A stretch of DNA of 35,754 nt from Candidatus Pollutiaquabacter sp. GTDB taxonomy: Bacteria; Bacteroidota; Bacteroidia; AKYH767-A; 2013-40CM-41-45. This document shows positions 1-35,754 of this stretch, piece after piece. The notes below the pieces were generated by a model that searched no databases, was not told where the DNA came from, and was given only the letters and a program-made list of their open reading frames with translations. A program made the translations under genes and the position numbers. The stretch's first letter is position 1, and every line of letters begins with the position of its first letter. The stretch covers positions 1-35,754 of the forward strand of contig CANIAS010000024.1 in the NCBI GenBank assembly GCA_947465495.1, read 5' to 3'.

Positions 1-30
1 AAAATGTTGATATTCATTAAGAAAAAATAC

Positions 31-61
31 TTGCAATCAGGTCAGATTTAATGTAGATTTG
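31..61 (+). promoter_or_regulatory. Bacteroidota-type promoter for the giant T9SS protein
   Basis: A TTG at 31-33 and a TAGATTTG at 54-61 are separated by 20 bases. This fits the TTG-N(17-23)-TAnnTTTG pattern known for the primary sigma factor of Bacteroidota. Transcription would start near 65, giving a leader of nearly 90 bases. The match is read directly; activity is inferred. Confidence 0.6.
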
Positions 62-72
62 AGAACGATGTA

Positions 73-95
73 ACCTGGACGAAATATACCCAGGT
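73..95 (+). other. Leader hairpin upstream of the giant gene
   Basis: ACCTGG (73-78) is complementary to CCAGGT (90-95) with an 11-base loop. It lies in the predicted leader, about 58 bases before the start codon. It has no U-run, so it is not an intrinsic terminator. A role in mRNA stability is possible but not shown. Confidence 0.3.
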
Positions 96-152
96 CATCG
101 GTCATTCATAATCTAAAATCAATTCAGTATACACCTTCCAATTTCCTCTACC

Positions 153-3100
153 ATGAGATTGAAGTTTACAACTCAGTGCTTGTTTTTTTCAATGTTCGCG
201 CTGCTTTGGTGCACATCCATCAATGCGCAACCCGGCATCGGAATCTCCTACACCGTTTCGCAGCCACAAGTGCCTCGCCCACAAATTACCAATCCAGCGG
301 TTGCCTCCTCTGTCGCCAACTCGGTGAGTACCGTGCAACGTCTGGGTGGAACGCTCACCTACGGTGGAGTCCAGTACGACGGATTCGTAGCGTGTGCTAA
401 CGGTTGGATTGCACTGGTGAAACCAGTGGCCAATGGAGGACCAGCCACCGGTTCAGCGATTGCTACCATGGTAGGATCAGCTGCCGATAACCTAGCCGCT
501 CCTTCCACTGCCACCGGTGGTGGATATCCGGTGATTGCACCGCTTTGGGATCTTTTCACCGTTTCCAACTACGGCTATAGCTTGCAAGTAAACGTGCCCG
601 GCATTGGCACCAACGTGTGGTGTATTCGTTGGTCTACCTGCACCTGGGCGGGAACTACGCCCAACACTTTCTTCCTGTTAATCAACCCAACTACTGGCAC
701 CATCCGATTTGTGTACGAAAGTGTAAACTCTGCTGTTGCTACAGGTTCTGCTTCAGTTGGTATGACCGGTTCTTGTGACGGAGATTATTATTCTTGGGCA
801 TCTACCGGCGACGCCGCCTTGACCAACGCCACTGCCGTATCTGGTAATACGGTCACTTTTGGTACTGCAGTATCGGGTGTCACAGCCGGCATGACCTTGT
901 TGAATGCTAATACAACCGCTGCCCGATTTACGATGTCGGCCGCACAAACGGTAGCGAATCAAATCACATTAACAGCTGTAACTGGCATCTCCGTTGGGAT
1001 GTACGTCTACGGTCCTAGCATCGTACCAGGAACTACTGTCACCGCAATCGTAGGTACCACCATCACACTCTCTGCAAACACTATAGGTTTAATCCCTATT
1101 GCAAACGGAATTTCAATCAGTTATTTTCCTCCCAACACCACCGTCACCAGTGTCAGCGGTAGCACCATCACATTTAACAACCCTGGAGTTGGAACGTGGA
1201 GCGCCAGCGCCGCTACATTCCGCATGGTCAGCACTGTAAAAGACAGTACCACCACCTATGCAGCTATCGGAAGCGGCACTGCCTTCCCACGACCAGGTGC
1301 ACCTGGCGTGAACTATTATCTGGACTGGACGCCTATCACACCTTGGAACGATGGATGCTCCGGAACATCACTTTCGTGCACTGGCGCTACCCCAAACCTG
1401 GGCACCATCACTGGCACTTGCACCAATACTCAGTGGAACATCGGTTCAGCTACTGCATCTACCTCTGGTAATATGTCATGCGGAGCTGCTGGTGAAAACA
1501 AAGATGTTTGGTTTACGGTAAACAAACCAGCCGGTGTTGGCAATTTCATTGTGCGTACGTCAGCGGCAACTACCGGCAATTGTGGCTCCATTAGCGGAAC
1601 TTCGGTAGAAGTATTCAGCGGCACCTGTGCGGCGCTAGTTTCTGAAGGATGTGCCACCACCAGCATTGCTGGTACCGGCACATTCGGCGAAGTAGGCATT
1701 GCTGGTAACTCCTGTTCGGCTGCAACTTACTACATCCGTGTGACAGGCGACAACAACGCAGTAGGCCGCTTCGGGATATGTTCTGTGAGTGATGTATCTG
1801 CAGGCTCTACCTGTGCAAACGCGATCAACATCAATAGCAATGGCGGATTACCATTTACGGCCAATTGCTTGAGCACTACTGGAACAGTTAACAACTACAC
1901 TAACAACGGATGTAATACCGGTTACGCAGGAGAAGATATGGTCTTCACTTACACAGTTGCTGCGACCGAGTGCGTAACACTTTCCACAACAGGAGGTACG
2001 GGTACCAATTCAGGTATTTTCGTTTTTGACGGATGTCCTGGCACAGGCACATGTATTGGCTCATCCACCAGTGCATCAACTGCGTCAACCTTGAACATCA
2101 CGTTGACACCAGGCACTTACTACTTCGTGATTGACAATTTGGTTGGCCCAATGACCAACTTCAACTTCTCTGCTACCTCTTCTGGTACTGGTCCTGTTAA
2201 CGATGACCCGACTGGAGCTGCCGCAGTAATGATTTCACCGAATTGCTTGATGGGTGTTGCAGGCACTACCTATTGTGCCAGTGCCACCAATTCTTGCGGC
2301 GCTGGATTGGCTACCACAGCTTGCGGATCGTACAACTACAACGGCGACGTATGGTACACCATCACCGTCCCTGCTACCGGCTTTGTCGACGTTCGCGTAT
2401 CTGCGGGCGCAGCTGCTCCAATTGCTTCGGACCCTGCCATGGCCTTGTACATCGGCACCTGTGGATCTTTTACAGAAGTGGCTTGTAACGACAATACCAC
2501 GGGTAATTACCCTCAAATACTTTACGGCGGTCTGATTCCTGGTTCCACGGTGTATGTTCGAGTATGGTCAAAGACTGGCACTACAGCTGGCTCTTTTAGC
2601 ATCTGCGCTACCACGTGTACAACCGCTCCAAACGATGCCTGTTATCAAGCTACAGCCTTAACGCCAGGTGCTACGTGCACCTACATTTCATCCACTACCT
2701 TCTGCGCAAACCCATCATCGGGTGTTGCAGCGCCTACCTGCGGTGGCACTGCCAACAGTGATGTTTGGTTTTCTGTGATTGTTCCTGCCAATGGTAATAT
2801 CGCTATCACAACAGCTGCGGGAACTACGGCTCCTGCGATGACGGATGCAGCGATGGCCATTTATTCTGGCTCTTGTGTCGCATTGACACAAATTGCCTGT
2901 AACACCGGATCGCCGTTTCCTACCATTTCCTTGACAGGACAGACACCGGGCGCACAATTATTCATTCGTGTTTGGCCGGAAGGAAATACGGTTGCTGGAA
3001 GCTTCCAGATTTGCGCCACTTCTACTTGTAACGCCCTGGATGAATGTACCAGTGCAGCGACACTGCCATTTTCAGCTGGCGCTACACCGACCTATTACAC

Positions 3101-6100
3101 ATTCAACAACGCGTGCGCTACCACTTCGGCAAATACGCCACTTGCATCGTGTGTAGGTACATTGGTGCGCGACATTTGGCTGACCGTTACAGTTCCAGCA
3201 GGTGCTACTCAATTGACGATTACCTGCCTTACCGGCACCATGCCTGACCCGGTTATGCAAGTTTACACGGGAACATGCGGAGCATTAACGCAATTCACCT
3301 GTAACGATGACGCAGGCCCAGGTCTTGCTCCAGAAATTTCATTGTGCAGTGTTACCGGCGGCCAAACCTTATACATCCGTATGTTCCCATATGGAGGCGG
3401 TACGGATGGAGCATTCCAGATTGCAGCTTTCAACCCTGCGATTACGCTACCAAATCCGTATCAGAATGACGACCCATGTACCTTGGGTTCTACCAACGTT
3501 CCACTCTTCCCGGTAACCGTTGGTTGTCAGATGACATTAATGTCTTTCCGTTGTAGTTCACCAACTACCCAATATGCGGGTATTCCTGCTCCTGTAAACT
3601 GTTCTCCAATCTATCAACCAGGATGGAGTCCTTCCAATGACATTTGGGTGCGGGTCGTAGTTCCTCCAGGAATCACCGGACTGAACTTCAATACGATGTC
3701 AGGAACCTACAACGACGACAACATGGTTGTTTATCGACCGACCAACTGTTCCACCATGGTTCAGCTAGCCTGTGACGACGAAACTGCCAGCCGTTCCACC
3801 GGTACACCTGGCTGGATGCCTTATATTTCACTGGGCGGATTAACACCCGGAGAAACGCTCTATGTACGCCATTATCCTTGGTTTGGCGGAACTTCTCAGC
3901 AAGGAGACTTCTACTTCTGCGTTGAGCCTGCTTGTTCAACCACTGTGAGTAACGACGAAGTTTGTGCGGCACTTCCATTAACAGTTAATGGCGGATGTTT
4001 GTATCAAGGCCCGTATACCAACAGCTGCGCCAGTTATAGTCCAATTACGCCCTCGCCAACCTGTGGCGCATTCGTAACTTCTGGAGCCGCTGCCAGTCGA
4101 GACGTCTGGTTTACCGTAACAGTACCAGCCGCAGGACAATTGACATTAGATGTTCAATCCATCACGGTAGCGGATGCTGCTATGGCAGTCTATTCAGCCG
4201 CCAGTTGTGCCGGACCATTCACCCAAGTAGGATGTGATGACAATTCCAGCTTGAATGCAAATATGCCTTACCTAAGTTTGACGGGGTTAACGCCTGGGGC
4301 TACACTCTATGTTCGAGTATGGGCTAAGAACGGTGCCAGTGGCCAATTTAATATATGCGCCACAGACCCATGTCCATTGGGCACACCACCCAATGATGAT
4401 CCTTGTAATGCTATTGCCATGACGGTTGGCACAACGTATACCGGCTATAACTCCTGTTCTACGAATACCACTGATCCTGGTATGCCTACACCTACCTACC
4501 CTTCTTGCTGGACCAGCGTAGGAAATGCAAATACCGTTTGGTACAAGTTCGTTGCGCCTTCCACATCAGTAAATATCGTGACCACACTGGGAACATTGAC
4601 GAATACTCAAATCGCCTTGTACCAGGGAAGCTTCTGCTTTTCATTGACTCCATTTGCCGGACTTTGTAACGATAACTATTTGCAGTGCGGTACATCTACC
4701 AATGCATCTCAAATCATTGCTACTGGACTTTCACCAGGTCAGACCTACTATATTATGTTGGACGGTTCAGGCAACCTCACTGGAAACTTCGGCATTACCG
4801 TCTATGACGCAAACGTTGCATTGCCTGCAACGCCACAACAAGACTGTCCTGCGGCCACGGTTATCTGTTCTCCACAAACCACCTTTAGTGCACCTGGCTT
4901 TGTTGGTTCAGGGAACTATTGCGACATGGGACCTGGTGGTACTGCATACGGTTGCGTACCTGCCACCGGAGCTCGAGAAAACAACTCGTCCTGGTTTGCC
5001 TTTACCATTGACACGACTGGCTTCCTAACCTTCGACATCTTCCCTTCCAACTCCAGCGCAAACTTCGACTGGGTATTGTGGAACATTACCGGAAGCACCT
5101 TGCCAGGAGGCGTACCGAATGGTACTGTTTGTCAGGCTATCACTGCGAATTCACAGACCATTGCTGCGTGTAACTATTCTAACCACATGAGTTTCACCAA
5201 CGGTACTACTGGTATGGGATCTCAAAGTAATTGCACCAATTGTGGTACAGCTGACTCTTCCTATTCGTTACCTCTCAGTGTAACAGCTGGTCAGACCTAC
5301 CTGATGATGATTAATAATACATCGGGGCAATCTTCTGGATTCACCATTGACTTCACCAATACACCTTGCGTACAATATGTAGCAGCCAATCCATTGAATT
5401 GGTCTGGAGGAGCAAATGCTTCATGGAACGACCCGCAGAACTGGGGAGGTTGTGGTATTCCTAGTTGTGCTGTAGGGGGTAGTTTATTACCCGGACTTAA
5501 CCAGCCTGTCATTTCAGGAACTGAAACAGTTAATAACCTCATCATCAACCCAGGCGCCTCGTTAAGTCTTGCTGCTGGTGCAACATTAAATATATGTGGC
5601 AACTTCATCAACAATGGAAGTTTTAACGCCAATGTAAATTCTACCGTACGGTTTATCGGTTCCGGCACGCAATTCATTAGTGGTAATTTCACGGGAACCA
5701 GCCGCTTTGGAAATCTGATAATTGATAAAGCAAGCACAGGTACCAATGTCACCATGAATTCCACGGTAGAAGTTGGCGGAGACTTCTCTACAGCCAATGC
5801 AACCAGTGTGCTTAATTTGAACAACAAGATTTTACGTCTCTACGGCGACTTTACCAATGCCGCTGGCAACACTACCATCATTGGTGCTGGCTCAGGAGTT
5901 GCTGGTTCAACTGTAGAGTTTGCGGGTAATACCAATCAGGTATTTACCAACAACGGCAGCAACTTGATCCTAAACAATGTCACCATCAATCAGCCTACGC
6001 CAGGCTTCACCGTTACGATTACGGCCAATGCTACCAGTAATTTGATTGTTGGAACCGGAGGCGCATTAACCCTGAATAGTGGCCGCATCATTACCGGCAC

Positions 6101-7478
6101 AGCGAACGAAGTAGTAATTCAAAACACCGCTGCAGGCGGAGCAAATTCAGGCAACAATAACAGCTATGTAGAAGGATGGATGCGTAGGTATTTTGGAACA
6201 ACACCAACCAACTACGAATTTGCTGTGGGCGATGCCCTGTACGGATACGAAAGAGCCACTTTGAATTTCACCACGGCTCCTACAACACCGTATCAATTGG
6301 TGATGCGCTTTATGCGTTGGGGCGGATCTAACCTGCCACTTGTAAATGGCGTATATCCTCCATTGGAATGTGCCAATTACGACTGGAGTGCGAAGCCCGC
6401 ACTGAACCACGGTTATTGGCATACTGTTTCCAGTACGGCTGCACCGACAGGAACCTATAACCTTGAATTGTGGAATCGTTCACAGACAAATTATACGGGT
6501 ACCACTTCATTCAGCTATCCTAATTCCGGCCAAGCCGTAACCAGTAACGTAATTCCATTTACTAATACTGCTGGACTTACAGTTGGAATGAATGTATTGT
6601 CTGCGGGAATTCCTGCAGGAGCCACTGTAACTGCGGTAACCGCCACCAATGTAACAATCAGTGTTCCTACTACGAGCCCATTGGCATTAAATGCTTATGT
6701 CTATTTCTTCACCCCAGGCGCAGCAGGTCGTTTCGACGCGCTTACTATCATGAAAGACACTACTTCTAACGGTGGTGGTGGATGGAAAATGGAAGCTCTG
6801 TGCCCGTGCAACAACACCTATCCTCCACCAAACAAGCCAAACTCCAAGCGTTATCAATACAATGCGAGTGTTTCTGGCTTCAGCAACTTTGCCACAGTTC
6901 AGTTTGGCACGCAACTTCCTATCGAGTTGATTTCCTTTACGGCTGACCAAACCAAAGATGGAAACATCTGTCAGTGGTCGACCGCTTCCGAAGACAACAA
7001 TGATTACTTTGAAGTAGAACGGAGCTACGACGGGGAGAATTTCGAATCAATTGGTAAAGTAGCTGGGTTCGGAGTAGGCACAACCACCGAAACCCACGAA
7101 TATTCATTACTGGATAAAGATCCTTGCAATGGCATTGTTTATTACCGGTTGAAACAGGTGGATATTGACATGAATTCAACCACGTCGGATGTAATTGCAT
7201 TGAATTGTATGCGCTCTAAGGACGACCTAGTGCTCTTCCCAAATCCTGCGTATGACAAGATCACCTATTCATTCTATGAGAATATCGATGGTGTTGTAGA
7301 TGTACAGTTGGTTGATATGATGGGCAAGACCGTCAAGTGGGAGCGTTATAGTGTAACCAGAGGATACAATAGCCTTCGTTCTACCATTGACGATGTAGCC
7401 GCTGGTATCTATTATCTCAAGATTGAACGCATGGATAAGACGGGCGATAGCCGAATGGTTCGCTTCACCAAGCGTTAA
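153..7478 (+). CDS. Giant multidomain secreted protein with T9SS type A sorting domain
   Basis: A 2441-residue secreted protein. A signal peptide spans residues 1-25, with cleavage likely after SINA. An N-terminal beta domain (about 26-395, ending near YYLDWTP) is split by an inserted module at about 222-357. About nine PPC-like modules of 137-156 residues follow (about 405-1745); each carries a D-V/I-W-F/Y core, a 'YSG.C..L' strand and, in most, a 'LTPG..LYVRVW' strand. Next come a beta-helix-like stretch (about 1746-2000) and a domain beginning YVEGWMRRYFG that holds a second inserted module (about 2126-2188). An FN3-like linker starts at LPIELISF (about 2256), and a type A T9SS sorting domain with FPNP and GIYYLKI ends the protein. 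The protein should cross the outer membrane by T9SS and be attached to the surface or released. I see no catalytic domain, so adhesion or matrix binding is the likeliest role (inference). It is monocistronic, with its own promoter and terminator. Confidence 0.9.
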   Translation: MRLKFTTQCLFFSMFALLWCTSINAQPGIGISYTVSQPQVPRPQITNPAVASSVANSVSTVQRLGGTLTYGGVQYDGFVACANGWIALVKPVANGGPATGSAIATMVGSAADNLAAPSTATGGGYPVIAPLWDLFTVSNYGYSLQVNVPGIGTNVWCIRWSTCTWAGTTPNTFFLLINPTTGTIRFVYESVNSAVATGSASVGMTGSCDGDYYSWASTGDAALTNATAVSGNTVTFGTAVSGVTAGMTLLNANTTAARFTMSAAQTVANQITLTAVTGISVGMYVYGPSIVPGTTVTAIVGTTITLSANTIGLIPIANGISISYFPPNTTVTSVSGSTITFNNPGVGTWSASAATFRMVSTVKDSTTTYAAIGSGTAFPRPGAPGVNYYLDWTPITPWNDGCSGTSLSCTGATPNLGTITGTCTNTQWNIGSATASTSGNMSCGAAGENKDVWFTVNKPAGVGNFIVRTSAATTGNCGSISGTSVEVFSGTCAALVSEGCATTSIAGTGTFGEVGIAGNSCSAATYYIRVTGDNNAVGRFGICSVSDVSAGSTCANAININSNGGLPFTANCLSTTGTVNNYTNNGCNTGYAGEDMVFTYTVAATECVTLSTTGGTGTNSGIFVFDGCPGTGTCIGSSTSASTASTLNITLTPGTYYFVIDNLVGPMTNFNFSATSSGTGPVNDDPTGAAAVMISPNCLMGVAGTTYCASATNSCGAGLATTACGSYNYNGDVWYTITVPATGFVDVRVSAGAAAPIASDPAMALYIGTCGSFTEVACNDNTTGNYPQILYGGLIPGSTVYVRVWSKTGTTAGSFSICATTCTTAPNDACYQATALTPGATCTYISSTTFCANPSSGVAAPTCGGTANSDVWFSVIVPANGNIAITTAAGTTAPAMTDAAMAIYSGSCVALTQIACNTGSPFPTISLTGQTPGAQLFIRVWPEGNTVAGSFQICATSTCNALDECTSAATLPFSAGATPTYYTFNNACATTSANTPLASCVGTLVRDIWLTVTVPAGATQLTITCLTGTMPDPVMQVYTGTCGALTQFTCNDDAGPGLAPEISLCSVTGGQTLYIRMFPYGGGTDGAFQIAAFNPAITLPNPYQNDDPCTLGSTNVPLFPVTVGCQMTLMSFRCSSPTTQYAGIPAPVNCSPIYQPGWSPSNDIWVRVVVPPGITGLNFNTMSGTYNDDNMVVYRPTNCSTMVQLACDDETASRSTGTPGWMPYISLGGLTPGETLYVRHYPWFGGTSQQGDFYFCVEPACSTTVSNDEVCAALPLTVNGGCLYQGPYTNSCASYSPITPSPTCGAFVTSGAAASRDVWFTVTVPAAGQLTLDVQSITVADAAMAVYSAASCAGPFTQVGCDDNSSLNANMPYLSLTGLTPGATLYVRVWAKNGASGQFNICATDPCPLGTPPNDDPCNAIAMTVGTTYTGYNSCSTNTTDPGMPTPTYPSCWTSVGNANTVWYKFVAPSTSVNIVTTLGTLTNTQIALYQGSFCFSLTPFAGLCNDNYLQCGTSTNASQIIATGLSPGQTYYIMLDGSGNLTGNFGITVYDANVALPATPQQDCPAATVICSPQTTFSAPGFVGSGNYCDMGPGGTAYGCVPATGARENNSSWFAFTIDTTGFLTFDIFPSNSSANFDWVLWNITGSTLPGGVPNGTVCQAITANSQTIAACNYSNHMSFTNGTTGMGSQSNCTNCGTADSSYSLPLSVTAGQTYLMMINNTSGQSSGFTIDFTNTPCVQYVAANPLNWSGGANASWNDPQNWGGCGIPSCAVGGSLLPGLNQPVISGTETVNNLIINPGASLSLAAGATLNICGNFINNGSFNANVNSTVRFIGSGTQFISGNFTGTSRFGNLIIDKASTGTNVTMNSTVEVGGDFSTANATSVLNLNNKILRLYGDFTNAAGNTTIIGAGSGVAGSTVEFAGNTNQVFTNNGSNLILNNVTINQPTPGFTVTITANATSNLIVGTGGALTLNSGRIITGTANEVVIQNTAAGGANSGNNNSYVEGWMRRYFGTTPTNYEFAVGDALYGYERATLNFTTAPTTPYQLVMRFMRWGGSNLPLVNGVYPPLECANYDWSAKPALNHGYWHTVSSTAAPTGTYNLELWNRSQTNYTGTTSFSYPNSGQAVTSNVIPFTNTAGLTVGMNVLSAGIPAGATVTAVTATNVTISVPTTSPLALNAYVYFFTPGAAGRFDALTIMKDTTSNGGGGWKMEALCPCNNTYPPPNKPNSKRYQYNASVSGFSNFATVQFGTQLPIELISFTADQTKDGNICQWSTASEDNNDYFEVERSYDGENFESIGKVAGFGVGTTTETHEYSLLDKDPCNGIVYYRLKQVDIDMNSTTSDVIALNCMRSKDDLVLFPNPAYDKITYSFYENIDGVVDVQLVDMMGKTVKWERYSVTRGYNSLRSTIDDVAAGIYYLKIERMDKTGDSRMVRFTKR
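816..1225 (+). repeat. Inserted Gly/Thr/Val-rich module, N-terminal copy
   Basis: This in-frame segment of about 136 residues interrupts the N-terminal domain between DGDYYSW and STVKDSTTTYAAIG. It contains two to three imperfect units of the form 'G.xVGMxV...I.PGTTVTAI.GTTITLS'. The middle unit (about 963-1065) resembles the segment at 6529-6717 of the same gene. The boundaries are judged by eye from the change in composition and are approximate. Confidence 0.55.
1350..5387 (+). repeat. Nine tandem PPC-like beta modules (protein level)
   Basis: The W of the DVWF-like core recurs near nucleotides 1506, 1935 (Val-Phe variant), 2350, 2764, 3175, 3643, 4108, 4537 and 4990, a spacing of about 137-156 residues. 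Modules 3 to 7 are the most alike, often starting 'NDDPC' or 'NDACYQA' and ending 'F.ICA'. Paired cysteines recur in each. The sequence resembles bacterial pre-peptidase C-terminal (PPC) domains; this is a family guess from pattern, not from a search. DNA identity between units is low, so the duplication is old. Confidence 0.6.
6529..6717 (+). repeat. Inserted module, C-terminal copy
   Basis: This is a stretch of about 63 residues between NLELWNRSQTNYT...SGQ and GRFDALTIMKD. It contains 'LTVGMNVLSAGIPAGATVTA', which closely parallels 'ISVGMYVYGPSIVPGTTVTA' near 1000 in the same gene. Here it sits inside a different host domain. Boundaries are approximate. Confidence 0.5.
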
Positions 7479-7500
7479 TCCATTTTCTTTCATTTCCAAA

Positions 7501-7530
7501 AGCCGTGACCACTTGGTCACGGCTTTTTTT
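7501..7530 (+). terminator. Intrinsic terminator of the giant gene
   Basis: A perfect 10-bp GC-rich stem (7501-7510 with 7515-7524), a 4-base loop ACTT, and seven Ts (7524-7530). It starts 23 bases after the stop codon and precedes yidC, so yidC needs its own promoter. Confidence 0.9.
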
Positions 7531-7598
7531 ATGCCTGAGTGATTGGTGCAGAGCCATTTATACTGCCACACAGACCCTCAAAAGGACACCAAAATTGC

Positions 7599-7606
7599 TA
7601 TCTTTG
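7599..7606 (+). promoter_or_regulatory. -7 element upstream of yidC
   Basis: TATCTTTG matches TAnnTTTG exactly and ends 18 bases before the chosen yidC start. No TTG is seen at the usual distance upstream. A start near 7610 would give a leader of about 15 bases. Confidence 0.45.
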
Positions 7607-7624
7607 CGCACCTTTAAAAACACC

Positions 7625-9478
7625 ATGGACCGCAATTCTATTATTGGATTAATCCTCATTAGCGCATTAATCATTGGCTACACAGTATACACGCAGCCGT
7701 CAGCCGAAGAAATCCGACAACAAAAAGCCTATCGCGACTCTGTGGAAGCTGTCGAGGTTGCGCAAAAAAAACCAGAAGTTAATGCTACTGACACTGCGCA
7801 ATCATTAGGAAACCCCTTGGATTCTGCCATCGTCATTTCTGACTCTGCATTGCAGCAAGAAAAGCTCGCAAAATGGGGCGACTTCTACCCTTCCTCGGAA
7901 GGTCAAGAACAACTTCTAACACTTGAGAACAATAAACTTAAAGTAGTATTGAGCTCAAAAGGAGGCAGGATTCGATATGCGGAACTCAAGGATTACAAAA
8001 CGTGGGACGGCCGACCAGTTCGATTATTAAGTTCCGACTCTTCTGCCTTCAATTTAACCTTCTCATGTGGCAACCGCATTATCAACTCATCGGAGTTATA
8101 CTTCGGCTCCGGCGGCAGTTCGACCAATGGGACTTTAAAAAACGTAGATTTCCGCGCAGCTGCAGGAGAGGGAAAATACCTGGAATTCCAATACTCCTTG
8201 CCGGATGATAGTTACCTCGTTAACTTCTCGATCCGTACAGTAGGTTTGCAAGATGTGATTAGCGCCAATGCCACGTACCTAAATCTTGACTGGAAAGACG
8301 AGATGATGCGGCAAGAAAAAAGCATCGCTACCGAACGCACTACCTCTACCATCTACTACCGTTTCACCGATGAAGATGTCGACTATCTCTCCGAGACCGA
8401 AGACGAAAAGCAATCGTTAAAAACCAAAGTGAAATGGGTCGCCTTCAAACAACACTTCTTCAATACGACTCTTATAGCCGATCAGTCATTTGACTCACCG
8501 GTGGTAGAGACCTTCACTGATAAGGAAAGTACCACTGGCGTAAAAGTCGTTTCCGCTTCTTTCTCCTTGCCTTATAACCACCAGCGTGAGCAGGAATATG
8601 GCATGCGTTTTTACTTAGGGCCGAACCACTACCAATCGCTAAAGCAGATTGACGATTTGGGAATGGAAAAAATGATTCCACTCGGGTGGGGCATCTTTGG
8701 CTGGGTGAATAAATTCCTGGTAATTCCCACCTTTAATTACTTAAACAGCTTTCACCTGAATTTTGGTATCATCATTCTGATACTAACGGTACTGGTACGA
8801 ATTGTTATACTCCCGTTGACATTCGGATCATTCAAATCACAAGCGAAAATCAAAGTGCTTCAACCGGAAATCAAAGAGATCAACGATAAATTCGGTGATG
8901 ATCCGATGAAAAAGCAGCAGGAGACCATGAATCTGTATCGGCGTGCGGGTGTGAATCCCCTTGGAGGCTGCATACCAGGCTTACTGCAAATGCCAATTCT
9001 GATCGCAATGTTCAGATTCTTCCCCTCTTCTATTGAATTACGACAACAGCAATTTCTTTGGGCGCATGACCTGTCCACCTACGATTCCATTTTAAACCTG
9101 CCGTTCAATATTCCTTTCTATGGCGACCACGTCAGTCTCTTTACCTTACTGATGACCATCTCTACCCTGATCTATACCCGCATGAATATGCAAATGACTG
9201 CTGCGGCAAATCCTCAGATGAAGTGGATGATGTACTTGATGCCAATCATGTTCTTAGGTTTTTTCAATAGTTACGCTGCCGGTTTGAGTTATTATTATTT
9301 CCTCAGTAACGTGTTTGGATTCGGACAGCAATATCTTTTCAAGGCATTTACGGACGAAGAAGAGATTCACCGAAAGATACAAGAGAATAAAAAGAAGCCG
9401 GTGAAAAAATCGTCTTTCCAAGCACGGCTGGAACAGATGGCCAAAGAACGTAATGCCAATATGCCCAAAAAACGCTAG
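7625..9478 (+). CDS. yidC: Membrane protein insertase YidC
   Basis: YidC/Oxa1-family insertase of 617 residues. It inserts and folds inner-membrane proteins with or without SecYEG. An N-terminal membrane anchor (residues 5-22) is followed by a long periplasmic domain (about 23-350), as in Gram-negative YidC. The conserved insertase core then runs from about 355 to 590: 'LVRIVILPLT' with the hydrophilic-groove arginine R392, 'AKIKVLQPEIKEINDKFGDD', 'NPLGGCIPGLLQMPILIAMF', and 'WAHDLS'. The tail is strongly basic (KKPVKK...MPKKR), as expected for ribosome contact. The reading frame is open back to an ATG at 7505, but that ATG lies inside the terminator hairpin of the previous gene. The start at 7625 gives a normal signal anchor and follows the -7 element at 7599. 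Confidence 0.95.
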   Translation: MDRNSIIGLILISALIIGYTVYTQPSAEEIRQQKAYRDSVEAVEVAQKKPEVNATDTAQSLGNPLDSAIVISDSALQQEKLAKWGDFYPSSEGQEQLLTLENNKLKVVLSSKGGRIRYAELKDYKTWDGRPVRLLSSDSSAFNLTFSCGNRIINSSELYFGSGGSSTNGTLKNVDFRAAAGEGKYLEFQYSLPDDSYLVNFSIRTVGLQDVISANATYLNLDWKDEMMRQEKSIATERTTSTIYYRFTDEDVDYLSETEDEKQSLKTKVKWVAFKQHFFNTTLIADQSFDSPVVETFTDKESTTGVKVVSASFSLPYNHQREQEYGMRFYLGPNHYQSLKQIDDLGMEKMIPLGWGIFGWVNKFLVIPTFNYLNSFHLNFGIIILILTVLVRIVILPLTFGSFKSQAKIKVLQPEIKEINDKFGDDPMKKQQETMNLYRRAGVNPLGGCIPGLLQMPILIAMFRFFPSSIELRQQQFLWAHDLSTYDSILNLPFNIPFYGDHVSLFTLLMTISTLIYTRMNMQMTAAANPQMKWMMYLMPIMFLGFFNSYAAGLSYYYFLSNVFGFGQQYLFKAFTDEEEIHRKIQENKKKPVKKSSFQARLEQMAKERNANMPKKR

Positions 9479-9509
9479 TTGTCAATCTATTGGCAAAAAA
9501 GGATATTTG
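9479..9509 (+). promoter_or_regulatory. Candidate promoter of hppD
   Basis: TTG at 9479-9481, 20 bases, then GATATTTG at 9502-9509, which has one mismatch (first base) to TAnnTTTG. The TTG overlaps the last base of the yidC stop codon region. The predicted leader is about 16 bases. Confidence 0.45.
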
Positions 9510-9528
9510 TACCATAACTTAACAGACC

Positions 9529-10623
9529 ATGGCAACCGACTTTCTCCCTCTTCAAGGCACCGACCATATTGAATTTTGGGTCGGTAATGCAAAACAAGCT
9601 TCTTATTACTACCAGCAAGCCTTCGGATATAGACTGGTTGCGTATGCCGGACCTGAGACAGGTGTACGTGACAGGGCTTCCTATGTTTTGCAACAAGGGA
9701 AAATACGTTTGGTCTTCACTACACCTATTCGTTCTAACACTGAAATGGCAGAACATATCCATAAACATGGAGACGGTGTTCGTGTTTTGGCACTTTGGGT
9801 GGATAATGCCGAAAAAGCCTACAACGAAGTTATGTCACGTGGGGCAAAATCGCATGCCGCACCACAAACACACTCCGACGAATTCGGTGAAGTACGTACT
9901 GCCAGCATACATACCTATGGAGATACGCTGCACACATTTGTAGAGCGCAAAAACTATACGGGTCCATTCATGCCCGGCTATAAAACTGTCCAATCCACGA
10001 TTGATGTTGAGCCGGTTGGTTTGGAATACGTCGACCATTGTGTGGGCAATGTGGAATTAGGCGACATGAACAAATGGGTGAAATTCTACGAAGATGTACT
10101 TGGTTTCAAGATGATCATCACCTTCGACGATAACGATATCTCCACCGAGTATTCTGCCTTAATGAGCAAGGTCGTTTCTAACGGAAATGGTTTTGTCAAA
10201 TTCCCTATCAATGAGCCAGCAGAGGGAAAGAAGAAATCTCAAATTGATGAGTACCTGGAATTTTATAATGGTGCAGGCGTGCAACACATTGCGGTACTCA
10301 CCCATGACGTTATCAAAACTGTTACTGCCTTAAAAAATCGTGGTGTAGATTTTCTAAAGGTACCAACTACCTACTACGATGATTTACAATCACGCGTTGG
10401 TAAAATTGACGAGAACATTGAAGACTTAAAACAGTTGGGCATCCTGGTGGATCGGGACGACGAGGGGTATCTCTTGCAAATCTTTACCAAGCCCGTTGAA
10501 GATCGCCCTACCCTCTTTTATGAGATCATTCAACGTAAGGGAGCTAAATCATTTGGGAAAGGCAACTTCAAGGCGCTTTTCGAAGCCATCGAACGAGAGC
10601 AGGCATTACGCGGCAATCTCTAA
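9529..10623 (+). CDS. hppD: 4-hydroxyphenylpyruvate dioxygenase
   Basis: Non-haem Fe(II) dioxygenase that converts 4-hydroxyphenylpyruvate to homogentisate in tyrosine breakdown; cytoplasmic. The 364 residues form two vicinal-oxygen-chelate (glyoxalase-like) halves, about 10-145 and 165-335. The facial-triad iron ligands are visible: H170 in 'EYVDHCVGNV', H253 in 'GVQHIAVLTHD' and E332 in 'LFYEIIQRKG'. The C-terminal segment 'RPTLFYEIIQRKGAKSFGKG' is typical of HPPD rather than hydroxymandelate synthase. Length is normal for the bacterial enzyme. The gene stands alone between its own promoter candidate and a strong terminator; homogentisate dioxygenase and later pathway genes are not in this window. 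Confidence 0.95.
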   Translation: MATDFLPLQGTDHIEFWVGNAKQASYYYQQAFGYRLVAYAGPETGVRDRASYVLQQGKIRLVFTTPIRSNTEMAEHIHKHGDGVRVLALWVDNAEKAYNEVMSRGAKSHAAPQTHSDEFGEVRTASIHTYGDTLHTFVERKNYTGPFMPGYKTVQSTIDVEPVGLEYVDHCVGNVELGDMNKWVKFYEDVLGFKMIITFDDNDISTEYSALMSKVVSNGNGFVKFPINEPAEGKKKSQIDEYLEFYNGAGVQHIAVLTHDVIKTVTALKNRGVDFLKVPTTYYDDLQSRVGKIDENIEDLKQLGILVDRDDEGYLLQIFTKPVEDRPTLFYEIIQRKGAKSFGKGNFKALFEAIEREQALRGNL

Positions 10624-10638
10624 AAAGCCAATAATTAG

Positions 10639-10678
10639 AAGCCCGGATTTCTTAAAAAGTGTGAAATCCGGGCTTTTT
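10639..10678 (+). terminator. Intrinsic terminator of hppD
   Basis: A perfect 13-bp stem (10639-10651 with 10663-10675), an 11-base A-rich loop and a run of five Ts (10674-10678), starting 15 bases after the hppD stop codon. Confidence 0.92.
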
Positions 10679-10734
10679 CACATCTTATGATTCAAAACTT
10701 CAACTTTTTTTCATCTAAGCGACCTTAATGGCTG

Positions 10735-10742
10735 TATTTTTG
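10735..10742 (+). promoter_or_regulatory. -7 element for the DUF4369/thioredoxin gene
   Basis: TATTTTTG matches TAnnTTTG and ends 43 bases before the start codon, giving a leader of about 40 bases. There is no TTG at the usual spacing. Confidence 0.4.
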
Positions 10743-10785
10743 TCAATAAGGGAAACCTTTAACCCAATATCAGCTATCAACGATT

Positions 10786-12213
10786 ATGAAGAAGCTCTTA
10801 CACATCACCTTGACATTCTTGGCATTCTGTCTTATTTCGATTGCCTCCCTCGCCAAGTCCAGTGGCTACGAAATCAAAGTCCACATCGTAGGATTAAGCG
10901 ACACCACCTGTTATTTAGGGAATCACTACGGAGATAAGCAGTACGTAAAAGACACCGTACACGTAGACCAAAACGGTTGGATGACTTTTGCAGGAAAAGA
11001 AAATCTTGACGGCGGGATTTATTTAGTGATTCTACCGAATAAAACCTATTTCGAAATCTTGATTAATGATGAACAAAAATTCACTGTCGAGACGGACACG
11101 CTAGATTACGTTGGACATCTCACAGTGACAGGTTCCCTAGAAAACCGACTCTTCAATGATCATCAGAAATTTCTTATTCAAAAAGGGATTGAAAACGCTG
11201 ACCTCAAAAGCAAGTTAGATTTTTACAAAGACAACAAAGATTCAACGGCTGCTATTAAAAAACGGATGGCCGACATGGATAAAGAAGTAAAACAGTACCG
11301 ACTTAAGTTGGTACAAGATTATCCGAACACCTTTATGGCAAAAATAATCAAGACCATGCAGGAGCCTGACGTGCCAGAAGCACCCAAGGATGCCAAAGGC
11401 AATGTGATTGACTCGATGTTCCAGTTCAATTATTTCAAAGCACACTTTTTGGACAATGTGGATTTCAGTGATGAACGACTGCTACGCACACCAATTCTCT
11501 TCAATAAAGTCAAAACCTACACTCAACAGTTGACAGTACCTATGCCCGACTCTATCATTCCATCGGTAGACACCATCATCATCAAGTCCAGGGCTAATAA
11601 GGAGGTTTTCAAATACCATGTAGCGTCACTTGCCAATTACTACGAGACCTCCAACATCATGGGTTATGATAAAGTCTTTGTGCACATTTCCGAAACCTAT
11701 TACCTGACAGATGAAGCCTATTGGGCTGACAGTACCTTGAAAGAAAAAATTCGTGAGCGTGTCAATAAGATCAAACCGAATATTTTAGGAACACCAGCAT
11801 ATAACCTGGTCATGCCAGATACGACCTACCGCAACTACCGTAAGTTGTATGATATCAAAGCGAAATACACCGTCCTGGTTTTTTGGGATCCTACTTGCAG
11901 TCATTGTAAAGTGGAGGTTCCTGAACTGCATCATATCTATGACAGCTTGAAATCAAAAGGCGTTAGCTTGGAAGTGTATTCTGTCGGTATTGAGTCTGAT
12001 CCGGAGCTTTGGAAAAAGTTCATTAAAGATCACAATCTGGATTGGATCAACGTCTCAGATTTATATAACAATACCAACTTCAGAGACTACTACGACATTT
12101 ACTCCACTCCAGTCATTTATCTATTGGACGATCAAAAGCGCATCATCGCCAAGCGATTGGATCCAACCAAGGTTAGGGATTTCATCGACAGGGATATGAA
12201 GGAAAAAAAATAA
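10786..12213 (+). CDS. Secreted DUF4369/TlpA-like thioredoxin-fold protein
   Basis: Periplasmic thiol-disulfide protein of 475 residues. The signal peptide is residues 1-23 (basic KK, then a Leu/Ile-rich core, cleavage near SLA). An N-terminal DUF4369-like beta domain (about 28-115) and a helical middle (about 120-340, DUF5106-like) precede a C-terminal TlpA/AhpC-type thioredoxin domain (about 345-475). The redox motif is C371-S-H-C374 in 'FWDPTCSHCKVEVPEL', and the cis-proline is in 'STPVIYLLD'. This architecture is common in Bacteroidota, where such proteins probably reduce or isomerise disulfides outside the cytoplasm; the partner is unknown. It is monocistronic, ending at a terminator shared with the converging VPS10 gene. 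The DsbD at 33068 could be its electron donor (inference). Confidence 0.88.
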   Translation: MKKLLHITLTFLAFCLISIASLAKSSGYEIKVHIVGLSDTTCYLGNHYGDKQYVKDTVHVDQNGWMTFAGKENLDGGIYLVILPNKTYFEILINDEQKFTVETDTLDYVGHLTVTGSLENRLFNDHQKFLIQKGIENADLKSKLDFYKDNKDSTAAIKKRMADMDKEVKQYRLKLVQDYPNTFMAKIIKTMQEPDVPEAPKDAKGNVIDSMFQFNYFKAHFLDNVDFSDERLLRTPILFNKVKTYTQQLTVPMPDSIIPSVDTIIIKSRANKEVFKYHVASLANYYETSNIMGYDKVFVHISETYYLTDEAYWADSTLKEKIRERVNKIKPNILGTPAYNLVMPDTTYRNYRKLYDIKAKYTVLVFWDPTCSHCKVEVPELHHIYDSLKSKGVSLEVYSVGIESDPELWKKFIKDHNLDWINVSDLYNNTNFRDYYDIYSTPVIYLLDDQKRIIAKRLDPTKVRDFIDRDMKEKK

Positions 12214-12241
12214 CCAAAAGCACTAGCATTCATCCACATAA

Positions 12242-12276
12242 AAAGGCCCCCTAGTTCATCTAAGGGGCCTTTGCTT
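12242..12276. terminator. Bidirectional terminator between converging genes
   Basis: A 9-bp stem AAAGGCCCC (12242-12250) with GGGGCCTTT (12264-12272) and a 13-base loop. It lies 28 bases after the plus-strand gene and 50 bases after the minus-strand gene. The minus-strand side is followed by a run of Ts (the A-run at 12241-12245), and the plus side by TTGCTTTT. It probably serves both. Confidence 0.8.
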
Positions 12277-12322
12277 TTCGATATTATTAGCGGGATAATA
12301 TTTTAATTGCAGTATAGGATTA

Positions 12323-15268
12323 TCAATCCCATTCAGGAACAGAAGCTGCTGGCGATTCTTTCTTTCCCTTTGGATCCTTTACCATGAATGATTCTTTCGA
12401 TACGATACCAGAGGCACTTTCTATTTCCAGTACATATTCTCCAATTGGTAAATAGAAATTGGCATCCTCCGCTTTAAGTAATTTTGATTTCTTCAACTTA
12501 TCGATTGACCGAAGTTCTTTTTCGAACGATTTAATCACCGAAGGATCCACCTTTAAGTTGACAGATGCTGTATTTACTCCTGCTTCTGCCGAGTCGTTCG
12601 CTGAACATAGGATAATCCCTGCTTTAGAGCGAATGGTAAGTTGTACGACCTCATTTGACTTTGAAAAATAACTTATGTCAGAAGCAGGAACATCGCGATC
12701 TCCAAAGTCACCTGACTTCTTGCCCCAGTGATTGGACCATTTAACGTCTGATTTTCTCATGATTTTTAGATTTTGAGCAAGCAACGAATCATCCAGCATC
12801 CTGACGAGCGAAAGGGACGCGATGTAGAGGCTTCGTCCATGAGTACCCACGACAATTTCACCTTCGCGCGGATGAATGACCAGGTCGTGAACAGCTACGC
12901 GCGGCAATCCTCCATTCATGGCCATCCAATCAGCACCACGATTCAAGGATAGATACAATCCGTTATCCGTTCCCAGATACAGCAATTGCGACTTCTCCGG
13001 ATCTTCGCGGATTACATTAACCGGCTCTGAAGGCAATTCTGAGGAAAGAGACCTCCAATTATTGCCATAATCTTCACTTACAAAAACGTACGGAGTAAAA
13101 TGATCGCTACGACATCCGTTTAATGTCACATACACACGTCCTTCCACGTGAGCGGAAGCCACTACCCTACTCACATAAATACCCTGCGGGAGACCTGCGT
13201 CAATGCGTTCCCAGGAATAGCCTACATCTTTACTAACCCAAAGTCTTCCATCGTCTGTGCCGCAATAGATAAGTCCGAAACGCATGGGCGACTCGTGAAT
13301 CGAAGTAATGGTATTGAAAGGAACATCCCCTTTTTTGTCAGCGGTCGTTAAGTCAGCTGAAAGCACCTTCATGTCGTCGCCTTGATTCATAGAGCGATGA
13401 AATCGATTTGTACCGAAGTAAAGTATGTCCTGATTGTGTGTTGAAAGCCAGATGGGCGCTTGCCAGTTGAACCGATAATTTGGTGTACCCAAGTCGTTCA
13501 CAGGTTTGATTGGATGATTATAATCCGGATGATTTTTATTGAGCCGGTAATAATTTCCGAATTGAAAGCCGGTGTACACTGTGGCATTGTCGCGGGTATC
13601 CACCATTACCTGCATACCATCGCCACCCATGATGGAGGTGAATGGGTATTGACCGCTATCGTGCCACGCATTTGAATTAGACGTTGTTGATGACCCAGTC
13701 CAAACGCCATTATCTTGCAGTCCTCCGTAAACATTATAGGGCTGATCCATATCTACATTAACCGAATAGAATTGTCCGACCGGAGGCGTGTTAGCCTTGA
13801 ACCAGGATGCACCGTCGTCGTACGAAATGTTTAGACCACCGTCGTTGCCAATGATTATATGTCCCTGCTTCCGTGGATTCATCCATACCACATGATGGTC
13901 CGCGTGAACATTATCGCCATCAATTTGCTTAAAGGTCTTTCCCCCATCGCGGGACATAATCAGCGTATAGCCAGACAGCACAATTTTTTGATCGTCAAAA
14001 GGCGAAACGAAAGCTTTGCCAAAATAATATCCATAGGTGAAATACAACGAGCGCATAAATTCTTCGTTTACTTTCGTCCAGGTTGCGCCGGCGTTATCGC
14101 TCCGATATACCTCTGCGCCTATAATGGGCGTATCGAACAACGAGTTGTTTGCGTCATTTAGAAATTCAAGTATGGACGATGGAGCAATGGAATCCTTTCG
14201 AATAAGCTCCTTCACTACATCGGCTGAATATTTCGCAGGGAAATCATGGTCACGAAGGAACGACTCTAAACGCTCATCGTCAATTGCCAGAAAGTCGGTC
14301 TTTGAAATATCTTTCAAATCACGTGTTGACAATTCATCGCCGTCGGGTTTTTCTTCCGGACGTTTAGCCTGGTTGTCAACGACAGCATACAAAATAGTGG
14401 GATTCTTAGGAAAGATGGACACTCCGATTCGTCCAACTCCATCTCCGGTTGGAAATCCTGAGCCAGCGCCTGAGATCAACTTCCAATTCTCGCCGCCATC
14501 GGCAGACTTATAAATACCGCTGCTGGCACCGCTTTCGACAAAATTCCAAGTACGTCGTTCACGGCGCCACATTGAAGCATATAAGATCATTGAATTCGAC
14601 GGATCAATTTGAAGCTCAACTGCGCCCGTATTATCATCCACTTTCAAAACTTGTTTCCACGTCGTACCTCCATCGGTGGTTTTATAGACACCTCGTTCAG
14701 CATTGGATGAAAAAAGATGTCCTAATACGGCTACCCAGACCGTCTTAGGGTCATTGGGATGTAGAATGACGGCTCCTATGTGATGAGACTCTGGCAGCCC
14801 CTTGTACTGCCAGGTTTTTCCAGTGTCTGCACTGAAGTACATTCCAATACCAGCGTACGAGCTGCGGCTGGAGTTTACCTCCCCTGTTCCGATCCAGATA
14901 TTGCGTGATTTCCAATCTACGGCAAAGTCACCAATTGTTATTACATCTTCGTGATCAAAAACCGGTATAAATGATTGTCCATTATTTTTAGTGTACCACA
15001 AACCTCCGGAAGCGTAGGCCACATAAAATTCCGTGGGGTCATCCGGATTCACGTCCAAGTCGACCACCCTTCCGCTCATGACTGTTGGACCAACATTACG
15101 AAACGCAATGTTCTTCACAAGTGATTCTGCTTCCAATTGCTTGTGTTTAGCGATTCCTGAAATCCGATCAGAGGCTGGAGTCGGAGATGGCTGAGCGATC
15201 GAGGAAACCGAAATACCTAGCAGTATTAGGGCCAATAAACAGTTTTTCATAAGGGCTAATTTGTGCAT
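12323..15268 (-). CDS. Secreted VPS10/sortilin-like BNR-repeat protein
   Basis: Beta-propeller protein of 981 residues. A signal peptide ends near SSIAQ. I count ten Asp-box-like motifs in order: TKNNGQSF, SADTGKTW, TTDGGTTW, SADGGENW, SDNAGATW, SRDGGKTF, SYDDGASW, SKDVGYSW, SEDYGNNW and SLNRGADW. This fits a ten-bladed sortilin-type propeller or two smaller ones. A charged helical insertion ('RPEEKPDGDELSTRDLKD' onwards, about residues 300-375) separates the fourth and fifth motifs. The C-terminal 150 residues form another beta-rich domain and end in PEWD, with no T9SS sorting signal. Such proteins are often annotated 'glycosyl hydrolase', but I see no proof of catalysis; binding is as likely. 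The start at 15268 is used; the ATG at 15250 (MKNCLLALILL) gives an equally good signal peptide. Confidence 0.85.
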   Translation of the reverse strand: MHKLALMKNCLLALILLGISVSSIAQPSPTPASDRISGIAKHKQLEAESLVKNIAFRNVGPTVMSGRVVDLDVNPDDPTEFYVAYASGGLWYTKNNGQSFIPVFDHEDVITIGDFAVDWKSRNIWIGTGEVNSSRSSYAGIGMYFSADTGKTWQYKGLPESHHIGAVILHPNDPKTVWVAVLGHLFSSNAERGVYKTTDGGTTWKQVLKVDDNTGAVELQIDPSNSMILYASMWRRERRTWNFVESGASSGIYKSADGGENWKLISGAGSGFPTGDGVGRIGVSIFPKNPTILYAVVDNQAKRPEEKPDGDELSTRDLKDISKTDFLAIDDERLESFLRDHDFPAKYSADVVKELIRKDSIAPSSILEFLNDANNSLFDTPIIGAEVYRSDNAGATWTKVNEEFMRSLYFTYGYYFGKAFVSPFDDQKIVLSGYTLIMSRDGGKTFKQIDGDNVHADHHVVWMNPRKQGHIIIGNDGGLNISYDDGASWFKANTPPVGQFYSVNVDMDQPYNVYGGLQDNGVWTGSSTTSNSNAWHDSGQYPFTSIMGGDGMQVMVDTRDNATVYTGFQFGNYYRLNKNHPDYNHPIKPVNDLGTPNYRFNWQAPIWLSTHNQDILYFGTNRFHRSMNQGDDMKVLSADLTTADKKGDVPFNTITSIHESPMRFGLIYCGTDDGRLWVSKDVGYSWERIDAGLPQGIYVSRVVASAHVEGRVYVTLNGCRSDHFTPYVFVSEDYGNNWRSLSSELPSEPVNVIREDPEKSQLLYLGTDNGLYLSLNRGADWMAMNGGLPRVAVHDLVIHPREGEIVVGTHGRSLYIASLSLVRMLDDSLLAQNLKIMRKSDVKWSNHWGKKSGDFGDRDVPASDISYFSKSNEVVQLTIRSKAGIILCSANDSAEAGVNTASVNLKVDPSVIKSFEKELRSIDKLKKSKLLKAEDANFYLPIGEYVLEIESASGIVSKESFMVKDPKGKKESPAASVPEWD

Positions 15269-15323
15269 CTCAATATACCCGATTTATCAAGAACTTCCTT
15301 CAAAAAACACCTCTTTAAAGCGG

Positions 15324-15354
15324 TTGATTAATGGTGTGGGATTTCTTATCTTGG
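15324..15354 (+). promoter_or_regulatory. Candidate promoter of the DUF4199 gene
   Basis: TTG (15324-15326), 20 bases, then TATCTTGG (15347-15354), one mismatch to TAnnTTTG. It overlaps the upstream in-frame ATG at 15331, which supports the internal start at 15373. The predicted leader is about 15 bases. Confidence 0.45.
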
Positions 15355-15372
15355 TATCAACCAACTGGCATT

Positions 15373-15903
15373 ATGTCAACAAGCACCACGGTTCGCTACG
15401 GTTTGATTGCAGGTATCTTAATGAGCCTTGTGCTTTTTCTACCGTACTTTTTATGGGGCAAAAAATTTGATTTCAATTTGGGAGAGGCGCTTGCTTATTC
15501 GGCAATTTTCCTTTCGCTGGCTGGTTCAATCCTATTAGGTATCCGTTCTAGACGAAAAAAGGAGTTTGAAGGGACTATTCCATTCAAGATTGCCTTTAGG
15601 ACCGGCATGACCATCACCATTTCCGCTGCCATCTTTGTCTATTTTTCAGTTTATCTCTTCCTGGAATTTAAAGGCACCGAATGGCTGAGCAGTTACTATG
15701 AGCACAAGGTGCTTCAACTGCATGAAAAATTTCCAGACAAGGCAGTCTTTGAGGAAAAGTTGGCTACCCTGAACAATGACTTTGCACAGAACAGTGCGGA
15801 CTACCTAAACGTCAACAGCCAAGCGCTGATGATATTCTTCATCGTACTTTTATTTGGAGCAGTGATCAGCCTTGCTTCCGCGGCCATTCAACAAAGAGAC
15901 TAA
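15373..15903 (+). CDS. DUF4199-family small membrane protein
   Basis: Inner-membrane protein of 176 residues from the start chosen here. Four hydrophobic segments are visible: about 9-29, 37-55, 76-98 and the last about 148-168. A soluble, charged stretch rich in Lys/Glu lies between the third and fourth ('YYEHKVLQLHEKFPDKAVFE'). The pattern matches DUF4199 proteins, which are nearly confined to Bacteroidota and have no known function. The frame is open to an ATG at 15331 but that overlaps the promoter candidate, and 'MSTSTTVRYGLIAGILM' is the usual type of start. The gene is divergent from the VPS10 gene and its stop is only 2 bases from the 3' end of purL. Confidence 0.8.
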   Translation: MSTSTTVRYGLIAGILMSLVLFLPYFLWGKKFDFNLGEALAYSAIFLSLAGSILLGIRSRRKKEFEGTIPFKIAFRTGMTITISAAIFVYFSVYLFLEFKGTEWLSSYYEHKVLQLHEKFPDKAVFEEKLATLNNDFAQNSADYLNVNSQALMIFFIVLLFGAVISLASAAIQQRD

Positions 15904-15905
15904 GT

Positions 15906-18131
15906 TCAGCTGAGCTGTTTTTCAAGCGCTGAATCATAGGCAGCTGCGACCTCGGAAACCTTGCCCCAATTTTCTTCGTCGATGATCATCTCACCGGCAT
16001 TGACAGTACCGAGGTTAGCAAATTCCACGTCCGCATTCATCAATTCAGCGACGAATGTATCGATGTTTGACTCGTCGACAGAGACAACAAAACGCCCTTG
16101 TGCTTCACCAAACAGGAAAGCATCTGCCCGACAATCAAAATCAGTTTCGATAGAAAAACCAAGTCCACGAGGCATAGACGATTCCACCAATGTGACAAAT
16201 AATCCCCCATCGGAGACATCGTGAGCGGATCGCACCAATCCTTTGAGTATGAGTTTGCGTACCACCTGCTGTACCTTATACTCCTTATCGAGATCGAAGT
16301 ATGGAGCCGGAGAATGTTTAATCTTATGCCAGGAGTATAAGTACTCAGACGATGCAATATCGTTTACGGATTCTCCAATCAAGAAAATGCTATCGCCTAC
16401 TTTTTTAAAGTCGAGCGTCATTCGGTGTGATTTACTTTCGAGAACTCCCAGCATACCGATGGTAGGTGTTGGAAATACGGGACCTTCATCTGAGCTCTGG
16501 TTGTAGAAACTAACATTTCCTCCAGTAACCGGTGTCCGAAACTTACGGCAGGCCTTTCCCATTCCTTTTATGGCATTAACGAATTGCCAATAGACCTCTT
16601 TATTATAGGGATTACCAAAATTAAGACAATTGGTGATGGCAGAAGGTTCAGCACCGCTGCAGATAATGTTGCGCGCAGCTTCCGCGACAGCAATGGCGCA
16701 CCCTTGCTCCGGATCGGCATAGACATAACGACTATTACAGTCAACTGTAAGGGCTATGGCTCGGTCGGTATTCTTAAGGTTTACAACGGCTGCATCGGAC
16801 GGTGCGTTGGTACTCATGTTCACAGTTCCAACCATGGAATCGTACTGCTGATAAACATAACGACGAGAACAAATGTTGGGATGTTGTAATAAAAAATTAG
16901 CGACAGACTTTAGATCTTCCGGCTCCGGTACACTATCGATGGAGAAACGCTTACTCTCATAAAAATAAGATGGAACGGAATATTCGCGTTGATAAACGGG
17001 AGCTCCACCACCCAGCACCAGCGAATCAGCAGGGACATCAGCGACCAATTCTTTCTCCATGTAAAACTTCAATTGGTTTCCGGTAGTTACTTCGCCAATC
17101 TGAACACAATTCAAGTCCCATTTATCAAAAACTCTTTTGACCTCCGCTTCACGTCCTTTCTTAACGACTACCAGCATGCGTTCTTGAGACTCACTCAACA
17201 GGATTTCCCATGCTTGCATGTTTTTCTGACGAGTTGGTACACGTTCCAGGCGAATGATCATGCCATGTCTTCCCTTGGCCGACATTTCTGAAGTTGAACA
17301 GATAATTCCGGCAGCTCCCATATCCTGCATACCAATGACGGCGCCTGTTTCGATTAATTCAAGGGAGGCTTCCAGTAATAACTTTTCAGTAAAAGGGTCA
17401 CCCACTTGAACCGATGGCAAGTCTTCTGCTGAGTCCTCGTGCAAATCGCCAGAAGCGAACGTTGCGCCATGGATGCCATCTTTACCTGTGGCCGATCCGA
17501 CGATGAAGACCGGATTACCGAGTCCGTAGGAGATGGCCGAAATTGTTTTACCAACTTCAACGATTCCAGCCGACATAGCATTGACGAGTGGATTCACATT
17601 ATAGCAATCATCAAAATACAATTCACCGCCGACTGTTGGAACGCCGAATGCATTACCATAATCACCGATACCTTTAACGACACCCTTCAGCAACCACTTC
17701 GTCTTATCCAGGTGAATATTTCCGAAGCGAAGTGAGTTGAGTTGCGCCACAGGTCGTGCGCCCATGGTGAAGATATCCCGATTAATTCCGCCGACGCCAG
17801 TGGCAGCACCCTGGTAGGGCTCAATGGCCGAAGGGTGATTGTGTGATTCGATTTTGAACGCGCATGCCAAACCATCGCCAATGGCAACAAGGCCCGCATT
17901 TTCCTGACCAGCCTGTGCAAGCATGTGCGGACCATCCTTAGGCAACGTCTTCAGCCAAGAGATCGAGTTCTTGTAGGAGCAGTGTTCGCTCCACATGACC
18001 GAATAGATACTTAATTCCGTAAAGTTGGGGGTTCGACCGAGGTAATCTTTAATTTTTTCAAATTCTTCAGGTAAAAGCCCTAATTCGCGGGCCGTATCTA
18101 CTGTAACTACTTTCTCTGCGGTCAAAGACAT
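15906..18131 (-). CDS. purL: Phosphoribosylformylglycinamidine synthase subunit PurL
   Basis: Catalyses the ATP-dependent conversion of FGAR to FGAM in de novo purine synthesis, using ammonia from glutamine; cytoplasmic. At 741 residues this is the 'small' PurL, which in studied organisms works with separate PurQ (glutaminase) and PurS subunits; neither is in this window. Visible landmarks are H50 in '[11 protein letters not shown]', H97/H99 in '[16 protein letters not shown]', the glycine-rich '[12 protein letters not shown]', '[10 protein letters not shown]' and '[15 protein letters not shown]'. Two AIRS-type halves are present (about 40-340 and 410-720). The gene is monocistronic and divergent from the membrane protein gene at 18252. 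Its 3' end nearly touches the converging DUF4199 gene. Confidence 0.95.
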
Positions 18132-18152
18132 GGTTGGTTGGATATTAAGCTG

Positions 18153-18186
18153 CGAAATTAAGGAATATACCAGCTACTGAAGGCAA
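18153..18186 (-). promoter_or_regulatory. Candidate purL promoter
   Basis: On the minus strand, TTG (18186-18184), 23 bases, then TAATTTCG (18160-18153), one mismatch to TAnnTTTG. The predicted leader is about 18 bases. The spacing is at the long end of the known range. No purine riboswitch-like fold was recognised in this leader. Confidence 0.3.
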
Positions 18187-18229
18187 CGAAAGGCACCAAT
18201 ATTCATTTAAAACACTCAAACTTTAATGG

Positions 18230-18237
18230 TATTTTTG
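18230..18237 (+). promoter_or_regulatory. -7 element for the membrane protein at 18252
   Basis: TATTTTTG matches TAnnTTTG and ends 14 bases before the ATG. A weak TTA sits 20 bases upstream. The predicted leader is about 11 bases. Confidence 0.4.
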
Positions 18238-18251
18238 AACAACCTGTTAAT

Positions 18252-19577
18252 ATGGAGCCATTGTTAGTCTTCGCCTACTCGGCGCTTTTCATTTTCCTCG
18301 TACATAAGAGTCGATTTTTTAGGATGCCGGCCATTCCACTGTCGTGGATGCAATTGGCTTTTTTAGCAAAGGTTTTAGCGGGATGCGTGTTGGGTTGGCT
18401 GTACTTTGATTATTATCAGGATGAGCACACCTCCGACACCATCAAATTCTTCAACGACAGCAACATACTTTTCAATGTGCTGCGAAAAGAGCCGATTCAT
18501 TTTTTACAAATGTTTACTGGCATTGGAGGAAATGACCCTGCATTGCGACCATACTATGAAAGCATGAGCACTTGGTTAAACACCGACGTGCTTTTCAACG
18601 ATAACAAGACCATTGTTCGACTGAACACGTTGTTCAGGTTTTTCTCACTTGGCCATTACTATGTTCACGTAGTGTTAATGAACATGATCTCATTCACCGG
18701 AATGTTTTGCCTATACAAGGTACTCAGCAGGCACGCCCCATCACGAAGTCGGCTGATGTTTATTCTGTTATTCGCACTTCCTTCACTCCTATTCTGGGGA
18801 AGCGGTGTCCTAAAAGACAGCCTTCTCTTGTTCGCACTAGGCACACTGGTTCACAGCTTTGATTCTCTGGTAAGAGGGGAAAGACGCTTGTCCTATAAAT
18901 TGATCTTTTGCGCCTCGTTATTTCTGTTGCTTTTTACAAAATTCTACGTGATTCTGACCGTGCTGCCAGGATTGGCAGCCTGGATATTTACACGCCATGC
19001 ATCTGGATGGAAAACCGCCAAGCTTTTCTTTGTAATGTATACCGGCTTCATTGCCGTTGGTTTTAATTTGTACCGACTGGACGACAAGTACGACCTATCC
19101 GATTTGATTTACTATAAACAGCGCAACTTCTTTGTCCAGTCAGATATCATGAGCCCAGGAAGCCGAATTGAGATTCCTACGATAGCACCATCGGCCATGA
19201 GTATACTCATCAACGCACCTTCCGCATTTGCTCGGACACTCTTCCGACCCGGACCGATGGATTTTTCAGGGAACATTTTGGTTCGGTTAGCTGCAGTAGA
19301 AAACACCATTTTCCTCGTAGCCCTAGTTCTACTGCTTTTATTTTTCGGAAAACGCCAAGCAACTCATTTCGAATCCATTCACTTTTTCTGTCTTTCCTGT
19401 GTCTTAATTATCCTCACGTTAATTGGACTTATCACTCCGGTATTGGGGGCAATGGTGCGTTACAAAGTGGTAGTTTTCCCATTTTTAATTTTTCTAGTTG
19501 TCAGTTTCATTGACCCGCAGCGCTTAGGTCAGCGATTCCGATTCCTAGCAGACACCAGGGACACTGTACGTTCATAA
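18252..19577 (+). CDS. Polytopic membrane protein of unknown function
   Basis: A 441-residue integral membrane protein with roughly nine to eleven hydrophobic segments. There is a long non-membrane loop at about 55-125 containing 'YYQDEHTSDTIKFFND' and 'NDNKTIVRLNTLFRFFS'. The overall look, with an early acidic loop (DEHTSD) and a 'FWGSGVLKDSLLLFALG' segment, resembles the GT-C-like polytopic proteins of Bacteroidota that are linked to envelope polysaccharides. I cannot assign a family with confidence. It is divergent from purL and followed, after 36 bases, by the amino-acid permease, which has its own promoter candidate; functional linkage is therefore not implied. Confidence 0.75.
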   Translation: MEPLLVFAYSALFIFLVHKSRFFRMPAIPLSWMQLAFLAKVLAGCVLGWLYFDYYQDEHTSDTIKFFNDSNILFNVLRKEPIHFLQMFTGIGGNDPALRPYYESMSTWLNTDVLFNDNKTIVRLNTLFRFFSLGHYYVHVVLMNMISFTGMFCLYKVLSRHAPSRSRLMFILLFALPSLLFWGSGVLKDSLLLFALGTLVHSFDSLVRGERRLSYKLIFCASLFLLLFTKFYVILTVLPGLAAWIFTRHASGWKTAKLFFVMYTGFIAVGFNLYRLDDKYDLSDLIYYKQRNFFVQSDIMSPGSRIEIPTIAPSAMSILINAPSAFARTLFRPGPMDFSGNILVRLAAVENTIFLVALVLLLLFFGKRQATHFESIHFFCLSCVLIILTLIGLITPVLGAMVRYKVVVFPFLIFLVVSFIDPQRLGQRFRFLADTRDTVRS

Positions 19578-19588
19578 TCAGATAACAC

Positions 19589-19596
19589 TATATTTG
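19589..19596 (+). promoter_or_regulatory. -7 element for the APC permease
   Basis: TATATTTG matches TAnnTTTG exactly and ends 17 bases before the ATG, predicting a leader of about 14 bases. No TTG at the normal distance. Confidence 0.45.
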
Positions 19597-19613
19597 TTTC
19601 AAAGTCCTACTTC

Positions 19614-21530
19614 ATGGAACTCTTCCGTAAAAAATCAGTCCAGAAAATCCTGGACCAATCCGCACAACAGGAAAATGAACACGGTCATTTGTCGCTTTCC
19701 CGACATCTAGGTGTAAAAGATTTGACAGCCCTTGGAATTGCTGCCATTGTGGGCGCTGGAATTTTTAGCACCATAGGCAATGCCAGTGCAAGTGGTGGAC
19801 CGGGTGTTGTGCTATTGTTTATCTTCACTGCTGTAGCCTGTGGATTTGCAGCCTTCGCATATGCCGAGTTTGCTTCCATGGTACCTGTATCAGGAAGCGC
19901 CTACACGTATAGCTATGTGGCCTTCGGAGAGATTATCGCATGGATCATAGGCTGGGCCTTGATCATGGAATATGCTATCGGCAATATTACCGTTGCCATT
20001 TCATGGTCGGATTATTTCACCAGTTTGTTGGGCACCATGAATATCCACCTGCCTGAATGGATGACGATGGATTATGTGACAGCTATGAACGGCTTTGATC
20101 AATCGGAAGCATTAATGGCAGCGGGCAAGAGCTTTGACCATCTAGACGGTAATTTACAAGTCGCCTATCAAGCATGGACGAGCGCGCCAATTATCGGCGG
20201 AATCCATTTGGTGGCTGACCTTCCTGCATTGCTCATCATCATACTGGTGACATGGCTGGTTTATCGCGGCGTTAAAGAATCCAAAAACGCCAGCAACCTG
20301 ATGGTTGGCGTCAAGTTGGCCATTGTCCTACTGGTGATTATGGTTGGTGCTTTTTTCGTCAATACAGATAACTGGAATCCCTTCCTTCCGAATGGAATGT
20401 CTGGTGTATTAAAAGGAGTTAGTGCCGTTTTCTTTGCATACATCGGTTTCGACGCGATTAGCACCACTGCCGAGGAATGTAAGGATCCACAACGCGATCT
20501 TCCGAAGGGCATGATGTGGTCGATTATTATTTGCACCGTACTTTATGTATTGATTGCATTGGTACTAACCGGAATGGTTCCATACAATGAATTGGGCGTT
20601 GGGGACCCCTTGGCATTCGTGTTCAACAAGCTACACATCACCTGGATGTCCGGCATCATCGGTGTCAGTGCAGTGGTCGCCATGGCAAGCGTTTTATTGG
20701 TTTTTCAATTAGGTCAACCACGAATCTGGATGAGCATGAGTCGCGACGGATTACTTCCAAAAAAGCTGTCGACGGTTCACCCAAAATACCGTACGCCATC
20801 TTTTGCAACGATTGTTACGGGTTTCGTTGTAGCTGTACCTGCCTTATTCATGAACTTGACCATGGTGACCGATCTTTGCAGCATTGGCACCTTGTTCGCT
20901 TTCGTGCTTGTTTGTGCGGGTGTATTAAAATTGGAAATGACACCAGGCGCTCCGCGCGGAAAGTTCAGGACACCCTATATCAATTCCAGGTATATCCTCC
21001 CTGGCATGCTTGTCATTGGATTGTTTCTGGCATTGACTATTTATAAACAGGAGTCAATGGCCTTCCTGAAAAACGAACCCCGAATTCCTGCAGTTTCCAA
21101 GCTTACCAGCACCCTGAGCAAAACGGATTTGGCAGCCTGTTCAGACTTTGCCAAGAAGAATGACGACCATGGTTTTGCCGAGGCGGGAAACGATTTGGAT
21201 GCCTATTTAACTGGATTGACTCCCGAGAATTATTCGATGACACTTCAACAACTGCCAATTCCTGCGGACCAAAAAATCGAGCAAGGATGGGATATTTTCA
21301 AACATAAGATTCCATTCTGGATTTTTCTGATGACTACGTTATGGCTAACCTATTTGGCGATGCGGCATAAACTATCGTTGATCCCACTGCTAGGGCTAAT
21401 CAGCTGCCTGTACATGATGAGCGAACTTGGCGTACACAATTGGATCGGCTTCGGCATTTGGCTCTTGATTGGACTCGTGATTTACTTTGGATATGGCTAT
21501 AAGCATAGCAGATTGAGGGGCATCAAATAA
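19614..21530 (+). CDS. APC-family amino-acid permease (cationic amino-acid transporter type)
   Basis: A 638-residue secondary transporter of the amino acid-polyamine-organocation superfamily, most like the CAT/YfnA branch. The family's TM1 unwound motif is 'AIVGAGIFSTIG'; 'ASGGPGVVLLFIFTAVACGF', 'YAEFASMVPVSGSAYTYSYV' and 'FFAYIGFDAISTTAEECKDP' are typical of TM1-TM3 and TM6 regions of CAT proteins. About 14 membrane segments are expected. It is longer than the usual 460-500 residues because of two extra hydrophilic stretches: about 143-193 after the third segment, and about 484-564 before the last helices. The substrate cannot be read from sequence; cationic amino acids are a family-level guess. 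It sits in a loosely spaced run of same-strand genes. Confidence 0.88.
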   Translation: MELFRKKSVQKILDQSAQQENEHGHLSLSRHLGVKDLTALGIAAIVGAGIFSTIGNASASGGPGVVLLFIFTAVACGFAAFAYAEFASMVPVSGSAYTYSYVAFGEIIAWIIGWALIMEYAIGNITVAISWSDYFTSLLGTMNIHLPEWMTMDYVTAMNGFDQSEALMAAGKSFDHLDGNLQVAYQAWTSAPIIGGIHLVADLPALLIIILVTWLVYRGVKESKNASNLMVGVKLAIVLLVIMVGAFFVNTDNWNPFLPNGMSGVLKGVSAVFFAYIGFDAISTTAEECKDPQRDLPKGMMWSIIICTVLYVLIALVLTGMVPYNELGVGDPLAFVFNKLHITWMSGIIGVSAVVAMASVLLVFQLGQPRIWMSMSRDGLLPKKLSTVHPKYRTPSFATIVTGFVVAVPALFMNLTMVTDLCSIGTLFAFVLVCAGVLKLEMTPGAPRGKFRTPYINSRYILPGMLVIGLFLALTIYKQESMAFLKNEPRIPAVSKLTSTLSKTDLAACSDFAKKNDDHGFAEAGNDLDAYLTGLTPENYSMTLQQLPIPADQKIEQGWDIFKHKIPFWIFLMTTLWLTYLAMRHKLSLIPLLGLISCLYMMSELGVHNWIGFGIWLLIGLVIYFGYGYKHSRLRGIK

Positions 21531-21601
21531 AGTTCAAGGTTCTTAAATCAAGTCGCACAGAAACATCCTTCACTTTTCTTCAATTAACTTCACGGCAATC
21601 C

Positions 21602-22375
21602 ATGTCTTCGACAAAAACCATCTTAGTTACCGGGTCAACTTCCGGCTTTGGTCGCGCCATTGCATTTACGTTTGCTCAGCATGGCTGGAATGTACTATTA
21701 ACCGGTCGCCGAAAAGAGCGGTTGGATGAGCTTGAGCAAGAACTTCAAACGGAATTCGGCACATCCGTACTTACCTTATGCTTTGACGTTCAAAACCGTG
21801 AGCAAACACAGCAGGTATTAAAAGATCTGCCGCACGACTGGAAGCATATTGATGTATTGGTTAACAATGCTGGGCTTGCGGCAGGGCTTGCGACCTTTCA
21901 GGAGGGGGACCCAGACGACTGGGACCGAATGATTGACACGAACTTAAAAGGTCTATTGACTGTATCCCGCAGCATTGTTCCACACATGATCGCGCGTAAA
22001 AAGGGACACATCATCAACATTGGCTCGATAGCGGGAAAAGGCGCCTATCTTAAAGGTAACGTCTATTGTGCGAGCAAAGCGGCCGTAGACATACTCTCCC
22101 AAGGTATGCGAATCGACTTATTACCGCACGGTATAAAAGTCACCAATGTCAGTCCGGGCGCTGCCGATACTGAATTTTCATTGGTGCGCTATCACGGCGA
22201 CGTGGCTGCCGCCGCCAAAGTTTACGAAGGATACGAACCCTTGCATGCGCAAGATGTTGCCGATGTTGTCTACTTCGCAGCAACCCGTCCGGACCACGTA
22301 GTATTGAACGACATCGTTGTCACGCCGCTAGCAGAAGCCAATCCAATGTATTGGCACAAAGAACTTCGCAACTAG
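21602..22375 (+). CDS. Short-chain dehydrogenase/reductase, YdfG-like
   Basis: A 257-residue classical SDR, a cytosolic NAD(P)-dependent oxidoreductase. The cofactor motif is TGSTSGFG (10-17). R37-R38 after the second strand suggests NADP(H). NNAG is at 88-91, and the catalytic S142, Y155 and K159 ('VYCASKAAV') are all present. The region after the active site, 'VSPGAADTEFSLVRYHGD', and the C-terminal 'VVLNDIVVTPLAEANP' resemble YdfG, the NADP-dependent 3-hydroxy acid (L-allo-threonine/serine) dehydrogenase. That substrate assignment is by resemblance only. It starts 71 bases after the permease, with no terminator or clear promoter between, so the two could be co-transcribed. Confidence 0.9.
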   Translation: MSSTKTILVTGSTSGFGRAIAFTFAQHGWNVLLTGRRKERLDELEQELQTEFGTSVLTLCFDVQNREQTQQVLKDLPHDWKHIDVLVNNAGLAAGLATFQEGDPDDWDRMIDTNLKGLLTVSRSIVPHMIARKKGHIINIGSIAGKGAYLKGNVYCASKAAVDILSQGMRIDLLPHGIKVTNVSPGAADTEFSLVRYHGDVAAAAKVYEGYEPLHAQDVADVVYFAATRPDHVVLNDIVVTPLAEANPMYWHKELRN

Positions 22376-22458
22376 ACAAGATTGTTAATAACCTTTGTTG
22401 TTTTTTTGACCTTTAGAGCGGTCGATGTTCTTTTGATTTTCAAGATATTGGCTGTGTC

Positions 22459-24084
22459 ATGAGGAGACTATCCACTATTTCAAAATACACGCTATTCGCG
22501 GTATTATCCGGCGTATTGCTTTGGCTATCGTGGCCCGAGCGTGGTTGGACACCACTGATTTTCGTTGCCCTCGTTCCGCTACTTTGGATAGAGCGGTTGT
22601 ATGAGCGTGGAAAGGGTGCCGGCAACCACCTGAAAGTTTTCTTTTGGTTCTTCCTGTCAATGTCAGTATGGAACGGGCTTACTACCTGGTGGATTTGGAA
22701 CTCAACGAGTGTTGGGAGCATTGTCGCACTGGGCCTAAACAGTCTGTTGATGGCCATCGTGTGGCAACTTTTTTATGTTACCAAGCGTGATCATGGTCCG
22801 GCTATTGGATACCTATCACTCCCCTTCTACTGGATTGGCTTCGAATACCTTCATCTTAATTGGGAAATTTCGTGGCCATGGTTAACCTTGGGCAATGCCT
22901 TCGCAGCGCGTCCACAATGGGTGCAATGGTATGAATACACTGGCGTACTGGGTGGAAGTTTGTGGGTCATTGGAGTGAACATTTTGCTTTTTCAAATCAG
23001 CAAAAATCTTTTCACCCACAGTCTACTTCTCAAGGTACGTCAGGCGAACACCATCATTCTTTCTCTGATAGCACTACTGCTTATCGCCGTACCCATTGAT
23101 GTATCGTATCACTTATACGATCACCGACCTGACCAAGGCCAGCCGACCAGCGTGGCTTTTGTACAGCCGAACATTGATCCCTACAACGAAAAATTCAACG
23201 GCACCTCGGACGATCAATTGAATGAATTTTTGCGATTGGCCTCGACGGTGGTTGATTCACAGACTGAATTCTTAGTTGGTCCGGAAACCGCTTTGCCGGA
23301 TGGCATTTGGGAAGAGGAAATTTTGCAACACAAGAGCATTAAGAAAATCGACCAATTCCTTATTGGTTTTCCTAAGCTGAATCTTATTACAGGTCTTACT
23401 TCTTTTAAGCGATATAAGCAAACCGAAAAGCCATCCATTACAGCTCGGAAATTCAAGGACAACGCGGATTATTATGACGTTTACAACAGCGCTATTTTGG
23501 TTGACCCTTCGGACAACATTCAAATCTATCATAAGACACGACTTGTACCTGGAGTCGAAAAAATGCCGTATCCTAAAATCTTTGGATTTCTGGAAAAATT
23601 CTCGTTAGAACTTGGTGGAACCTCAGGAAGTTTGGGAACGCAAGATCGCCGTGCAAATCTAATTTCCGAATCAGGAATTCCAGTTGCGCCAGCCATCTGT
23701 TACGAATCCATTTATGGCGACTTCCTTTCCGCGTATATGCGTAACGGCGCGCAATTCCTGGCCATCATCACCAACGACGGTTGGTGGGGAGATACACCCG
23801 GTTACCGTCAGCATTTGCAGTACGCACGACTTCGTGCGATTGAGTTCCGAAAATCCATTGTAAGATCCGCCAATACTGGCATCTCCTGTTTTATCAATCA
23901 GCGTGGTGACATTACTGAGGCGACAACATGGTGGACGGCCGATGCACGAAAAGCGACCATCTTACGGAATGAACATGTAACCTTTTATGCGCAGTTTGGC
24001 GACTATATCGGTTTTGTTGCCGCCTTCCTCTCCGTCAGCTTCTTCGTTTTCATGGTATTAAGACGCTTGCTCCGATTCATTTGA
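22459..24084 (+). CDS. lnt: Apolipoprotein N-acyltransferase
   Basis: Transfers the third acyl chain to the N-terminal cysteine of lipoproteins at the periplasmic face of the inner membrane. In 541 residues, an N-terminal membrane region of about six to seven helices (about 10-215) is followed by a carbon-nitrogen hydrolase domain (about 228-505) and a final helix (about 515-535). The Glu-Lys-Cys triad is visible: E276 in 'VGPETALPDG', K359 in 'YHKTRLVPGVEKMPYP' and C414 in 'APAICYESIYGDF'. 'ITNDGWWGDTPGYRQHLQYA' and 'RSANTGIS' are hallmark motifs. Length is typical. The 83 bases before it are T-rich, without a recognisable promoter. The ABC lipoprotein at 30338 would be one of its substrates. 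Confidence 0.93.
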   Translation: MRRLSTISKYTLFAVLSGVLLWLSWPERGWTPLIFVALVPLLWIERLYERGKGAGNHLKVFFWFFLSMSVWNGLTTWWIWNSTSVGSIVALGLNSLLMAIVWQLFYVTKRDHGPAIGYLSLPFYWIGFEYLHLNWEISWPWLTLGNAFAARPQWVQWYEYTGVLGGSLWVIGVNILLFQISKNLFTHSLLLKVRQANTIILSLIALLLIAVPIDVSYHLYDHRPDQGQPTSVAFVQPNIDPYNEKFNGTSDDQLNEFLRLASTVVDSQTEFLVGPETALPDGIWEEEILQHKSIKKIDQFLIGFPKLNLITGLTSFKRYKQTEKPSITARKFKDNADYYDVYNSAILVDPSDNIQIYHKTRLVPGVEKMPYPKIFGFLEKFSLELGGTSGSLGTQDRRANLISESGIPVAPAICYESIYGDFLSAYMRNGAQFLAIITNDGWWGDTPGYRQHLQYARLRAIEFRKSIVRSANTGISCFINQRGDITEATTWWTADARKATILRNEHVTFYAQFGDYIGFVAAFLSVSFFVFMVLRRLLRFI

Positions 24085-24113
24085 CAACTATTGCGCAAAG
24101 CTGAATATATTTG
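24081..24113 (+). promoter_or_regulatory. hemH promoter
   Basis: TTG (24081-24083, overlapping the lnt stop codon), 22 bases, then a perfect TATATTTG (24106-24113). Predicted transcription start near 24117, giving a leader of about 83 bases with two hairpins. Confidence 0.55.
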
Positions 24114-24120
24114 CAGTCCT

Positions 24121-24178
24121 GCGAATACCAATTCGCGTGAACATTGACTTAAAAGAATTGTTGGTTAGCTAACAATTC
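24121..24178 (+). promoter_or_regulatory. Two hairpins in the hemH leader
   Basis: Hairpin 1: GCGAAT (24121-24126) with ATTCGC (24131-24136), 4-base loop. Hairpin 2: GAATTGTT (24155-24162) with AACAATTC (24171-24178), 8-base loop. Neither has a U-run. They could be an operator pair or an RNA control element; function is inferred only. Confidence 0.3.
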
Positions 24179-24199
24179 GACTTATTCAACGAACGACTA

Positions 24200-25213
24200 A
24201 TGACAGCTTTAAAGACCGGCATTTTACTAGTCAACCTTGGCACTCCTGACAGCCCATCGACCGGCGATGTGCGTAAATACCTGCGTGAATTTCTGAACGA
24301 CCCCCGAGTCATTGATATTCATCCCGTGGCTCGTTTCCTGTTGGTGAATCTGATCATTGCGCCATTGCGTGCACCAAAGTCCGCTAAATTGTATAAACAA
24401 GTTTGGACCGATAAAGGTTCTCCGTTGATGCACTACACCATCGAGCAAAAGAAAGGCCTTGAACAACTTTTAGGTCCGGAGTACCAGGTAGAATATGCGA
24501 TGCGCTATCAATCCCCCTCGCTGGATTCCGTTCTGGAAAAATTCAAAAAGCCAGTTTACAAAAAAATCAAAGTCATACCATTGTTTCCGCAGTACGCCTC
24601 AGCGAGTACAGGATCTGTGCAGCAGAAGGTCATGGACATAGTTTCTACCTGGCAAATTGTACCGGAAATAGAATTCGTAAATAGTTTTTGCGACGATCCA
24701 AAGATGATTCAGGTTTTTGCAGAACGTGGACGTACACTACTCACGGAGAAATTCGACCATATTCTTTTCAGCTTTCACGGTCTTCCAGAGCGACACATCC
24801 GCAAAGGTGATTGTTTCGATCATTGTCTGAAAGATCATTGCTGTGATTCACTAACAGACAAGAATGCGTTTTGTTACCGGGCGCAATGCTTCCAAACAGC
24901 TCGTTTGATTGCCGATGCTTTACAGCTTACAAAGGAACAATACACCGTTTGTTTCCAATCACGATTAGGAAGCGACCCGTGGATCAAACCCTACTCCGAC
25001 GATATCATCAAACAACGCGCAAAGCTTGGCGACAAGAAACTTTTATTCTTTGCCCCTGCCTTTGTGAGTGATTGCTTAGAAACCATTCACGAAATTGGAG
25101 TAGAATACGACGAGCTATTCCAAGAGCATGGCGGTGAGAAGGTGGTTTTAGTTCCTAGCTTGAACGACCATCCCGACTGGTATGAATCGTTGAAGTCCAT
25201 TGCATTGTCTTGA
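24200..25213 (+). CDS. hemH: Ferrochelatase
   Basis: Inserts Fe(II) into protoporphyrin IX to make haem; membrane-associated or cytosolic. The 337 residues include the N-terminal 'ILLVNLGTPDSPSTGDVRKY', 'IPLFPQYASASTGSV', the catalytic H193 in 'FSFHGLPERHIRKGD' and 'FVSDCLETIHEIGVEY' with the conserved glutamate E294. Just after the active-site histidine is a cysteine-rich stretch with C205, C209, C214, C215, C225 and C230. Such internal cysteines could hold a [2Fe-2S] cluster, as known for some bacterial ferrochelatases. The gene begins a tight cluster: pabB starts 6 bases after its stop. Confidence 0.94.
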   Translation: MTALKTGILLVNLGTPDSPSTGDVRKYLREFLNDPRVIDIHPVARFLLVNLIIAPLRAPKSAKLYKQVWTDKGSPLMHYTIEQKKGLEQLLGPEYQVEYAMRYQSPSLDSVLEKFKKPVYKKIKVIPLFPQYASASTGSVQQKVMDIVSTWQIVPEIEFVNSFCDDPKMIQVFAERGRTLLTEKFDHILFSFHGLPERHIRKGDCFDHCLKDHCCDSLTDKNAFCYRAQCFQTARLIADALQLTKEQYTVCFQSRLGSDPWIKPYSDDIIKQRAKLGDKKLLFFAPAFVSDCLETIHEIGVEYDELFQEHGGEKVVLVPSLNDHPDWYESLKSIALS

Positions 25214-25219
25214 TTTAAC

Positions 25220-26515
25220 ATGGCAATGCGTAAGTGCTACAAGCTGGAAAAATCGCTTTCGCTGGAGCAGCTCATTCATTGGAGCAGCTGTTTTTCGACA
25301 TCCATGGCATTAGTATCCAATCTTGATTCTTCCGGCATCGAGGATCCTTATGGACAATTCGATTGGATTGCAGCCGTGGATGAATTGGATCGACTCCCTG
25401 TTGCTACCGATTTTTTTGACATGCTTGATGACTTTCAAGCGGGGCACCGAGATTGGTTGTTCGGGCATCTCTCCTACGACCTGAAAAACGAGTCACATCC
25501 AGGACTCACATCTCAGCATCCAGATCAAATCGGATTTCCAACCTACAACTTTTTTCGGCCACGCTTCGTTTTGACGAGCAGGAAAGGTGTCATCGAAATT
25601 CAATACGACCCAGAATTTGACGATGAATCATCCGTACGTAAAGCATTGCAACAAAACTACAAGCGCCATGACGATGAACATGCGGCCATAGGATACGTTG
25701 ACCAGCGCGTTGACAAAACCACGTACTTGAAGCAAGCTGGAAAATTCATAGACCACATTCAGCGAGGTGATATTTACGAAGCAAACTACTGCATGGAGTT
25801 TTTTCGCGAAGACGTCCAATTAACTCCTGAGACTACTTTTTTACGTCTCAACGAGATTTCACCGATGCCACAAGCGGCCTTTTACCGATTGTCTGATATG
25901 TACTTGATGTGCGCCAGTCCAGAACGGTATTTATCTAAAAGTGGCAACCGGGTTATATCACAGCCCATCAAAGGAACCATCCGACGTGGCGAAACGAGCG
26001 AAGAGGATCAGGTATTGCGTAACAAACTACTGGTTGATCCAAAAGAGCGTGCCGAAAACGTCATGATTACCGACCTTGTTCGCAATGACCTTTCGCGATT
26101 TGCCAAGCGAGGAACAGTAAAAGTGGCGGAACAAAATCAGCTGTTAACGTATAAAAAGATTCATCAATTGGTATCCACCGTAGTTGCTGAAGTGGATGAT
26201 AAGGCAACAATTGGTCAAATTTTACGAAATTCATTCCCAATGGGATCCATGACCGGTGCACCAAAATGGCGGGCAATGGAAATCATCGAAGAATTAGAAG
26301 CCACGCGACGCGGGCTGTATTCTGGCAGTGTAGGGTATATTTCTCCCGAGAACGATTTTGATTTCAACGTTATCATCCGAAGCATTCAATACAATTCGAC
26401 AAAGCGCTATTTATCCTTGATGACAGGCAGTGCCTTAACGGCCGGTTGCCGGCCCGAACAGGAATACGACGAATGTCTACTGAAGGCAATGACTATGAAA
26501 AGCGCGCTTAGCTGA
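25220..26515 (+). CDS. pabB: Aminodeoxychorismate synthase component I (PabB-type chorismate-binding enzyme)
   Basis: A 431-residue chorismate-utilising enzyme of the PabB/TrpE family, cytoplasmic. The PIKGT motif (K251) is the key diagnostic: PabB enzymes have lysine here, whereas anthranilate synthases (TrpE) usually have alanine. This supports a folate (p-aminobenzoate) role. Other family motifs are 'QRGDIYEANYCMEFF', 'MITDLVRNDLSRFA', 'FPMGSMTGAPKWRAMEIIEE' and 'GLYSGSVGYI'. No glutamine amidotransferase (PabA) or aminodeoxychorismate lyase (PabC) is adjacent. Start codons at 25220 and 25226 are both possible. It is probably co-transcribed with hemH. Confidence 0.9.
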   Translation: MAMRKCYKLEKSLSLEQLIHWSSCFSTSMALVSNLDSSGIEDPYGQFDWIAAVDELDRLPVATDFFDMLDDFQAGHRDWLFGHLSYDLKNESHPGLTSQHPDQIGFPTYNFFRPRFVLTSRKGVIEIQYDPEFDDESSVRKALQQNYKRHDDEHAAIGYVDQRVDKTTYLKQAGKFIDHIQRGDIYEANYCMEFFREDVQLTPETTFLRLNEISPMPQAAFYRLSDMYLMCASPERYLSKSGNRVISQPIKGTIRRGETSEEDQVLRNKLLVDPKERAENVMITDLVRNDLSRFAKRGTVKVAEQNQLLTYKKIHQLVSTVVAEVDDKATIGQILRNSFPMGSMTGAPKWRAMEIIEELEATRRGLYSGSVGYISPENDFDFNVIIRSIQYNSTKRYLSLMTGSALTAGCRPEQEYDECLLKAMTMKSALS

Positions 26516-26547
26516 GTTATTTCACCTCCTACAATCCATTGAATCCG

Positions 26548-26555
26548 TATTTTTG
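26548..26555 (+). promoter_or_regulatory. -7 element directly before tilS
   Basis: TATTTTTG matches TAnnTTTG and ends 4 bases before the tilS ATG. If used, transcription would begin at or next to the start codon, giving a leaderless mRNA. No TTG at the proper spacing is seen, so it could be chance. Confidence 0.35.
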
Positions 26556-26559
26556 ACCC

Positions 26560-27912
26560 ATGTCATCCTTTGAAGTACGCCTGTCCGATTTCATGCGTCA
26601 GCACAAGTTGTTGACATCAGCAAAACGTGGTGATGGTATTCTTGTGGCTGTAAGCGGTGGCATTGATTCCATGGTGCTGGCTACGGCCCTTTCAAATTTG
26701 AAACTATGCTCCGCAATCGCTCATGTTAACTTCCGTTTACGCGGCGATGCCTCAGATGCCGACGCTACATTGGTGAAACAGTGGGCGAAGAAGCGTAGAC
26801 TCCCCTACTTCGAGTTTAGTGCTGATACAAAAGCCTATGCAAAAAAGCATGGATTATCTGTGCAAGTAGCCGCTCGTGAAATCCGTTATCGATGGCTGGA
26901 AAAGACAGCCACTGAGCAAGGTATTCCCCAGATTGCCACAGGACATCATTTGGAAGATTCCATCGAAACGTTTTTCATTCATTTGCTTCGCGGCACAGGC
27001 ATTCATGGCCTTGGTGGCATCCCAGCACGTAATGGCAACATCATCCGGCCCATGCTGTTTGCCGAACGAAAAGAAATCGAAACCTATGCTACCACTCAAC
27101 AAATTCCCTTTCGGGAAGACGGTTCAAACGCAGGGGATGATTATTTAAGAAACCGTATCCGTCATCACCTACTTCCTGTTTTAAAGGAGTTACATCCCAC
27201 CTTTTTAAAAACCATGTCTGGGAATCTTGAGCGATTTCATTTTGCTATTAGTCGTTATAACGAACGAATGAAACAGCTGAATCAGATGTTGGTAGAACGA
27301 AAGCAGGGCGACCTTATGCTGTCCCTTTCGGCGCTTCTGGAGTTCGAACAACCTGAGGCGTTATTGTATGCTTTGCTGGCGATGGAAGGTGTACGTGTTG
27401 AAGAACCTGAAAAAATGCTGGTACAAGACCGACCTGGTAAAACCTTCCATGCGGACGGGAAAACCATCATCAGAGATCGAAATAAGTTGATTTTGACGGA
27501 CTCGTTTCAGCACGATGATAGCCCGAAAGAAGTGCTAAAATCAACCTCCACGTTGCGTCTTTCCGGAGGGATTGTGAAAATCAAAACTATGAAGTACCGT
27601 CCGGGAATGGAATACGAAACAGCGAAGGGCGAATTGCTGCTTGATAGCGAGGCCTTGCGATTCCCCCTGTCAATCCGCCGCTGGAAAGCAGGCGATCGAT
27701 TCCAGCCCTTAGGCATGAAGCGACCCAAAAAAGTGAGTGATTTCCTGACCGACCTAAAGCTTTCGCTGGCAGAGAAACAGGCAACGTGGTTATTGGTCGA
27801 CCACGACGATATTCTTTGTATCTTAGGAGTCCGAATTAGTGACACTTGCAAGGTGCACGCCGGAACAAAAAAAGCCGTTCGAATAACCTGGACGAACGAA
27901 CGTCATGCCTGA
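26560..27912 (+). CDS. tilS: tRNA(Ile)-lysidine synthase
   Basis: Converts the wobble cytidine of the CAU-anticodon isoleucine tRNA to lysidine, using ATP and lysine; essential and cytoplasmic. The 450 residues carry the PP-loop motif SGGIDS (32-37), 'AHVNFRLRGDASDAD', 'ATGHHLEDSIETFFIHLLRG' and 'DGSNAGDDYLRNRIRHHLLP', which form the N-terminal catalytic domain (about 25-230). The C-terminal TilS domains for tRNA binding run from about 250 to 450 ('RRWKAGDRFQPLGMK', 'WLLVDHDDILCILGVRISD'). The length matches the full-length form. Its last 8 bases overlap the next gene, so the two are very likely translationally coupled. Confidence 0.94.
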   Translation: MSSFEVRLSDFMRQHKLLTSAKRGDGILVAVSGGIDSMVLATALSNLKLCSAIAHVNFRLRGDASDADATLVKQWAKKRRLPYFEFSADTKAYAKKHGLSVQVAAREIRYRWLEKTATEQGIPQIATGHHLEDSIETFFIHLLRGTGIHGLGGIPARNGNIIRPMLFAERKEIETYATTQQIPFREDGSNAGDDYLRNRIRHHLLPVLKELHPTFLKTMSGNLERFHFAISRYNERMKQLNQMLVERKQGDLMLSLSALLEFEQPEALLYALLAMEGVRVEEPEKMLVQDRPGKTFHADGKTIIRDRNKLILTDSFQHDDSPKEVLKSTSTLRLSGGIVKIKTMKYRPGMEYETAKGELLLDSEALRFPLSIRRWKAGDRFQPLGMKRPKKVSDFLTDLKLSLAEKQATWLLVDHDDILCILGVRISDTCKVHAGTKKAVRITWTNERHA

Positions 27913-28390
27913 TCAACCCATCTACGAGGAAAAACAATACTTGGGATTCAATCGCTTGTCGATGATTCGCAGGTTGTTGTTGACGTTGTTCAGCTTCGGA
28001 ATTTATTGGTGGAAAAAGATGCATTCACAAAATGGCGATCTGTTTTTTTGGCTGGGCATTGGAATTATACTGTTATCCATTCTATTGTTATTCGTCTTGC
28101 ACCTCCGCATACGAGTTTTTAAACATCGTTTAGAAATCACAGGACTCTGGACTGGAAAGCCGGTTATCATTGACTTAATGAATGCACGTTCGGTTATTCG
28201 ATTACGTTACAGCAAATATCATCTCAACAATCCTGTCTTCAACCTTAAGTGGAAAGGCAGTGTGAAGTTCTACACCGATGGTGATGAAGCAATTGAGATC
28301 ACCGACCGCGAGGGCACACCGTTCCGGATCGGGTCGCATAGTCCGGGGGAATTGGAAAAAATTCTAAAACACATCACTACTGCTCCCTAA
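27905..28390 (+). CDS. Small membrane protein with PH-like C-terminal domain
   Basis: A 161-residue protein of unknown function. Two hydrophobic segments (about 22-36, 'LLLTLFSFGIYWW', and 46-66, 'FFWLGIGIILLSILLLFVLH') are followed by a beta-rich soluble domain (about 67-158) ending in a short helix ('SPGELEKILKHI'). Two N-terminal membrane segments followed by alternating beta strands and a closing helix resemble bacterial PH-like membrane proteins; this is shape-based inference. The start overlaps the end of tilS by 8 bases in another frame. The LemA gene begins 56 bases downstream. Confidence 0.78.
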   Translation: MPDQPIYEEKQYLGFNRLSMIRRLLLTLFSFGIYWWKKMHSQNGDLFFWLGIGIILLSILLLFVLHLRIRVFKHRLEITGLWTGKPVIIDLMNARSVIRLRYSKYHLNNPVFNLKWKGSVKFYTDGDEAIEITDREGTPFRIGSHSPGELEKILKHITTAP

Positions 28391-28446
28391 CTATTCCACG
28401 CAACTATTTATCACCTCCTTCTTTCATTCACTAATATCGAACTACT

Positions 28447-29022
28447 ATGAAAAAATATGCCATCTGGATCGTTCTTGGCGTTCTTGTACTCTGGGGAATT
28501 TCGGCCTATAACGGATTGATTACTTCTAGGGAGGAAGTCAACTCGTACTGGTCAAATGTTGAAAACGCTTACCAGCGTCGCGCGGATTTAATTCCAAATC
28601 TGGTGAATACTGTAAAAGGTGTAGCTGATTTTGAGAAGTCCACCCTAACGGACGTGACGCAGGCGCGTGCTAACGCTACCGGCATTAAAATCGAAGCCAA
28701 CGATCTTACGCCTGAAAAAATGCAGCAGTTCCAACAAGCACAGGCTCAACTCAGCGGAGCACTTTCTCGCCTGTTGGTTTCCGTAGAAAAATATCCTGAC
28801 CTCAAAGCGACGCAGAATTTCAGCGCGTTGCAAGCCCAACTGGAAGGCACTGAAAACCGCATCAACGAAGCACGTCGACAATTTAACGAAGCCGCTAAAA
28901 GCTACAATGTGGGTCGTGCCCGCTTCCCGCGTGTCATCATCGCGAACATGATGGGCTTCAAGGACCGTCCTTATTTCGAAGCTGACAAAGGCTCTGAAAA
29001 GGCACCAGAAGTTAAATTCTGA
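28447..29022 (+). CDS. lemA: LemA family protein
   Basis: A 191-residue protein with one N-terminal membrane segment (about 5-21) and a long helical domain outside or inside the membrane. The family signature 'NAYQRRADLIPNLVNTVKGV' (about 39-58) and the later 'FSALQAQLEGTENRINEARR' and 'YN' (about 119-149) are clear. The molecular role of LemA is not established; in many bacteria it sits next to TPM-domain (YgcG-like) genes, exactly as here. The stop codon overlaps the next ATG by one base (TGATG), a strong sign of coupling. Confidence 0.93.
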   Translation: MKKYAIWIVLGVLVLWGISAYNGLITSREEVNSYWSNVENAYQRRADLIPNLVNTVKGVADFEKSTLTDVTQARANATGIKIEANDLTPEKMQQFQQAQAQLSGALSRLLVSVEKYPDLKATQNFSALQAQLEGTENRINEARRQFNEAAKSYNVGRARFPRVIIANMMGFKDRPYFEADKGSEKAPEVKF

Positions 29023-29477
29023 TGACTACGCTTCGGCGTCTTCAAGAAACTGAGAACCGTCGTATTCAGGCGGCCATTGAGGAAGCAGAAAAAGCAACCT
29101 CTGGGGAGATTCGTGTATTCATCGATCGCAAATGCGAATCCAACGTTTTGGATTCAGCCGCCTACGTCTTTGAACGTTTGGGCATGAATAAAACAGAGAA
29201 GCGAAATGGCGTACTGATCTATCTAGCGATTGAGTCCAGACAATTTGCAGTAATCGGCGACCAGGGAATTCACCAACACGTAGGCGACGAGTTATGGCAT
29301 GATGTGCGAACATCGATGCAACATTTTTTCCAGTTAGGTGATTTCGCTACAGGCCTTGAGCAAGGAATTTTACGAATCGGAGAAGAACTTCGTCGGTACT
29401 TTCCATATACTGAAGACGATGTCAATGAACTACCTAATGAGATCGTGTACGGTTTCAAGGACGATATTCAGCCCTAA
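29022..29477 (+). CDS. TPM-domain protein without signal peptide
   Basis: A 151-residue TPM (TPM_phosphatase/YgcG-type) domain protein. 'EKATSGEIRVFIDRKCE' starts the domain, and 'NGVLIYLAIESRQFAVIGDQGIHQHVG' is its diagnostic centre; 'FFQLGDFATGLEQGILRIGEEL' closes it. There is no signal peptide or membrane helix, so it should be cytoplasmic unless exported with LemA. TPM domains in plants act in photosystem repair and some have phosphatase activity; the bacterial role is unknown. It overlaps lemA by 1 base and is followed after 11 bases by a second, exported TPM gene. Confidence 0.9.
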   Translation: MTTLRRLQETENRRIQAAIEEAEKATSGEIRVFIDRKCESNVLDSAAYVFERLGMNKTEKRNGVLIYLAIESRQFAVIGDQGIHQHVGDELWHDVRTSMQHFFQLGDFATGLEQGILRIGEELRRYFPYTEDDVNELPNEIVYGFKDDIQP

Positions 29478-29488
29478 CGAACTTCGAC

Positions 29489-30271
29489 ATGTTTTCGCAT
29501 CTCCGAATTTTACTCCTAGTATTACTTCCATGGACTGTTGCCGGACAGGACTTCCCTACCCGACCATCCACTTTGGTGAGCGATTTTGCGCAGGTGCTCT
29601 CTACACAAGAACAGCAACAACTTGAACAAAAGTTAGTCGCCTTTGACGATAGCACATCGACTCAGATTGCAGTAGTCATCCTCCGCACCATCGGCAACTA
29701 CGACATTTCAGATTATGCGGTGCAACTTTTCAATCGATGGAAGATTGGACAGGAAAAAAAGAACAATGGGATTTTACTTTTAATCGCACTGGATGACCAT
29801 AAAGTTTTCATCAATACCGGATATGGCGTCGAAGGCGCGCTACCAGACTTTACCTGTCATGAAATTATTCAGCAGGACATTGTTCCGAATTTCAAAGCTG
29901 GCCAATTCTATTTAGGGATTGACGCAGCTACCAACTCCATCATGGCAGCTGTAAACGGCGATTTCAAATCCACCGGCACTACAAAAAGACCAAAAGGCAG
30001 TGGCGTGTTTCCCATCTTCATCGTGCTACTGATTCTCCTGTTGGTGATTGGATCAAAAGCACGTAGAGCTTCACAGTATGCCAAGACCAACCACCTTGGA
30101 TTTTGGGCGGCATGGGCATTGCTCAACGCAGCATCCAATCGTCATCACGGTCGGTGGAATCATTTTTCAGGCGGCAGTGGCTTTGGCGGAGGTAGCGGAT
30201 TCGGCGGCGGTGGCTTTGGCGGCTTTGGCGGAGGAATGTCTGGAGGCGGCGGAGCCGGCGGCTCGTGGTAA
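29489..30271 (+). CDS. Exported TPM-domain protein with Gly-rich tail (YgcG-like)
   Basis: A 260-residue envelope protein. The signal peptide is residues 1-20 (MFSHLRILLLVLLPWTVAGQ). The TPM domain (about 25-155) has 'LVSDFAQVLSTQEQQQLEQK', 'STQIAVVILRTIGNYDISDY', 'KIGQEKKNNGILLLIAL' and 'INTGYGVEGALPDFTC'. A membrane helix (about 172-187, 'FPIFIVLLILLLVIGSK') is followed by a short segment and a glycine-rich tail ending in GGGAGGSW, the usual end of YgcG-like proteins. Nucleotides 30169-30268 encode this tail with many GGC/GGA codons, which explains the local repetitiveness. It probably acts with LemA and the small TPM protein, as conserved clusters suggest. Confidence 0.92.
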   Translation: MFSHLRILLLVLLPWTVAGQDFPTRPSTLVSDFAQVLSTQEQQQLEQKLVAFDDSTSTQIAVVILRTIGNYDISDYAVQLFNRWKIGQEKKNNGILLLIALDDHKVFINTGYGVEGALPDFTCHEIIQQDIVPNFKAGQFYLGIDAATNSIMAAVNGDFKSTGTTKRPKGSGVFPIFIVLLILLLVIGSKARRASQYAKTNHLGFWAAWALLNAASNRHHGRWNHFSGGSGFGGGSGFGGGGFGGFGGGMSGGGGAGGSW

Positions 30272-30337
30272 CAAGGATTGCAACACAGAGGATATCATCT
30301 ACGAATTCAATAAACACATCACTATCTAAATTCCTAC

Positions 30338-31327
30338 ATGATTATTTCACAGAAAAAATTAACTCAACTTGTTCTTCTTTTATTATTAACTGGAGTTGTT
30401 GGTTGCGGGAACGGACCTATGCAGCGCGAATCCAAGGTTCCAAAAGTTGGATTTCTGGACTTGTTGGAAGATGCTACGTTAGCGCAAGCGAAGAAAGGAT
30501 TCTTCATAGCTTTGAAAGACAGCGGTTACTCCGTTTCTAATGGCACATTGGAAGTGCTTTACCGCAATGCTCAGGGAGACCAGCCAACTTTACTACAAGC
30601 GTGCGACTACCTGATTGGAGAGAGGGTTGATATTTTAGCTACTAATCCTACCCTATCAACGATAGCAGCCGTGCAACGAACAACAGACATACCGATTTTC
30701 ATGATGGTATCGCCACGACCTGACATTATCCGACTTACCGATGCCGCCGGAAAATCACCTGCCAACCTTTTCGGCGTGTACGAGACACTTGATTATTTGG
30801 ACACGTCATTGATGATTGCAACTACTCTATTTCCCGACAAGAAAACGATTGGAACCATTTACAATCAATCCGAGCCACAATCGGTGGATGCATTGCAACG
30901 AATTGAAGCTCGTTGCGCGGCAATGGGATTGCGGCTGGAAAAACTACCGGTGAACAATTCCAACGAGGCTCAATTGGTTGTGGCGGCATTGTTGCAAAAA
31001 AAGATTGATATTTTTTTCGCGTTACCCGACAATACTGTTTTCTCATCGATGGAGGTCATTGTGAAAAGCTGCGATGACGCAAAAGTACCTGTCATCACAA
31101 GCGAAGAAGGATTGGTGAAACGCGGAGCGATGGCGGCATTTGGAGCAGACATGTATGCCTGGGGCTATCAATCAGGAGCGCAAGCCGCCATGTATTTAAA
31201 AAATGGAGCGACAGGGCTTGCTCCTGAAATGGTGAAACAACGGCGTAAAGTTTGCAACCAATTAAAAGCAGATCAATTCCATGTGGTATTAGACAGTACC
31301 TTTATACGAGTGAGCAGCAGTCAATAA
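30338..31327 (+). CDS. ABC transporter substrate-binding lipoprotein (TrpX/ABC_sub_bind type)
   Basis: A 329-residue periplasmic binding protein. The N-terminus has a signal peptide with a lipobox around C23 (GVVGC), so it should be a lipoprotein processed by Lgt, Lsp and the Lnt of this window. The body, starting 'VPKVGFLDLLEDATLAQAKK', has two Rossmann-like lobes, with 'RVDILATNPTLSTIAAVQRT', 'IPIFMMVSP', 'KKTIGTIYNQSEPQSVDALQ' and 'DAKVPVITSEEGLVKRGAMA' as in the ABC_sub_bind (DUF534) family. Members studied in streptococci bind tryptophan or related aromatics; the substrate here is unknown. It is the first gene of a complete three-gene importer. Confidence 0.9.
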   Translation: MIISQKKLTQLVLLLLLTGVVGCGNGPMQRESKVPKVGFLDLLEDATLAQAKKGFFIALKDSGYSVSNGTLEVLYRNAQGDQPTLLQACDYLIGERVDILATNPTLSTIAAVQRTTDIPIFMMVSPRPDIIRLTDAAGKSPANLFGVYETLDYLDTSLMIATTLFPDKKTIGTIYNQSEPQSVDALQRIEARCAAMGLRLEKLPVNNSNEAQLVVAALLQKKIDIFFALPDNTVFSSMEVIVKSCDDAKVPVITSEEGLVKRGAMAAFGADMYAWGYQSGAQAAMYLKNGATGLAPEMVKQRRKVCNQLKADQFHVVLDSTFIRVSSSQ

Positions 31328-31361
31328 TCAGGCTGTCATCAATGTCATTGATCAGAATAGT

Positions 31362-32225
31362 ATGTCTTTTTATCAAACCGCACTGCTACTAGGATTCGCT
31401 TACGGCGCCTTGGCCTTGGGCATATTCATCAGCATGCGAATCTTTAATATTCCAGATATCACAACGGATGGCAGTTTCACCCTGGGTGGTGCTGTAACCG
31501 CTGTTTTGACCTTGCATTGGATGCCGCCACTGCTGGCATTGCCGGTGGCATTTGCGTGTGGTACACTTGCTGGTATGGTCACCGGCTGGATTCACACACG
31601 ACTGAAGGTAAATGCTCTACTAGCAGGCATCCTGGTTACTTCGGCACTATATTCTATCAACTTGGCTATCATGGGAAGGTCCAATCTTCCGTTGTTTGGC
31701 AGTCCGACCTTATTCACTACACTATCATTACCCGTTGGATCAAACACCAATCAATTGATTGTTCTGACAAGCATTATTCTTGTTATTACTTTTCTAATAG
31801 GCTATCTACTTCGCACAGACTTCGGCTTAGCGATGCGAGCCACCGGCAACAACGAACACATGATCCGCTCGCTGGGCGTCAACACCGACCGTATGAAAAT
31901 CATTGGACTTGGGCTTGCCAATGGACTTACTGCGCTTAGCGGCTATCTGATAACCAATGTTCAGGGATTTGCAGACATCAACATGGGGATAGGAATTGTT
32001 CTGCTTGGATTAGGCGCGGTGATGATTGGAGAAATATTTTCAAGAGCCATGCTCCTTCGTTCGATTACCGGTCAGATGATCAGCGTTGTAATCGGCTCCA
32101 TCGTCTTCCGTCTGTTACTTGGAGCCGCATTGACGGTTGGTATAGACCCTTTGTATTTAAAACTGGTAGTCGCAGTCTTCGTATTGATCACCGTTAGTTT
32201 GCCCAACCTCCGCCGCACTGCATGA
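31362..32225 (+). CDS. ABC transporter permease
   Basis: A 287-residue inner-membrane permease with about eight hydrophobic segments, of the branched-chain-type (BPD_transp_2) family that partners ABC_sub_bind proteins. 'GALALGIFISMRIFNIPDIT' and 'TDGSFTLGGAVTAVL' at the start, and 'RTDFGLAMRATGNNEHMIRS' at about 148-170, which carries the coupling-helix region for the ATPase, are family hallmarks. A single gene suggests a homodimeric permease. It starts 34 bases after the binding-protein gene, and its stop codon overlaps the ATG of the ATPase gene (ATGA). Confidence 0.92.
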   Translation: MSFYQTALLLGFAYGALALGIFISMRIFNIPDITTDGSFTLGGAVTAVLTLHWMPPLLALPVAFACGTLAGMVTGWIHTRLKVNALLAGILVTSALYSINLAIMGRSNLPLFGSPTLFTTLSLPVGSNTNQLIVLTSIILVITFLIGYLLRTDFGLAMRATGNNEHMIRSLGVNTDRMKIIGLGLANGLTALSGYLITNVQGFADINMGIGIVLLGLGAVMIGEIFSRAMLLRSITGQMISVVIGSIVFRLLLGAALTVGIDPLYLKLVVAVFVLITVSLPNLRRTA

Positions 32226-32974
32226 TACGTCTCGAACACATCGACAAACGATTTGCCACCGGAACCGCAGCGGAAGTGCATGCACTGCGTGACTTATCGA
32301 TAAACGTACAAGAAGGAGAATTCGTCGTTGTATTGGGATCGAACGGCTCTGGTAAGTCGACGTTATTAAACGCTATTGCTGGAACAATACGACTAGATGG
32401 TGGTGGTATTTACATCGATGGTCATGACGTCACTCGATTGCCCGATCATTCACGCAGCCGTTGGGTTGCGCGCATTTTTCAAAACCCTGTAATGGGAACC
32501 GCTCCCGACTTGAGCATTCTGGAAAATTTCAGATTAGCAGCATTACGCACTAAAACCAAGAAAGCCACCGTTGGAACGTCCGCTGAATTCCGAACTATGG
32601 TAGAAGAACATGTCAACACAGTTGGCCTCGGGCTGGAAGGAAAATTAGACCAAGCTATGGGGACCTTATCGGGTGGACAGCGGCAAGCACTCGCGTTGTT
32701 AATGGCAGTTATGGATGAGACAAAAGTTTTGCTGTTGGACGAACCCACGGCAGCATTGGATCCCAGAACGGCTCATACGGTTATGGAACTAGCCAACCGT
32801 ATTATCCAAAAATATAGGCTCACTACCCTGTTGGTGACCCATCAAATGAAAGATGCATTACAATACGGCGACCGTGTACTTTTCCTCACCGAAGGCAAAA
32901 TCAGTAAGGACGTTTCCGGAAAAGCGCGTAATGAGCTGCAAATCAACGACCTTTTAAGGTGGTTCGAGGTCTGA
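32222..32974 (+). CDS. ABC transporter ATP-binding protein
   Basis: A 250-residue ATPase that powers the importer, at the cytoplasmic face. All motifs are intact: Walker A GSNGSGKST (39-47), Q-loop Q87, signature LSGGQ (149-153), Walker B VLLLDEP (169-175, catalytic E174) and H-loop H207 in 'LLVTHQMKDAL'. The 4-base overlap with the permease gene shows translational coupling. The length is normal for a single-domain importer ATPase with no regulatory C-terminal extension. Confidence 0.94.
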   Translation: MIRLEHIDKRFATGTAAEVHALRDLSINVQEGEFVVVLGSNGSGKSTLLNAIAGTIRLDGGGIYIDGHDVTRLPDHSRSRWVARIFQNPVMGTAPDLSILENFRLAALRTKTKKATVGTSAEFRTMVEEHVNTVGLGLEGKLDQAMGTLSGGQRQALALLMAVMDETKVLLLDEPTAALDPRTAHTVMELANRIIQKYRLTTLLVTHQMKDALQYGDRVLFLTEGKISKDVSGKARNELQINDLLRWFEV

Positions 32975-33067
32975 TTTTTTCTTAATTTAGTGACCTAACG
33001 AACGATTAGCCGTCTACTTCAATGTAGCTGACTTTCCATCGTTTCTCAATTTCAATATACACGACAC

Positions 33068-35077
33068 ATGCGTAAGCGACTACTGTCTGCTCTTCTGCTT
33101 TTGTTACCTCTGCTGGCGGGCGCCCAACTTCAGAATCCGGCAAAATGGACATTTTCGGTCGAAAAAGGCTCAGGAGAAGAGCGTACCTTAAATTTCCAGG
33201 TGAAGCTGGATGCCGGATGGCATTTGTACTCGCAATTCACTCCGGATGGCGGACCACTGCCGATGGTGTACACCTTTGAAGAGAACGGCTGCTATCAGCG
33301 AATTGGGAAAGTCGTTGAACCAAAGCCTCACGAAGACTACGACTCCACATTTATGGTGAAAGTCTTCCAGTTTGAAAAAGCGGCAACATTCAAGCAAAAG
33401 ATCAAGCTTACGGGTAGTGTCTGCGCTATTAAAGGCCGAATTGAATATCAAGTTTGTAAAGAGTCGTGTATTTTTCAGGAAGAAGAATTCTCGTTTACTA
33501 TTTCCGGTAACGACGTTAAAGAATCGGAAACTACAACACCTGTAACGCCACCTTCCCTACCCGCGTCCGACACTAGTAGTGTAGTCAACGATACTACCAC
33601 TAAGATGGCGGTGGCAACGGATACCAACGCATCATCCGTGGGCGACGTTCTAGAACCTGGTTGCGGAGGCTCAACAAGCGAAGCTCCAACTTCGGATTCG
33701 GGGATTTGGGGAATCTTTTTGGCTGGACTGCTGGGAGGATTATTAGCACTATTAACTCCTTGCGTTTTCCCGATGATACCGATGACGGTCAGTTTCTTTA
33801 CCAAGCGAAGCGGCAACCGTAGCAAAGGCATTCGTAATGCGGTTATTTATGCATTATCGATTATCGGAATCTATGTCACACTTGGATTACTTGTGACAGT
33901 AACTTTTGGTTCGGATGCGCTCAACGATTTAGCGAGCAATGCCTTCTTCAACATGGCTTTTTTCGTCATCTTCGTCATTTTCGCCATTTCGTTTTTCGGT
34001 GCGTTTGAAATTACATTGCCAAGTAGTATTGTCAACAAAGCTGATTCTGCAAGTGACCGAGGAGGTTTGATTGGCATATTTTTCATGGCCTTCACGTTGT
34101 CGTTGGTCAGTTTCTCCTGTACAGGTCCTATTATCGGTACGTTGTTGGTAGAAGCGGCCCATGGAAGGAGTTACTTAGGTCCGATGGCGGGCATGTTCGG
34201 ATTTTCCTTTGCATTGGCAGTACCTTTCGCTTTGTTCTCGTTGTTTCCAGGTTGGTTGAACTCACTACCTAAATCCGGTGGATGGCTGAACACTGTCAAA
34301 GTTTCTTTGGGATTTATCGAACTTGCCTTGGCACTTAAATTCCTTTCAAACGTTGACCTTGCTTATCACTGGGGATTGTTGCATCGTGAAGTATTCATTG
34401 TGCTATGGATTGTCATCTTCGCTTTGTTGGGCTACTACTTATTGGGTAAAATCAAGCTCTCTCACGACAGCGATTCCAACCATATTGGTATTGGTCGATT
34501 GATGATGGCGTTATTATCACTTGCTTTCGCCATATACCTGATTCCTGGACTCTGGGGATCACCGTTGAAATTGATTAGCGGTTTTCCGCCTCCTGATTTT
34601 TACAAAGAATGGAAGTCTGGAAAAGAAGGAGATTGTCCGCACGATATGCTTTGCTTTAAGGATTACGACGAAGGCATGCAGTATGCACGTAATCAAGGTA
34701 AGCCAGTCATGATTGATTTCACAGGATGGGCGTGTGTAAATTGCCGGAAAATGGAAGACAATGTATGGAGCGATCCGAAAGTTCTAAAGAAATTGTCTGA
34801 GCAGTATGTGTTGATTTCGTTATATGTCGACGACAAGACGCCGCTTCCAACAGAACAGCAAACGGTCTCCGCGACTACCGGACGGAAGATTCGAACAACA
34901 GGCAACAAGTGGAGCGACTTGCAGGCATCCGTTTATCAGACCAACTCCCAGCCCTATTACGTTTTGCTTGACAACAATGGAAAATTGCTGGCACAGCCGC
35001 GGGGTTACACACCGGATATAACAACGTATACTGCGTTTCTGGACGAAGGATTGTGTCGTTATGAAAAACGGAAATAG
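33068..35077 (+). CDS. dsbD: Thiol:disulfide interchange protein DsbD
   Basis: Moves electrons from cytoplasmic thioredoxin across the inner membrane to periplasmic thiol proteins. In 669 residues: a signal peptide (1-19, ending LLAGA); an N-terminal immunoglobulin-like domain (about 20-150) with cysteines C119, C130 and C134; a Ser/Thr-rich linker (about 152-215); a membrane domain of about eight helices (215-510) with the redox pair C232 ('LLTPCVFPMIP') and C351 ('SFSCTGPIIG'); and a C-terminal thioredoxin domain with C556-V-N-C559 in 'FTGWACVNCRKMED'. The N-terminal pair has a CxxxC spacing, shorter than the CxxxxxC of E. coli. The TlpA-like protein at 10786 is a plausible client. It is preceded by 93 bases without a clear promoter. 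Confidence 0.95.
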   Translation: MRKRLLSALLLLLPLLAGAQLQNPAKWTFSVEKGSGEERTLNFQVKLDAGWHLYSQFTPDGGPLPMVYTFEENGCYQRIGKVVEPKPHEDYDSTFMVKVFQFEKAATFKQKIKLTGSVCAIKGRIEYQVCKESCIFQEEEFSFTISGNDVKESETTTPVTPPSLPASDTSSVVNDTTTKMAVATDTNASSVGDVLEPGCGGSTSEAPTSDSGIWGIFLAGLLGGLLALLTPCVFPMIPMTVSFFTKRSGNRSKGIRNAVIYALSIIGIYVTLGLLVTVTFGSDALNDLASNAFFNMAFFVIFVIFAISFFGAFEITLPSSIVNKADSASDRGGLIGIFFMAFTLSLVSFSCTGPIIGTLLVEAAHGRSYLGPMAGMFGFSFALAVPFALFSLFPGWLNSLPKSGGWLNTVKVSLGFIELALALKFLSNVDLAYHWGLLHREVFIVLWIVIFALLGYYLLGKIKLSHDSDSNHIGIGRLMMALLSLAFAIYLIPGLWGSPLKLISGFPPPDFYKEWKSGKEGDCPHDMLCFKDYDEGMQYARNQGKPVMIDFTGWACVNCRKMEDNVWSDPKVLKKLSEQYVLISLYVDDKTPLPTEQQTVSATTGRKIRTTGNKWSDLQASVYQTNSQPYYVLLDNNGKLLAQPRGYTPDITTYTAFLDEGLCRYEKRK

Positions 35078-35201
35078 TTTGGCTCCTGATCTTGCATCGA
35101 AAAAAGCTTTACTCGTTAGCAGAAGTACGCATCAACCATACTATAGGACCGCTTCACCGTTGGACGTAATCATCATTAGTTTAATTCAGTTTACCATTTA
35201 G

Positions 35202-35754
35202 ATGCAACGTAAATTCGTCACTAACCTTGCGCTGGTACTATCGCTGAACCTGTTGATCAAGCCCTTTTGGATTCTGGGGATTGATCGTGCGGTTCAGAAC
35301 GCTGTAGGTACGGAGCAATACGGTTTCTATTACGCCATCTTCAATTTCTCGTTTTTGCTAAACATCTTATTGGACCTTGGGATCACCAATTTCAACAATA
35401 AGAACATTGCACAGAACAACCATTTACTTTCCAAGCATTTCGCCAGTATTGTAGTTCTGCGCATTTTGTTGGCGATTGCTTTCACCATCATCACCTTGGC
35501 GGGCGGATGGATTATTGGCTATACGCCTGATATGATGAAGATGTTGGCTGCAGTCTTGTTTAATCAGATACTTATCTCCTTCATTCTCTACCTGCGATCC
35601 AACCTGGCGGGCTTGCATCTCTTTAAAACTGACAGCATGGTATCCGTATTGGACCGGCTGATTATGATTGTTATCTGCGGCTTCTTATTATTGACCCACT
35701 CCAAACCCGGCACCTTTCAACTTAAGTGGTTCATCTATGCCCAGACCGCCGCTT
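35202..35754 (+). CDS. Polysaccharide flippase-like membrane protein (partial, cut by window end)
   Basis: The first 184 residues of an integral membrane protein that runs off the window. It starts MQRKFVTNLALVLSLNLLIK, and about five hydrophobic segments are visible. 'PFWILGIDRAVQNAVGTEQY' followed by 'GFYYAIFNFSFLLNILLDLG' and 'TNFNNKNIAQN' is the usual opening of Wzx/RfbX-type lipopolysaccharide or exopolysaccharide flippases of the MOP superfamily. It would export lipid-linked sugar units. The start has no in-frame upstream alternative nearby. Gene context downstream is not visible. Confidence 0.8.
   Translation, partial: MQRKFVTNLALVLSLNLLIKPFWILGIDRAVQNAVGTEQYGFYYAIFNFSFLLNILLDLGITNFNNKNIAQNNHLLSKHFASIVVLRILLAIAFTIITLAGGWIIGYTPDMMKMLAAVLFNQILISFILYLRSNLAGLHLFKTDSMVSVLDRLIMIVICGFLLLTHSKPGTFQLKWFIYAQTAA

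Follow-up and report, generated by a model that had tools for sequence, protein, structure and literature searches.

Repeated in-frame capture of a small six-stranded barrel family, shared with tailed-phage virions, is the probable origin of loop insertions in exported Bacteroidota proteins

A previously undescribed family of predicted six-stranded beta-barrels, common in the virions of tailed bacteriophages, has probably been captured repeatedly, and in-frame, by exported Bacteroidota proteins at their surface loops. In the window, i.e. the whole stretch of 35,754 nucleotides of the Candidatus Pollutiaquabacter contig analyzed here, a giant T9SS secreted protein would have undergone this capture at two sites, and at the first of them the unit was probably inserted into another unit. 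What is new is that one sequence family, for which no curated model exists, is common to phage virions and Bacteroidota surface proteins, and that close relatives show both occupied and empty sites, with nesting probable in one case; phage virions were already known to contain promiscuous barrel or Ig-like insertions. Since filled and empty sites coexist within a genus, domain insertion becomes open to study almost as it happens. Both the effect of such an insertion on a SusD-type or T9SS protein and the origin of in-frame domain gain would thereby be made testable.

The 2441-residue protein contains the Pfam domains GBD_T9SS_assoc, PPC and Por_Secre_tail, corresponding to an architecture of galactose-binding-like repeats, a PPC domain and a T9SS sorting tail. 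An earlier note, made from the letters of the stretch, had claimed that two related units, at residues about 222-357 and about 2126-2188, each break a host domain. Both segments were recovered, with limits refined to residues 219-359 and about 2117-2190, and the homologues devoid of the units run straight across the two sites. Their kinship is significant: aligning residues 257-325, the inner unit of segment 1, with segment 2 gave a Smith-Waterman score of 91, reached by none of 2000 shuffles (maximum 65) and by none of 2000 host segments (maximum 55). When the window's own genome was searched with the first segment, only these two places matched, the second with an E-value of 3.3e-4. Within the window gene, no long DNA repeat common to the two segments and no inverted repeats bounding the units were seen.

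Table. Coordinates in the window of the host gene, of its two insertions and of the parts of the first insertion
Feature	Position	Strand	Basis
Host gene, encoding the giant T9SS secreted protein of 2441 aa	153..7478	+	ORF; Pfam
First insertion (residues 219-359), following conserved GDYYSW of the N-terminal domain	807..1229	+	Orthologue and paralogue comparison
Outer unit, probable left half; placed at profile positions 3-27 from its counterpart in G002	807..920	+	Weak alone, 9.2 bits; G002 12.1 bits
Inner complete unit, residues 257-325	921..1127	+	69.8 bits to profile A2, which includes this unit itself; independent pairwise score against unit 2
Outer unit, probable right half; placed at profile positions 34-64	1128..1229	+	23.6 bits
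Second insertion, residues about 2117-2190, in the beta domain preceding the C-terminal region	6501..6722	+	Homologue comparison; AlphaFold core

The first segment consists of one whole unit flanked by two half-units. The left piece of the same-genus orthologue (L034, genome G002) aligns with profile positions 3-27 at 12.1 bits, and that of the window protein gives a weak match of 9.2 bits. Once joined, the outer halves of the window protein span profile positions 3-64 with a two-residue insert, although their joint score of 23.5 bits, obtained under a high bias correction, is not above that of the right half alone (23.6 bits). Profile A1 included the joined halves, which makes any match of the halves to it circular, and profile A2 excluded them. 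In the AlphaFold model of the whole segment (mean pLDDT 78.2, pTM 0.68), the strands follow one another in the nested order. The first insertion is thus probably one unit lodged within a loop of another; as the argument is built on complementary profile positions and a predicted strand order, nesting is likely rather than proven.

The units measure about 65-75 residues, and no Pfam or NCBIfam model was convincingly matched by the family when 22 members were scanned. In the open literature, searched by titles and beginnings of abstracts, no description of the unit in Bacteroidota was found. With a 7-row profile, units were detected in 17 of 42 genomes belonging to the order at E up to 0.01 and in 4 of 395 genomes belonging to the phylum at E up to 1e-4; a 22-row profile detected them in 27 of 395 genomes belonging to the class at E up to 1e-4. 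The window's own genome is part of each count.

As for the fold, AlphaFold predicts unit 2 to be a compact six-stranded beta-barrel (pLDDT 87.6, core about 95), and in this model the unit is apparently self-folding. Foldseek searches against the PDB returned weak E-values (best 0.015). The best VIA-align match was a phage tail tube with a Z of 8.6, at a level (8.5-8.6) barely exceeding what the tool calls common and where matches can be due to chance. Uba1, V-ATPase and pyruvate kinase also appeared among the fold matches, through what we take to be a common small-barrel arrangement rather than kinship. No Ig-like chain stood among the PDB fold matches listed by Foldseek and VIA-align, a result with which an Ig fold is still compatible.

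Several lines of comparison connect the units with bacteriophage virion proteins, as the earlier note had suggested. First, the decoration protein of Arthrobacter phage Bridgette (8ECI) was the only PDB sequence match below E 0.1, with a profile E-value of 4.7e-4 over residues 14-73; VIA-align superposed 76 residues of its chain 1 at 25% identity with a Z of 8.5. Secondly, at E up to 0.1, 14 of 22 units matched phrog_10467, of unknown function (best 5e-10, and only 0.0055 for the window's first inner unit), and 12 of the 22 matched phrog_5838, a virion structural protein. By profile similarity and by predicted fold, the units can therefore be placed with the phage decoration-type module (phrog_10467 / 8ECI-like). 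Thirdly, scanning viral contigs yielded at least 203 relatives, of which 80 were kept, and structure searches in BFVD gave many matches to phage fibres and virion proteins, one of them at E below 0.001. Finally, a virion structural protein (phrog_11591) encoded on two viral contigs, presumably of lake origin given the sample type, contains a unit after KYLG. The phages Atu_ph07 and PA5oct encode homologues that lie near the tail sheath gene, carry the annotation of virion structural protein and lack a unit at this place; this points to an insertion on the viral side too.

Other viral searches were negative within their scope. Tblastn of annotated phage records gave no match at E 0.1 with one window unit and none at E 0.001 with the unit consensus, the low-complexity filter, on in both searches, being a possible cause in view of the viral relatives and BFVD matches given above; these negatives are not read as absence. 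Single-sequence viral scans found no relative for the unit of genome G029 described below or for the window's first inner unit. Among 52 Bacteroidota units, 13 had a viral unit as best match, a count drawn from unequal pools (77 viral and 51 Bacteroidota) that does not orient the transfer between phages and bacteria. Separately, on viral contig L136, two units were seen in a phage protein of head-closure type (phrog_578, with matches over two stretches), possibly a further phage insertion.

The earlier note had suggested that the module spread inside the gene. On this reading, one captured unit would have been copied elsewhere in the gene by unequal recombination or gene conversion. The presence of both units within one gene and the S-A-A/V-Q-like start common to several units speak for this explanation, as does the third unit of L034, which resembles unit 2 (43-47% identity). 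The comparison of the units themselves does not bear it out for the window. Units 1 and 2 are 31% identical, which places them at the 46th percentile of the 1326 pairs among 52 Bacteroidota units; this set was derived from 61 distinct units by removing short partial matches, with fewer than 40 aligned columns, and near-identical units, more than 80% identical to one already kept. Close tandem pairs in other genes (gaps of 7-13 residues) fall at the 90th-99th percentile in four cases out of five and at the 73rd in the fifth, and units 1 and 3 of L034 at the 76th. Units 1 and 2, joined by no long DNA repeat, are as alike as random family members, so that separate captures, drawn from a common pool, fit better.

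The viral units presumed to come from lakes are, in addition, at least as close by identity as the units of the gene family. The best non-orthologous BLAST match of unit 2 was a viral unit (52%, 57.4 bits), followed by L034 unit 3 (56.2 bits), and unit 3 itself scored 60.1 bits with unit 2 of L033, the orthologue from another genus of the family, versus 59.7 bits (50%) with another viral unit. Copying between sites 1 and 2 thus finds no support, and unit 2 may have been copied into the third site of L034, a viral unit being about as close. Altogether, we regard spread inside the gene as improbable.

The distribution of empty and filled sites also speaks for capture. Relatives of the protein were collected from 80 genomes, from which 14 stretches holding 17 long ORFs were taken. 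The first unit is present in L034 and absent from L033, which has the second unit; L034 is the only one of nine homologues with the N-terminal domain (E below 1e-3) to carry the first insertion, also absent from the paralogues with this domain. The second insertion is lacking in all 15 other homologue ORFs having both flanks of the site. The L034 contig ends inside the gene, before the second-unit site. The third unit of L034, flanked by MAVY and SPPSC, sits in a galactose-binding-like domain that is uninterrupted there in the window protein and in L033. Judged by these sequence comparisons, both window units are true insertions and not old host parts. The notion of domain-level insertion rather than tandem duplication, also put forward in the earlier note, is upheld by the forms lacking each insertion and by the third insertion in L034.

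If the segments had belonged to the host domains since ancient times and been lost in other lineages, the occurrence of unit 2 in two genera of the family would be in keeping with it. This reading is nevertheless very unlikely in view of the single filled site among nine for unit 1, and of unit 3 and the Omp28-like and SusD cases below, each of which takes one gain versus several losses.

A second, different Gly/Thr-rich insertion (GSAQVISGGAGYGANATYTGVTIGGG...) was observed in a galactose-binding-like domain of L034, between 'NNQCVNFS' and 'TSGYNDVWI', and is absent from the window protein and from L033; it had no Pfam match at E 0.01 and no PHROG match at E 1e-5.

The same event was found in other bacterial hosts. 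An Omp28-like T9SS protein of genome G029 carries a unit in a loop where its four congeners have none, no unit being found in their Omp28-like loci. The sequences are 84-94% identical downstream of the unit and, among the three congeners listed, 79-87% identical upstream. An Omp28-like homologue in genome G032 has a unit at a different loop and none at the G029 loop. A SusD-family protein (by Pfam) of genome G225 likewise contains a unit that is absent in nine of nine matched congeneric proteins (61 genomes searched, 10 matched, G225 included). Moreover, 10 proteins from other genomes harbor a unit at another loop of an N-terminal domain of the window type (E 3.4e-8 for the window protein). 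At this hot spot, unit identity and host identity correlated with a Spearman coefficient of 0.17 (p 0.28, non-independent pairs from 10 proteins), a value that does not separate one old insertion from repeated insertions.

In-frame gains at new sites of unrelated genes, one of them within a genus, are also what would be seen if a mobile DNA element akin to Rickettsia palindromic elements or MITEs were read in-frame by chance, but this is the least probable explanation of all, as the G029 insert is single-copy in its own genome with no full copy in 40 others of the order (hence no DNA-level donor of this recent insert in 41 genomes), no inverted repeat bounds the window units, no clear target-site duplication is visible (the G029 junction offers only a short, diverged resemblance), and conservation lies at the protein level with a confidently predicted fold.

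DNA composition is equivocal as to a foreign origin. The GC3 of unit 2 is 0.324 versus 0.456 +/- 0.059 for windows along the gene, and neither the inner first unit (0.424) nor the G029 unit (0.217 versus 0.230 +/- 0.030) differs from its surroundings.

Repeated capture from other genes can be described as follows. In the model, the first and last strands stand at the two ends of a compact barrel, ends that may lie close together; such a barrel would be accommodated in a loop without disturbing the fold of the host. The captures were probably separate events of illegitimate or short-homology recombination with module-bearing genes, of phage or bacterial origin, and the copying of one unit to the other window site would not be part of this route. 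The most likely effect, by analogy, would be the addition of an exposed barrel to a surface protein, serving as a spacer or as a ligand- or glycan-contacting patch, a benefit that we infer from where the units lie, in exported proteins, and from the way phage virions employ such domains (PMC7602432). A bolder proposal, which we consider rather doubtful, is that of a self-folding, protein-level mobile module exchanged between phage virion and bacterial surface proteins and plugged into exposed loops, including its own, under selection for altered surface binding or phage recognition.

Among known systems, the Bridgette decoration protein resembles the units in profile and in fold as reported above, but it is a short phage capsid protein, whereas the window units are loop insertions in a bacterial secreted protein. 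In the LKA1 tailspike, the beta-helix is interrupted by a small barrel, termed an insertion domain by the authors in the part of their article available to us (PMC5701251), and the likeness to our units lies in this interruption of another fold. VIA-align gave a Z of 7.6 over a range holding this insertion domain; however, identity is 19%, the tailspike is absent from the sequence-profile matches and, according to the same partial text, its barrel adjoins an active site (PMC5701251).

The Ig-like domains of tailed phages are described, in the portion of the source available, as promiscuous beta domains of tail fibres and of head and decoration proteins (PMC7602432). As far as that portion goes, they are beta-sandwiches and belong to phages (PMC7602432), whereas units of the window type also occur in loops of bacterial surface proteins. 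PARCELs, finally, are a protein motif for which horizontal distribution and movement within genomes have been proposed, some of the carriers being membrane-targeted proteins (PMC2996958, from its available excerpt). As presented there, they are 25-residue tandem amphipathic repeats with palindromic DNA, whereas the present units are single barrels in which no palindrome was seen.

Three further observations were made. In genome G031, the paralogous proteins L057 and L068 contain a unit that is identical letter for letter within differing host flanks, which may reflect gene conversion or recent duplication. A unit-like insert precedes '..RIWEHA' or '..RIWEPA' in L105 (genome G563) and L109 (genome G517), two proteins that we take to resemble formylglycine-generating enzymes. 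Shortly past the stop codon of the giant gene, a perfect 14-base inverted repeat with a 2-base gap occupies window positions 7498-7527. The next gene, presumably yidC-like, is listed with a GTG start (7505) that falls within this repeat, so that its real start is probably further down.
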